Positions 1-64,000 of a DNA stretch of 64,000 bases are shown one piece after another. The translations under genes were made by a program, and so were the position numbers. The notes beneath the pieces were generated by a model. The model did no database searches. It was not told where the DNA came from and was given only the letters and a program-made list of their open reading frames with translations. Each line of letters opens with the position of its first letter. Positions within the stretch are counted from its first letter, which is position 1. Source of the DNA: Dicyema japonicum (Eukaryota; Dicyemida; Rhombozoa; Dicyemidae); the NCBI GenBank assembly GCA_011109175.1, contig RDEW01000016.1, forward strand, positions 183,349-247,348. Reading direction: 5' to 3'.

Positions 1-59
1 ATGGTGCTACACGTCAGATGTTAGTACTGTGGTCTCTAAATGTGTTTATTGTCAGGTAT

Positions 60-1245
60 CAAATATAGTAATTTTAGTCAAAACGACTGCTTGCAACTAA
101 ACCTGAAATTACGCCAATCATTGCTTATGCTCCAAGAGATCGATACATTGTAGATCTTGTTGATTTACGTCGATATTCTTCTCAAAATGAAAACTATTCT
201 TAGGTAATTAGTTTACAACATATTTATCAGATTATGGTTCTTATAGACTCATTTTCTACATTTGCTGTTGTTGAAAGTGCTTTCACGAAATCTGGAATTG
301 AGATATCCAGAATTCTAAAAAATATTTTTTTTCTTATTGGACGCCAATTATCCTACATACGGATAATGTCAAGGAATTCAAAAATTAGCACATGCAAGAG
401 TTATGCGATAAATTTGCCATNTGTAGATCTTGTTGATTTACGTCGATGTTCTTCTCAAAATGAAAACTATTCTTGGGTAATTAGTTTACAACATATTTAT
501 CAGATTATGGTTCTTATAGACTCATTTTCTACATTTGCTGTTGTTGAAAGTGCTTTCACGAAATCTGGAATTGAGATATCTAGAATTCTAAAAAATAGTT
601 TTTTTCTTATTGGACCGCCTATAATCCTACATACGATGGCAAAGAATTCAGAAATCAGCACATGCAAGAGTTATGCGATAAATTTGCCATTTCGCATGTT
701 ACAGGACGTACACGAGCTCCTTGGATTCAAGGACAGTAGAGCGGTTTTTGTTTTTTTATCTCATTAGATTTAACCAATAAATTAAAAAATGGGTTTCTTC
801 CACGAGTTCATCCAAGGGAAATTTCGGAAGTTATATTGACTTCATAAAAGACATTGTATGGGATTATAATAGATCAAACCATCATATAACAAGACAGCGG
901 CCTTTAGAGATTTTCTACAGCGTCAATCTGGAGAAAAAATACGATCAGGAAAAAATGGAAAAAATAGAAGAAAAACGAAAAATTGCTCTTGAAAATCTAA
1001 TAAAGTCAGGTGAAAAGATGAAAAACGCCGAAGATGGAAATAGGATGAATTTAGGAGACGAAATTCAATTACGTCATGATGGGGATGCCAATGAAGGTAA
1101 TTCGCACCACCCATTATATGACGAAGGTTCTACAAAAAAGTACCAAGTTGTCAGTAAGAAAGGAGAACTGTCAACTATTGTTGACCAAAACGAAGAAAAT
1201 AATGAATATAACACAGTTCGCATTAGTCGATCTAAAAAATTGTGA
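60..1245 (+). mobile_element. Degenerate integrase (rve core) of a KRBA2/Ty3-like retroelement
   Basis: Conceptual translation gives a broken retroviral-type integrase core. DRYIVDLVDLRRYSSQNENY near 140-205 matches the first catalytic-Asp region of this family. At 610-720 it reads PPIILHT, then a KEF-like stretch and DKFAISHVTGRTRAPW, the segment around the second Asp. Stops at 203-205 and 764-766 and frame changes show it is dead. The last part (about 831-1245) is open and includes DYNRSNHHITRQRPLEIFY, the integrase C-terminal core region, followed by a basic and acidic tail. No LTR, protease or RT is recognisable, so this is a fragment. The KRBA2-type placement is from memory of the family. 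Confidence 0.6.
149..690. repeat. Near-identical 270-bp copies on either side of a single N (likely assembly join)
   Basis: Bases 149-420 and 422-690 are almost identical and are separated by one N at 421. This is what scaffolding two overlapping contig ends would leave. The integrase segment is therefore probably single-copy in the genome. Confidence 0.8.
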
Positions 1246-1317
1246 CCTTTGAAATTTTTCAAGATGTGTGTTTTTTTTAAATTGGATCACTTTTATGATT
1301 ACTAACATTACCTGGGT

Positions 1318-1405
1318 TAGGGTTAGAGTTAGGGTTAAAGAATAGGGTTAGCGTTTAGGGTTAGAGTTAGGGTTTAGTGTTAGAGTAAAGGTTAGGGTTG
1401 ATTTA
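1318..1405 (+). repeat. Interstitial telomere-like (TTAGGG)n variants
   Basis: About 14 imperfect GGGTTA/GGTTAG units with variants such as TTAGAG, TTAAAG and TTTAGG. TTAGGG is the ancestral animal telomere repeat. A short degenerate block flanked by transposon remains looks like an internal relic and not a chromosome end. Confidence 0.75.
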
Positions 1406-1560
1406 TAATAGTTTAGCTTGACAGATTGTAATTTTAAATATTTATTTTAAAAATTTAAACAAATTGAATAAGTTTTAGAGCTAACTTAGTATGGCTAACC
1501 ATTTTTACGTAATTTTATAATAAAATATTAAATCGATACATAATTGTTTAGAAAGTCATG

Positions 1561-1804
1561 TCATGTTGGTTTTCAAGTAATTCCTATAATCACAACTAGT
1601 GGTATAAAACTTATAAATATTAGATATTTAATGAATATTTAATTAAAATAATTCCAAAAATGTGATTTTTATTAAAAATTAGTCATGTTGGTTTTCAAGT
1701 AATTCCTATAATCACAACTAGTGGTATAAAACTTATAAATTTTAGATATTTAATGAATATTTAATTAAAAGAATTCCAAAAATGTGATTTTTATTAAAAA
1801 TTAT
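1561..1804. repeat. Tandem duplication, 122-bp unit x 2
   Basis: The unit beginning TCATGTTGGTTTTCAAG at 1561 recurs at 1683 with only a few differences, ending in GTGATTTTTATTAAAAATTA. There is no N between the copies, so unlike the duplications at 421 and 2827 this is probably real. Confidence 0.85.
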
Positions 1805-1949
1805 GAATCTCCCATGTACGGCGTCTCGCATGTATGGACTGTGACAAATAATTTACTAAAATTCACCCAATTTACATGGTTTTCTGATCAAAATGGGGAA
1901 AAATCAATTTTAAGTGAATTCAGAAGAGGGACTAAAATCGTTGCTAGAC

Positions 1950-2700
1950 GAGGACACATTAAATATGTTAAGTGTTCGATTTTCAAAGTCTGGGTTTGCC
2001 CAGTGCACTCTCGAATATTTATAACTCACATTGGCACTCCAGAAGGTAACTCACTATAACCAAATCTCTTGTTGTTCATCTGGAACCTGAGAGCTAACAA
2101 TTGTCTAACTTCTATCTAGGAATTAATATATGTGGATGACCTGGATTTTGTTTTTGAAGACATCATTGATATAAGAATTGCTTATATGTTCCTGAAGTGT
2201 TTGGAAAGTGGTTCCTTAAAATGAACGAACAAAAAACTGAGCTTATTACAATCAAACGGGAAGCAAATTTACCGATGAGATTAGGAGGTGAGCAAAAAAA
2301 GTCGGGCGTTTGCTGAACTTGGAAGACGTTTAACGAAGAAAGATATTGTCGACAATATCACTGAAGAGACTAAAATCGACATGAGAGATATGTGCATGTA
2401 ACAAAAAGAGGAAAAGTAGGACTTTCGTACAAACCATACTGCACTACAACTCGGGAACGTGGGGACTAACTAAGACATGATGTTTTCAAATACACAGCTT
2501 GCACATCGCAGTAACTGGATGTGATTATTACAAAGATCCGATGGGGATTATTGGGGCACATATTACGGATAAATCATACCGTACGTGCTTACGATATTAT
2601 TGAATCGAAACTCGGTTCTTTTTCAATACATGCTTCACGAAATAAGGCTCTAAATGAATTAATGAATTTTTTTTGCATATTAGATCAAAAAATAAAAAAA
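1950..2700 (+). mobile_element. Degenerate APE-type LINE, RT fragment
   Basis: Fragments in all three frames match the complete LINE at 38.5-41.6 kb. IGTPEGNSL (about 2032-2058) corresponds to its IGTPQGDSL motif. VDDLDF (about 2132-2150) stands for the catalytic YADDVDF, and GKWFLKMN...KTELITIKRE matches its thumb region. GLLGHILRIN near 2550 matches FGHILRMN. Many stops and frame changes: a dead copy. Confidence 0.6.
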
Positions 2701-2736
2701 TGAACAATGCCGAATTTGTAAATATCATTATAAATT

Positions 2737-2914
2737 TTTTTAAATAAAATTTTGAATTTTTTACCGACTTGTGGGGATGAGTGATATAGTTGTTGTGCGA
2801 AAATATTCAAAACTGAAGGACTACGANTTTTTTTAAATAAAATTTTGAATTTTTACCGGCTTGTGGGGATGTGTGATACAGTTGTTATGCGAAAATGTTC
2901 AAAACTGAAGGACT
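2737..2914. repeat. 88-bp duplicate flanking an N (likely assembly join)
   Basis: The block TTTTTTTAAATAAAATTTTG to GAAGGACTA occurs before (2737-2826) and after (2828-2914) the single N at 2827, with a few mismatches. Same pattern as at 421. Confidence 0.75.
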
Positions 2915-3701
2915 AGAACTACCACATTCTGAAATGGAGTCAGTTGCCTCCCTTCAGGAGGTTGGAATCTTTCCGAAAGAAAAGAAATGCCTTAAAAGAC
3001 ATTTGATGACCCTTCTCCATGTATTGCAAAAGAACCTTACTTTTTTTAATTTTGACGTTTTTCTAATAGGTGATGTATATGGCTACTCTATTATGAACCC
3101 ATGGTTCCTCAAAAACCACAAGAAAATATCCCCTGGGAAGTCGAGCACTGCGATTATCTCCTCCTACAGGAAACATACATCCTTCGATCCTAAATTAACT
3201 TGGAATGGAGAGCTTATCCCAGTTAATAAGAACCCATCAATCCTTGGAGTTACATATGACCCGTTGATGACGTTCACACATCATGTGGACACAATAATTT
3301 CAAAAGTTCAAAAAAAGATGGGGATCCTCAAGACCTTTGCTAGATCGCCAATATCTTCACTTTCTCATCTCAAATTATTATACAAACAGTATATTCTACC
3401 TACAATGGAACATGCATGTACTGCGTGGATTACACCCCTGTCAATATCCACGCAGAACAAGTTAGAGGTCATACAAAATCAATGCCTCCGGATCCATCCT
3501 AAATGTGACAGAATGACGCCTACGTCAGAAATGAGGAACAGGCTAGATCTCAAAAAAGTTATGGAACATCTCGGTGACGAACAACAAAAATTTTTGAAAA
3601 TGGTGCAATCTTCTGGTAGCCCCCTTGAAGATGAGTTTCTTGCCTACCAGAAGGATGCTCGCAAATTTGAAATTAAACCTTCCCCTTTTGAACGATCATA
3701 A
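2895..3701 (+). CDS. Jockey-like LINE reverse transcriptase, C-terminal part
   Basis: A 268-residue open frame. From about residue 70 on it resembles the end of the RT and thumb of Jockey-type LINEs: LKNHKKISPGKSS, then WNGELIPVNKNPSILGVTYD (the K..YLG.. block of this clade), THHVDTIISKVQKKMGILK, LYKQYILPTMEHACTAW and an NKLEVIQNQCLRI stretch. The catalytic palm (YADD) is missing upstream, so the copy is 5'-truncated. The first 60 or so residues are not recognised. The frame ends just before a 3' UTR that is repeated at 3730-3931. A diverged copy lies on the minus strand at 30.9-31.4 kb. Open but incomplete, hence not functional. Confidence 0.75.
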   Translation: MFKTEGLELPHSEMESVASLQEVGIFPKEKKCLKRHLMTLLHVLQKNLTFFNFDVFLIGDVYGYSIMNPWFLKNHKKISPGKSSTAIISSYRKHTSFDPKLTWNGELIPVNKNPSILGVTYDPLMTFTHHVDTIISKVQKKMGILKTFARSPISSLSHLKLLYKQYILPTMEHACTAWITPLSISTQNKLEVIQNQCLRIHPKCDRMTPTSEMRNRLDLKKVMEHLGDEQQKFLKMVQSSGSPLEDEFLAYQKDARKFEIKPSPFERS

Positions 3702-3729
3702 AAAATTGCAGACAAAGTCGAAACAAAAG

Positions 3730-3931
3730 AGGACGCACTGACACCGGGATCACTTAATTAGACGATAACTTTTTCCTCTTTCCTGTGTCCAGGGGATTAT
3801 AATAATAATATGGCTACCCTATGATTTTCGAGGACGGACTGACACCGGGATCACTTAATTAGACGATAACTTTTTCCTCTTTCCTGTGTCCAGGGGATTA
3901 TAATAATAATATGGCTACCCTATGATTTTCT
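3730..3931 (+). repeat. Duplicated 3' UTR of the Jockey-like LINE (101 bp x 2)
   Basis: Two copies of AGGACG(C/G)ACTGACACCGGG...TATGATTTTC with period 101. Each holds GGGATCACTTAATTAG and ends in ATTATAATAATAATATGG. GGATCACTTAATTA recurs at the 3' end of copies near 6.75, 30.7 and 30.95 kb, so it marks this LINE family's tail. Confidence 0.75.
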
Positions 3932-4945
3932 TATAGTGGTTGAGTGGTCTCTAATAATATCTATGTCTTATCGTACTCCCAGTCTGTCTATTCTACTTCC
4001 TCTACAATAGCAACTTTCGACGTCAGGAGACTGCGGAAGACCTCGATGAACAGCGGAGACGTGAGGTAGAAAAATACATAGAGAAAACTGGTAGAACTGA
4101 TAGTGAAAAGCAAGGCATAAACAGAACCCTAAGTATTCATATACTTATGGGTAACGCGGGAGTGCAGTTAACTAATTAATTAACTAACTATGATCTTGTT
4201 AATTTGCCACGTGGTGTCATGTGGCTACATGATTGAAGATTTCCATTTCTTCTTTCTGATGACGTCATAGCATACCTTAATTATGAGACCCTTAATGCCT
4301 AGCCGACATTCAAAATGATCCATTTCTTCGGTTCATCGGGAGACGATTTTATTCTCTGGCGACGAGTTCTGGCATCGGCCTCAGCTTCCGGACAATTTCC
4401 TCTGGTTCACTATGCTTGGATGAGGTTCTACTAAATAGCGTCAGGATCACGGGATTAGATAGTTTTGATTTACCCTTGGTTAGTTTCTCTCTAAGACAAA
4501 AAGCTCTCATCCAGGTTCCTTCAATATGGTGGGAGAGATTTTGAACAAACTCCTTCTTTATTTTAGAGAGTTTAGTTTATAATGTCTTTTTAGTCCATTA
4601 AGAAGGGGTCGAGAGGCTAGAGCCACTTTGAGCAAATGAGAGCTATACCATTGTGTGGAAAAGTTGCGTCACCAGTTTAAGAGTTAACCACTAGGCTAAC
4701 TGGTCAAGGATTAACACTAAAAAATCCAAAAATAACAATTAAAATATGAGACTCACTCCTCCGTCAATTTAAAAAAATCAGAGTTGTATAGTCATAGCGA
4801 TCGTTAATAGGACGAATAGATTTTTTTCTAGCAAACCGTTCGATTCTTTTCTATATAAACTAGAAATTATGCTTAAATTAGTAGAAAATTAGCATAAAGT
4901 CAAGATAATTCAAAACTTTCTACAATTTACGATTATAAATAGCGA
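3932..4945. other. About 1 kb without recognised gene
   Basis: Mixed-composition DNA with no long frame on either strand. The minus strand at 4320-4590 has a stretch free of stops, HHIEGTWMRAFCLREKL and on, which looks coding-like but was not identified. It may be transposon residue. Confidence 0.4.
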
Positions 4946-4949
4946 GACT

Positions 4950-5395
4950 AGACTCGTTTCACAGGATCATCTAAGAAACATAACTGGATTGTCCTATCCA
5001 TCCTAGATCTCGCGGAAAAGACTGTACAATAACTGTGACTGTGTACCATTAAGTCTCGAGATCTCTTGTTGGAGACTTTTTGCTCTCGTTGGAGACTTTT
5101 TGGACACGTCCTGAAGTTGGACCCGATATCCCCCCCCGAATATCGCAATGGAAGATTACTACTCCTCCTCTAATGTAAAACGCTTTCGTGGAAGACCGAG
5201 AACAACCCTCCTGGTTACAAAACGAACTGAAAGCCGTGAAGAAAACATTGGTCATCTGGTGATTATCTGGACTCACTGAGGGACCTAGCTAAAAACAGAA
5301 GAGCTTAAAGCAAGCTAACTAGTTCTCTATATTTTTTTCTGCACACGTGGAGCGATAAATATTATGGCTCTCGTGAAAGTGCTAATAATAAATAG
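4950..5395 (+). mobile_element. APE-type LINE, 3' end fragment
   Basis: Matches the end of the complete LINE at 41.1-41.58 kb. It reads DSFHRIILRNITGLS, later AMEDYYSS and KRFRGRPRTTLL with frame changes. It ends in the family tail GCACACGTGGAGCGATAAATATTATGGCTCTCGTGAAAGTGC (written in two parts: the GGAGC...ATATTATGG block and the CTCTCGTGAAAGTGC block) followed by TAATAATAA. 5'-truncated insertion. Confidence 0.7.
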
Positions 5396-5399
5396 CGAG

Positions 5400-6555
5400 A
5401 ATCATAAAATCATGACAACTTGTAGTTACTACAACGTCCTCAAGACTGAACATGGTCCGTTTTTCAATAGGCAAGGTACTTTATTTCACTCATTGAAATG
5501 GACATCCACCTTGTTGTTGGGGAATATAAGTTATCACAAAAAACGATTTTTCACCACTCGGGAGCAATTGAGTTTTATGTGACAGGAATGGAGTTTGGCG
5601 TTAAGAGCTGCAGAAAGGATTGATCGATGTTCTCAATTTGATGTTTTCAAAGGACCCGAGCATAAAATGGAGATTAGAACATCATGAGATCCACGTTGAC
5701 CAACATACCATCTTAGGGCAGTCGACCAATTAACCAACCGGCCTCTCCCGTTAATTAAGAGGACATTTAAGGATTAATGACTAATATCACTTCTTCCATC
5801 TGAAGGCAGACGATCTTTCGCATGTTCGTCAAGGTTTTTGGACCGACGAAATTTGAAACTACAACGTTAATGTATCCGGAGCTGAAAGAATTTGTGCATT
5901 CAATGGCTCAAAGTTCTCACTTGTTCCACAGGTATTGATTAACGGGATGAGGAGTGAAAAATATGTCATTTGTGAGACAATAAGTTTTGACGTGGTCAAG
6001 GATCATTATGACGTTGACTTTTCTATGATAAAGCTGGGACTTTGCTATTCAAGAACACTGACCAAACTATCTTAAGAAACTGCATACTCAAAACTCTCCC
6101 GTGTTCCCAAAAACGGATAGACAAATATATCTGAGACTTAAAATACAAAATTGAAAAAAAGTCATTGACATAATCTCCGATATTCTCATAAATTGCAACC
6201 GCTTCCATGTTCTTTACAAAAATAATATAGTCCTTATCCTCTTGTGGCTTATAGATTGACTCAATTTTTTATTTAATCTCAAGAATTCAGACAACGATAA
6301 AGTTAGGAAACTCCGACGTTCCGACAATTTATTTAAGAAACTCCATTATCACCGAGAAAGTGTCAAAACCAACTACAGAAAAACCTCTCGAATCCGCGAA
6401 AATTGGGACCTGGTAAATTACGGCGGACTCGAGGGGCAAATTTGAATTTTTTTATAAATTAATAAAATGCATTTTTTTAATTTTAAAGACTAATTAAAAA
6501 TGAAAACATTAATTTCCTTAAAAATAATCAGTTATTCTTGTTTTAATGGCTCCGG
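5400..6555. other. About 1.15 kb without recognised gene
   Basis: Short frames only, none with recognisable motifs. GGCGGACTCGAGGGGCAAATT near 6420 resembles GGCGGATTCGAGAGGTTTTACTG near 7360, hinting at shared repeat debris. AT-rich after 6430. Confidence 0.4.
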
Positions 6556-6559
6556 CTTC

Positions 6560-6830
6560 ATCGGTCTGTGTGGCCAAGAAACAAGTCGTTTCTTCCATTC
6601 ATGGCTAGAGCCTCAAATACACGAAATTTGGGGAAAAAACCCACCCCTCTTCAAACTCTAATGAAAGATGATCGTCGTCTATTCAGGAAAGCCGTGGGTA
6701 CTCTGGAGGAACATAGGAAAAACCTTTCGATCCTGTTGAGGCGTACCTGGATCACTTAATTAGTTAGTTTGCTCCTTCTTTCTTGGTGTTCCCTTTCGGG
6801 GTTATTAAATAAATAAAATAAATATTCTTG
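6560..6830 (+). mobile_element. Jockey-like LINE, 3' end fragment
   Basis: A frame with internal KDDRRLFRKAVGTLEEHRKN, like the basic C-terminal end of the Jockey-like protein at 2.9-3.7 kb. It is followed by CCTGGATCACTTAATTAG, a short UTR and the tail GGGTTATTAAATAAATAAAATAAAT. A 5'-truncated insertion of about 270 bp. Confidence 0.6.
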
Positions 6831-7260
6831 TTTTAATGTTTGTCTTGATGTTTCTACTAACATCATCGAGGACATTGAAGACATCAAAGTTAATTTCATT
6901 CTTTTGTTTAAAGTACTTATTCAATGTACAGACAGCATTCGTTGCATCATAGTCTACAAACGACTTGTTCATTCTTTTGTTCTCCATCATTAATGCATTC
7001 TTTGTCTTCATTATTTTTATCCAAATTTTTTAAGATCTCTTCATTCTCTGTATACTCATAGAGAAGAAACTCATCTTCTGGAATTGGATATTTATTTGCA
7101 GTCTAGACACGAATTCTTGATAAGTTTCAGGCTAAAACTCGTCATTAATTTCTTCAATAAAATCTTGGGTCCATTTAGCACGTCAAAAACAGTTTATTAT
7201 TTTTGTACTATTTCCATGCTTGATAGGTATAAATTATAGCATCCTTAAGGCTTTTTTCTT
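6800..7260 (-). mobile_element. Tigger/pogo-like transposase, C-terminal remnant
   Basis: Minus-strand fragments read LKDAI, then a TYQAWK-like stretch and NCF..AKWTQDFIEEINDEF, then PIPEDEFLLYEYTENEEIL and an acidic tail. This resembles the region after the DDE domain of Tigger transposases (KDAI...W..V...T..NCF, then an acidic tail). Stops and frame changes are frequent. Confidence 0.4.
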
Positions 7261-7335
7261 TACATGCCTCGGTTTATGATTTTCCAAGTTTAATTTTTTT
7301 TCAGTTTTTTTAATTAAAAAAATAAAAATAATAAA

Positions 7336-7608
7336 ATGAAAAAATATTTTCAAAAATGCGGCGGATTCGAGAGGTTTTACTGTAATTTAAATTTGGACTC
7401 GAATTTAGACTCGGTCTACGTGCAGTATATTCAATTGTCTCTAACTTACAAGTGTGCTGCATGGGGAACCAAACTATCAAATGCGAATATGGAAAAAATT
7501 AATACATTCCAAAAAATGGGTAGTAAGGCACTGCAAAAGTTTTCTCAGACACCTCTAAACCCTACACTGATCCTAGCTTCAAGTATTTTCCGGACACTTC
7601 TCGAGTAA
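7336..7608 (+). mobile_element. Jockey/I-like LINE, RT thumb fragment
   Basis: A 90-residue open frame with YIQLSLTYKCAAWGTKLSNA and MEKINTFQKMGSKALQKF. This is the conserved I.P.LTYG...WG...N..KIQ.FQN segment downstream of the RT palm in Jockey/I-group LINEs. No palm and no tail is seen. It overlaps the minus-strand open frame at 7579-7770. Confidence 0.6.
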
Positions 7609-7770
7609 TCTAACAGCGATCCCATTGTCTTCCTGTAATGTCCTCAAATTTCTGAATAAAAAGTCGACATGAGAATCTTGCTTCATGACTGATCGGAATT
7701 CCTCTGCATGGATAACCCTTTCCCAAGTGAGTTTCCTGGTTTTTTGCAGAAACGAGAAAACCTCGGCCAT
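7579..7770 (-). CDS. Small open frame of unknown function
   Basis: 63 codons from an ATG (MAEVFSFLQKTRKLTW...), amphipathic and charged, no signal peptide or membrane segment. It starts 142 bp beyond the stop of TAF5 on the same strand. A 25-nt GT...AG stretch covers its last codons, so the true end could differ. The plus strand under its end is LINE sequence, which argues against a long gene. No family recognised. Confidence 0.25.
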   Translation of the reverse strand: MAEVFSFLQKTRKLTWERVIHAEEFRSVMKQDSHVDFLFRNLRTLQEDNGIAVRLLEKCPENT

Positions 7771-7911
7771 TGTTTTAGGTCAAATCCTTTAAAAGAAGAG
7801 TAACAAGGATTCACTTTCATGTAAAGAAAGAAGACTTAGGATTTCCCGCTTAAATGAGATAATATACTCCTCTTATGTTAAGGATTTATCAAAAAATTAA
7901 TTTAAAAAAAT

Positions 7912-9996
7912 TCATTCATCAGATTCACTATTAAAGACATCAATACCAAGGAGGAGATTCCGATTCGTGAAATGAAGAGAATACAAAATTGAATCCTTAG
8001 TCAAATACTTCGACAGCATATACTCGCTTTCATTACAATCACTAAATTCATCATTTAAGCTACAAAGTTAAAAAGGGCGATTCATTCTCCATTCTGGCTA
8101 AATGCCGTAAAATTGAGCGAAAATCCCAGATAAAAATCTTGCTTTTGTAAGTTCCTAGAACAAAGTCCACCTTCAGACATACCACAAGCAAGAATCTCCC
8201 CTTCTCGTGAAAAAGTCATGGTGGTGATGTTTTCGTCATCACACAACAGCCGAACCGCCAACTCCCCGGTGGCCAAACTCCAAACCATTATGCAACCGTC
8301 GACTCCTCCGCTGAGCAAATATCGTCCATCATTCGAGAAAACCAAACAAGAGACAGTTTCCTTATGTCCAGTAAACAGGAAGACACAACGACCGTCATAA
8401 ATATCAAAGATGCGAGTCATTCCATCATGGGAACCTGTAGCAACGTAGTTTCCGTTAGGATGGTGAGCCAAACACTAGAGATTACGGATAAAGCGACGGT
8501 TAAGTCGGCCAAGTGGCCAGTGAACAATCTCAATGGAACAGGACTATCACAAGACCACAGCTTGGCTGTGCAATCCTTCCCTCCCGTCAGAAAATAATGT
8601 CCGTAAGGCCTAAAGTCATGGAAAATGCGGAAACCCGAATTTAACATCCCAAATCGGTCCCCCAAAGTCTTTGAAGACAGCCAAAGTGCTGTACGTCATC
8701 AAACTCCACAACCGAACTAAACTTGACCACAAATTGCCAAACTGGTAGAGTCCTGAGAACATGAGACGATTTTGTCCCCGATTGGGTTAAACGAACTGCC
8801 ATAAACGGGGCCTGAGTGTCCGTAAAGAATCCTCAGATTCGACGCAGTATTCCTTTCGTCACAGAGGAGTTCTGAAATGTCACCAACTGAGGAGTCAAAT
8901 ATCATAAAACCGTTATCAAAATCAATCTGCTCCAGGTCATGCATGGACTTGATTCTCAGCAGAGAAGACGACGTCAGACCATAAATGGCGAGTCGATTGT
9001 CCGCGAAAGTCGCTGACATGAGGGCAGAGTCTTCACTGATACTGGTCGAGGTCACGTTATATTTGAAATTGAGGAGAGAGTATATATAAATCGAAGGGGG
9101 AGTGTCTGAGCTGATTACAAGGCGTTTTTTGCTCGGTTTTCGCATATTCAGCCGATTCACCATTTTTTGAGGCAAAGGGACACGTGACAGATTCGGGGAC
9201 TGGAAGAAATCCTGAGTATTCTTAGAGCGGGCAGCCACCTTTTTTCGGTCGTCGTCAACAGCGGAGTCAGTCAATAAGCCGAAAAAAAGTCTTTGAGGAA
9301 AGTTGACTGGGATGACGTAAAAATCAACCCTGATTGGAAAACTGACCGATAAAATGATTGGTGAGGGAAGGATAAGAGTGGAGAGTGAAGAAAAGCTGAA
9401 TCAGAGTCTTGAGGTTTGGGTTAAGGGAAAGGAACCGTTTGAAGATCTGAAGAACTGGACTTGACAGGGAAACATTGAATTTTACGCGTCTACGGTAAAT
9501 TCGCGGAAAACCTGAAAATTCTGACGATTTTATTTTCCGTAAAATTGTACGGCTCCACGTCTACCAACTCCCCTATGATTTGGGAGTATAGGGAGTTGTC
9601 ACGGAAAATGTTTGCGTTTTTTCCGTAAAAGGAATGAGCCCCTGAAGATAAAATTCCATAAAAATACCGGAAATGTCATTTTCGGCGACAAAAAGCAAAT
9701 AAACGTGCACAAAAATCGGAAATAGACAATTGAATAACTCAGCCTGAAATATCACATTTTTACTACTTTTGTATCTCGAGGGAAGATTCGTAGAGTTGAA
9801 TCAGGTTGGAACATTCAGCCGCAGATTGGGAGGCTGAGATGGACGTGTTGTACTCTGATGGCGTCATGAATTCATTTTGAAGAGCATTTGCAGCCTCCTA
9901 GTTGATAAAAGATGTTATTTTTACATGGAAGTTATTTTGTAAGAGATATTCAACTACAGAAGATATTTGGAATGAAGAAGGCTTAGTACTTGACAT
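7912..9996 (-). CDS. TAF5: TFIID subunit 5 (TAF5), split by microintrons
   Basis: TAF5 is the WD40 scaffold of transcription factor TFIID in the nucleus. After removing introns, the frame from ATG at 9996 gives, in order: a LisH motif (VVEYLLQNNF|HEAANALQNEF), the NTD2 domain (AELFNCLFPIFVHVYL; then VKFNVSLSSPVLQIFKRFL), the linker FPQRLFFGLL, PSIYIYSLLNF, and a WD40 propeller (RILYGHSGPVYGSSF, RLFTGHLADLT, HHPNGNYVATGSHD, GRCVFLFTGHKETVSCLVFS, then KIFIWDF). The end LTKDSILYSLHFTNRNLLLG matches the family C-terminus. Stop TGA at 7914-7912. Placed introns: 9924-9898, 9511-9490, 9328-9307, 8742-8717, 8634-8610, 8497-8475, 8182-8155, 8063-8042 (22-28 nt). Joins near 9760-9740 and 9645-9560 do not resolve cleanly. 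Protein about 620 residues against about 700-800 usually. ATG follows TTGATTAG-A directly. Confidence 0.93.
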
Positions 9997-10120
9997 TCTA
10001 ATCAATTTAAGTATTAATAATATTATGAAAACTGAAATATCAGCAAGAACAACAACGAATTTTAAATATTTAAAATTTTTATTTATTACTTTTAAAATTG
10101 TCAATTATTATTTGAACTAA

Positions 10121-10474
10121 TATAATAAAATAATATTATTATTTTGTAACAGTATAGCATATATCTGTTAAAATTGGAAATAATTCATACAGATGGGCGC
10201 CTCTTGTCAATCAGCATTTTCCACAGAAAAATTACATTTCTTGCAGACTCAGAGAATCATTACTTATTAAAATAACACATTTATGTCCTGAGTAACAATA
10301 TAAGGCTTCATACTGTGGATACTTTTCCTTTTAAAAGCTAACGTAAAGACGTTAAATATTCACTTATCCCCCAAAATTATAAGACGGAGACTCATCTCAT
10401 TCTATGTATCAAGTTATCGTTTTATTTGATCTAAAAGTAGCTCTATTTGTAGTTCATTAAAAAATTACAATTTT
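10121..10474. other. AT-rich intergenic stretch
   Basis: No frame, repeat or RNA signal seen between the TAF5 5' flank and the SINE. Confidence 0.5.
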
Positions 10475-10775
10475 ACGCACAGCCATATTAGCTATAACTC
10501 CTCCCATGCAGGACACTCACTTTATTTAAGTAAAGAACAGTTATGATAACTATTTGTAGGGGAGAATCAAGAAATGTTGTTCATTTCTTTTTTTTGTTGG
10601 GTGTGAGTCCTCTATAGACGATCCGGTTCCGCAGTAAAATATTCACTGATGACGGCCTCACTCGTCAAGCCAAAGCATCGTATATGGGTGGAACTTTCAA
10701 CCGGTATGTACAACAACGAGATGAGAACTAGGGACCATCAGGCCTCTTACCCGTCACTCTTTACACTAGTCAATT
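10475..10775 (-). repeat. tRNA-derived SINE, old copy
   Basis: Read on the minus strand: a decayed tRNA-like head (B box region AGTTCTCATCTCG near 10725), then the family body (GGAACCGGATCGTCTATAGAGGACTCACACCC, in two blocks around 10640 and 10610) and the 3' tail GTCCTGCATGGGAGGAGTTA followed by TAGCTAATATGGCTGTGCGTAAA. The same order is seen at 33.2, 45.6 and 58.4 kb. Confidence 0.7.
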
Positions 10776-10914
10776 TAGTCAATAATATCAATTCAACTGT
10801 GGGACAGTATTTATATTCTTCAATTGTTGCCAAATGAGATGTCTGTAAAATTTGTCTGAAAAATTGCTAAACTCCTGTTACATGGAGTTACTCAGGAAAA
10901 AAGAAAATACAAAA

Positions 10915-11470
10915 AAGACCTCGTTTTGGAACACTTACAATTATTTTAATTTAAAATTAAATTTTACAATTTCTATATTTTACTACAATTAATTTTTAAA
11001 TCACGTGCAGATTTTTGTTCATTTTTGGTTGTCTTGAAATTATCTACACCTTTTATGCGCTTAAACTACGATACAAAAGTTGAAATTGCTAAACTTCTTT
11101 CAAAAAAGGAGCATTCAATTCGAAAACTCGCGAGAATGTTTGACACAAGTGTCGGAACAATCTCTAGAATCAAGAGAAACATTGTTCCATTCACAAAAAA
11201 TGGACAGATTTATTCAAATGCAGAGACTTCAGAGTCAATCACTAGTGAAAAGCATAAATTTTTGGATTCAAAAATGTTGGATGTATTTCAACACTAAGAA
11301 AACAAAACGTTCCCATTTCCGGACCTTTAATCCAAAAAATCGGTATTATTGTAATTCTTAAAATCGTTTTATTAGGACTGAAAGTCGCATCTAGAATCTT
11401 TCTCCAAAATTTTAAAGCTTCAAACGGATGGTTAAAAAAATTTAAATCTGGGACGCTACTTGTGTCGACA
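10915..11470 (+). mobile_element. Tigger/pogo-like element, DNA-binding half
   Basis: The leader at 10917-11030 is almost identical to the minus strand at 42490-42370 inside the Tigger copy at 38-42 kb. It is followed by an open frame with a psq-type helix-turn-helix (MRLNYDTKVEIAKLLSKKEH, IRKLARMFDTSVGTISRIKR) and then, after frame changes, a CENPB-type block (FPGPLIQK, NFKASNGWLKKFKSGT). The DDE catalytic half is missing here, while the 38-42 kb copy lacks this half, so the two fragments complement each other as relics of one family. Confidence 0.75.
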
Positions 11471-11757
11471 CGCTTTGCCCGTCCAACATTGTCGGGAGCG
11501 CGGTAGACACACTGTATTCCGCGGAAAAAACGATGAGGGCAAAGGAGAAGAAATACGAAGCGCTACGCGACCGATTCGCGTTTTATCCGATAGTGGTCGA
11601 GACAACTGGAGGAATAAGTGGAAAATCGCTTCGCTTCCTCAAGAAACTTGGACGCTTAGCTACACTAAAAAGCCACGACGCACGTGAGACCCGGTGGCTA
11701 CTCCAGTTGATCTCTGTTGCAATCTTGAAATACTGTAAATATGGTTTTCTGATTTGA
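11460..11757 (+). mobile_element. REL-type LINE, C-terminal fragment
   Basis: CVDTLCPSNIVGSAVDTLYS, then KKYEALRDRFAFYPIVVETT and a GKSLRFLKKLG stretch, ending in RWLLQLISVAILKY. This is the conserved C-terminal end (VDT...KY..L...F.FYP.AVET.G...FL..LG...ISVAI) of a LINE family whose preceding block carries RPDG...WD. It occurs more than a dozen times in this window. No upstream part is present here. Confidence 0.7.
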
Positions 11758-12064
11758 AAGTAAAATGATTTTTAAATGTTAGACTAAAAATCTAGTCACG
11801 TGATCCACGACACCTGGTCACCCTTGAAAGCCAATTTTAAACTACGACTGTTCAATAAAATAACGCTTTTATGTTTACAGGTTCCAATATGAATACATCA
11901 TTCCGTCCATTTACTCAGAAGGCGAGAGATCTCGTATTTCTCCAAGTAAGGATACATAAACCCAATGAACCATTTGGGTAATCAGACTTCCTAATCTGAC
12001 CTCTTGTTCGTCAGTCCATAAAAGAACAACTCAATCAAAAAATAACAAGAATATCATGAAACAG

Positions 12065-12689
12065 TTAGAATTTCATGGCATGTGGTCGATCCCCACGTTG
12101 AAGGAAAAACTCAGTTCGCAGATATCCCTTAAGAGTCTTTGCATCCTCCCTTTTCTTGATGGCTTCCAACACCTGACCATCAATCAGCTTCTGCACCTTC
12201 ATCCATTTGTCTTTCCACACCTCCTTGGCTTCTTCATTCAGCTACACATTACCACCACAGCCTACTCGCTTTCCAGCATGCAGAAAATTGTCAGTGACGG
12301 TCTCGGGGAGTTTGAAGTTACCCAGATCGACTTTTGTAGAAGTGGCGATCACATGAGAGGCACACATCGTCTTAGTGGGACTCCGTTGGTCTTGTAGGGA
12401 CCGTTAACACAAAGAAATCCGGATGGAAGCTGTCCCAAGAATACAGAGCGCTATTTGTAAAAGAAAAACACCACTTTGCCACGATGAGTGCCAGTCAATT
12501 GAATGACAACAGTGCCAGGAGTTAATGAACTTCTGAGTTTGTGTTTATGTTGTGAGTAGCATTTTTTGTTGGTCTTTTTTGGAGTTTTAGCAACGTTAGG
12601 GTTGATCTTTTTCCTCTATTATATATTTAAGTTTTAAATACCATTGTAAGCTTCTTTTTGTCTTTATTCTCATTCGCAACAACCTCCAT
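12065..12689 (-). CDS. RPL6: 60S ribosomal protein L6 (eL6), microintrons, one frame break
   Basis: A structural protein of the cytosolic 60S subunit. ATG at 12689 opens [16 protein letters not shown]. Intron 12641-12616 (26 nt) leads to [10 protein letters not shown] and the KOW-like core [17 protein letters not shown]. Intron 12474-12451 (24 nt) leads to [25 protein letters not shown], then [19 protein letters not shown]. Intron 12265-12242 (24 nt) leads to the tail [22 protein letters not shown] and TAA. These match eL6 (TGRHRGKRVVFL, VPLRR...VIATSTK.D, GYLRS.F...G..PH). One base appears missing near 12363 (TGTGTG), breaking the frame between RRC and ASHVIATS. About 185 residues, with a short N-terminus against vertebrate eL6. 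Confidence 0.94.
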
Positions 12690-12699
12690 TAAACACTAC

Positions 12700-14000
12700 A
12701 ACAGTAATCGTGAGTAACACGTGAAATTAAATTCAAAATTTTATTAATTTTATTTATTAATAATTTTTTAATTAATTCCAATATAACGTAAGTCTTTGAT
12801 TCTTGCAAGCAGCAAACGGATGCTTATATTTAAAAAAATCATATTATAGCTGATGATTCTTTAAATCGTTGTTAACCTGCGCACGTTTAACGATCATGAC
12901 AATCAAATTAAATTACGATCAAGTTTTAAAACATAAAATAAATTTAATTTAAAATGAATTGTTTGAAATAAGTGAGCTTTTAATTAAAACGACAAGGAAC
13001 AATTCTCAATCATTCCACTGCCTACCTTCAGAAATTCAAACAAGCGGGAAAACAGATTCAACCTAAATCTGGACGAATCGAAAATATTAGAGATATTTAT
13101 AGAACTTCATCTTACAATTCTTATTGTTAGTTGGGAAATAGGATGCAAATACGATTTGAAAAAATATCTTCAAAGACATTTACAAAGAACTGTCGACTAT
13201 TTAGCAATCGACTGTCTAACACTTATTAATATGGCGATTTTTTGACTTTATAAATCCGAAATTTTGACCATTTTTACTCATGAAAATTTTATCTAGAAAA
13301 TTTTTTTTAATTTAACAACACCAAATCAATAACTTAATTAAAATAAAGAATAATGTAATTCAAAATTTCGGTCTTAGATAATAGTCGTGGTAAAAATAAA
13401 AATCTTCATCTTTTGCTTAAATTCCATTTTTATTAAAACTCTTGGTTATTTTTTACTTCACAACCATCCAGAGGAGTTCCCCCCTGGACGGCACCTCCTT
13501 TAAGTCCGAGCATGCGAAGACTTATAAGGAATGGGATCACCTGAATTTTTTCATCTGGCTATGTCGGTGTTTTTTAGTTCAATAAATCTAAATTTAAAAA
13601 ATTTAAACACTGAATTAATAAATTATTAATTGATCAAAGTCAAGAACATTTTCAATGCCTTGATTAGTTAGCATGACTGTTCTTAATTCTCAAATAAGGT
13701 GTGAGTTCTACCTGAGGTTTAGCAAATGGAAACATTACCACTCCTTGGCGGCCGTACTGTTGTAGTTGATCGAGCACTTTAGATGTTCAGATTTGTTGAT
13801 TTATTAAATGAATTTCAGAATATGTTAAATATTATTTAATTACAAAGCCGATGAAGAAATTGCGGGAAAGTTGGATGACTGATCTGAAAAACACCAGAGA
13901 TCACGAGTCTACGAGATCGGATACCGATAGCCAATGTGCGTAGAAACAGCTTGGTTATTCAGACGACTACACTAATAAATACTTTTCTCCTACTGAACCT
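12700..14000. other. Intergenic, AT-rich, with one LINE 3' end
   Basis: No gene recognised. At 13495-13570 the string GTCCGAGCATGCGAAGACTTATAAGG...GGGATCACCTGAATTTTTTC, followed by GGTTCAATAAATCTAAAT-like sequence, matches 32920-33010 (+) and the minus strand at 51730-51640. It marks the 3' end of a third LINE-like repeat. The rest (12730-13010, 13580-13660) is AT-rich and featureless. Confidence 0.5.
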
Positions 14001-14006
14001 AGAAAT

Positions 14007-14300
14007 TTATTTGTGCTTCACATCTATTTTGACTTTGTAGATAAAACAAAATTTTCCAACCCTATGATAAATCCATTTAAAAAACTCAAAAATAGCTTCG
14101 GTCAAATATTTTGGCATGAATTTTCTGCACTTTTCCACATAAGGAAGTAACACGATATCCAATACCCTCAAGGATTTTGTAAACTTTAGTGTTAGCTTAT
14201 GCAAAGTAATCATATTCAAGTAAGCATTAGTGACCTCAGTGATCCTAGAGTGGGTGGATGGAATGAGAAAATCAGATATTTTTACAGTGATACCTGTGAA
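14007..14300 (-). CDS. Unidentified open frame
   Basis: About 97 codons without a stop on the minus strand, with an internal ATG at 14219. Residues such as THKLTLKFTKSLRVLDIVLL-like (actual: HKLTLKFTKSLRVLDIVLLP) and FEFFKWIYHRVGKFCFIYKV are rich in aromatic and basic amino acids. No family recognised. It may be an exon of an unplaced gene or chance. Confidence 0.2.
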   Translation of the reverse strand, partial: FTGITVKISDFLIPSTHSRITEVTNAYLNMITLHKLTLKFTKSLRVLDIVLLPYVEKCRKFMPKYLTEAIFEFFKWIYHRVGKFCFIYKVKIDVKHK

Positions 14301-14399
14301 ATACTAATAAAATGATAAACCTGTTAGTTTGAAATGATTTTAATCGATTCAATAAAAAGCTGTTGTTAGAAAATTCGCCAGGATATTTTTAATAACCTT

Positions 14400-14705
14400 T
14401 TCAATCACCTTCTTTCTTCGGACACGTGCTGAGGATGGAATTAACATCCCCACCGAACATATCTATGGAAACATACTATGTCAGTCAAGAAAGCTGCTAT
14501 CGTGGAAGACCTAGAACAACACTGCCAATAGGTTTACAAAAAGACCTGGTTAATTTTAAAAAAAATTTAAAACTGCCGACAACCTTGACACTATGAGAGC
14601 CTTTGCTAGGAACAGGGGAGCATGTAAAGGATGACATTTAACATTGTTTCTTTAGCTTCACATGCGGGGCTAAGTAGTATGGTTCTCGTGAAGTGTTTAA
14701 ATAAT
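14400..14705 (+). mobile_element. APE-type LINE, 3' end fragment
   Basis: FFGHVLRMELTSPPNIS, then CYRGRPRTTLPIGLQKDLVN, matching FGHILRMN...FPGRP of the complete LINE. It ends in the family tail CACATGCGGGGCTAAGTAGT, ATGGTTCTCGTGAAGTG and TTTAAATAATAA. Confidence 0.7.
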
Positions 14706-14749
14706 AATCACCTTCTTGATTGAACGAGGCATAACAGTTGTTAACACGT

Positions 14750-14900
14750 TAGTATTTTACTCAAAAACTCTACAAATTAAAAAATCAAAAAGCTGGGAGA
14801 TTCTCGGGAGCTGTGTTGGTTCAATGACCGCCTCGGAATTGCCATCGTTAGTGGCAATGGTAATTGTCTTTTGGCAGCTGGTGACTGATTTGCTTTTTTG
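14750..14900 (+). mobile_element. REL-type LINE, last codons
   Basis: WFNDRLGIAIVSGNGN (14815-14862) corresponds to the terminal FL.QRISLAI.RGNA block of the REL-type LINE family. Nothing upstream can be assigned. Confidence 0.4.
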
Positions 14901-15052
14901 TTAATAAATTAAATTACAGCAAACTAGTTGCCAAAATAAAAAAACCTTTTATCACCAAAAACATAAAAGTGAGATGATCTGTAAAAATTATGACATTTTT
15001 CAATGAAACGAGGAAATCAGTAATTTTCCCCAATGAAGCATGTTTTGAGGTG

Positions 15053-15340
15053 TTAAATATCAAAAGGAGACGAATTTTTTATCTCGAAAATGGTACTGGT
15101 TTTATCGACAGAATCTGGTGTCAATGCCAAGTACTGTGGGGGTAAATTTATTTCTTCTCCCTCACCAAATCCACTTGTGAAGATTACCTTAGGAAAATTT
15201 TCCCGCCTAAAAATGAAGTTATATCCGCGACAGTAGGACGTGTGATGATAATGGAAGAGGGCGGACCTACTTCTCCATCTCTCTTCTGAAGTGGAAGCCT
15301 TCAATGGACTATTTGGAGGATGTATTCGGTCGGCATACAG
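15053..15340 (+). repeat. Dispersed repeat shared with 63.46-63.72 kb
   Basis: Strings such as CCGCGACAGTAGGACGTG, GGGCGGACCTACTTCTCCA and GGATGTATTCGGTCGGCA recur in order at 63.6-63.74 kb with modest divergence. AATCTGGTGTCAATGCCAAG near 15108 also resembles the Tc1-like segment at 15499. It may be a Tc1-related non-autonomous repeat. Confidence 0.6.
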
Positions 15341-15489
15341 TCATTCTGCCTTAGAGCACCTCCATAGATTAAACAGGATGTTTGTCTCGAAAGGAGAAAA
15401 AAGTAAGTCCAATTTTAACGGTCCTCGGCATTCCATCTAAATCTATCGGAAGTCGAGGGTATATTGATTTATCCGATTGTACTTAGTTT

Positions 15490-15590
15490 GATCGACAGAA
15501 TCTGATGCCAACAATCAAGCACGGTGGAGGCAAACTTATGGTAAACGGATGTTTCTCGTGTGACGGAGGAGGAAGAAAATAGCAACCAAT
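15490..15590 (+). mobile_element. Tc1/mariner-like transposase fragment
   Basis: NLMPTIKHGGGKLMVNGCFS in one frame (15499-15558) resembles the P.VKHGGGSVMVWGCFS signature before the second catalytic Asp of Tc1 transposases. Only this short block is visible. Confidence 0.5.
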
Positions 15591-15811
15591 ATACTGAGTT
15601 CGATTTTCACAATCCTAAACACCGCCAGTCATCCAAGTAAAACACTAAACCCATAAAGAGCCGAACATATATTGATCCAAAGAAACCGCCATTTGTGAAA
15701 CCACCCCGCAGAATAATCTAACAACGTGCCAATGTCGTGGCAATGGTGATTGTGAAGTAGGAAGCTAGTTTTCAGCGACAACTCCAATAAAACCATTTTT
15801 TATTTTAATCA

Positions 15812-17736
15812 TCACACAGTGAAAACCAGGGCAGAATAAATAACCGTGAAATTAGCGGAGCAATACAGATAGAGTAATCTGGTCCACAAGTGGGGGTACC
15901 TCATTGGAGTTGGAAGTTGCAATAAATCACACAAAAGTAGTCCAACAGCAACCGGCATCTAGAAAATTAATATTTACGCTTACCGACGATTTGTACAGCG
16001 CATAGTGGCTAAACTGAAATTTTCCCTTCCCGACTCTTCGTTTTCGGCATCCTCGACCTTTGATCGTACAAAAAACGTGGAACAGCATTAAGCTGACAAT
16101 AAATTGAAGTGTTTGTCCATCTTTGCGTAAAAGTGGGAAAAGACTAGTAAAAAAACACAAAAACCTTATAGTAGAAAGTTCTAGAAACCACAAGACAAGC
16201 CAGTATGAGGAGGTCGACAAACTCAGAGCCCTAAAGTCACTGAAAAAATTACAAAGCTGGGTAAATTATGGATTTTTCATGCACGTGGAATGAAAAAAGA
16301 TAAAACGCAAGCGACGAAGCGGCCTATCGAATAATATTAAAGCTACCAAAGTCTCTGTAAAGGCGCGATTACTTTTAAAGCGGACCAAACACGGTAAAAC
16401 GGAAAAAACCAGAGTAAATCCGGTGCTAATAACGGTTAAACAGGGGAGAACCAAACACGCAAAATATGATCCCCCAGTAGTTTTTCCGGTTTAATCAAAA
16501 CAGATAACGAACACCAGAAGTTAGCCACTTTGTCCTAAATTATTAAAAATCTACGACTTCGTATAACCCCCTCCAAAAAGGAAAAACTCTTTTATAGATA
16601 TTCAAGAGACATTCCAATGAAGGATCCCCCAAAATGAAAGGAAACAATATCACTGAGACCACCAGTAAGCAGCAAATTCCAACCTTGATGATTCTCACAG
16701 TACTCAAGTAAGAAAAAGTTTAAAACCTGCGAAAGAACCCGCCTTCGACTGAAAGGGCGAGTACTCTAATGAACATAGCCACGGAGTAATAAAGCGAAGT
16801 CTGCTTGAAAAAGACCGCCAAAACGTAGAAAACAGAGCCCAAATAAATATTGCGTTTCTCAAGAAAGAAAATGCTCCAAACAAGGAATCCAAGGGCAACA
16901 CAGTTGTACTGGAAGTGGCCGTGGTCGATTAGCAAAAGTCCAGGGTACAGCAAAGGGAAGAGAACCGAAACCTACGTTAGAATATAAAATACATCATTTT
17001 TTAGTGAAAAATACAAAATTCCAGAGACAAGAACCAAAAAGTCTGCAAATATCACTATTGACTCAAAAGAGACGAATACCTGAGTACCTCATGAACATCT
17101 TGAGCTCAGAGCTTTCGAATCCCCTTGAGGAATGGAGAGCCGTCCAGTTTGGGTTATAACGATTAGCTCTGAAACTAAGTGAGTAAACAACATTTTCCCC
17201 ATCAAATAACTGTGATAGGCCGATAAAGGAGGGTAATCCGATTCCCCAGTAGCTCAAGTCATTATCAGTAGAGTTCACGTACCTTTGAATGATATATTTA
17301 AGGAATTTGAGCCATTTTAACTCTCAATATTAATTTTTTTAAAAATAAAAAAAATTTAAATGTAAACAATTTTAAATAAAAATTATTATTTTATAGAATA
17401 TTTTAAATAAAAAATGATATATACTGAGTGCCACATTTCTTATGTTTGGGAGAATTTTTGCAATAATACTGCTAATAATAAAATTAAAATAAAAAATAAC
17501 ATTTAAAATATTAAATAAAATTTGAAAAATAATAAGGGGCACACAAAAACCATTGAGAAATATTCAAATTGGTAGTAATCTCCATCCAATGCCTGTGAGC
17601 TTCAAAGTCTCCGTAATTCGGGGGAACAGAAAACCCTAGTTTTCAGAATTTATATTTTACCAGAATATCCTCCTGAACCGACGAGAAGTTTTAATAATAA
17701 AAGGGACAGCACTCCAACTAATAACGTTGATTTCAT
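15812..17736 (-). CDS. ALG6: ALG6 dolichyl-P-Glc:Man9GlcNAc2-PP-dolichol alpha-1,3-glucosyltransferase, microintrons
   Basis: A polytopic ER GT-C enzyme that adds the first glucose to the N-glycan precursor. ATG at 17736 opens a hydrophobic segment MKSTLLVGVLSLLLLKLLVG. Then comes NYGDFEAHRHWMEITTNLNI (first-loop catalytic DFEAHRHW), STDNDLSYWGIGLP, NPNWTALHSSRGFES, LYPGLLLIDHGHFQYNCVAL, KRVFPFWRGLYEDKVANFWC, FHVHEKSIIYPAL (the HVHEK motif) and a multi-membrane tail ending VIYSALVFTV. Placed introns: 17660-17636, 17544-17283 (262 nt), 17079-17055, 16992-16972, 16726-16703, 16557-16535, 16451-16426, 16346-16324, 16252-16231, 15983-15959. The 17210-17180 area is unresolved. About 480 residues, normal for ALG6. 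Divergent from MRPS33 over 81 bp. Confidence 0.95.
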
Positions 17737-17817
17737 TATAATTTAAAATAATTAATTAAATTTAATTTTTTTTAAATTCAAATTTATTTTATTTCTTGTG
17801 TGGTCTTCTTCCTTCAG
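17737..17817. promoter_or_regulatory. 81-bp shared intergenic of ALG6 and MRPS33
   Basis: The two start codons lie 81 bp apart, pointing away from each other, so promoters and 5' UTRs of both genes must fit here or overlap. The block is T/A-rich and ends GTCTTCTTCCTTCAG directly before the MRPS33 ATG, which looks like a 3' splice acceptor. Inferred from layout only. Confidence 0.5.
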
Positions 17818-18217
17818 ATGTCTACTCGTTATGCCAAAAAAATGAAAGCCCTGTCCGCCAAAATTTTTGGAGACTATCCAACGAATCCACGTGACCAAAA
17901 AATATTTAAGTTATTTTCGTCACTTCCGCCATATAAAGACGAGAAATATGTCAATTATTATCCCCCATACCGCACGTGGGACCATTTAATAAGGACACTA
18001 AGAAATTACGGGCTTTACAGGTAGAATTGTGTTTAATAATCTCAGAGATTCACATTTGGATTTCATGGAGATGATCAGCAAAATGAAGGAGACTTCTAAT
18101 AGAGTGAATGAATTTACTCAGGAGATGAATAAAAAACGGCAGGAGATTGCTAATAAAACGAGGACACAACGTAAATTGGAAAGTCAAGGCGTAAAGAAGA
18201 AATATCGTGTTTTTTAG
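17818..18217 (+). CDS. MRPS33: Mitochondrial small ribosomal subunit protein mS33
   Basis: Part of the mitoribosome small subunit. ATG at 17818: MSTRYAKKMKALSAKIFGDY, then KIFKLFSSLPPYKDEKYVNY, YPPYRTWDHLIRTLRNYGLY. After a 25-nt intron (18021-18045, GTAGAATTG...TCTCAG) comes RDSHLDFMEMISKMKETSN and a basic lysine/arginine-rich tail to TAG at 18215. This fits mS33 (Y...M..LSA..FG, KLFS..P, YP.....L...LR..GLYRDEH.DF). 124 residues against about 106 in human, with an extended basic C-terminus. The intron falls between GLYR and D. Presence of a mitoribosomal gene rules out organisms that lack a mitochondrial genome. Confidence 0.95.
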
Positions 18218-18279
18218 ATTTAATAATAATTTTAACATAAAAATTTAAATTTGATTGAAAATTAATTTTATTAAAACAA

Positions 18280-18470
18280 GAGCATTTATTAAGCTTCGAT
18301 GTTCGCAAAGAAGCCGTTTTCTTGGAATGCCAAGAGTAACTCTGTAGGTCGACCTACAAATTGAACTGAAAAAAGATAAAACCGATTGTAAGGTAGACTC
18401 ATTTAGACCTCTGTTATCAATCGATCTCTTATTTTCTAACGAGGCTTAGACCCAACCATGAGTTATTTCT
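18280..18470 (+). mobile_element. APE-type LINE, eroded C-terminal fragment
   Basis: GCCGTTTTCTTGGAATGCCA through ATTGAACTGAAAAAAG aligns base by base with the GCTATCGTGGAAGACCTAGA region of the fragment at 14.5 kb (RGRPRTTL...LQ.DL). Frame broken; short. Confidence 0.4.
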
Positions 18471-18682
18471 ATTCTAGTTTACAGCCATTCTTACAGGAGA
18501 CTAAAAATCATTGACCTTATTGGGGTTCGGTGGATTCCCATCCATGTGCAGCGATTGTGAGAGATAAGTGTTTCTTATTTTAATGACCTGCAAAAAGCAG
18601 TACTGAATCTTTCGACACGTGTGAAAGGTATATAAGATAAAAATACACATTTAAAATGAATTATCAATATTAAACTATTGAT

Positions 18683-19003
18683 TACATTTTTATAAGCTTT
18701 GAACAATTTTAAATTTTTGATTTTATTGTCAAAAATTCGCTATACTTTGAATGTATCCAGACATCCCAGTCACCTAAGAAAAAACAAACATTTTCTGCTT
18801 TACTTACATTTGTTTACAAACAATCGCATGGAGCGTGAACCGGTTCTGGAGCACTTTGTATCTCTGTCCTTCGTATTTCATCCCTCCCTAACATAAAACA
18901 GTGGAAGTATAAGTGTTAATTTTCGACAGAAACTTCAAATTTTAAGTAAACTAAAAGTCCTGAAGAACTAATTAATGAAGCCAAACAAAAAAATGTTAAT
19001 CAA
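18683..19003 (+). repeat. Dispersed 320-bp repeat, copy 1
   Basis: Begins ATTACATTTTTATAAGCTTT, includes CCAGACATCCCAGTCACCTA and GTGTTAATTTTCGACAGAAA, ends GAACTAATTAATGAAGCCAA. The inverted copy is at 56295-55960, just beyond the secreted-protein gene. No coding potential or terminal repeats seen. Confidence 0.75.
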
Positions 19004-20310
19004 AATTGTTTCCTTGGATTCCTAGAAATGTGCATTGATTTGGAGAGATACGTCCAATTTTTATCAAAAATTATTATGTGTATGCTATTTAAAGAATTTA
19101 TGTTCACAAGATATAATTAACAGTCTTGAAAGTGCTTCACTTTTTACTTACAAAAGAAAACAGTTGATTTTCATTTTCTCCTAAACATTTAAATTATCTA
19201 AGGAAACCATGAACTTCCAAATAAAGCAATCAAATAAGTTGGAAACTCATTCTTTATTGCCGCTAATTAGGTTATTTGACTAAAATAAAGGCTCACAATG
19301 ATAAGTCGCGAGAGGTGGATAGAACAAAAATATTGTTCATCATACCGGATGTTTTATGGGAAGTGGTTTCAATCTTGGTCGACCGCCCCCAAACACTATC
19401 CTTTTGTATTTTATTGACGACCTTGTAGATTCATGAGACATCAATATCGACATGAGCCATGCAAGCGACATTGAACGGTGAGTCCGATTTTCTAGGAACT
19501 GCCTATTTTCATTAAAATCGAATGTAACAATGTTCACCATTTAAAGTGAAAAGAAACTAAAATAACGCAAATTTTAATTTGAACGAGGAGAGAAAGATAT
19601 AAAATATGTAAAGTTCGACCCCTGCCCCAGTAGAAAACGTGGCTTTCGAACAGAGTTCTTTGATAAGGAAATCTTTGCTTCAAGGCACAATAATGCTTTT
19701 TGGTAAGGTTTAAAATGGACGTTATAATTTAGAATATAAATAACATTTTATTTAATAAAAATGCTTTAATAATGATTTTTATTTATTCTATTGGTCGAAA
19801 ATTAAATAACTTATCATAAATGAACTTTATAAAAAAAGTGCCCCATATATAAAGGGTGCCCCAAACCGGGGTTTTATTGGGGCGGGGTTGTACTGTGTTT
19901 TGTTTAATGTATTGCTCCAAAAGCATTAGATTTTACTGTTTTAATAAGTCCTCGTTTATTTTTTTATATTCTTGTCTATGTCATTCATTAACTCAGTTAA
20001 ATGACAAAATATTTTGTAGCGTTTTGTTAGTACAATTGCTTGCTTTTTGATTAATTTATAAAAAAAAAGTAAAGAATCGAAATAAAAGATATAAATCTAC
20101 ACGGAAGATTGCTACAATAATTCGTAAAAAATTTCAGCGTTAACGTCAAATTCGGATAAGCAGTTCACAAGCACTGATAAAATGTGTCTTTTACGAACAA
20201 CAATTTTTGAATTAAAGTTTTTTTTTAATTATGATATATTAATAATTAAATATATTTTAAATAATATAGCGTCCAAATTTTTGATGGGACCTGTTAAAAA
20301 TTAATAAACA
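19004..20310. other. 1.3 kb without firm gene
   Basis: One minus-strand ATG frame (19540-19340, starting MVNIVTFDF) has 66 codons. A possible 26-nt GT...AG intron after MVNI would give an alternative reading starting AVPRKSDSPFNVACMAHVDI, but the next junction needs an 18-nt intron and no family fits. At 19836-19900 there is a G/C-rich block (GGGTGCCCCAAACCGGGGTT...GGGGCGGGG) within AT-rich DNA. The rest is featureless. Confidence 0.3.
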
Positions 20311-20312
20311 TC

Positions 20313-20534
20313 ATGGAACGCCAGCAAGACTTCCTTAAAAGTTTCATGAACATTCTTTCGGGCCTTGAGTCAATTTCGGTCTGGAAGCTTGCTCAAGATA
20401 CGAACAGAAATCTTCACCTTATCGACAATACTATTAATCTGTACGAACCGTGGAACGTTCCAGTGCGACAAGACCATCCAGTCATGTGCCGATACGGACT
20501 GAGGTGGGTTCGAGGGAGAAGTGCGCCAAGTTGA
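20313..20534 (+). CDS. Unidentified open frame, 73 residues
   Basis: ATG-initiated (MERQQDFLKSFMNILSGLES), acidic then basic, ending RWVRGRSAPS. No signal peptide, membrane segment or known motif. The HPVMCRYGLR stretch has a lone Cys and is not a zinc knuckle. Could be transposon gag residue or a true small gene. Confidence 0.25.
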   Translation: MERQQDFLKSFMNILSGLESISVWKLAQDTNRNLHLIDNTINLYEPWNVPVRQDHPVMCRYGLRWVRGRSAPS

Positions 20535-20699
20535 AGTCAGTGTTACCGATTCCGTGATCGCTGGATCGGTTGTTTGGTATTACTGCTGTCTATGGAATTT
20601 TTCAGTTCATAGGTAATTTGTGTAAAATAGTATGTTGTACTTCTTTGAGTGTTGCACTTTCCTGTGTAGAATTATATATAAAACATATTCTGGTAGGGA

Positions 20700-21095
20700 A
20701 TCTTCCGAATGACACCCATCACTTAAGAAGTTGTACTTCCAACCTCCTTATTATTCCTTCCCTCACACATCACTGCCCTCTCTATTAGGATCCTTTCCTT
20801 ATCACTTCTCTCCTCCATCAATTATCGATTTGTTCTTTTTGTGTGTTATTTCTAAACAACATGTGCATACCCCCGTTCAAAGATCAAATCCCTCCTTTAT
20901 ATGTTGTCCCTCCCATCCACTAACCAAACGAATGATCAACACTCCATACGAATGAATGATATCCTTTATCCCTTAGACACAAAAATTCAAGGGTAGCGTG
21001 CAGAAAAGAGAGTCACCTCCCCCTAAAAAGTATATACCCCAACATGAATATATCAACACTTTCATTGCATGTTATCGTTTAATCTAAGAAAATAC
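20700..21095. other. Pyrimidine-rich stretch
   Basis: The plus strand at 20730-20990 is unusually rich in C and T (CCTTATTATTCCTTCCCTCA, TCCCTCCCATCCACTAACC), unlike the AT-rich surroundings. No frame with recognisable content. Confidence 0.4.
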
Positions 21096-21099
21096 GCGT

Positions 21100-21560
21100 C
21101 TGGGGGACCTCAGGAATTGGATATCAATCCATCTCGGGATCGACCTATTGTAGATATGTTGTTGACTGCAAAGGAATTTACTCGCTCTTTTGTTAGTTTC
21201 AGCAGAGGCCGGGTCCCAGGCATGTAGTCACCAAGGGGGTTGAGAAGCGCTCCCTTGAGGAGGCTGGATTGCTGTCGTCTCTGGAACCGGTAAGTCTGGA
21301 TCGTGGAGATGGAAATCCCCAGACGGGGTAACTGTCTTCCCTTTTCTCGGGGGAAATGCTTGATTTGATGGGGCCTGTTGAAAGCTGGGGAGGCTGCTAG
21401 GACTTTCGAGAATTTCAAGGTAAAAAAATACGACAGCCTCTCCACAAAATTACATGTACAGCCCGTTGTTGTCAAGACAAAAGGAATCTTCGGGCCCGAG
21501 ACGGTCTTTTTTCTAAGATCGTTGGGTCAATGATTTCGAAAGTGAGTTATGAGCGTCAGG
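21100..21560 (+). mobile_element. REL-type LINE, C-terminal fragment
   Basis: GVTVFPFSRGKCLI (about 21318-21360, in place of DG.T.FP...GK.LVWD), then KKYDSLSTKLHVQPVVVKTK and GIFGPETVFFLRSLGQ. The expected RPDG is eroded to NPQTGV. Several frame changes. The minus-strand 121-codon frame here is its shadow. Confidence 0.65.
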
Positions 21561-22214
21561 AAACCGAATGGTTGTTCCAAAGGATTTCCCTGGCCGTTGT
21601 CTGGGCAAACAGCCATTCCATCCAATCAGTTGGATTATTTTGTTTCCCCTTTGGACAACTATGCAGACAGACTGGATGAGTCATCGCGTTTCACTGTCAT
21701 CGTGGCTTCTGAAAGTTTGAGGAAGATCAGGAACCTGCTTCTTATTTCTCGGCTGTCTTGAATGCAATCACGCGAAAGGTATATCGGCCGAGGAGTACTC
21801 TGTTTTTTATTTAGCTCTTTTAGCTTTCTCTGCTGCAGAAAGTGCCTTTACCGCACTCCCGATGAGTTAAAAATGAGAAACTTTCCCATAAAAATTGACC
21901 AAATCAAATTACCCATGCAAATGTAGAAATGTTTAATCTACTTAATGAATATCTATCCAGAAAGTCAGTCAAAATTTAAATCGTGACAAATTATTTGGCA
22001 GAATTGTTAACTTGTGCAAACAATCATATCAAGTGGATTTCAAGTGCCTATTATACTTGTTTTTCATTCAAATTTTATGTTCGAATTTTACCGCTGATTT
22101 AACTGAGGCCATAAAAATAAGGAAACTAAAGTCAAAAAGTCTACTCAGCTTCATTGTCCATGAAAGCTCATGTCTTCCTTCTTGTGACTATGGGCGAGGA
22201 GGCAAACTTGGAAT

Positions 22215-22350
22215 AGGTTTTCTAATAGGAGAAGCGAGGAGGCGAACTTAAGAGTAATGTTCTAATAGGAGAAGGGATGATGTGAACTGTTCTAATAGGA
22301 GAAGTGTTCTAAAGAGGTGTTCTAATAGGAGAGGCGAGGAGGCGTGTTCT
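22215..22350 (+). repeat. Degenerate minisatellite, TTCTAATAGGAGAAG unit
   Basis: GTTCTAATAGGAGAAG or a close variant occurs at about 22216, 22258, 22288 and 22318, separated by GAGGAGGCG- and GAACT-containing spacers. Copies differ in spacing by 30-42 bp. Confidence 0.75.
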
Positions 22351-25300
22351 AACTTCTAACAAATAATTGAAAAACTCGTTGGAGCATTTTTCAGTAGGTG
22401 CACGTGAGAGTGAATGAATCACATGTTTAGAGAGATCGATTTCAATTATTTTGGTGTTTGTTCACATTTTGTGCAATAAATGGCTGAAAAAGTAATTTTT
22501 ATTCAAATAAAATTGACAGGCAATATTCATTTTGTCATTAATTCAACTTAATGTTACAAACGTTAAAATTTCTATACCACACTAAAAAATTGATTTGCAA
22601 TAAAATAAGCATTTTAATGTTCTAAGGCAGATAAAATATAAATTTATTTGTTCAAAAAAGTCAACGACACACAATTTTATCAATTCCAAGTTGTGACTTC
22701 TAGACAGCCTAGAATCGATAATTTTAATTAAGAACCTTCTTGAAGCATTATTCCCTGTTTTACCTAAGGACAGGCATATCAAGGTCCCCCAATATGCTCC
22801 AGACGGGATTCGGATGTAGACACAATGGCATCCGATGCTTCCTTGTATGCGAAAGTTCGCATATCCGAAATCTTTAGGTATTTACAACCATATTGAGGAG
22901 ATCAGGTAGAAGAGAATTTACAACCATATTGAGGAGATCAAGTCACTAGGTGTACAAGACCTAAACCACACTCCACCAGTGGCACCAACTCAACCATCAA
23001 TATCTCTAGGACTAGACTAAAAACTCTCGAAGTACTAATCAATCTCAAGGGGTGAGATTAAATGTCTCAGATTAGAAAGAAATGAGGGATCAAACCCTGG
23101 CCGACCATATTGGAAAACTTGATGATCTTTTTGAAATCACATGTATGTAACCATGGTGATTTACTTGAATAATATCTGGACTTGGGAGTTTTGAATTTTA
23201 TATTATTTTGACGCCTTCACTAGAAATGCGAATTTTTTTCAGATTTACATATTTTTAGAGTACCTCGACTAGGAAGAGGTCTGCGAGAGAAAAAATTTTA
23301 GTCAGAGGATATAATTTTTTCCTCATGTGATTGCTTTTTTAAAATTAATAAGTTATGTAAGAGTTACACCTGAGAAGATTATGTAAGACAAGTTATAAGG
23401 AGTAACAGACTCAGAATCAAACAGATCTTTAGTCCTACGCCTATATATACGGGACATGGGGATTGGAGGAGCGAAACTGATAAAATGTCTTCTTAGGTCC
23501 ATGAACATCTGTAAAACTTAATCAGATAAATTTTCCAAATAAGTTAAGTAAAATAATCACCTGAATTGTGAATACAAAACACAGATACGCTCATTTTGAA
23601 AATAAACTCTCTCGAAAGGGCCGAATCTTCACAGTACATGAGAATATCTATCACCATGGAGTACAAAATCATGAGAATTTATTAGTTTTAAGGAAGTAAT
23701 AAATACATGTACGTCATTTTTTTAATTAAAGCGGAAATTTAACATGTTAAATATGCCACAAAGAGTAAGTTTGCGAATGAAATTAACAAATAACGCGTTA
23801 TCAGATTGCGCGATTGAATGCCTGCTTGTTTCACTTCTCAGAACATGATGAAAAGATATCGTTTCTCCATTTGGTATTCGACGTCAACTCTGCACCTGTA
23901 AATCAAGTTCATCCCTGGGAAATGATCATCTTAATAATCTGGAGAACTTTGAAGCCAATCCGTCCGAGTGCGCCCCAATTTCAAACATGAAGATGCCTCG
24001 ATGTAATTATTGCCGACTTAAGGCACTACAGAGAGCAAACACAAGGATGAAGATATTTGGGGATCCTGATGATTGAATTCTTGTTGACCCAATATTTTTT
24101 TATAATCCTGTAAATAAATTCTCTTTTTTATTCAATTCTTGTTATTTTGTCCTGGAATATGTTTGAGCAGTGTTTACTACCAATGAAATGGTGGTCTTCA
24201 AATTTTCTCTCAAAAGTTTATTTGGATTAGTATTTCCCCGCTGTCGAGGGGGAGTAGTATGCAATGCGAGCTCTATACTTCTAATTTTTCTTACGTAATT
24301 GATTACTCTTCTCAAATAAAGTCGATAAAACTTCATGTTAACTCTAATGTGTTAACTCCATCTGGTCAAAACGATATTGATTAAATTTGTGAATTAGGTA
24401 TTTGGTGGGACTTTGACAGCAAATAGTCAAAATGTGTTTGAATTTGAATGTAGTCGAGTATTAGTTTTCAGAAATAGCGTATCCTAGTGTTTCCATGTTT
24501 TGAATTTTTGTAAGTCGAATGGATTTTTGTTTTTAATCGATGAATAAATCCCAAGATAGCTGTTTAGTTTTTTTTCCCACAGATTATCAACAATAGGATT
24601 TAATGACGTAAATATTTTAATAGAATTAATTATTTTATAATAAATTATATTCAATGATAATTTATATAAATAAATTTAATCATTTTCATCGTGCCAAGGT
24701 GAGTATAGTGCCTGGATAACGTGAGTAGTTAGTTTGGTGTTACCGTTGAATTTTTCATCGATTCATTGATACCTAAAGCCATAAAAAGTAACAGCTTAAT
24801 GTTCCATTGCTGCATGGTCAGCCACGGACTTCTCAAGACCCTATCCGTTCCCTCTGAGACAATGCAGATCTAAGTTAAGTATTCTCACCTAAAGCAGTTA
24901 GAAACGCTATTGGATGTCGCTCAATATTTTTAAGGAAAACTCGTTTTTGTGCCTCTGATCGTGTTTGCATAATTCTCTTAAAGCACATCGACAATGTTTC
25001 CATTGACGTCATTACTCGCCATTACTTATCAATCCATAAACACTAACTGGATTCAGAACAAGTGGAAGAGCTCCATCATTCCACCTGTTTCGAAATGGTA
25101 ATCCAGACAGCTTCCTACCTCCTTATATACGTGACGTGCTGTCTCTCTTGAAATTAGTTTTGTGGAAGATATTTCCTGGTCTACCATATCTAAGGTTCAA
25201 AAGTGGGCTCGAAGATGACTTGATCATTAGATGTCGTAGTAGTTCAATAAATGAGTCGCGATAAAACTGCGGATTTTTTTGGGAATATGACTCTTGCTTG

Positions 25301-25395
25301 GTGTTGAACCGACTGTCAGTCTCTTTCGCGTAATCTTTTATATGATTTTCCTTACCGATGGAAGAATGATTGGATGTATACTAAATGGAAAGTTT
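22351..25395. other. 3 kb mostly without recognised gene
   Basis: A 24-bp string TTTACAACCATATTGAGGAG-ATCA is repeated at 22881 and 22918. A 23-codon ATG frame at 23749 (MPQRVSLRMKLTNNALSDCA) and a Cys-containing stretch MPRCNYCRLKALQRANTRMK near 23995 look coding-like but match nothing I know. 24550-24700 is very AT-rich. 24700-25395 may be upstream debris of the Jockey-like copy that follows. Confidence 0.35.
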
Positions 25396-25899
25396 ATCCC
25401 ACAAAAACGGAACTCTAAAATATTAAGGGTCGATCCATTGTAATCGTTATCTCACAATGTTAGAAGAATTCTGTCTAGTGGGCCTCGTTAACTGAAATAC
25501 ACAAAAGAGTTATTTTCGGTCCAGTACCGACCGTCCCAGTAATGCTTCGTTCTACCAGCTTCTCAACCCACTTTCGAGTATGCAAGTTCGCCCAGGACTT
25601 TTAACTTTTCACCTTCAAATGAAAAGCTTTCTCTAATCGGATTTGTCACTTTTGACACTTTTTCCTTTGCGGAATATATCAGAAATTTAAAAGACTGAAA
25701 CATGTTTATTTTAAAGTCTAACAAATATTATTGGTCAGCTCTGAAATCTGCGAATCCCGCACGTTTTGCTAGAGATGTGCGAAAATCTTTAGAAAGAGAA
25801 TCAGCGAAGGAGACATTGAAGGAAAACTAGGAATACATTGCTTTCGTTTTAAAGAATAATATTCAAACTTCCTTTTTTTTGGGGTTGAATAAATTTAAT

Positions 25900-26462
25900 C
25901 CTTTAGATGGGGGTAGCCACTTTTTAATTTTGCAAAAAGAGAAGATATTCGACTCCCTTATGGCGTTCTCTAGTCACACAGAGGAAGTGTTAACCAAGGG
26001 TCTTTGAAAATGGAACGTCGCAAAAGCTATCATAAAGAAGAGCCCCTTCTCACCTACTGCTTGTATCAGCAAACTATATCTTCATGTTATTGTGCCGAAG
26101 ATTGAATATGCCTGTTCTGTTTGGAGATTCGCTATTCCCTCTACGAGGGTCGAGCGTATGAACTCTCTCAGACGGAAGATCATGCGGCATATATAATCAG
26201 AAACCATATCAACACCCTTCCCCCCAGTCTCCTTTCAGAGGAGGCGACGGTGAGAATTGGCCAGGGCTTCCTACGTATATGCAAGGACCTAGGAAACCCA
26301 TTCAGAGAGAGGACGGCTTATGCGGAAAAATTCAGATCGGCATTAAAGAATTCCTCTGCAGACATAAAAGAAGACACTTCAGGAATGCAATTGGTTCACT
26401 GGTGGAGCATTCGAAGAGAATTCGAGAGATGTTGAATGAAAGAAATTACTTTTGTGTTCAAT
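25900..26462 (+). mobile_element. Jockey-like LINE, RT C-terminal fragment
   Basis: SSHTEEVLTKGL, then SKLYLHVIVPKIEYACSVWR and TRVERMNSLRRKIMRHI, parallel to THHVDTIISKV, LLYKQYILPTMEHACTAW and NKLEVIQNQCLRI of the frame at 2895-3701. Several frame changes. The second half (26130-26440) has long frames in more than one phase. Confidence 0.55.
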
Positions 26463-26469
26463 AAATAAA

Positions 26470-27435
26470 TCTTTATTATCACAGAAATTTAATTATTTAA
26501 CTGAGTGACAGTTAAAATAACACGTGCCTCGACTAGAAAGGGATTGGACTTCACTGGGTCTCTTATCAACCAGTCAATCCTCAGTAAATTTACCGAAGGC
26601 AGATCACAGCTTTTCATAAGGAAGGTCGCTATACTTTCCATAAAAGTTACCCTCACTGATATCAATAGTTTTCTTGATCCTCAGATGACTTCGGATCGTC
26701 TTTACACCATCGTGGGTGTGTTTTTATCGGACTTTTCATCTTATATAGTTATTCTCTCTAGTTCATATCAGACAACCATCCTTCTACTCAAATCCACTAA
26801 TTACAAGTATATTGATAAGATCATTACTGACCCCAAAAGAACACTCAGGAAATTCCCATCTCCGTCAAAAAAACTGCTTATAATATAAAGGGCGTGTTGA
26901 AGATTACAAATTGGTCCCCGAAGTACACTGGTAGATATTCCGATTTTTTATGACTACGTTAAAAAGAGGTTTGGGAGTCACTCCAAAATTATGGAATGCC
27001 AAGTCCCTATTTTGTAAAAAGTCGAAATTTTAATTTTTTATGTTAACGCAGTGTGATAAGTTCACGATCAAAAACCAGAAGGTCCCGTCTGAATTCGAAT
27101 CGCACTGCTGTCCAATTGATTGAAGGTTCCATGCTTCTGGGTTGATATGTCAATTTAGCATTATGGAATATGTTGCCACGTCCCTGTTAAAAGTGGGCGA
27201 AATTTTTTATATTAATGTATAAATGAGCTGTGATCTTAAACTGGTCTTAAGTATGTTAATCGAATGCCCTTGATTTTGGTTTGATCTTTTTACATGTAAC
27301 ATCAATATATTGATTTTTACTTTAGTTGTTTGATAACCTTGAATTATGCCTAATTACTATGACAACGTTTCAAGAGAATTTAAAGATAAAAGGTATGACA
27401 ACGCCGGATTATAATCACGTGGTTATGATATCTTT
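26470..27435. other. 1 kb without recognised gene
   Basis: One frame free of stops at 26505-26885 (+; no ATG start, GTG at 26505) with SDRLYTIVGVFLSDFSSYIV, not identified. The remainder shows no motif. Confidence 0.3.
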
Positions 27436-27439
27436 AATC

Positions 27440-28560
27440 AAAAAACAATCAATCGATGGTTATACAATAGAAGTTTGACTATGTGACTATTCCCTCTCAG
27501 GATGGCGAGTGAGATTTGCTCAAATAGCCAGAAGCGCTCACGGAGATTTCTATTCGTGTAGAAATCCGATCCCCTGGATGACCCGGGAATTCCTGCGTTG
27601 AAGGCGCAAGGGAACCGGACGTTTCAACAACGAGCGGAACAAACAAAAAATCCTTGGATAGAACCGTGTATTTTGCTCGTTAAGACTTCTCGACCTTCTC
27701 AGCTCCAGAAGACCTAAGGAGCGAATGTTTCAGTGCAAATGGTCCCAGACAAAAGGTTTCACGTCTTCAAAGGGGAAGATGGTCATCCCATCGGGTTGTT
27801 TCCCGTCATTTCTGCATAGAAGGGTGTCTATCAGCGTCAAAAGCTCGTCTAACGAATTCTTTCAAGGCCATGTGTGTGGAAGATCCCTATACGAACACTT
27901 TCATCATCCAGAAAGGTACACGAAACTCCACTTGATTAAGACGTCCTCGATAACAAACAAGCAGGCGGTGTTGGTTAGATGACATCAGTAGATCTTCAAA
28001 TGACTTTCGGCATTGAGAGTTCAAGGAAGGTGGGAAAAAAAGGTAGTTAAGACTCCAGGCCTCACGTGCATGATTGACTTCCTGGTCAGTTGAGAATTCG
28101 GGGAGGGAGTGTAGAATCTTCTTGACAAGGGTATTACAAGCCATTAGTAAAGAAAGAGATACAGGGAGAGAAATTTCTAGAGTTTCGAGTTCCAAGTCCA
28201 CCAAATCTTACCCGCAGTGTGGGCTGTTTCCACCAGTTTTCCTCAAACCGGACATTGAAGATATGCTCAAATGTTGAACCAAAGATCCCCTCAATGTATG
28301 TGAGCTGGTTGTATTGGGTGAATAAGGGGGATGTTCTCAGTTTCTGTATATTTCGGCTGTTCTTTAGGAAGAGTAATCATGTATTTACCTTCAAGCAGAC
28401 ACTAGTGATACAGAGTCCCTTCGAGTAATCGTCGCTTTTCGCTCATAGGTCTTCCCATTGGACACATAGTAATTTGGGATCCGAGGAATATAAGGTCTTC
28501 GCTGGGGTGGAAATACTTCCGAGTAGTAAATTCGTGAAAGATGACTCAATATGTAAATAC
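27440..28560 (-). mobile_element. REL-type LINE, thumb to C-terminus
   Basis: The longest copy of the end of this family. From the 5' side: SSFTNLLLGSISTPAKTLY, LRTSPLFTQYNQLTYIEGIF, WWKQPTLRVRFGGLGTR (the W.QA.LP.R.GGLG.R thumb signature), then HMALKEFVRRAFDADRHPS, QPDGMTIFPFEDVKPFVWDH (the RPDG...WD block), FLFVPLVVETSGS, and WLFEQISLAILRGNSHIVK at the C-terminus. Interrupted by stops and frame changes. The plus-strand frames here are shadows. Confidence 0.75.
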
Positions 28561-28999
28561 TCTTTTGAAAATCAATAATTGTAAATTTCGTATTTATAAG
28601 AATCTAATAACTGACAAGCTTCTGACAAGGTCAGAATTAACACCTCAAAAATCCTGAAAGAGAGTATCTTGAGATCATCATAAAACACATCATCTATTAA
28701 TACAGGTTGAGTGGGGAACTTGGATTTTTGACGATTCTTTCAATTACAGACAGAATAAGGGTATATCCTTGCTCCACTCCAGAAGACAAAGGGATTAGGT
28801 ATCCTTTAAGAGTAAAGATTAAAGTAGACAATAGAACTGATTCATAATTTAGAAAAAAATAAAACATCTTTTCTACATTATAGGACATCTCATTAGAATT
28901 GATTTATAAAATATTAATCAACATCATAGCGCTCGTCTTATAGCGGGAGATCTGAAGGAAGCCGAACATGCATTTAAATTTTCCGATTGGCAACATTGG
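28561..28999. other. Short stretch without recognised gene
   Basis: AT-rich; a 63-codon minus-strand frame (28888-28697, MSYNVEKMFYFFL...) shows no motif. Confidence 0.3.
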
Positions 29000-29520
29000 C
29001 ACAAATCCGAATGATGAGACAGTCCGTATCGAGATCTCTATCCGCTTGGGGTTGAGAATATGCCAGGCTCACAGTTGTCGATGCGGGAGAATTGTCGACA
29101 CTTACTGACATCACTTCCTCTCATGCAGTAGTGCGGAGGGATTCCGGACGTACACTAACTTGATTGATGTTGTAAAACGTGCACTAGAGTCTGCCGGACA
29201 CCTTTTCACACTGGAACCAACAGGCCTGGACACGGGAGACGGAAATCAACACGACAGAGTAACAATTTTTCCGTTCGTAGAGGGGAAACCATTAGTTTGG
29301 GATGCAATATGTGTCTACTCTTTTCTCCACCAAAATTATCTGAAGCGTGGTAATGGCACTTTCTGCCACAGAGAAAGCAGGGAGAGCTAAAGAAAATAAG
29401 TATAGAAGACTCTTCGACCGATATATCGTCAGTGTGATTATGTCGCGACAACAGTAGCGATAAGCAGAAAGTCCCTGATTTTCCTCACGAAACTCGGACG
29501 ATGTAAATTTCACATACAAT
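29000..29520 (+). mobile_element. REL-type LINE, CCHC-like and endonuclease-like fragment
   Basis: RIGISIRLGLRICQAHSCRC, then GRIVDTY and HHFLSCSS (C-x-C...H-x3-4-C arrangement before the endonuclease-like block), NLIDVVKRALESAGHLFTLE, PTGLDTGDGNQHDRVTIFPF, GKPLVWDAICV. This copy shows the order Cys/His motif then DG...WD. Frame breaks after about 29390, and the KY..YP.AVET block is eroded. Confidence 0.7.
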
Positions 29521-30515
29521 TACAATAAATCCGCTCTAATCCATTATTTTTTAAAAGTCCCAAAAATGGCAAAGAAATCAGATATCCTATCACGTACGAG
29601 GTTTTTATGTGTTATAATAGTTATGAGAAGTCATTTGAACATCCTATTTTTAAATCGTCAGCATCTGGAATAAATCCCGTAATTGAGCTTTAGACTCCAA
29701 GTATCGTAATTTGTCTCAACACCATTCATTTAACTCTTTATTAGACAAAGAAATAATAGTTAAGGAAGATGACTTTTTGTAATTTTCGCTGCCTTGTAGC
29801 TACGTCTTCAGGAAGCCTCTCTCTTCTATCCCTTGCAATGTTTTTTACTTACGGAGGATCTTCTCTATTACCTCCTCTGGATCCTTAAAATCTCTGTATC
29901 CTCTATCCGGCAATGCCGCTTTATAAGACATTCGGATTGCGAGCCGCCGGACCTTTTTCAAAAAGCTGGTGTATCTCATTTTGATGTTCCGAATCAAAAG
30001 TCGTCGAGAATGTTATGACTCCTTACATTTTATTTGAGATATTGAGGTTTTTTTCAATTTTATTTGAGAGTGTTGTAGAGACGAATCAAAATAAAATCAA
30101 CATGGAGACTGTTGAAAAGGGATGTTTAGAAAATTGTCTTAAAAGAGGACAATACCGTTGCTGATGATAAAATGCAGTCTATTTTACACGACCGGAAGAT
30201 AATTGAAGCAAAAAATTGATTCATAAGAAGTCTGAAATGCAAAAGATGGAAATGTCCCTAATCATACAGAAACCATTAATCAGTTCAATTGGAATAATAT
30301 TGAATATTGTTTAGTGCTTATCGCATTCAATATGGTTAAGTGTTGATGGAAACTACTCTGTTTAAAAAAGTCGATAATCTTAATAAATTAATCTGTAAAA
30401 AATGGCCATGGTAAAGAAATATTGATAAATTTTGTGATTAAGTAATTTTTGGGATTTTTGAGAGTAGAATAGTAAAAGTGTGTTCAAATTTGAAATTTTT
30501 TATTTCTTAGTAGAA
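29521..30515. other. 1 kb without recognised gene
   Basis: A 61-codon ATG frame at 29833 (MQCFLLTEDLLYYLLWILKI) has a hydrophobic start but no known match. CCTCTGGATCCTT near 29873 recurs at 59663. Otherwise AT-rich. Confidence 0.3.
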
Positions 30516-30519
30516 AGGG

Positions 30520-30770
30520 ATTTGCTTCTCTGTGCAGGCAGTGCAATTCTCAACAGCACACAGCCAGGACGTGTTTTATAAGAAGGGTATACATTACCAC
30601 TTTTTAAAATCATCGCCCACAGAGAAACTGCGTTGAATTCTAGAAGGCGCACAAGGAGAGAATGAGAAATCTGATTGAGGTTGTCGAGATCACTTAATTA
30701 GATAATTAAATTAACTATTGGTATTCTTGGGTTAATAATAATTCCTTAGTAAATATGAATTTAGCAAAGG
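30520..30770 (+). mobile_element. Jockey-like LINE, 3' end fragment
   Basis: GTCGAGATCACTTAATTAG at about 30690 followed by a short UTR and GGGTTAATAATAATTCC, the family tail. Only residues of the C-terminal coding end precede it. Confidence 0.5.
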
Positions 30771-30899
30771 ATAACACTTCCTATCATACTGCTTAATAAC
30801 CTCCAAAGAGTGAGGAAATGCCTAAAGAGGGGAGATGTTCTGAACTAGGTTGGATCGATTAGGTGTAACCGTGTAGGATGGAAAAGGCAAACTAGTTTT

Positions 30900-31400
30900 T
30901 ATTAACCTCGAGATCACGAGAAAGAAAATAAAAATTATCGTTTAATTAAGTGATCCCGGTGTCAATACCAGTCCTTTTCCTGCGGTTAGTTTTGTAGTCC
31001 AGGATTAATCTCCACAGCGGGAAAGGTTTCTTCTCATATCTCAAGTAGGCGTCCATATATAGTCTGATGTGCGGTCCGAGGGGATGGTCAGGGGACTTTG
31101 CCATCTTGAGGAAGTTTCTGTGACGTTCCTCGATTGGGGAGACGTTTAGTGTTTTCCGAGTAACGAGGTGGACGTCTTTTTCGACAATCTAGATAATTCT
31201 GAGACATCGATTTTGTAAAACTTCCAGCTTGCTCTGTGCTGATATTGATAAGGGGGCAATCCATGCAGCACAGGCGTACTCAATACTAGGTGGAACAAAT
31301 TGTTTGTATAGAAGCTCTAACAATGGGCGGGAAGATACTGGAGAGTGAGTGAAAGCCTTGACAATTCCAATTTTCTTTTGGATCCTCGCGGTTACTAACT
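30900..31400 (-). mobile_element. Jockey-like LINE, RT C-terminal fragment
   Basis: Minus strand: VTARIQKKIGIVKAFTHSPV, LLYKQFVPPSIEYACAAWIA, PLSISAQSKLEVLQNRCLRI, then ERHRNFLKMAKSPDHPLGPH, a basic tail, and 3' UTR with CCGGGATCACTTAATTAAACG. Closely related to the plus-strand frame at 2895-3701 (same PLSIS.Q.KLEV.QN.CLRI string). One stop just after CLRII. Confidence 0.75.
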
Positions 31401-33150
31401 AATAACATTGTTTCTTGTGATGCATGTCTTATTATTATTATTATAAAATATTTATTTAAAAAAAATAAAATCGATATTAATTTTGTAATAATTTTTAAAT
31501 ATAATCAATTTATTAATAACAACATGAAAATCAAGACCAAGTCGTTAATTTGTCGGTGGCATATTTTTATTGCACAGAATGTCTGTATAGTTTCAACTCA
31601 ACTCTTCTCCTAAAAAGTTGTAAAGCGCAAAAAATTCTGGTAAGTATATAATCGATTATAAAGATAAGCTTGAATCAGACTTTTTCGTTATTGCACTAGA
31701 AAATTGATTGAAGCAATTATTGATAACAATTTTAGCAAAAAACAGCAATTATTGTTTTAATATTTGAATTTGCAGAAATGTTCGAATATTCAATGTTTTA
31801 ATTAGTTTTTTAAATGTTAACGTGTATTTGTTTCTCATTACATTTCCCTTTACTGCTGACAGGATCAGGATGACAGTGAGCCTTCTCGATCTCAGAGCTT
31901 TTCTGTCCATGACTGTTTATGGGTTGATTAGATAGTATTTACGTCGTATTGGATGAAATATATTTTTATCGTTAATTTCCAATGTGAATGCAGCTCTATA
32001 TAAGGCGCTAAAAATCGTTTGCATAATGTGTTGCGTATACTTGTGTAATAATGTTTGTAATACTAAAGATGTTTCACTAAAAAACTCTAAAAAATTGATA
32101 CTACATTGAATGCTGGAGCTATGGACATAATCATAAACATGTGAAAATTGAGAATGTACCTCTTATGGAATCTCCTATTAAAAATGTCTAAAAGTCTATC
32201 TCAGCAGCAATCTAGTCAGTCAGTGGGAAAGTCGTCAAAGCCAAAGAAGATAAACTCCTTATTTTGTATTGACTTGTCGAATAATACTTGGATCTCTTAC
32301 ACGTGCCTGAATGTCTTTCGATTAGAATTTAAATTGATTTAGAATGGACGTTTCTGCCAGCTTATTCGACCTGGAAGTAAAGATCTAGGAATTGAGCTCA
32401 TCGGTCTCTCAATTCTGTGACTTCGTCCATAGTCAAGAAAAAGAAAATTAGACATTTAGTACATTAGAGATATCATCATCACAAGCTTCAGACCAATTGC
32501 CTATTTGATTAGCTGATCATCCTGTCTACAGAAATCTCATGATTTTTTTAATAAGACAAAGCATTAATTTTATAATTATTTTTTAAGAAAATGAGTGATA
32601 ATTTACGTTAATATCGCTTAAATCTAACCAAAATTCTCAGCTTTATAAGTTAACAAACCAGAAATATTTAGTTCAGTTAGTGCGTTAATACCACTCCCGC
32701 TTTTCTCGCAAGTATGGGAATACTAGGGTTCATCAAGCAGTACTCCATACTAGCTTTCTTAGTAGTTTAATATATCCAACCACCAATTCGGTATAATCAT
32801 GATTAAGACTGATATAAGGTGTAATTCCTGAAGTATATGAATACCCCCAATTAAATCATGGTTGCAAAATTTATCCATAACAAGGTCGCATGGTGTTACT
32901 CCATCTATCAACAACTATCCAAGTCCGAGCATGTGAAGATTGCTGAGGGAGGAGATCACTTGAATTTTTTTCATTCTGTACCTGACGTGTTTTCTGGTTC
33001 AATAAATTTAAAAATTAAATTAATAAAAATTAATCAATCACCTCAACTGACATTTGTTTAATTGTTAAAAAAATTTATTTTGTTTAAAAAAAATAAATCA
33101 TCAATTATTGAAGATTAAAACTATTGACAAAGATTTGCAAGCAAGGAGCT
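31401..33150. other. 1.75 kb without firm gene
   Basis: AT-rich. At 32176-32340 an ATG frame starts MSKSLSQQQSSQSVGKSSKP (55 codons, Ser/Gln-rich), and at 32344 another starts MDVSASLFDLEVKI; neither is identified. At 32920-33010 GTCCGAGCATGTGAAGATTG...GGTTCAATAAATTTAAA matches the LINE-like 3' ends at 13.5 and 51.7 kb. Confidence 0.35.
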
Positions 33151-33151
33151 G

Positions 33152-33475
33152 GCCGGTGGCTCAGTGTAACAGTGGTCAGGCAAGAGGCCTTAAGGTCGCT
33201 AGTTCGAATCTCGATACTATACATTTGGTTGATGTTTCCACGCATCAATATGCTCTGGCTTGACGAGTGATGCGGTCATCACTGAACATTTCACTGCGGA
33301 ACCGGATTGTATATAGGACATACGCCCAAGAAAAAGAAAACAAAGAAGTGAAGAGCTTTCTTTGATTCTTCCTCATCGATTAGCTATGATAACTGTTTTT
33401 TGCATAAAATAAAATGTGTGTTTCTTTTTGAAGGGAACGATAGCTGATATGGCTCCTCGGAAAGAGCAGTATTTA
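33152..33475 (+). repeat. tRNA-derived SINE with LINE-like 3' tail
   Basis: Head with a pol III A-box-like (TGGCTCAGTGTAACAGTGG) and B-box (AGTTCGAATCTC) motif, then the body CTGGCTTGACGAGTGATGCG, GCGGAACCGGATTGTATATA, and a tail AACGATAGCTGATATGGCTC-CTCGGAAAGAGC. It forms one edge of the inverted duplication shared with 56.6-58.7 kb. Confidence 0.75.
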
Positions 33476-33479
33476 TTCA

Positions 33480-34130
33480 ACATACATAGAATAACACAAC
33501 TATCATCCCATATGTATTTTCTGGCAAATCTTCCAAGTTCCTTTAATTTTAGGCAGAACACGAATATTTCATGTATCCGATAATTCCTTCGTGGTTCAGG
33601 ATTTTATGTTTCTAATATCTCTTTCGTCAGATATTGTTGAAAAAGGCGTCTTTTTCATGACCCATGAAGTTTCCATCGAAATAAGAACGAAATGATATTT
33701 CTCTCTGAGTCATTCGTACTTTTGGATTTTCCTGAACTCTGCCTTGTCTGCAGGCGAGTGTGTCGCAGTCAGCGATCTGGTCCCAGAAAATATGTCCGCA
33801 GATGTGTCGTTCCAAACGAGTGATTTATCATGAAAGTATGGAAGTAATGACATCCAATCGCTTCTGTTCAGCCTGAGGGTTCCAGTTGAGCAGGAAAACC
33901 CGTGACTCTGAGTGCCCGTAGGACAATGTCACTGAGGACTGCGTGGTGCGGTGCAAACCCACGCTCCGTCGGCTGACAGAGGATGTTGGCCTTTGGTGTC
34001 GGCGTCCCTCAACAACAGCAACAGTGTCGCTGCCAGTTCCTGTTGATCATCTCAATTGGCTAACGGCTTGATTATAAAGAAATGGTGGGAAAATAATGCT
34101 ATTGATCGGGAAACCCTATATCCAAAAAAT
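33480..34130 (-). mobile_element. REL-type LINE fragment inside the inverted duplication
   Basis: Minus strand: FHDKSLVWNDTSADIFSGTR, ADKAEFRKIQKYE, then FVLISMETSW. It is the counterpart of 57.83-58.33 kb (+), where the same block reads SGKSFVWNDASVDTFSGTRS. Both have frame breaks. Confidence 0.65.
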
Positions 34131-34383
34131 TTAAATTAAATAACCTACAGCATGCATGTTAAATTTGCCACTTTGATATGACAAACTTTGACCCTAAATC
34201 GACTTACCTATTGAACTATTCATTGAAATAATCTTCATCTCCAAAAGGACAAGTTATAATTTAATGATAATAGTGATTAAAGAAAAATAATTGAAAATTA
34301 ATATATTTTTAATTTTTATTTATATTAATTAATTAAAATGTTGATATATTCAGAAAAAATTGAAATTGGGTCAATTTTGAATT

Positions 34384-34647
34384 ATGGTTGACAACTCTAT
34401 GTGGAAATTGTGGCAAGCATACAAAGAAAAATATGGCAATAATAAATATTAATTTGTAGATTTTGAATTTGATAATACTGAAGATGAATATAGATTCAAT
34501 ATATTTTTCAAGAATGTGAGAAAAATAAACGATCATAACCACAAATACAAAAAGTGCGATATATCATATAAAATGATGATAAATCAGTTCACTCACTTAT
34601 CACGTGATGAGGCTCCGAAAGGATTAAAACATTTTTTTACAGATTAA
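34384..34647 (+). pseudogene. I29 propeptide-like inhibitor, dead copy A
   Basis: ATG frame WKLWQAYKEKYGNNKY, then a TAA at codon 23, then FVDFEFDN, EYRFNIFFKNVRKINDHNHK, MMINQFTHLSRDEAPKGLKH and the terminal TAA. Same length and motif order as the intact gene at 47253-46990. Only the one in-frame stop breaks it. Its 5' flank (34140-34380) is similar to the flank of the intact gene. Copy B at 57.15-57.41 kb is its partner in the inverted duplication. Confidence 0.75.
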
Positions 34648-34679
34648 TTTTATTTCTTTTCCTTTTGATGTTACTAATC

Positions 34680-35215
34680 CTTTAATAAAATGTCTTTATT
34701 TATTGACGACTGCCAAAAAGCAGCAAGCTTTACCTCTAACAATCGCCATTTAAGACTTCTGGAACAGCACACCGCTCCAGAGGATCTTCCAACTATGACG
34801 AGATTGCATTTTCGCCAAACTAAAGTCTCAAAGACAATTGGGACAAAACGGTCCCCAAATCCTGAACATTTAGTCATCTTACTCTGTTCGGAAGAGTCAG
34901 CAACAGGACAGTCTGAGTGTGAACTGGATGTCGTATTTGTCAGGTATCAACACAAGTAACATCATATACAAGAGAGTGTCCTTTGGCAAATGGGAAGATT
35001 GTCATAGTATCTGGTCCCCTCCCGTCCCTTTGATCAACTCCAACAGGTTCGATGATGGTAGGGGACAGAACAGCTTCCAAACCACGTTTAATGATTTCAT
35101 TTATGGTCGCATGACTTGGAAATTTTCCAGGACTCTTTTGCAAAAGAGAAGTGGATTCCTCTCGATCAATCTTCTTCCACATCGCCATCATTGAATGCGG
35201 AAGCTCTAATTTCAA
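34680..35215 (-). mobile_element. REL-type LINE fragment in the inverted duplication
   Basis: Minus strand: HATINEIIKRGLEAVLSPTI, IEPVGVDQRDGRGPDTMTIF, PFAKGHSLVYDVTCVDT (the RPDG..WD.TCVDT block with RGPDT), followed by eroded FGDRFVPIVFETL. Counterpart of 56.64-57.11 kb. Confidence 0.7.
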
Positions 35216-35229
35216 GCTAAGTACCGACG

Positions 35230-36010
35230 CCAGGGATTAAGCAGGCATCAATCAACAAGTTTAAAAGCCCTCAGCGCTCCTAGCCTTTGCACCGTCCGCC
35301 TTTTAACGAGGGCAGTGTGCTCCTGGAAGCTACACTTGGAGTTGAAAGTCAGTCCAAGGTAACTCGTCTGCCCAGCGACCTACATAGGTACCCCATAGAT
35401 GGTCACTTTAGGTATTATATTATTAGACCGCTTAGGGAGGTTAAAAACTAACAACCTACATTTTTCAGGCCTGAGCCTGAGTCCTCCTCTGCTCTCACAC
35501 CAGCGTATGATTTCATCGACGGCGACTTGCATGGTCCGACACTCCACATCTGGTCTCCACGAATAATCCCAGAGTACTATGTCATCAGCATAGACAGCCA
35601 TCTCCTTCCTCACATTGGCTGGGTAGGGAGCGTTGACAAATACACATTGAAGAGGGTTGGGCTTAAGACCGACCCTTGTGGAACTCCCTGGTTAGATCTA
35701 AACAAACTAGATCGCCAACCTTTATGCCTCACGTAGTTCATCCAGGTAATCTAAGAAGCTGGATAACCAACTTCTCAGCTCCAGGGGAATTCCTCCTTCG
35801 ACCAGGGTCATCCTCTATAGTCAAATCATCCTCTATAGTGGATACTCCGTATCTATCTTCCACCAACATGCTCTCCAACGTCTCTTGAAGACGACAGATA
35901 GAATTTACATCGATTGCGATAGCTCCTAAGAGAGAGTTATAAGACTTCGAAACGACACTGCCCCAAGCTGAAACTACAGGGAAGACTTTCACTGAAGGAT
36001 AGGAAGCTAC
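35230..36010 (-). mobile_element. Jockey-like LINE, RT palm fragment
   Basis: Minus strand reads NQGVPQGSVLSPTLFNVYLS (palm motif B), AVYADDIVLWDYSW (catalytic YADD), RPEKCRLLVFNLPKRSNN, VAGQTSYLGLTFNSKCSFQE and HTALVKRRTVQRLGALRAFK. Frame changes between blocks. Likely the same broad clade as the frame at 2895-3701, but it covers the part missing there. Confidence 0.75.
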
Positions 36011-36169
36011 AGACTTACCTATAGTCCACTGTTTTAGTGAACCCTAGAGAGCTTTACACTGGAGTACAGGAAGCAGAGTCCGGAAATACCATATGGGCAG
36101 AGGGCATTATACTATACACACTCGGAGCTTTTCCAGAGACCCAAATAGGACTTGCGTTTTTAGGACTCT

Positions 36170-36600
36170 GGTAATAGACAAATTTTTCCATCTTTTTTAC
36201 GTATCTGAATGTTCGCTTGATTTCGGAGATACATTGCTGACTCTTTGTATGGTGTTCAGCAAGTTGATCTCTCTTGGACCTCTCCTTTTCTCCATTACTA
36301 TTGACCACCTCATTTAAAGATTCAGCGCCTCTTAGTATTTGGACCTAGACAACGGAACAATTGGTGGGAACGACTCGATTATCGCCGCTTTGGAAATCGC
36401 TAGTCCTGCTCTGATCGACTTCGACCTGCAAGTAAGTAAAAGAAAGATCATAAATATTAGCTTTCCTTTGGGCGAGTTTCCATTGTCCAAACCCATCATG
36501 AGGGATTGTTTCCTAATGCGAGGATAGTCGAGTATTTTGGTACGGTTCTCCTTAGATGCCCTTTATTCCTGTCCGGGATGCAATAATATGAGGATAGTCG
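36170..36600 (+). mobile_element. REL-type LINE, RT palm fragment
   Basis: SLGPLLFSITIDHLI, then YLDLDNGTIGGNDSIIAALE. This is the QGDPLGPLLFS...WYLDDGT(I/L)GG arrangement of RTs that carry the RPDG...WD C-terminus. It suggests the many C-terminal fragments in this window come from a LINE of this type. Frame breaks follow. Confidence 0.6.
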
Positions 36601-38271
36601 TCCGGGTTCATAACGGAAAGGTTTTAAACTCTTGTCTTCTATATAAAAAATAACATTTTTGTTCTAAGACGCTTTTCGTACTACAAAGATCCCTTTGTTT
36701 CCATGAGCCTGATTCTCTCAAATCTCCGGAGGACCTCATAAGACTGAAGAAATCCTCAATATCAGATTTGACATCACTGGCTGGTCTCAAGGAAAGCTCA
36801 TAATGTTTGGGGGAATTGGTTTGAGGTCTACTGCCGATTTGGCCATTCCAATTTACCTGTCGTCCTCGGAAGCTGACAGTCATGAGAGCTATCGAGGACG
36901 CCGAGTTTGCTCCCTACTGGAACCCATCGGTCTTGATAAAGGGAAGGTTAGAGGGCGGATAGCGTAACGATAGACCCACAGAGTCAAGGGAGCTGTCTTG
37001 CTTAGGATACAACATCTAATGGAAATTTGCTCATGTCATCGTTGCGCAGGTATTGCAGCGAGCACTGCTAAAGATTTGAAAAGGAGGAAGTACTATGGCA
37101 TCGTGCATCGGTTAGTTTTCCAACCTATTTCTTGAGACGTCTGACGTTATTGGGACAGTTTATCAGGTTATGTACCAAGAATTAACGCGATTATGATAGG
37201 TAACTCCCATTACGTGATCAATGACTTCAGATATAAAGGAGACATTTCATAACAGCACCATAATAATTGATTACTACTAGTAAACCTTTCAACACCAATA
37301 AATGCGCAAAAGCACACGGAAAAAATATGCCGTAGGACAGCCCGTATGGAACCGACCTTACTCGAAAGCGACCCGCAGTGCAATGGGCGGCAATCGAATA
37401 GGCCTACTGCCTGATTGATAACAGCAGACCACGACCAGGTAAGTAAATATTTTTGGAATGAACTTCCACGGCAAAATTAACTACATCGGTGAAATATTGT
37501 TCCCAAAATAATGCTTTTAAAATCAGGTTATCTTATCTATTTCAAGTTTTGTATTATTTAAATATATTTTTGTATTTCAGTATATTTTCCAAAGTTTTTA
37601 AATTTATTAAAATGAATTATATTTTGCTTTCTCATCTTAGTGCTTCTGATTATATTCATTTTTGAGTGGCTGAGATAAAAATGTTTTAAAAAAGATATGG
37701 ATAATCAATCCATTGCAAAATTTACGAGGACTTTAACAAAATATTCGTTAAAAAAACTTTAGAAAGTATAATTATCTACCACAAACAGATCAAGGTCTCC
37801 GATGAAGATTTCATATCTGCTTATAACTAACTTTCGCCAATTATAATGTGGCGGAAGAGAATTGGCTAGCTCAGTATGGAGAAAGGGGTGAGGATTAGTT
37901 GGTGGTACATTCCTTTGAAAAGAAGATCGCTTACCACTGATTGAGATTGTTCATTAATATAATGTTTTTATGGTGTTTTGGATTAATAAATGTTATCCTG
38001 GATCATCTGAAAAAAAACCTCAATAAGTTTGTTGGTCGTATGTTGAGACGATAAGTACCTCTATATCGCCAATAACTTAATCTCCTCAAGATAGATGTAA
38101 CCTTTAGTTATTCTTCTCATGTGGATTGATAAAATTATTTAGTCAAGAACATGGAACATATGAAATTTCTGTACAAGGAAGCGTCGGATAGGCATGAGCT
38201 CTAAATTTGAATCTCATCTGGCACAAAATTTGGAGCAACTTGGATATGTCTGCCTTAAGGAAGAACAAGGG
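36601..38271. other. 1.7 kb of unassigned, repeat-like DNA
   Basis: A 91-codon minus-strand frame at 36883-36608 (MTVSFRGRQVNWNGQIG...) has no match. At 37310-37380 a basic plus-strand stretch RKSTRKKYAVGQPVWNRPYS resembles the tail after an integrase core. At 37925-37995 TTGAGATTGTTCATTAATAT...GGATTAATAAATGTTATCC looks like another LINE 3' end. Confidence 0.35.
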
Positions 38272-38424
38272 TACATCTAACCTCTGTTTTTGGAACACCA
38301 AAAACACCTAGAGGTTGTTCCAAAAATAGAGGTTACTCCAAAAATCGTACAAAAATTTGTTATTATAAGTTTAAAGTAATCAGTAATTTTTTTTCCATAA
38401 CCATATTTAAATTTTAATTTGCGC

Positions 38425-38530
38425 ATGAAAATTTTTTTAAAATCATAAAAATCTTTAAGACATCCGGCAACATATTTAAAATGTTTTCTATGGCAGTTTA
38501 TGTTATCAATGGCTGTTCTTATAGTTACAT
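38425..38530 (+). repeat. Long target-site duplication, left copy
   Basis: 106 bp from ATGAAAATTTTTTTAAAATC to GTTCTTATAGTTACAT, repeated at 41579-41685 with about 4 small differences. It is Tigger sequence directly abutting both ends of the LINE. Confidence 0.85.
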
Positions 38531-41500
38531 CATTTTGGTGAGGTGGTGACGTGCCTCGTTTCTTCTCTGTACAACGGTTAAGAAAAATGTCTGAAAAACA
38601 CTCATCATACAATCGAGAACTCAGGCTAATGACGTTCAACGTACGTGGAATATCGAAAGATTGGACAAGGAAAGTACTTTGTGACGATCTCGAGAAATAC
38701 AAAATATCTATTGGCTGCCTACAAGAGACGAAAATCGAAAATGGACGCGATGAGACATGGAACAACTACCGACTGATTCTCTTCCCAACTGAATGCAAGC
38801 ACTACGGAATGGGATTTGCCCTACACGTGGATTACCTCAAAAAATTACATCGCTTTGGAGAGTCAACGACCGAATATGTGTCTTACAAGTCAAACTAAAT
38901 GAACTATGCCCGTCCAAGAGTCTACTAACCGTCATAAATGTCTATGCACCACACTGTGGACGAGTAATCAAGAACCCCAGTGAACTCGGGGAATTCTACT
39001 CAGAACTATCAAGCACATACTCTAACAATGCTTCCTCGTCTCTTGTCTTTGTTGCGGGAGATATGAATGCAAAGGCCGGAATGCGAATGGGGCCCGATGA
39101 ATCCTCTATTGGAAGACACGGGCGCGGAAGGAGAAATGCATCTGGAGCCTCTCTGGTAAACTTCTGCGAGGCAATAGCCTTTTCCTGTGCAACACGGCCT
39201 TTACGCACTCAGCTTGCCACAAGACGACGTGGCACGGACAAAGAAAAAACTCTGTCGGAGAGACCGTGAATATATATAATCAAATCGATTACATTATCTG
39301 CCGAAAGTCTGATAAACACCTGATAAATGATGCACGTTCCTACCAGGGAACAACAACCGACAGCGACCACAGGATCGTCATTGCAAAACTTTGTGTAAAA
39401 AAGCACCTGACTGGGAAAAAATACATTGAAAACGCGAAGAAGGCGAGACAAAGACCCAATATATACTTTCAGACAGAAAAATTGTGGTTAGAGCCAACTT
39501 GTAGAGCTAAATATCACGAACAAATCGAGACTCTTATGGTGAAAACCGCACCGGAATCATCAGTACGAACTCTGTGGGATCAAACAAAACAGGCAATCTC
39601 CAAGTCGGCCAAAATATGCCTTGGAGTCCGAAATCATCACGCCCTAAAATTGGATCACCACCCGAACGTGCCAAATATGGCAAAGCATTGCAGAGAGCTA
39701 CGACTAAAAGCGGCAAACACGTCAGACGAGAGTAAAAAAAAGAGCTTAATATCCAACAAAGGGAACTAAAGTGGAAAATCAAAAAGATGAACAGAAAACA
39801 TTCACGGGAAATTATTACATCCCTATTAAAAGATGTGGAATGCTAAAAGACAATTCAAGGATGTATGCGGCTTTGCGGCTGCTGCGGACAAAGAAAGGAC
39901 AAAACATCCTTCACATCAAAGACAAAGATGGAAAATTCGTGGGTAACCCGAAAGAAAAAGCAGAATTGATTGCACGACACTTCGAAACACTGTTGAATAA
40001 AGAAAATAATGACTTTCCCCCTTTCCAAGGAAAAGCAAAGGCGCTAAAAATCCCAATCACAGTGGAAGAGGTGGAATTAGCGATAAATAAACTGAAGAAC
40101 AACAAGAGTGCTGGGCCGGACAACATAAGCCCTGAGCTCCTAAAATATGGGCCAAAAAAACTTAGCGACACAATTGCAAAAACCCTAAATGCCGTCTTTG
40201 AAACTAATACCGATCTAGGACTTGGAAATGGATTATTAATACCCATACAAAAACCGAACAAATCAAAAGGACCAGTAGAAAATCTCCGCCCGATAATACT
40301 TCTGAATTCGATACGCAAGGTGCTGGCAAACATTGCACTAAGCCGGATAAAGGGTATGGCGAATCTATACCTACCAGCAAGTCAAAGTGGGTTCCGAGAA
40401 GGGAGGTCTACGGCAGACATTGTATGGAGCCACAGATGGCGCTGCGCAACGCACCAAAGATTCAAGAGCGCAACAACCGTGTTGGGAATAGATCTCTCCA
40501 GAGCTTTCGACTCAATAAACAGACAGAAACTGATGAATGTGCTTGAGCAAATATTGGATGAATCGTCGGTTAGGATAATCAGACTACTACTTGCGAACAC
40601 AAGACTATCTGTGAGGACAGAAGGAGCAACTTCCCGCAGTTTCAAAACAACGATTGGGACACCCCAGGGTGATTCCCTCTCCCCTTTACTATTCACCATA
40701 TACCTTGAATCTGCACTCCGCGACCTCCGTAAATGCTATATAGGAGACATAGAAGAGACATCTTATGCGGATGATGTGGATTTTGTATCACGGGATGTGA
40801 CCGCACTCCAACACCTGCTAGAAAATGCACCTGCGGAGCTTGAGAAATGGTTTCTCAGCGTAAATGTTAACAAAACTGAAATTACGGAAATCAAAAGAGA
40901 AGACGATATTACTCATGAAAGATGGAGACGTACTAATAAGCTCGGCTCTCTACTAGGAGACGCTGAAGATGTACTAGGAGGAAAACACTGGCAAATGCGG
41001 CAATGGCTAAACTGAAGAAAGGATGGCTAAGGGCCAAAGGACTTGGAATTGACATCAGATGCAGGCTTTACAACGCGTTTGTGAAACCGATCCTACTGTA
41101 TAACGCTGGGACATGGGGAAGTTCCTTCAACGAACTATTGAAACTGGATTCGTTCCATAGAAGGCAACTAAGAAGCTTACTCGGAATGGAGTGGCCACGT
41201 AGAATATCAACCACTGGTATCTACAACAAGTGTATGTGTTCTTACATCAGCAAGGATGTGATAGATGCCCGGTGGAGGCTATTTGGGCATATACTAAGAA
41301 TGAACCCGGACGCACCCGCTAACAAAGCGATGGAAGATTACTTTGACAGATGCGAAAAACCCTTCCCCGGACGACCTAATCGACACTTCCGACAGCCCTA
41401 AACAAAGACTTAAATCGTGTGAGAAAAAATTTAAAGACAGGAGACGACCTGGACGAATTGAGATCACTCGCATTCGACAGAGGAAGATGGAAAAGACTAA

Positions 41501-41578
41501 CTATAAATATTGTTTCTTTGAGTGTTGCACATGCGGGGCTATAATCATTATGGCTTTCGTGAAAGTGCTTTAATAATA
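38531..41578 (+). mobile_element. APE-type LINE, nearly full length (3.05 kb)
   Basis: One insertion with a 5' leader of about 56 bp, a single long reading frame with a few frame breaks, and a 3' tail GCACATGCGGGGCTATAATC, ATTATGGCTTTCGTGAAAGT-GC, TTTAATAATAA. 3' fragments of the same family lie at 4.95, 14.4, 18.3 and 54.7 kb. The boundaries are set by the 107-bp direct repeat on each side. Confidence 0.85.
38551..41401 (+). pseudogene. LINE ORF: APE endonuclease plus reverse transcriptase, frameshifted
   Basis: ATG at 38587. The first block is an APE-type endonuclease: RELRLMTFNVRGISKDWTRK, CLQETKIENGRDETWNNYRL, after a shift at about 38890 LLTVINVYAPH, VFVAGDMNAKAGM, and after another shift IDYIICR and TTDSDHRIVIAKL (the catalytic SDH). 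Then the RT: LKNNKSAGPDNISPELLKYG, ENLRPIILLNSIRKVLANIA, ASQSGFREGRSTADIVW, TTVLGIDLSRAFDSINRQKL, TTIGTPQGDSLSPLLFTIYL, SYADDVDFVSRD (catalytic Asp pair intact). The C-terminal part (41003-41401) holds RLYNAFVKPILLYNAGTWGS and FGHILRMNPDAPANKAMEDY. Three or four frame breaks, near 38890, 39265, 39770 and 41000. Relatively young. Confidence 0.9.
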
Positions 41579-41685
41579 ATGAAAATTTTTTAAAAATCAT
41601 AAAAATTTTTAAGACAATCCGGCAACATATTTAAAATGTTTTCTATGGCTGTTTATGTTATCAATGGCTGTTCTTATAGTTACAT
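41579..41685 (+). repeat. Long target-site duplication, right copy
   Basis: Partner of 38425-38530. Differences include one T fewer in the T run, C to T after CATAAAAAT, an extra A in GACAATCC, and GGCA to GGCT. Confidence 0.85.
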
Positions 41686-42829
41686 ATTCAGCCTCAATTC
41701 CATTATAAATTTTTTCTCTGACTCAGGGTCATTTTTTTTCCAAAACATATTCGATAGCTTTTTCAATTTTTTTCATTGATGAAGTGACCATTAAGATCCT
41801 CGGATTGGTGTTCGCTACACACTTTTTCCCAACAAATAATAATTTCTGATGAAACCTCCTTCAATGCATCAGAAATCAATAATAGCACTTGAAGTAAATT
41901 TCTCTTCTTTAGGGACTCAATAAAAAATTTTTGATCGTCAGTGAAAAATAAAAAATCTATTAAAGATGTAGAATAGTGCTCCTTGAAAAATTTGATAGTT
42001 CCACAATCCAGTGGCTGAAGTATAGGGGTTGTATTTTTTGGTAAAAAAATAATTCTATGTTAGAGAATTCCAGATTATTATGAAACCCAGCATTGTCCGA
42101 TAGCAGAATAATTTTTTTTGTGATAAAAAATGTTCATTAATCCTATGAAGCCAACATCTAGACACATCTTTTGTCATCCATGCATTTTTGGATGAGGAAT
42201 AGACAACATTATGGATCGACGGGAGGAAACTCTTGAAGCACCTTGGATTACAAAACTTTCCAATAATTAAAGGGTCTAACTTTTCTCATGTATAGCTGCA
42301 GCAGAGATAGACAGATTTTCTTTGCTTTGCTTGAAACCAAATGATTCACCATTGTTTTGAATAAAAGATTTTTTGGACTAGGTCTGAAAAAAATGAACAA
42401 AAATCTGCACGTGATTTAAAAATTAATTGTAGTAAAATATAGAAACTGTAAAATTTAATTTTAAAGTAAAATAATTGTAAGAGTTCCAAAACGAGGTCTT
42501 TATGTAAGGATTTTATTAATTTTCTAATAAATTTTTCGAAGTGTTCCAAATCCCGAGGGTGTATCAAAAACAGAGATGTTCCACCCTCGAGGTCCGTTCC
42601 AAATAGAGGCTAGACTGTATTATTAGTTAGATTAGTAATTCTTGAACGTTCTTTATAATAATTAAAGTACTTATAAATTTATGGTACGGCAAACTCAAGT
42701 ACTTATAATTTTATGGGAAACAGAGAATTTTCAACTAATTAACTCTACGCCTTCGCCATTCGGTCGTCCTAATAATTGCCTAATTTTCATTATCTCAAAA
42801 AATTTATTAACAATAAAATATTATTTATT

Positions 42830-42950
42830 AACTATGTGGGAGAGCGGCTGCTGACATCACGGAGTAAGCGTTTCCGCGAAAAACTGCGATACCAATTCTT
42901 TGCCTCAGCCAGATCATTTAAAAATAATTGTTTTCCTTAAAAAATTAACT
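42830..42950 (-). mobile_element. REL-type LINE, last codons
   Basis: Minus strand MIWLRQRIGIAVFRGNAYSV followed by MSAAALPHS: the terminal LRQRI..A..RGNAYSV block of the family. Confidence 0.6.
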
Positions 42951-42954
42951 TAAC

Positions 42955-43192
42955 AGAGAATTTTCAACCCTACATCCACTCTCTTGCCGACGAAGTGCTG
43001 CCCTCAATGACATCATTTTTCGAGCCTTCAAGGCTGCGGAAAATTCCGGCCCAATTAGAACCATTGGGTTTACACAGAGGCGACGGGAAAAGGCCGGATG
43101 GAATGACGTTATTCCCATACTCCCACGGAAAATCACTCGTCTGGACGCATTTATATCTTCATTATTTATGTCGTTTAAAATTCCTAATTCCA
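42955..43192 (+). mobile_element. REL-type LINE, endonuclease-like block
   Basis: [17 protein letters not shown], then [32 protein letters not shown]. This is the clearest GDGKRPDG...GKSLVW sequence in the window. It points opposite to the C-terminal fragment just before it, so these are two separate pieces. Confidence 0.7.
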
Positions 43193-43580
43193 ATATTTTT
43201 TGTTAATATTTTGTCCTAGGAACATGCAGCAATTTATTTGTGCGTTTGGAAATGACTTTTGAAAAGAGTTTATTGCTCCTATTTCAAAATCTGAGCCAAT
43301 AAATCTTGGTTCTAAATCCGGAATGAGACGTTTAATTATTTAAAGCATTGTGTCATATTTATTTTCAGTTTTTGATGTTAAAAAGACAGAATATTATTGG
43401 AATTACATGGTGATTAATTATTACCGATGTTGTAAATAACTGCTTCCAAAGAAGCTTTATGTCCTCCCGTATTAAGGCTCTCTTAACAAATTCACTCCTT
43501 GGAAGATGATTATGTTGCTTCAGACTCCAAACTTCATCACACGATTGAATGGTTTTTACAGAAATTTCCATCACGTTCTA
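43193..43580 (-). mobile_element. MULE-type transposase fragment
   Basis: Minus strand from an ATG at 43571: MEISVKTIQSCDEVWSLKQH, LLWKQLFTTSVI, INHHVIPIIFCLFNIKN, one stop, then [43 protein letters not shown]. The pattern (IP..F.L..N K...Y...L, then DFE.AAIN....FP...I..C.FH) is typical of the MULE domain of Mutator-like transposases. The catalytic DFE is present. Short and broken. Confidence 0.7.
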
Positions 43581-43754
43581 AACTTCTATTTCCCACTTGG
43601 TTAACGAGAAACGGCACGCAATAGTGAATCAATTAGTTAAATTATTAAAAAGTTTTATTATAATAAAAGAAATTAAAAGAAATAATAACTCATTAAATTT
43701 AGTTTTGATAAAAATAATTAATTTTTATTCCGAAGTCCTTAATATCTTAAAATC

Positions 43755-44155
43755 ATAGGATTTGGAGGACCTTGGTAAAATGTTCCACTTAGCCATAAAA
43801 CCCTTAAAATCAATTTTTACAAGATTTAAAAAGACGACTTTATTTACCTAAAGATGTCGAGGACCTTAGTAAAATCAATTTTTATAAAAAATTAAAAAAG
43901 ATGACTTTTTTACCTAAAATGTCGAGGACTTTGGTAAAATGTTCCACTTACCCATAAAACCCCTTAAAATCAAATTTTTACAAGATTTAAAAAAGATGAT
44001 TTTTTTACCTAAAGATGTCGAGGACCTTGGTAAAATCAATTTTTACAAGATTTAAAAAAGATGATTTTTTACCTAAAGATGTCGAGGACCTTGGTAAAAT
44101 CAATTTTTACAAAATTTAAAAAAGATGATTTTTTTACCTAAAAATGTCGTGTCGC
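43755..44155 (+). repeat. Minisatellite with about 67-bp and longer units
   Basis: Six imperfect units with TTTACCTAAAGATGTCGAGGACCTTGGTAAAATC (seen as two blocks) and AATTTTTACAAGATTTAAAAAAGATGA. Two units carry an extra insert GTTCCACTTA(G/C)CCATAAAACCC, so unit length alternates between about 67 and about 107 bp. Confidence 0.85.
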
Positions 44156-44161
44156 TAAAAT

Positions 44162-44443
44162 CTCGTGATGTTTATGGATGAACTTATCCAAAACCTGAAA
44201 AAATTAATTAGAGGCCATTTTGAATGGACACGCTATATACTCCGAATAATTAATTTCTCCAAGGAAACGATAATATATCTGCCTAGAATGGTAATTCCGA
44301 AAGAACCAATCACGCTCCCAAAGATCCCCAATCTTGACGAGATTTCATTTCCAATCTGTTCAACTAACTTTAAATATAAAATAATTCCATTTATATTTCT
44401 GAATCAAAAATGTTACTCAACTTGCTATGAATATCTGGGTTAG
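44162..44443 (+). CDS. Unidentified open frame, 92-93 residues
   Basis: ATG (44165 or 44168) opens MMFMDELIQNLKKLIRGHFE, with later TIIYLPRMVIPKEPITLPKI and ICSTNFKYKIIPFIFL. It starts at the very edge of the minisatellite and ends 11 bp before a hAT element. No family recognised. Proline- and isoleucine-rich centre, no signal peptide. Confidence 0.3.
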   Translation, partial: LVMFMDELIQNLKKLIRGHFEWTRYILRIINFSKETIIYLPRMVIPKEPITLPKIPNLDEISFPICSTNFKYKIIPFIFLNQKCYSTCYEYLG

Positions 44444-44454
44444 TTAATTTAGAA

Positions 44455-45383
44455 CAGTAGTTCTCAAACTTTAAAAAAAAAGACGTCGCGGTCCTCTTTT
44501 ATTTTTTAATTGGTTGCGGTTTTTCATTAAATTAGTGAATTAACATTTTAACAAAAACTAGTGCAAAATTAAAAAGATGGATGCACTTGTTTGGCCATCA
44601 CTAGTTTTTCTAAGTCGGGTTGTGTTTTGGACAATGCAACCCTCATGTCATTTGACACATCCAATCTATTGCGGAATTTTGATTTGATGGTAAGTAGTGC
44701 TGAAAGCGCCGTCTCACACTCACATGTAGTTGCAAATAGAATTAGCACTTAATTGCCTCTTTGCCAATTCTGAATAGGAATCAGCCATTTGAATCCAAAA
44801 ATCGCTTTGGGGAACTTCGTTGAAAACTTGTTTTGCATATCCATCATTAAACAAATAGATAAATTGTTCCTGAATGGTTTTCAGAAGGGAGATCCTTAAC
44901 TGAAATTGTAAATGGGTTGCTGAGAAAACGATAGTATTTATCAAGAAATATTAGGAAAATATCTAAAAATTTATAAATATCGAAAAAATACGTAGAAATT
45001 TCTCTACTAATAAATAATATATGTTGCTTTATCACATCATTGCTGTAGTTATCTATGCAAGTTCATTTTCATCAATAAATATATTTAGATGTGGAAATAG
45101 TGCAAAAATATTCTCGGCGAGATCATTTATTCTTCTACTAACAGTATCATTTGAAAGTGAGATATGCTTCAGAATATAAAGTTCAGAACTCCCTAGCATG
45201 TTGGAAATGATATCTCTGCAACAAGGTACTATCAATTGTTCTCCGATGGTGTGCGATTTTTTCGCAGAAGCAATTTTCACACTAAATAGATAAAAAGATT
45301 TCAAACCCGATGAAATATTTTGTGATAAAATTCCAAATTGATCAAATCTTTTTGGACCGCGGACCCCAGATTTAAAAACACTG
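44455..45383 (-). mobile_element. hAT element (ZBED5/SCAND3-like), internally deleted
   Basis: Terminal repeats: left CAGTAGTTCTCAAACTTT, right, on the minus strand, CAGTGTTTTTAAATCTGGGG-TCCGCGGTCC; flanks ATTTAGAA (44447-44454) and ATTTAAAC (45384-45391) look like an 8-bp target duplication. The minus strand encodes SAKKSHTIGEQLIVPCCRDI, LKHISLSNDTVSRRINDLAE, then FNEVPQSDFWIQMADSYSEL and, after frame breaks, KSKFRNRLDVSNDMRVALSK and DLEKLVMAKQVHPS. These are N-side and C-terminal dimerisation parts of the transposase. The catalytic middle is gone. Confidence 0.8.
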
Positions 45384-45569
45384 ATTTAAACGATAACTCA
45401 TCCTTTTTTCTGGTTGTGTGGGTAATACAATAAATAGTAACCTCAACAAATTTATCAGCAAAATTTTTTAAAATATCTAAGGCCAGTAAAACCGAACATA
45501 AGAGAATTGTAAAATTCTTAAACCATCAATGTCTATTGCGCATCTTGTTGATTGATAAATTTTTTTAAA

Positions 45570-45885
45570 AGCCTTTTCACGAGAGCCATAGTATTTATTG
45601 CTCCGCATAGGCAGGACACACACTTTATTTAAGTAAAAAACAGTTAATTTTAACTAGTCGTAGAACCAAGAAATGATCTTAACTTATTTTTCTTGTGTGA
45701 GTGTCCTTTCTAGACAATCCAGTTCCGCAGTGAGTATCCACTGATGACGGCGTCACTCGTCAAACTCTTCTGCATCGTAAATGCGTGGAACCTTTCCACC
45801 AGGTGACAGCAGCGAGATTCGAACCCGTAACCTAAGTCACTTAAGCCGACACCTAACCACTATGCCACCCGAATATTGATGCTTT
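45570..45885 (-). repeat. tRNA-derived SINE, best-preserved copy, with LINE 3' tail
   Basis: Minus strand from 45885: tRNA-like head TCGGGTGGCATAGTGGTTAG (A box) to ACGGGTTCGAATCTCGCTGC (B box), body CGAGTGACGCCGTCATCAGT, CTGCGGAACTGGATTGTCTA, TTACTTAAATAAAGTGTGTG, then the tail CTATGCGGAGCAATAAATAC, TATGGCTCTCGTGAAAAGGC. The tail equals the 3' end of the APE-type LINE (GGAGCGATAAATATTATGGC, TCTCGTGAAAGTGC at 5.35 kb). Confidence 0.85.
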
Positions 45886-46215
45886 TAATCTTGTTCTTAA
45901 TCTTACTCACAATTTTAATAATTTAACACTAGTAGGGAAAAAGAAATAAAGCATTCATATTTAAAAAAAACGCAGAAATAAAGCATAACTTTAAATATTA
46001 ATATGCTCATGGAAAACGCAGAATTTCTTTTAAATAACTAAGAATTCTGTGCAGTAGATACACTTATTAAAACAGGATAAATAGGATGCCTATCAACACT
46101 AAAAACCACCACACAAGTGAGACTAGGTGATCTCCATCACATTTGAGACGCAACTTCGATTATGTCGACAGGGATCACTTTTGATTGATTTTTAATAAAA
46201 ATTAGTTTAAAAAAG

Positions 46216-46287
46216 TGGAGATGCCAGGAATCGAACCCGGAACCTTCAGCATGCAAAGCAGACGTCATACCATTAGACCACATCCCC
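46216..46287 (-). tRNA. tRNA-Ala(TGC)
   Basis: 72 nt. Acceptor GGGGATG/CATCTCC pairs with one G-T; D arm GTCTAATGGTATGAC; anticodon loop TTTGCAT (anticodon TGC, Ala) on stem TCTGC/GCTGA with one T-T mismatch; variable AGGTT; T arm CCGGG-TTCGATT-CCTGG with one G-T; discriminator A. No encoded CCA. It is compact and lacks the SINE body seen next to the tRNA-like heads, so it is probably a real gene, though the stem mismatch leaves some doubt. Confidence 0.75.
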
Positions 46288-46389
46288 ATTTGATTATTTT
46301 AAATCTCTATTATGGAATTTAATACTTCTATTTAAGTTAAGAGGAAATTTACTTGTTGATATGTTTTTCCAACTTACTTTACCCAGAAA

Positions 46390-46880
46390 GTCTCCCTAGA
46401 ATTCGCTGAAACACTGAATAATTTTTGAAGATATGCCCTGAGTTGTTTATGTGGTTTTTGAAACCTCGAATAAGATTTTGAAACCTGAGAGTTCCGCAAT
46501 CCTTACACATCTTTACTTCTAACCACGGAGAATCAGGATACGAGGATTTATTCCGTAAGCAAGCTTCAAATTAAAATTTCGCGTTTTCTTTTATATCTTA
46601 AATTGAATCTATTATTTCAGTAATACCATCCTCATATTGCTCGTAAATAGACACCTCAGATATTCATAGATAAAGTGGGGTGCTTCTTTTGCGGTAAAGA
46701 GCTAATGACTTTTTCCAACTCTTCTATAAAGAACCAACTCCAAACGAGACATACACTCGTCAGGGTTAACCTGTTGTATTTTTGAAAGTTCATCCAATTT
46801 TAAGTTGAGAATTTCTTCAAAGGATGCAAGAGACCCAATATGTTTCTGCAACAGTGAAAATTTTAGAGTCGCTTTAAACT
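46390..46880 (-). pseudogene. Coding-like remnant with a Cys2-His2-like motif
   Basis: Minus strand, in pieces: FSLLQKHIGSLASFEEILNL, KLDELSKIQQVNPDECMSRL, then after a one-base shift EELEKVISSLPQKKHPTLSM, EVSIYEQYEDGITEIIDSI, and MCKDCGTLRFQNLIRGFKNH-INNSGH. The last piece has C-x2-C and two His spaced like a zinc finger. No clean intron solution restores one frame. Could be a decayed gene or part of an unrecognised transposon. Confidence 0.25.
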
Positions 46881-46989
46881 ATCAAGATCCAAGTTGGAAG
46901 ACCTCTCATTACAATGCTTATTCGGTAGTGGTCCAGTTTTTTCAAGTCACATTTAAAAGGCAAAGAATATCAATTATAAAGAAATAAAA

Positions 46990-47253
46990 TTAATTAGTAG
47001 ATTTGTATTTTAAACCTTTCGGAACTTCATGACTGAGTAAATGAGTAAACTGATTTGTCCCCATTGTGAATGTGACTTCGCCTTTCTCGTATTTTTCGTT
47101 ATGCTCTTTTATTTTTCTCAGGTTCTCGGAAAATATATTGAATCTACGTTCATTTTCACAATCATCATATTCTAAACCTACAAATTGATACTTATCATTG
47201 CCATATTTTTCTTTGTGGTTTTTCCATTCTTCACACATAACGCTGGTGTCCAT
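46990..47253 (-). CDS. Stand-alone I29 cathepsin-propeptide-like inhibitor
   Basis: 87 codons, single exon, from ATG at 47253. Residues: CEEWKNHKEKYGNDKYQ, then the ERFNIN-type helix ENERRFNIFSENLRKIKEHN, and the GNFD-side strand TMGTNQFTHLLSHEVPKGLK. The I29 domain normally folds as the N-terminal propeptide of cathepsin L-like cysteine proteases and blocks the active site. Here a stop follows directly and no peptidase C1 domain lies downstream, as in CTLA-2-like inhibitors. No signal peptide visible. Two dead copies (34.4 and 57.2 kb) share the coding and upstream region. Role as a cysteine protease inhibitor is inferred. Confidence 0.8.
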   Translation of the reverse strand: MDTSVMCEEWKNHKEKYGNDKYQFVGLEYDDCENERRFNIFSENLRKIKEHNEKYEKGEVTFTMGTNQFTHLLSHEVPKGLKYKSTN

Positions 47254-47639
47254 AATTTAAAATTGATTCAATTTCAAATTTTTTTATTAAAATTTTAATT
47301 CACATAAAAATAATAATAATTTAAAATTACATTAAATTACCAATTATTCTGTTTTATTAAAATCTAACTTTACCCTTTGAAGATGAAAGACTATTTCAAT
47401 GAATATTAGTTCAGATAAGTAATTAGTCTATTTATGGTCAGGGTTAATATATCAAAAATGACAATTGACCGGCGAACTGTTGGGCATTTATTACCCATTT
47501 AAGAAAACCAAACAAAGAATTAAATAGCTAATTAAAATATTTTCCATTAAAGTCAATCTAATAGGCCACATTAAGATCATTCGAATTCGTTAAGTATTTC
47601 TTTGTAATCAAACCAAAGTCAAAACATTAAGTCTTTATT

Positions 47640-47880
47640 TCTGAATTCTTTAAACAGGATCGGTTCGTTCATCAAGAAGAGGAAGAATGATCGGAGAGAA
47701 AGGAGCTGACTCATTGAGCGCATTTCCTTCAAATCGTCAGAGGAAATGCGTCTCAATTATGAGAGCTGCCAGCAGTCGTTAACTGTTACTTTTTGGCTAA
47801 ATAATCAATTCGGAAAGGTTCGCTCGCCATCCTGAGAGGGAATAGCCACACAGTCAGGGCGGCCGCTATATGATCATTTG
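47640..47880 (+). mobile_element. REL-type LINE, C-terminal fragment
   Basis: FLQIVRGNASQL (about 47730-47765) and KGSLAILRGNSHTVRAAAI (47818-47875), both the LAI.RGN terminal motif, so two nested or duplicated ends. CATCCTGAGAGGGAATAG is shared with the minus strand at 27.5 kb. Confidence 0.5.
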
Positions 47881-48075
47881 TTCAATTTTTTGTCATTAAT
47901 AAATACATTTTTTAGATTTTTATAAAAAATTGGCAAAATTTCTGACAAGTTGGAAAATATTTAGAAAATGATAATCGTTAGTCTTTGGATATTGATTATT
48001 GGATGAATTGATTAGAAAATTAATCTAAGATTATTTGGATAAATATCGGATTAGAAAGATCCGTTTTTTTGACTG

Positions 48076-48440
48076 TTGGACAATATAATCCGGTTCGTGA
48101 AAAAAAAGAAAGTTAGAGAACAAGTTGTAACAATGTGGAAGTTTTCTGAAAAAAGAAGAAAGTTCATTAAAAAAGGTTATAAAGCTACTAAGAATAAAGA
48201 CGATGAAAATTGCAAGCGAGAATTCCCCAAACTCTGCAGGAATAATCAAAATTTTTAGAAACTCTTCAAAAATGTGTTGTTCTGATAATAAGGAGAGGGT
48301 ATAATTCTCAAATTTCATGACGGCGCTTTGATCCCTAAAGAAGAAATGCCTGAAGAGTTACGAAGGCAACTTCCTTTAATTCAAGAAGTGTTTAATCGTC
48401 GATTATTCCACATGAAATTCAAAGTGAGTTTAATGATTTG
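48076..48440 (+). other. Coding-like stretch, not identified
   Basis: REQVVTMWKFSEKRRKFIKK, GYKATKNKDDENCKREFPKL, one stop, then after a frame change DGALIPKEEMPEELRRQLPL IQEVFNRRLFHMKFK. Strongly charged and cleanly coding in composition. Possible short GT...AG introns exist (for example 48273-48291) but are below the usual 21 nt. Could be a decayed host gene. Confidence 0.25.
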
Positions 48441-48699
48441 GTATGTAATTTTGTGTAGAGAAAAGCCTTTATCTTAAATCTTTTCTCTAGAAATCAGTGA
48501 ATGTATAAACAAAACTTTTGGTTAGATTTTTAAACCAGTAATGTTTTTACTTAGGAGAGAAGGGAGTGAACGCTGAAATTAGAACGCCTTCTACTTACCT
48601 ATCTGGTAGATATTGCAATCAATCTGGCATGTGTAGCTACATCTGGGAAACTAGTAATTTTACCAGATTGGTAACAATTCTTACCAGATAGTCTGGGAA

Positions 48700-48960
48700 A
48701 CCCTATTATTATTTATTAAACCCGGATACACGAGAAAGAAGTTAAAGTAAACAACTAATTAAGTGTATCCAGTTTCCACTTATACAGAAACAGAGTCCAT
48801 CCGGAATCAACATAAAGGGTAAGACGTTCATTACATCCAGTTGTGGAAACCCCTCCAGTGGAATGGGGAAGAGCAAATGATCTTTTTTCATGCCGGCCTG
48901 GCACTGGGCGTCACCTAGACAGGTGGATCACATGACGCCACTCTATTAGGAAGAGAGAGG
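48700..48960 (-). mobile_element. Jockey-like LINE, 3' end fragment
   Basis: Minus strand: GTCATGTGATCCACCTGTCT, later GGATACACTTAATTAGTTGT, a UTR with TTTCTCGTGTATCCGGGTTT and AATAAATAATAATAG. Same plan as the other Jockey-like tails (ACTTAATTAG, then a T/C-rich UTR, then an AAT-rich end). Confidence 0.5.
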
Positions 48961-49179
48961 AGGAACAGACAAGCAAGCAGAAAAATTAAACCAATTAACC
49001 ACGCAGCACCACATAGCGCCACGCGGCAAAAAATTCAACCTATAAAACAAATGATCTACTTAAACCATTATATCTGTACTATCAAAATGCCGAGTGTTAA
49101 TGTCAAGTTATTTTGCGAAAATTTAAAAACCAGTGAAGGTCGGTTGTAACAAAGAATCGTCAACTAATTCTATAAAAAA
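48961..49179. other. Unassigned
   Basis: No frame or repeat recognised. Confidence 0.3.
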
Positions 49180-49345
49180 CTGCACTTTAGCAGAGCTAAA
49201 TTAGCTATAGCTCCGCTCAGGCAGGAAACAAACTTTATTTAAGTAAAGTACAGTTATAATGACTAATCGTAAATGAAGAATCAAAGAATGCTCTTCACTT
49301 CTTTTTTCTTTTTGTTGAGTGTATGTCTTTTATAGACGATCTGGC
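49180..49345 (-). repeat. SINE, 5'-truncated copy
   Basis: Minus strand: GACGATC...AAAAGACATACACTCA, CTTTACTTAAATAAAGTTTG, TTTCCTGCCTGAGCGGAGCT, ATAGCTAATTTAGCTCTGC. Body end and tail only; the tRNA-like head is missing. Confidence 0.7.
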
Positions 49346-50010
49346 AGACAAAATGATAACTCAAGTGATAATTTTTCTCTAGCAATCTCTGTCTTTATCG
49401 ATATCTCAATCTCTCCAGAAACAGTAAGAAGGATAGTAGGGAGAATGGTATAACCCAAATATCCACATACTAATGGGAAAAGCTGAAGTGCTTTTAACTT
49501 AAAAATAAAAGTTGATACAAGTAGTACTCGACATAAGTAGAAACAGTTTTACATTGTAAGAGTCATAAAATAAGACTCGCAATCGATCTGATGTCAGAAA
49601 TAACATCAACTTAGAGACACGTTTATATTGTCTGCTGTGAGGTTTCAAAAACGGAAGAGCTGTAATCTGTTTGGAAGAATGCTAAAGATGTTGCAAACAA
49701 AATATTTTTGAGTTGTTGTTTTATTAAAATATACTCTTTGGTTGTGAGATTTGTGAGAAAGCAAACTTTCACAAACTCGGAGTCTACACCTGCTCTCTAT
49801 TTTTCATCATTTACTGTGTTTGATCGTCAACAGCTAATGCTTATGGAATTTCGATTTGGAATAGTCCAGCCTTCTTTTACGGCCACTTCTTTTACCGCCG
49901 ATACCAGAATCTGTTTTGTGTAAAGATTCTCCTAAATTTGATCAGAATTTCGTGAAGATGAATGATCTGTTCGCTCTCTCACGTATCTGAGAGTAAAGTA
50001 GCATTTTAAT
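49346..50010. other. Unassigned, one 71-codon frame
   Basis: A plus-strand frame at 49708-49923 (starting TTG; VVRFVRKQTFTNSESTPALY, FRFGIVQPSFTATSFTADTR) has no ATG start and no match. Confidence 0.25.
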
Positions 50011-50960
50011 CCGAATCCTTAAGGGGCATCAATCAAGGCCGCTTCCTGCCTCATACGCCTCATTAACGATGGCCTTGTGTCATTTGAAGATCGACAATTG
50101 ATAATACAATCCGACACCGAAATGGGCAAAAATTTCCCAATTTTGAGGTTTTCTTTAAAAAATGGATTTTTTTAAAAAAGGACGGGAAACAACCTGATGG
50201 GATGACAATCATTTCTAAGACGAGAGTATAGCAAGGTGACTTGGTCCACTTCTTTTATCATTGGCGATCAATCATATTGTCAAGATATCTGTACGTCCTT
50301 GAATCAATGGTTTCTGGACAATTACATACTTGGAGGAAGTCCTGAAAATGTCCTTTCAAAAGTAACCATTCGGAGAATTGTGACAGAATTGGCTTGAAGT
50401 TAACACAAAGAAAAATGAAGTAAACTTGAACATGAGTGCGGAATCTTTTGCTTTCTCAGAAAAAAACGTAAGATTTATCACAGATATTCGAATTACGGAC
50501 TTGTGCTCTTTTGATTTCCATGAATATGAATAAAAATAGATCGAATAAATGAGTCGTTAAGCGAAGAAAAGACGCTTATGGGAACGTTTGCCAACATATT
50601 GATCTTTCTAGAGTTCCATGTTGGAGTTTTTATGCTCAAAAATTGTCTCCTGCTTTCCAAAATTCTTTTCAACTTTCTGATGATGGAATTAAGTTAACCC
50701 CTGAAGGGATTTTTAAAATACATTATGATTGGCAATTCGCTGGATTATGAGGCAGTGAGGTTAGCCGCCTTTTCTCGTCTTGGTCTTAAAATGTGTGCTG
50801 AGTGAAATATTATGGAAGTTCGATCGATCAATATGACTATCATCCACTGTTGTGCAGGTTGAGCGGGAACCGTTTCTCAAGTCATGCCTGTCTAAACGTG
50901 ATGTCGAAAAAAGCACCAGGAACTAATTAATGAGTTTAAATGTGGCTGGCAGGATCAACT
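50010..50960 (+). mobile_element. REL-type LINE, mixed RT and endonuclease-like fragments
   Basis: KKDGKQPDGMTII (50180-50220) is the endonuclease-like block. It is followed by QGDLVHFFYHW (RT motif QGDPLGPLLFS eroded) and later LEVNTKKNEVNLNMSAESF. The RT piece lies downstream of the endonuclease-like piece, the reverse of the family order, so at least two copies are joined here. Confidence 0.45.
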
Positions 50961-51635
50961 AATATGACTGTTTATTGGTTATACCACCCTCAAATAGATT
51001 TTGATCCAATCCATATGCCAATTTAATGGCATATCTTCTTGATCTATCCAGAGAGTCGACAAATTTGCTTCATTCTTAGCTCCCACACCATTCCTGAAAA
51101 ACTATAGATCAGAAAAGGTTGTATAAATATAGATGAACGTCTCCGGAAGATTTAACTTAATAATAAAAAAGGTGAATTTCCATGAAAAATGACATTTTAT
51201 TAGCAAAATTGGCCTAGTCATCACTATACAATAATTTTCGAATTTAAGTACTCCATTTTATATATTTCGCTCATTACATAATTAAATAGAGCAGACTCAA
51301 TTCAAACATTCATTGTACTTTTTTCTCAGATTTTTCGATATTGGATTTTAAATTTCTATGAACAATTCTCTTGTATTAAGCGATCAATAAAATTAAACAA
51401 TATCTTATATCGATTGAAAAAAGCTTGTACTAGAAAAATTTGAACAACTTAAAAATACGTTTTTGTTTAAATTAATAAACATACTGAAATAAATGAAGAT
51501 GCATTCACAGCGTTTTGTTACGCCACGTATATGGAAATTCCAGCTGTTTCTTGACAGTTAAAGCATTTGTTAGTAATGTATTTGCTTTTGTTTAAATGAA
51601 ATTAAATTTATTAACCAAAAACCACCGTCATAGCA
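50961..51635. other. AT-rich, unassigned
   Basis: No frame, repeat family or RNA recognised. Confidence 0.4.
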
Positions 51636-51639
51636 ACAA

Positions 51640-51730
51640 TAAGAAAATTCAGGTGATCCCGGCCTCCCTAAGCAGTCTTCACATCTTTTCTTGGTGCTCA
51701 GACAGTGTTCCAGCACGTAGATTGTAAGAT
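51640..51730 (-). mobile_element. 3' end of a third LINE-like repeat
   Basis: Minus strand: GTGAAGACTGCTTAGGGAGG, CCGGGATCACCTGAATTTTC, TTTTTGGTTAATAAATTT. It matches GCGAAGACTTATAAGGAATG...GGGATCACCTGAATTTTTTC at 13.5 kb and the plus strand at 32.92-33.01 kb. Confidence 0.6.
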
Positions 51731-51952
51731 TAATAATGACTGTTTAATTTAAAAAAGATTGTTCGATTAATTTAATTAAATAAAAATAAAAATTAATTTG
51801 TTTTTATTTTATTCAAATTAATTTCATAAAAATATTAATTATTTTAAACAGCATTTAATCCCCGTGTCATTCATTTTAACGAAACTTTCAGCAACAAATT
51901 TAGTTTTGTTATGTTCCTTTATTTCCGAGGATGATAAAAGTATTTTAACACC

Positions 51953-53271
51953 ATGAGCTTTAGAATAGAGTATTTCGTAAACTTGTATTTATTTTTTTTT
52001 CTTTTTTGCTGTGTCATCATGTTATTTCAACAAAATATTCCAAAATATTTAATCAAAATTAATGACCCAATAAAAATTTTGAAAATCTTAATTTAATTAT
52101 TCCAGTTATAATTTTCGCCCAGAGACGATTGCATATCAAATTCTATCAAAAATTAAAAAGTATTTCAAAATAATTAACTGGTAGATATAACCCTTCAAGA
52201 GAGAAATTTCCAATTATTGTTTCTGTTGACGGTCATAGTGACATTCTTGAAAAAGCCATCGAAGAAAATAGGAATGATTTTGATAAAATTTGGTGGGTAT
52301 TATTTTATAAAAAATTTTAATTCAGGATTTTGACTCCAAAACAACAGCTCCATATTCTCGTATATCTGAACACTATTATTGGGCCTTGAATAGGATATTT
52401 CTAGAATATGATATCGCTATTATTCTTGAGGGTTTACATATTAAATTATTTTTATTGATGATTTAATTATTTCATGTGACTTTTTCGATTATTTTAAACG
52501 CCTGGTTAAAATATTACTAAATGATTCGACGGTTTGGTGTATTTCTGCTTGGAACGACAATGGAAGTCCTAATCTCATAACAAAGAAGTCAGGTTTAAAT
52601 AATACTTTTTATGATAGATTTGCTAAGAAGAACCGATTTTATGCCGGGGTTAGGATGGATGCTGACAAAAAATGTCTGGCTCGAAATTAAGTTAAATTGG
52701 CCACAATCGTTACTATAATTTAAATTATATGCAGTTATTGGGACGATTATATGCGTACACCAAATATACGAAAAGGGAGACAGTGCATTTATCCAGATAT
52801 CTCACGTACCCGTCACATGAATATTGCTCGTACCAGCAAGTTTGTTTAGCATGATTTACTTAAGGGGAATTTTTGGATAAATATTCGAAAAATAGTCTGA
52901 ATGAAGTTTGTAGTATAAATTGGCAAGAAACCGATATCAGTTACCTTTACAACGTATTGTTTATTTTTATAAATAGGAGGAATATTCTAAAAATTTTGAT
53001 TCCCAAATGGAAGATGCAATTTTAGTTACTTTTGAGTTTGTCAAAAAAGTGGACATGTCTTATTTTAAAAAGATTAAAATCAAGTATTCAACAGAAACTT
53101 TTGTTTCAATTGCGGAATATTTTGGTCTATGAGCGACGAAAAAGTTTGTCTTTCATCACATCTTTAGTCTGGGATTTATCGGTGCTCATATCACGGAAGA
53201 ATTCTATTTTACTATCAAAATGTGTATGTTTATTTGATTCCCAGTTGATTCAACTTTTTGATTGTTCATAA
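51953..53271 (+). CDS. MGAT1: Alpha-1,3-mannosyl-glycoprotein GlcNAc-transferase I (MGAT1), microintrons
   Basis: A Golgi type II membrane enzyme that starts hybrid and complex N-glycans. ATG at 51953: MSFRIEYF, a membrane segment VNLYLFFFLFCCVIMLF, then a stem. Catalytic domain: IPVIIFA, EKFPIIVSVDGHSD, SRISEHYYWALNRIF, AIILE|DDLIIS (the EDD metal-binding motif across an intron), TVWCISAWNDNGSP, RRTDFMPGLGWML, WPQS|YWDDYMRTPNIRKGRQCIYP, DISRTRHMN, LDKYSKN, ETDISYLYN, MSDEK|SGIYRCSYHGRILFYY. Introns: 52297-52325, 52593-52617, 52709-52734, 52954-52976, 53144-53167, 53222-53244; the one at 52432-52457 ends in TTG and not AG. Single-base frame breaks near 52090 and 53128, and one unresolved junction at 52830-52870. 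Stop 53269-53271. About 370 residues (human 445). Confidence 0.92.
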
Positions 53272-54440
53272 ATTTTTTTGCTTTTTTTCAGTAATGCTTT
53301 CGCGATTTTTTTGAAGTTTAAGAATATTAGTATTTTAATTAAAAAATTGAGCTAAATTAACGAGAAAATAAAAAAATAAATAAATTTCCCAAATTTACTT
53401 TATGTAAAAATTCTTTGAAATCTGCTTGCAGAAAAAATATTCATTTTGATCACGTGAATAGATGCGTCAAACCTAAGATAAGGATTTTCTAGGGATAGCA
53501 TGCACCACTACGCTTTGTTATTCGTCCTGAATCGTTAACTAGATTGCTTAACTGGAACCATCAACAACTGACTATCGAATGTAAAGATGAATGGTTTGCC
53601 AAAATCATCTTATTCATCGTTGATATAAAGTTGATTGAACAGTCAAATGATGAACAAAACAGTTATGAAAAGATATTGGCTTATAAATTAACTACGCCAA
53701 ATCTGATACAAAATTTTTGATTTTTTTGACTTTATAGCTGTTAATCAACTTTATATCAAGAGATTCTCTATTCTAGGCATACGGCCGTAAGACATTCTCG
53801 ATTTTTATCAGAATTATTTCATCATCTAATATCCCTGATGACTCTTATCCCTTGATGAGATTTATGATTAAAGAAGTCGTATTTTTTGGATATTATGTCG
53901 ATGTTTGAATATTGGATACAAGTAGACAAGTTGCATCATCTCCTGTAGTTATATTTTTCTTCATTCCCTCATTTCTTTGTTAATACGATATAGCCAATTT
54001 TAAAAATACTTTTTGTCATAAAATCTTTGTATGAAGCAGCATATTTAATGCCAATGGTCTTTAAATTTACTATTCTCAATGCTTTTGACGACTTTGATTT
54101 TTATCAGAATACAAAATTTTTAGTCTTTAAGAAATTTGAATTTTATATCAAATTGTTTCTTAAATTTGTGGAACAACCTATTTGATGTGATAAAGTATTT
54201 ATTAGAATGACTACTATCAATTTTATAAGCATAAGTTTTAATATTGGTCCTTGATCGGGAAACCTTTATCTCAGAGAATGAAAACTTCATAAACTTCCGT
54301 ATTTAATTAGTACCCATTTACCAATTTGACGTGGAGCAGCCTTCACATGGGATTTCTTCTTTTTCAGTCAAAATAGACTTTATTTAAAAATACAATATTT
54401 CTCACAAATAAATGCATATTTATACAGATCAGACTTTATT
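53272..54440. other. 1.2 kb, coding-like plus-strand pieces not identified
   Basis: A plus-strand frame free of stops at 53507-53718 reads APLRFVIRPESLTRLLNWNH, QQLTIECKDEWFAKIILFIV, DIKLIEQSNDEQNSYEKILA. The composition looks coding, but no family fits and no flanking exon could be joined. A second piece at 54030-54190 (SLYEAAYLMPMVFKFTILNA) is equally unplaced. Confidence 0.3.
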
Positions 54441-54452
54441 TTTTTACATATC

Positions 54453-54562
54453 TAATTTTTAATTTTTATTTAACTTCTCGGCAATATCCCTAATAGTATT
54501 TCGTTACTAATTTTTAATTTTGATTTAACTTCTCGGCAATATCCCGAATAGTACATCGTTAC
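54453..54562. repeat. Tandem duplication, 55-bp unit x 2
   Basis: TAATTTTTAATTTT(T/G)ATTTAACTTCTCGGCAATATCCC(T/G)AATAGTA, then TTTCGTTAC or CATCGTTAC; copies 54453-54507 and 54508-54562. On the minus strand the unit encodes TIRDIAEKLN-like sequence, a helix-turn-helix-like string, in one copy only. Confidence 0.75.
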
Positions 54563-54660
54563 TAAACAAAATAAATTTTATTTTAAATCTATTAAATTTT
54601 AAAAATAAAAATTTGAAAATGTGAATTAATTATTTTACTTTTTTTAATAAAGACATTTAT

Positions 54661-55115
54661 TTAACACGCTGGAACCTGGGGAAGTTCCTTCAACAAAGTA
54701 TCGAAACTGGATTCGTTCCATAGAAGGCAACTAAGAAGTTACTCGGAATGGAGTGGCCACGTAAAATTTCAACCACTGGTATTTATAACAAGTGTATGTG
54801 TTCGTACATCAGCAAGGATGTGATAGATGTCCGGTGGAGGCTATTTAGGCATGTATTAAAAATGAACCTGGACGCACCCGCTAACAAAGCGATGGAAGAT
54901 TACTTCGACAGTTGCGACAAACTCTTTCGCAGACGACAAGATCGACACTTCCGACTGCCTTAAACAAAGATCTAAAGACGGGGGACGACCTGGACGAATT
55001 GAGATCACTAGCTTTCGACAGAGGATGATGGAAGAGACTAACTACAAATATTGCTAACATGAGTGTTGCACATGCGGGGCTATAGACATTATGGCTTTTG
55101 TGGAAGTCCTTTAAA
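54661..55115 (+). mobile_element. APE-type LINE, 3' end fragment
   Basis: Very close to 41100-41578. An open part starts at 54748: MEWPRKISTTGIYNKCMCSY, ISKDVIDVRWRLFRHVLKMN, LDAPANKAMEDYFDSCDKLF. The tail is CACATGCGGGGCTATAGACA, TTATGGCTTTTGTGGAAGTC, TTTAAATAATAAA. 5'-truncated. Confidence 0.85.
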
Positions 55116-55139
55116 TAATAAATTATTTAACAAAAAAAC

Positions 55140-55472
55140 AAATGTTAATTGAGGAAGCCTGCTGCGTGGATCGCGAATGAGTTCCCTCGGATTATAGCAT
55201 TCCAATCTATTGTCTCAGCCAGAACCCTTCTCGTTGACCTTTTTTCTGGCAAGCATTTTTCCAATTTCGCGCAAGAACTCAGCCGTCATTGAACCAACGG
55301 CTCTTGATGACTCAACCGCAACAGCAGTAAATCGATACCGGTCACTGAGGCAAGAATATTTCTTGATTTTTAGTTTTTCCACAATTGAAGCAGCTGCCTC
55401 AGGAACCGATTTAAGAAGGTTCGTGCTTGAATATGTGTCAATAATATAAGAAATAAGCGTAATAACCGTCAA
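55140..55472 (-). mobile_element. REL-type LINE, C-terminal fragment
   Basis: Minus strand: SYIIDTYSSTNLLKSVPEAA, KIKKYSCLSDRYRFTAVAVE, SSRAVGSMTAEFLREIGKML, then WLRQ..IGM and IIRGNSFAIHAAGFLN. The full C-terminal block of the family, with one stop near the end. Its 5' end abuts the tandem array at 55451. Confidence 0.75.
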
Positions 55473-55640
55473 TGTCTATCACTGCTTTATTTTACTATAA
55501 AAATAAATAAGCGTAATAACCGTCAATGTCTATCACTGCTTTATTTTACTATAAAAGAAATAAGCGTAATAACCGTCAATGTCTATCACTGCTTTATTTT
55601 ACTATAAAAAGAAATAAGCGTAATAACCGTCAATGTCTAT
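55451..55640 (+). repeat. Four tandem copies (53-54 bp) of a start-codon region
   Basis: Unit AAATAAGCGTAATAACCGTC, AATGTCTATCACTGCTTTAT, TTTACTATAAAA. ATGs at 55472, 55526, 55579 and 55633. Only the last copy continues into the secreted-protein gene; in the other three ATG TCT ATC ACT runs 12 codons or so and stops. So the 5' UTR and first codons of that gene have been duplicated in tandem. Confidence 0.85.
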
Positions 55641-55952
55641 TACTGTGTTATTCGGATTGATTTTCTATGGTACATTATAAGTTATCATTTAGCTTCTTGC
55701 ATTCAAGCAAGAATATTCGATGAGGAAATAAAAAGAAATAATAACACATCACCAAGAATAAATGGAAACCATACAGAGGATTTGAACAATTATACTCCGA
55801 GAGGTTATTATACACGTCGTAATAATACATCAGAGAGATTCAATGGAAACTATGAAGTTGATTTGAACAATTATACTACAAGAAATTATTATACACATCG
55901 TAATAATACATCAGAGAGATTCGATGGAAACAAGTCAATTGCTGTCGATTAA
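55633..55952 (+). CDS. Small secreted protein with Asn-rich 27-residue repeats
   Basis: Exon 1 (55633-55669) and exon 2 (55693-55952) flank a 23-nt intron (GTACATTATAAG...CATTTAG). The 98-residue product starts with a signal peptide (MSITVLFGLIFYASCIQA, likely cut after QA), then RIFDEEIK, then repeats: RNNNTSPRINGNHTEDLNNY-TPRGYYTR, RNNTSERFNGNYEVDLNNYT-TRNYYTH, and a partial RNNTSERFDGNKSIAVD. About ten N-x-S/T sequons suggest heavy N-glycosylation if secreted. No Cys after the signal peptide. No known family. The start lies in the fourth unit of the tandem array, and a 320-bp dispersed repeat begins 8 bp after the stop. Without the intron the frame ends after 15 codons, so the gene rests on the splice prediction. 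Confidence 0.7.
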
Positions 55953-55959
55953 CAATTTC

Positions 55960-56295
55960 TTTAACCTACTAACATTCTTTTATTTGGCTTAATTAATTAG
56001 TTCTTCCTGACTTTTAGTTTATTTTAAATTTTTTTAGTTTCTGTCGAAAATTAACACTTGTGCTTCTTTTAATTTATGTTGGAAAAGTAGGCCAGAAATA
56101 TCACTTGTTCTTGGACTGAATCACGCTCCACGCGATTGTATTATAAACAAATGGAAGTAAAGCAGAAAATTTTTGTTTTTTCTTAGGTGACTGGGATGTC
56201 TGGATAATTCAAAGTAAGGAGATTTTTTTGTCAATAAAATCAAAAATTCATGTGTTTTTTAAAATTGTTCAAAGCTTATAAAAATGTAATCTAAT
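55960..56295 (-). repeat. Dispersed 320-bp repeat, copy 2
   Basis: Inverted partner of 18683-19003; shares CCAGACATCCCAGTCACCTA, ATCGC(A/G)TGGAGCGTGA and GTGTTAATTTTCGACAGAAA. It forms the immediate 3' flank of the secreted-protein gene. Confidence 0.75.
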
Positions 56296-56639
56296 AGTCT
56301 AATAGCTAATATAAACTTTTATAGACTTGCTTTAAGGACTGATGCAGATGATCTTAACTTCTCAGAGTGAGCTTTTTCTTCGCTTAGTCGAATATGATGA
56401 AATCGATTTTTTTTCGTTTTTACTCAAATTTCCACAGCCTAATTCTTTACTATGACAGTACTGAATTGGCATTTAACTTTTTTGACCACCTTATATCATG
56501 TAGCTAACATAGATGCAAATATGTGAACCTCAGTACTTAGTTATGGCGTTGTAAGTAGTTAATATACATATTCGACAACAACTAACTGCATTTGTTAAAA
56601 ACGTTGCATATCGGAATTACTGTCACCGCAATTTCTTCC
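56296..56639. other. Unassigned, AT-rich
   Basis: No frame or repeat recognised. Confidence 0.35.
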
Positions 56640-57110
56640 TCTCTTTTGCAAAGATGAGTGCGGAAGATTCCAGTCATAGGCGACATAAATGAAATCATTA
56701 AACGTGGTTTGGAAGATGTTCTGTCCCCTACCATCATCGAACCTGTTGTAGTTGATCAAAGAGATGAGAGGGACCAGATGATATGAAAATATTTCCCAAT
56801 TTTGCCAAAGGTCACTCTCTTGTATATGATGCTACTATTTTTGATACCTGACAAAAACGATATCGAGTTTACACTCAGATTGTCCTGTCGCTGACTCTTC
56901 CGAACAGAGTAAGATGGCTAAATAGTCATGATTTGAAGACCGTTTTGTCCCAATTGTCTTTGAGACTTTAGTTTGGCGAAAATGCAATCTCGTCATAGTT
57001 GGAGGATCCTCTGGAGCGGTGCTGTTCCAGAACGTCTTAAAATGGCGATTGTTAGAGGTAAAGCTTACTGCATTTGCAGTCGTCCATAAATATAAAGACA
57101 TTTTATTAAA
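56640..57110 (+). mobile_element. REL-type LINE fragment in the inverted duplication
   Basis: NEIIKRGLEDVLSPTIIEPV, VVDQRDERD, then eroded sequence; the inverted counterpart of 35215-34680, where the same block is better kept (IEPVGVDQRDGRGPDTM). Long minus-strand frames here are shadows. Confidence 0.65.
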
Positions 57111-57145
57111 GGATTAGTTAACATCAAAAGGAAAAGAAATAAAAA

Positions 57146-57411
57146 TTAATCTGTAAAAAAGTGTTTTAATCCTCTCGGACCTCATCACGTGATAAGTGAG
57201 TAAACTGATTTATCATCATTTCATATGATATATCGCCCTCTTCGTATTTGTCGTTATGATCGTTTATTTTTTTCACATTCTTGGAAAATATATTGAATCT
57301 ATATTCATCTTCAGTATTATCAAATTCAAAAATCTACAAATTTAATATTTATTATTGCCATATTTTTCTTTGTTAAGCTTGCCACAATTTCCACATAGAG
57401 TTGTCAACCAT
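57146..57411 (-). pseudogene. I29 propeptide-like inhibitor, dead copy B
   Basis: From ATG at 57411: WKLWQA, then a TAA created near codon 13, small insertions, EYRFNIFSKNVKKINDHNDK, MMINQFTHLSRDE and a frame change before the end. Almost identical in DNA to copy A (34.4 kb) but with different disabling changes added, so both were copied from a common ancestor and kept decaying. Confidence 0.75.
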
Positions 57412-57829
57412 AATTCAAAATTGACCCAATTTCAATTTTTTTCTGAATATATCAAGATTTTAATTAATATAAATATAATATTAAAAAATATATTTAATTT
57501 TCAATTATTTCTCTTTAATCGCTATTATCATTAAATTATAACTTGACCTTTTGGAGATGAAGATTATTTCAATGAATAGTTCAAATAGGTAAGTCGATTT
57601 AGGGTCAAGTTTGTTATATTCAAACTGGCAATTTTAACATGCTGCTGTAGGTTATTTAATTAAATTTTTTGGATATAGGGTTTCACGACAGTAGCATTAT
57701 TTTCCCACCATTTCTTCATAGTCAAGCCGTTAGCCAAAACATCCAGTCTTTGATGTTTAATTTTTTAAGCATCCACCAAAAATGATAATTTGCCCTTCAA
57801 TTAAGATATTGAGATGATCCACAAGAACT

Positions 57830-58330
57830 GGCAGCGACATTGCTGCTGTTGCTGAGGGACGTCGACACCAAAGGGTTACATCCTCAGTCAGCCGACGGAG
57901 GGTGGGTTTGCACCGCACCATGCAGCCCTCAGTGATTTTGTTCTACGGGCTCTCGGAGCCACAGGGATTCCGGTTCAACTGGAACTTTCAGAGTGGACAG
58001 AGGCGATGGGATGTCATTATTTCCATACTCTAGTGGTAAATCATTTGTTTGGAACGACGCAAGTGTGGACACATTTTCTGGGACCAGATCGCTGACTGCG
58101 GCACATTCTCCTGGATACGCAGCAGACAAGGCAGAGTTCAGGAAAATCCAAAAATACAAATCTCTCAGGGAGAAATGTCATTTCGTTCCTATTTCGATGG
58201 AAACTTTAGGGGTCGTAAGAGAGACGCCTTTCTCACCAATATCGGACGAAGGAGATATTAGAAACATAAATGAACCACGAAGGAATTGTCGGATCCATGA
58301 AATATGTTCAGCCTAAAATTAAAGGAACTT
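57830..58330 (+). mobile_element. REL-type LINE fragment in the inverted duplication
   Basis: ALSDFVLRALGATGIPVQLE, then VDRGDGMSLFPYSSGKSFVW, NDASVDTFSGTRSLTAAHSP, KAEFRKIQKYKSLREKCHFV, PISMETLGVV. Longest continuous version of the endonuclease-like and C-terminal blocks. RPDG is reduced to RGDGM. Frame break before GDG. Confidence 0.7.
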
Positions 58331-58389
58331 GGAAGATCTGCCATAAACTACATATAGGATGATATTTAATGTGATTCTATGTATTTTGA

Positions 58390-58685
58390 ATAAATACTGC
58401 ACTTTACGAATAGCCATATTAGCTGTAGCTCTTCCCAGGTAGGAACACATTTTATTTTAAGTGAAGAACAATTATCATAATTAATCGTAAAAAGCTCTTC
58501 ACTTCTTTTTGTTGAATCCTTTTGTAGACGATCAGGTTCCTCAGTGAGATGTTAACTGATGAAGGCGTCACTCGTCAATCCAAAGCATCGTGATACATGG
58601 AACCTTCAGCCTAAATGTATAGCAGCAAGATTCGAAGTAGATGCCATTTGCCCGGCACTCGTTACAATGCACCACTCTACGTTTT
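58390..58685 (-). repeat. tRNA-derived SINE
   Basis: Minus strand: GTGGTGCATTGTAACGAGTG (A-box region), CTTCGAATCTTGCTGCTATA (B box), GATTGACGAGTGACGCCTTC, GAGGAACCTGATCGTCTACA, tail AGAGCTACAGCTAATATGGC. Sits at the outer edge of the inverted duplication, matching the SINE at 33.15 kb. Confidence 0.75.
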
Positions 58686-58689
58686 TTTG

Positions 58690-60005
58690 TAATATAATAA
58701 TTTTGCTTATAAATTATTTTTTAGCATCAAAAATGAGGTTGGAGCTCATGCCACCAAAAGAACAACTCATAAATGTATTTAGTTGATACGCTGGAACAAA
58801 CAGAGACATTCCAATATTACACAATTCATGAGAAAAAAGAAGACAAGCCATTTATCATCAAACAAAAAAGGAAATTCCGTAAGATGGTAGTGCATCATCA
58901 CCTCCAAAAGGAATTCCAAAAAAAGTGAACCATCTAATTAAGTGATCCCTTTAGACTTCAACAGGTTCGAGAGTTTTTTTCTGTTCTCCTACATAGTACC
59001 CAGTAAATTTGAAATTTAATGACATTAGCGTGGCGTCAGGTGGTTCACCTTAAGTGGTGAAGTTAATTTTTAAAGACACAGAAAAAAACCATTTTCTATT
59101 CCCCGTCGAGCTGACTTGTATGTCTGAATGGTATACATCACCTTGAGAAACAACTTGTTACAAAGAAAAAGTTAAAAACATGATTTTGATTGATTTAATT
59201 TAAAATTATTTTTTAATATTTTATTAAAAAATATTTAAAACAATCATGGCGACGTGTTTTTAATTGAGAACTTGTGATATGGTCAATGATTATGAGCGAC
59301 ATATGATTTAATGATAAATTAATACTTAGCCAAATATGAGACCATTAAAAACATTTTTTTAATTTATTACTGAAATTCATCAAATTAGTCTTTTACTTTC
59401 TATACAAAATATAGTTGTGGTATTTAATTTTTTTAAAAAAGAATACAAGTAAAGATTTTTAGTTAAGAGGAAAGGATTGCAAAGGAGTTCTCACTGAACA
59501 CTCCCATTTGAGTCTCTGCCTCAACCAGAGTTTTCAAGGGGCTCGCATCTCTTAGAAGCAAGCCTTTTTTCCTCACTAGTTAGTCGACGTTATATTTTTA
59601 ATTTCCTGTTCAATTATGTAATTTCATTATTTTCATGTCTCTGTGTAAAATATTTCATTCCTTCCTCTGGATCCTTTTAAAATCCGAATATTTCATCTTT
59701 TTATATGCTTTATGTAATATAATTTTGTTACTGCTGTTATTCTTTGAACAACTGATCCTATCCAAAATATTTCAAAACTATTGTTTTTGTGGATGTTGCT
59801 AATTGAATTGATTGCGTTTGTAAAATTCCCTAATATTTAAAAGAACTAATTTTATCACATTCGGCGTCGTAATTTCAAAATAGAATTTTACTACAGCGAA
59901 CCAACTACCCATCTAAAACTATCAGAATACCTTTTGGTAACAACATCTGGAGGACATCCGATATCTCTGTTAAGATATTAAAGATTTTATAATTCCATTA
60001 TTTAA
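58690..60005. other. 1.3 kb without recognised gene
   Basis: CATCTAATTAAGTGATCCC near 58930 is the reverse of the Jockey-like tail motif. 59170-59460 is very AT-rich. CCTCTGGATCCTT near 59663 recurs at 29873. No frame of note. Confidence 0.4.
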
Positions 60006-60008
60006 TGC

Positions 60009-60430
60009 AGTGTTTCTTAACGGAGACACTGGCGCTAGAACATATAAGGGACCTGGAATTTTAATTTTTTAATTATTATAAATTTTTGCATTACGTTTTA
60101 TAAATCATTTATCACGTGCTTTTCTAATTAATTCTACTTTTCTTGTGTGTACTTTTCTAAAAAATTATTTACTGATATATTTATAAATATTTAATATTTT
60201 ATAGATGTGTGATAAAAAAGTAAAACGACGTATATATTCGGATGAATACTTAAAGTTTGGAGTGATACCCTACGAGCACAACAAATTACTTCCTATGTGT
60301 AGTCTTTACAATGAAGGAATGAAGCATCCAAGAAATCAAATCATCTTAAGATTTTTTATCCTCAGAATACGTTTTTCTAATCTGAAATATAATTATGAAA
60401 ATCGTCTTATGATTAATCAATTATAAGGTC
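60009..60430 (+). mobile_element. hAT element, left end and BED-finger N-terminus
   Basis: The string CAGTGTTTCTTAACGGAGAC at 60017 resembles a hAT terminal repeat (CAGTG.TTCT.AA). It is followed by an ATG frame at 60205: MCDKKVKRRIYSDEYLKFGV, IPYEHNKLLPMCSLYNEGMK. This matches the start of ZBED5/SCAND3-like transposases (KRKYS.DYLKFGF...PQC..C...L). The BED Cys/His set is incomplete and the frame ends after 73 codons. Confidence 0.6.
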
Positions 60431-60624
60431 CTTTAAATTGGCACAAAAATGTTCCTGAACTATTTGTGGCCAATTTGGGAATTTGAAACACCTGGGTATT
60501 TCAGATTTTGAAATCATAACTGGCTTTAATATTGCACATAAATAATTGAAACCCGATCTTTGAAATTTTCATAACCAAAATCGTTTTTGCATATGCTCTT
60601 GGAATAGTATATAAATTTTCTTTA

Positions 60625-60735
60625 TGTAGCTTCCCTCCTCGCACGTCTCAGCCGCTCATTTAGACAGCAGCGAGATTCTAACCGTGACTTTGGTCCGGAA
60701 CTTAATACACCGAGCCATTTTGCCAATATCTGATA
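60625..60735 (-). repeat. tRNA-like SINE head, orphan
   Basis: Minus strand: TGGCAAAATGGCTCGGTGTA (A-box-like), GTCACGGTTAGAATCTCGCT (B-box-like), GCTGTC. Similar to the SINE head at 45.86 kb but without its body. Confidence 0.5.
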
Positions 60736-60739
60736 CATA

Positions 60740-61262
60740 CCTCGAAATGCAACCGAGTTTTATTTTTACGGAAAACACAATTAAATCAATATTAATACTC
60801 GCTTCTAGACCTTTCTCCTCTTAGAAGAGGAGTCGTTAACCTGACACTCATCCGTTTCTGCCTCAGCTGCCTTTGCCTGGCACGTCATCGAACTGATTTC
60901 CTAATTCCACCAGGTGGATCTATGAATATCAAATTGAATAAATCTATGAAAATCAAATTGTAAACGTACTATTTTGGCTTCGTGAAGATTTGAAAGATAA
61001 TTTAATAAAAACGGAATTTTGTGATAAGAAAAAAGTCAAATTTCCACCAAAGAAATCTTTAGTGCTAGTCTCGCAACTACTACCAAGCAAACTATTTGTT
61101 AGCTGCATGGTAAAAAAAAGAATTTTTGCCTCTTCGCTACAAATGTTTTCTCCATGAGCAGTTGATTCACTCGCAAACCAGTTTCTGCATATTGAAGCTG
61201 TTTAGCTAAAAACACAAATCGGTAGGTTGTATCTTAACAAACATGAATTCATTCTAAAACTA
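60740..61262. other. Unassigned
   Basis: AAATTGAATAAATCTATGAA-AATCAAATTG shows a short direct repeat near 60930-60960. No gene seen. Confidence 0.3.
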
Positions 61263-61265
61263 ATA

Positions 61266-61620
61266 CAGTCAACCCTCGCTATTCTCCTTATTAATTGGCC
61301 AATTTTTAAATTAATTTTTTAATAAAAATTGGAAAAAGGAAGATTATAAAAAATAAACGGTCTTTTAAAACTCAAAGTTTTTAAAGTTTTATTTTGACAC
61401 CTCAAGGATGAAAAACGAATTTTACTATTGATTGAGATCTCCCCTGCACATAGTGTGTCACAAACTTGGTATATATAAAAATATTGTTTTTTCATAAAAA
61501 TACCACGTGCTTACTTCAAGTCATGGAAATTGGCATTATACAATCTTTAAGAGTAATTCCACCAGACGCAAGTTAATCTATTTGACGGAATTATTGGAAA
61601 CTCAAAATATTACCAAAAAT
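61266..61620 (+). mobile_element. Tigger/pogo-like fragment with terminal repeat
   Basis: TA then CAGTCAACCCTCGCTATTCT at 61266 has the form of a Tigger terminal repeat (CAGT..A.CCTCG.TAT). IGIIQSL and a RR/K-rich stretch with LIYLTELLE near 61520-61600 resemble the QP.D.GII.SFK..YR..L segment of the DDE domain. Very eroded. Confidence 0.35.
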
Positions 61621-62035
61621 GGAAAACCGCAAAAAGAACTGTAGTATCGAAAATTTGTCGGTTCCTGGTTGCAAGATCGGGAAAAAATGAGAATATTGCT
61701 GAGAGAAGCAGGCAGAAGAACGAAATTTTAAATCCTCTAAAGTTAAGGATTTTATAAACATTGAATACACGTAGCATGAAACGTTTAATTAAAATTATCT
61801 AGAAGATTCAAGAAATAGTGAACAAGAATGTGAAAAATAAGACCTGTAGACAAAATGGATATTTCAGTTAGATTAACTGGAATAGAGAGGGCTTAGCTAA
61901 TGTTGAGAATGAATATGCCGTTTCTCTAATTTCTTCAATAAGAAAGTACAAAGCAAGTATTATTAAATAAAGCAAAGAAAAATAGTTAGACATTAAATTT
62001 TATTTTAATCAACTTGAATATCTTTTTTGTTCATT
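61621..62035. other. Unassigned
   Basis: No frame or repeat recognised; AT-rich. Confidence 0.3.
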
Positions 62036-62040
62036 TAAGG

Positions 62041-62760
62041 CAGGGGTTCCCAAACTTATTCAGGTCATCGCCTTCTTTAACAAACTTTTAAAAAATATCG
62101 CCCACCGGGAAAACCTATATGGTAACGAGTTGGAAATAAAAAATTTAATAATTAATTTGAATAGTCATTACATTTGGTACGTGTGTTTTAAGTATGCCAT
62201 AAAACAGCGATAGCGACCAATCATTGAAGGTGTCCCATCAGTTGCACATGCACTATATTTGTTAATGGTATATCTTTAAGACAGAGAAATTCATGGACTT
62301 TGTCGAACATTGATTTCCCCTTTGTATCAGTTTCAAGCTTTCGAGCAAAAAGTAATTACTGCATAATTTGACCATCCTTGACAAAACGTACATATACAAG
62401 CAATAATGAGTCATTTCAGGAAGTATTGACTCATCTAATTGTAGACTGAATTCCGTATTTTTCAGTTTTAAACAAAGATCGTGTTTTCCACATCAAAAGC
62501 CATATCAAGAATACGTCTCTGAGTCGTATTGTTGCCAAGCGAAATCGACATAATAATACTCTTGGAAGGTGGTGCATTACTGTTTTCAGTACTTCATGAA
62601 TTGATGGTATTATCCTTTCTTCCCCAATTGTGTGTGCATTCCGATTGGCGATAAGTAAAGCGATGTTATATTGATACAACAAGCCATCATCACTACGTTT
62701 ATTATTACTGAGAATATTCTCTCCGGGTTCCGTTGATTTTTTTGTTTCCCCCGATACCTT
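62041..62760 (-). mobile_element. hAT element (ZBED5/SCAND3-like), eroded
   Basis: CAGGGGTTCCCAAACTTATT at 62041 is a typical hAT terminal repeat. The minus strand from about 62690 reads YNIALLIANRNAHTIGEERI, IPSIHEVLKTVMHH, ISLGNNTTQRRILDMAFDVE, and further ACATDGTPSMIGRYRCFMAY (the C.DGAP.M catalytic region). Parallel to the copy at 45.3 kb (SAKKSHTIGEQLIVP). Frames broken. Confidence 0.7.
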
Positions 62761-63016
62761 TGGAAAACGTCAGCAGCTGGTTGGAATTATTTGGATGAAC
62801 CTATATTTTAATAAAATATTAGAACCCTTCGTAAATGCTGAATTAATCTAGAGAGCTTCATAGCCTCGTTAGAAAATGACTTTGAGCACAATAAACATAA
62901 ATGTCGTCTTTCATTATTAGGAGATGCTATGAAACCATATTTTAAATATTGAATAATATATTGACAGATTTTTTTTATTTAGTGTCTCTTGCTCCATCGT
63001 TGAATAATACAAATTC

Positions 63017-63371
63017 AGTAAGGTCCCGAATCCGCCAGATTTTGCCGATCCCCGAAATTGGCGGATTCAAAAATTTTGCGAATTCGAAAGACTTATTGAT
63101 TTTTTCATCTATGAATAATGTAAATCAACAAAATTATTTATAAGCAAAAAATAAGTAAGATTTGATTTGTTTCTTTTTATAGTTCGGATCATTGAAGATC
63201 CAAACTTTCAATAAACTCAAAATTTTCGACATTAAAGAATTTTTCTTGATTATAAAATTCTTTTAATTTATTTAAGCCTAGAAAAGCCTCGCTAATAATT
63301 ACACCTTTTTGACTGTCTTCAAGGGGTTCTTCAGTATCAATTTCTTGTTCTATTTTCTCTAAATCATTCAA
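63017..63371 (-). mobile_element. Tigger/pogo-like element, terminal fragment
   Basis: CAGTAAGGTCCCGAATCCGC at 63017 looks like a Tigger terminal repeat. The adjoining minus-strand frame (63371-63189) MNDLEKIEQEIDTEEPLEDS, ISEAFLGLNKLKEFYNQEKF resembles the acidic C-terminal tail of Tigger transposases (SEA...L..L..F). Only this end is present. The area also has a near inverted repeat AATCCGCCAGATTTTGCCGA/AAATTGGCGGATTCAAAA. Confidence 0.5.
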
Positions 63372-63396
63372 GTTTTTCAGTCATGAATATCAAATT

Positions 63397-63835
63397 CTAT
63401 TTTGGCTGAATGATGACATCGATCTGAAGGTCGTGGGTTCAAATCCGAAAGATGGAGTTTTCAGCGAAGGTCAATTCTTGTCAAACAGATTCCACCCGTG
63501 AGGCGACGAGTCTTTCTGGCACGACACAGTTGTTAAAAAGGATCTTCCTGCCTTTCTCCCTGACCAAACACTCTAATGAAGATTGCATTATGAAAACTAT
63601 TCCGCTAAAGAATGAAGTGATGTCCGCGACGGTAGGACATGGGACAATTTTGGAAAAGGGCGGACCTACTTCTCCACCTTTCTTCGGAAGCGGAAGCCTG
63701 TAATAAAGTATTGGAAGATGGATTTGGTCGGCACAAGCAGATGTTCTCCCTTTGGTTTCTTCCTTGGATTAGTTAGTTATGACTGTTTGTGCTGGGCTTA
63801 CAATGGTAAGCCTGGGGTCAATAATAATAAAATTC
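63397..63835 (+). repeat. Dispersed repeat with tRNA-like head, second family
   Basis: GTCGTGGGTTCAAATCCGAA (63427-63446) is B-box-like. The body shares CCGCGACGGTAGGACATGGG, GGGCGGACCTACTTCTCCAC and GATTTGGTCGGCACA with 15.05-15.34 kb. It ends GTGCTGGGCTTACAATGGTA, AGCCTGGGGTCAATAATAAT AA. The 3' tail differs from the main SINE family. Confidence 0.55.
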
Positions 63836-64000
63836 TATTTCCCATTTCAAAAGAAATTGATTAAAAATTCTGCTATCCATCCATGCTTTTTTGAATTAGA
63901 ATATGTGACATATTTTTTAATATCAAAATTTTTGAAACATCTAGGATTTTTAAACATCTCAATTAGTAAAAGTGTTCGTTTATCTGTACCGTCCACATTT

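Follow-up and report, generated by a model that had tools for sequence, protein, structure and literature searches.

Microintrons of about 24 nt in conserved genes of a probable dicyemid, with a likely branch site close to the 3' splice site

In positions 7912-18217 of the window (the whole stretch of DNA analysed, 64 kb of contig C62 from an assembly of 64.67 Mb in 191 contigs), four conserved genes are split by GT...AG stretches of 21-28 nt, the excision of which rejoins short pieces. The locus raises the questions whether stretches this short are spliceosomal introns, what kind of organism carries them, and how a spliceosome could recognise them. Our answer, to which we assign a probability of roughly 85%, is that the spliceosome removes them as normal introns of the U2 type, reduced here to a length of about 24 nt; the animal that carries them is very probably a dicyemid.

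Twenty-four introns were placed in this part of the window, ten in TAF5, three in eL6, ten in ALG6 and one in MRPS33. The TAF5 gene (7912-9814, minus strand) was modelled with a self-trained gene finder and contains introns of 22-28 nt at 9744-9766 (intron 1, 23 nt), 9642-9667 (intron 2, 26 nt), 9490-9511 (intron 3, 22 nt), 9307-9328 (intron 4, 22 nt), 8887-8910 (intron 5, 24 nt), 8717-8742 (intron 6, 26 nt), 8610-8634 (intron 7, 25 nt), 8475-8497 (intron 8, 23 nt), 8155-8182 (intron 9, 28 nt) and 8042-8063 (intron 10, 22 nt), all on the minus strand. Residues 16-547 of the 553 in the spliced protein align to residues 41-605 of TFIID subunit 5 (PDB 6f3t_A) with 334 bits; nine of the ten junctions lie within the aligned stretch, and that of intron 1 at its edge. 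The ALG6 gene (15812-17280, minus strand, 5' limit approximate) was modelled with the same gene finder, with minus-strand introns of 21-26 nt at 17169-17191 (23 nt), 17055-17079 (25 nt), 16972-16992 (21 nt), 16703-16726 (24 nt), 16535-16557 (23 nt), 16426-16451 (26 nt), 16324-16346 (23 nt), 16231-16252 (22 nt), 16144-16164 (21 nt) and 15959-15983 (25 nt). Its spliced protein matches the solved ALG6 chain 6snh_X with 193 bits, the last intron falling outside the aligned stretch and coming from the gene model only.

The eL6 (RPL6) gene (12065-12690, minus strand, 5' limit approximate) has introns at 12616-12641 (26 nt), 12451-12471 (21 nt, alternatively 24 nt) and 12242-12265 (24 nt) on the same strand, and its spliced protein matches the Pfam family Ribosomal_L6e with 77.6 bits, one apparent frame change of 1 nt being bridged. 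MRPS33 (17818-18217, plus strand) has a single intron of 25 nt (18021-18045, plus strand), and its spliced protein matches mS33 with 67 bits. Farther along the window, the central exons of MGAT1 with their microintrons (about 52407-52816, plus strand, limits approximate), a gene for which a preliminary description of this DNA had proposed six introns, match GnT-I with 125 bits. An open reading frame at 55608-55952, near position 55.6 kb, where the same description had proposed a gene with one intron, matched no Pfam family. The central claim of that description, microintrons throughout conserved genes, is borne out by the spliced TAF5, ALG6, mS33, eL6 and MGAT1 proteins, which match solved or curated families. 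All 21 introns that it had placed in 7912-18217 were found again; its counts were too low for TAF5 (ten introns rather than eight, the two additional ones both in the N-terminal part) and for ALG6 (ten rather than nine).

To place these introns in a larger sample, the gene finder was self-trained over nine rounds, with only GT-AG introns permitted by construction, on the window, on 22 snRNA loci and on the surroundings of WD40 matches (20 segments, 9.9 kb each), together about 270 kb beyond the window. The trained model yielded 45 genes and, counting from 18 nt upward, 325 introns, of which 295 measure 20-29 nt and 299 measure 20-32 nt. The latter set has a mean of 23.9 nt (s.d. 1.9, median 24, clustered at 22-25 nt), a GC content of 33% and 3' ends that are mostly TAG (168) or CAG (77), and corresponds to 6.6 short introns per gene model. 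When the same sequences were reversed without complementing, the gene finder returned no genes and no introns. A second, motif-free model, restricted to GT and AG ends and to a length prior kept flat from 18 to 40 nt, gave 287 introns with the length peak at 22-25 nt persisting, and 175 of the 299 trained-model introns, but no more, were identical in both.

The quality of the predicted genes is uneven. One RBBP4 protein (418 residues) matches RBBP4 with 488 bits over its residues 3-415; the aligned part covers eight junctions, and a ninth falls on its edge. Seven other predicted proteins were compared with Pfam: four exceed the family cut-off, Vps35 falls below it (32.4 bits, cut-off 35) and two have no match, so that a part of the 299-intron set is supported by coding signal alone. 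At least six of the 299 introns derive from LINE-like reading frames (window positions 38793-41401 and sampled loci L036, L045 and L050) and are probably false, and since several genes show small apparent frame changes, some junctions may be misplaced. The microintrons as such are real, as the family-restored proteins and the empty reversed-sequence control attest at the DNA level.

The signals within the 299 introns are faint at the 5' end. Past the GT, positions +3 to +6 carry 0.32 bits of information relative to the intron background, and donors fit the complement of U1 at 2.53 of 7 positions on average, vs 1.59 of 7 for 3124 exonic GTs. Toward the 3' end, an A stands at -7 in 53% of the introns and is absent from this position in 47%; T occupies -6 and -5 in 55-56%, and -8 and -9 are likewise rich in A and T. 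The motif YNAY is centred on -7 in 29% of introns, vs a mean of 9% and a maximum of 13% in 300 shuffles. When the A of YNAY is allowed anywhere from -6 to -9, 182 of 299 introns contain the motif, vs 34% after shuffling, with the A on average at intron position 16.8. The A at -7 recurs in 48% of introns called by the motif-free model (YNAY centred there in 23%), and in 30 of the 53 introns of genes identified by homology (TAF5, ALG6, MRPS33, two RBBP4 genes, a serine carboxypeptidase and a WD40 F-box-like gene, with junctions partly unaligned).

Judged from these sequence patterns, the A at -7 is likely a degenerate branch site, all but merged with the 3' splice site. It could instead reflect the base composition around the 3' splice site, with branching at scattered adenosines: the YNAY motif is weak, the A/T-richness extends to -8 and -9, and the part of PMC2483917 that treats 41 Dicyema introns, in which a weak 5' site is also described, reports no branch signature. 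We consider this unlikely, as the A peaks at a single position with a pyrimidine directly after it and persists under both motif-free calling and shuffling, and as the branch A of Stentor is similarly set, at position 10 of 15 according to passages of PMC9505925. That a signal emerges here and not from the 41 introns covered in PMC2483917 may be a matter of sample size.

The RNAs that would read these introns keep standard recognition sequences in the copies read. U1 has 11 matches in the genome, the best at 69.0 bits and none above the Rfam cut-off of 69.5; one copy lies in the window (37301-37446, minus strand, 61.1 bits) with its 5' end ACUUACCUG intact, and this end is retained in seven of the eight copies read. 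For U2, 22 of 25 matches exceed the cut-off (best 155 bits), and for U6 nine of ten (best 108 bits), with U2 GUAGUA and U6 ACAGAGA intact in the aligned copies. The Cir_N profile, representing the N-terminal plug of Cwc25 in which a change has been proposed for Stentor, found no match, and the control was equally silent.

A scheme for recognition can be sketched from these elements. By intron definition, each intron would be recognised as one short unit, U1 and U6 reading barely beyond the GU and its neighbours. U2 would pair with the degenerate branch site, whose A, at around intron position 17, precedes the 3' end by about 7 nt. With the branch A so placed there would be no space for a pyrimidine tract downstream of it, and the part of that tract may be taken by the U-rich stretch on the upstream side; between +7 and -11 the introns contain 42% T vs 24% A. 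The minimum intron size would be fixed by how far from the 5' splice site the spliceosome needs the branch A to lie. If this holds, a branch site at -7 in combination with standard U1, U2 and U6 would offer a clear bench test of the intron-size minimum of an animal spliceosome.

The minor, U12-type spliceosome also appears to have left its RNAs in this genome. Candidates were found for U12 (85.4 bits, Rfam cut-off 53, branch-recognition region intact in its letters), U11 (67.6 bits, cut-off 39) and U6atac (37 bits, cut-off 33), the last two judged by profile score. Since all three exceed their cut-offs, the minor spliceosome is probably retained; in difference to the complete minor system, U4atac gave no match in the genome, as it gave none in the control genomes, and any U12-type introns are candidates at most. 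A pattern for such introns (TATCCTT, TCCTTRA) matched 40 times in the genome, vs 47 times for its backward control, and none of the 325 modelled introns starts with GTATCC, AT-AC introns being excluded by construction. The best-looking candidate measures 35 nt and occurs twice on contig C62; its coding context is ambiguous and allows either an intron close to where a reading frame stops or a chance match, and about five such matches would be expected by chance on a rough reckoning. For comparison, the shortest species average for U12-type introns in a pan-eukaryotic survey of 2023, from which introns below 30 nt were excluded, is given as just under 42 bp in the relevant passage of PMC10639083. 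We can only tentatively, at somewhat less than even odds, propose that both spliceosomes operate here, the major one on introns whose branch site, with its A at -7, almost merges with the 3' splice site, and the minor one on U12-type introns of record shortness. The survey called minor introns present if at least two minor snRNAs were found, among other criteria, and dropped introns below 30 nt; the strings 'Dicyem' and 'mesozoa' do not occur in its main text. If U11, U12 and U6atac are indeed kept, the minor spliceosome would have outlived intron shrinkage in a group hidden from surveys that count introns only from 30 nt upward.

As to intron length, the preliminary description had noted few multiples of three (6 of 28), a trend that vanished in the larger samples: 106 of the 299 trained-set introns and 20 of the 53 in homology-identified genes have lengths divisible by three. 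A bias against such lengths was accordingly rejected, one RBBP4 gene even having seven of nine introns divisible by three. It is quite improbable that translation-linked selection (NMD) has acted on intron length against multiples of three. Two observations lean toward it, namely that trained-set introns with lengths divisible by three contain an in-frame stop in 68% of cases vs 56% after shuffling, and that among the 175 introns called identically by both models only 44 have such lengths. Stopless multiple-of-three introns, however, escape the gene finder, chiefly when splice motifs are not used, and this alone could yield both signs; the two observations therefore support no conclusion, and the undiminished counts above show no deficit.

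The identity of the source was approached through its proteins and its introns. In the TAF5 search, of which 120 of 327 matches were listed, the best named matches are animals at 33-35% identity; one of the listed matches is a yeast, about 32 are unnamed, and no ciliate appears among the names given. A Zic-type zinc finger was found as one domain match on contig C53. Taken together as sequence evidence, the animal-type TAF5 and the Zic domain point to an animal. The preliminary description had concluded that the source is a dicyemid: its animal nature and the agreement of its microintrons with those of published dicyemids hold up, and no other source fits nearly as well as a dicyemid, an assignment made by inference. 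Another reduced animal such as an orthonectid would also have short introns, and the dicyemid assignment is built on intron statistics, genome size and animal-type proteins; we nonetheless regard such a source as very improbable, for in the orthonectid Intoshia linei the median intron measures 57 bp and most introns exceed 30 bp (PMC6543705, in the passage on intron size), vs 295 of 325 at 20-29 nt here, and the assembly of 64.67 Mb agrees in size with D. japonicum. A ciliate or another tiny-intron protist, suggested by the introns of 20-35 nt and 15-16 nt described in source excerpts for Paramecium and Stentor, has a negligible chance in view of the readable names among the 120 of 327 TAF5 matches listed (animals, but for one yeast), the Zic-type zinc finger, the full-length conserved proteins obtained from models with standard stop codons, and the minor-spliceosome RNA candidates, Alveolata being named in the passage of PMC10639083 on minor-intron depletion.

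A dicyemid source accords with what has been published on this group between 2007 and 2019, in which microintrons are already known. Published values for Dicyema acuticephalum, D. japonicum and Dicyema sp. are a mean of 26.2 nt over 16 introns (PMC2222250) and a median of 27 nt (PMC6543705), similar to the mean of 23.9 nt here, which is slightly lower but omits 26 modelled introns above 40 nt. For D. japonicum, the corresponding passages of PMC6736024 give an estimated genome of 65 Mb (67.5 Mb assembled), for the annotation of which AUGUSTUS had been trained, and introns averaging 38.2 nt, with 6.2 of them per gene, close to the 6.6 short ones per gene model here. The weak 5' site is likewise shared with the Dicyema introns of PMC2483917, and the branch-like A at -7 is the point of difference. 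Dicyemids, minute parasites that live on octopus and squid, represent an animal extreme of intron shrinkage.

Two more distant systems resemble these introns in their 3' region. Stentor coeruleus, as described in passages of PMC9505925, has a fixed branch A near the 3' end, a weak consensus, AT-rich introns and standard U2 and U6 sites; it is a ciliate, however, with introns of 15-16 nt and the A at position 10 or 11, whereas those described here have about 24 nt and the A at about position 17. Giardia, Spironucleus and Trichomonas likewise keep the branch A at a short, near-constant spacing from the 3' splice site (PMC6679479, in the sections concerned), but combine a clear consensus with intron-poor genomes, in contrast to the degenerate motif and dense introns found here. 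An open-access search found neither a branch signal nor minor-spliceosome RNAs of dicyemids in print; Ogino et al. (2010) may discuss branch sites. Two computational results, the branch signal at a set position and the retention of minor-spliceosome RNAs, may be new.

Of the 26 modelled introns longer than 40 nt, a part are model errors and some appear to be real. In pairs of paralogs, introns agree in phase and, exactly or almost exactly, in position, with lengths mostly differing by at most 3 nt; in the RBBP4 paralogs, however, an intron of 21 nt in one gene corresponds to an intron of 97 nt in the other, at the same place and in the same phase, for which reason some of the long introns look genuine. 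Judging by these few longer introns, intron length in this genome seems to have no strict upper bound.

The two RBBP4-like genes, one in each of two further stretches of this genome (L033 and L041), are 54% identical and have six microintrons in common, which lie no more than three alignment columns apart and are of the same phase; four of the six fall in the same alignment column. The sequences of these common microintrons look unalike, and one is 21 nt long in one gene versus 97 nt in the other. In a third stretch (L032), two paralogs (80% identical) share an AT-rich intron of 51 nt, about twice the usual intron size.

Apparent single-base frame changes were located in three conserved genes of the window, in eL6 at about 12369, in ALG6 at about 17245 and at the MGAT1 acceptor at about 52458, and frame changes or pseudo-introns were also present in L028, L035 and L044; all of these are probably small assembly indels. 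The self-trained gene finder kept the frame through pseudo-introns of 5 or 8 nt.

For zf_ZIC, a single match was found (contig C53, 1148676-1148804, plus strand), against two Zic genes reported for Dicyema acuticephalum (PMC2222250).

The minus strand of the window carries a tRNA gene (46216-46287) and a U1 snRNA gene copy (37301-37446), one of 11 U1 matches in the genome. Among the eight copies read, the loops vary, the 5' end is common to seven, and an upstream element, recognized by eye, is common to several.

An ORF on the plus strand (38793-41401) is LINE-like, with motifs that we take, by eye, to be endonuclease- and reverse-transcriptase-like; its first 158 residues gave no Pfam match. 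ORF pieces resembling it occur in L036, and also in L045 and L050, where they lie near U6 genes.
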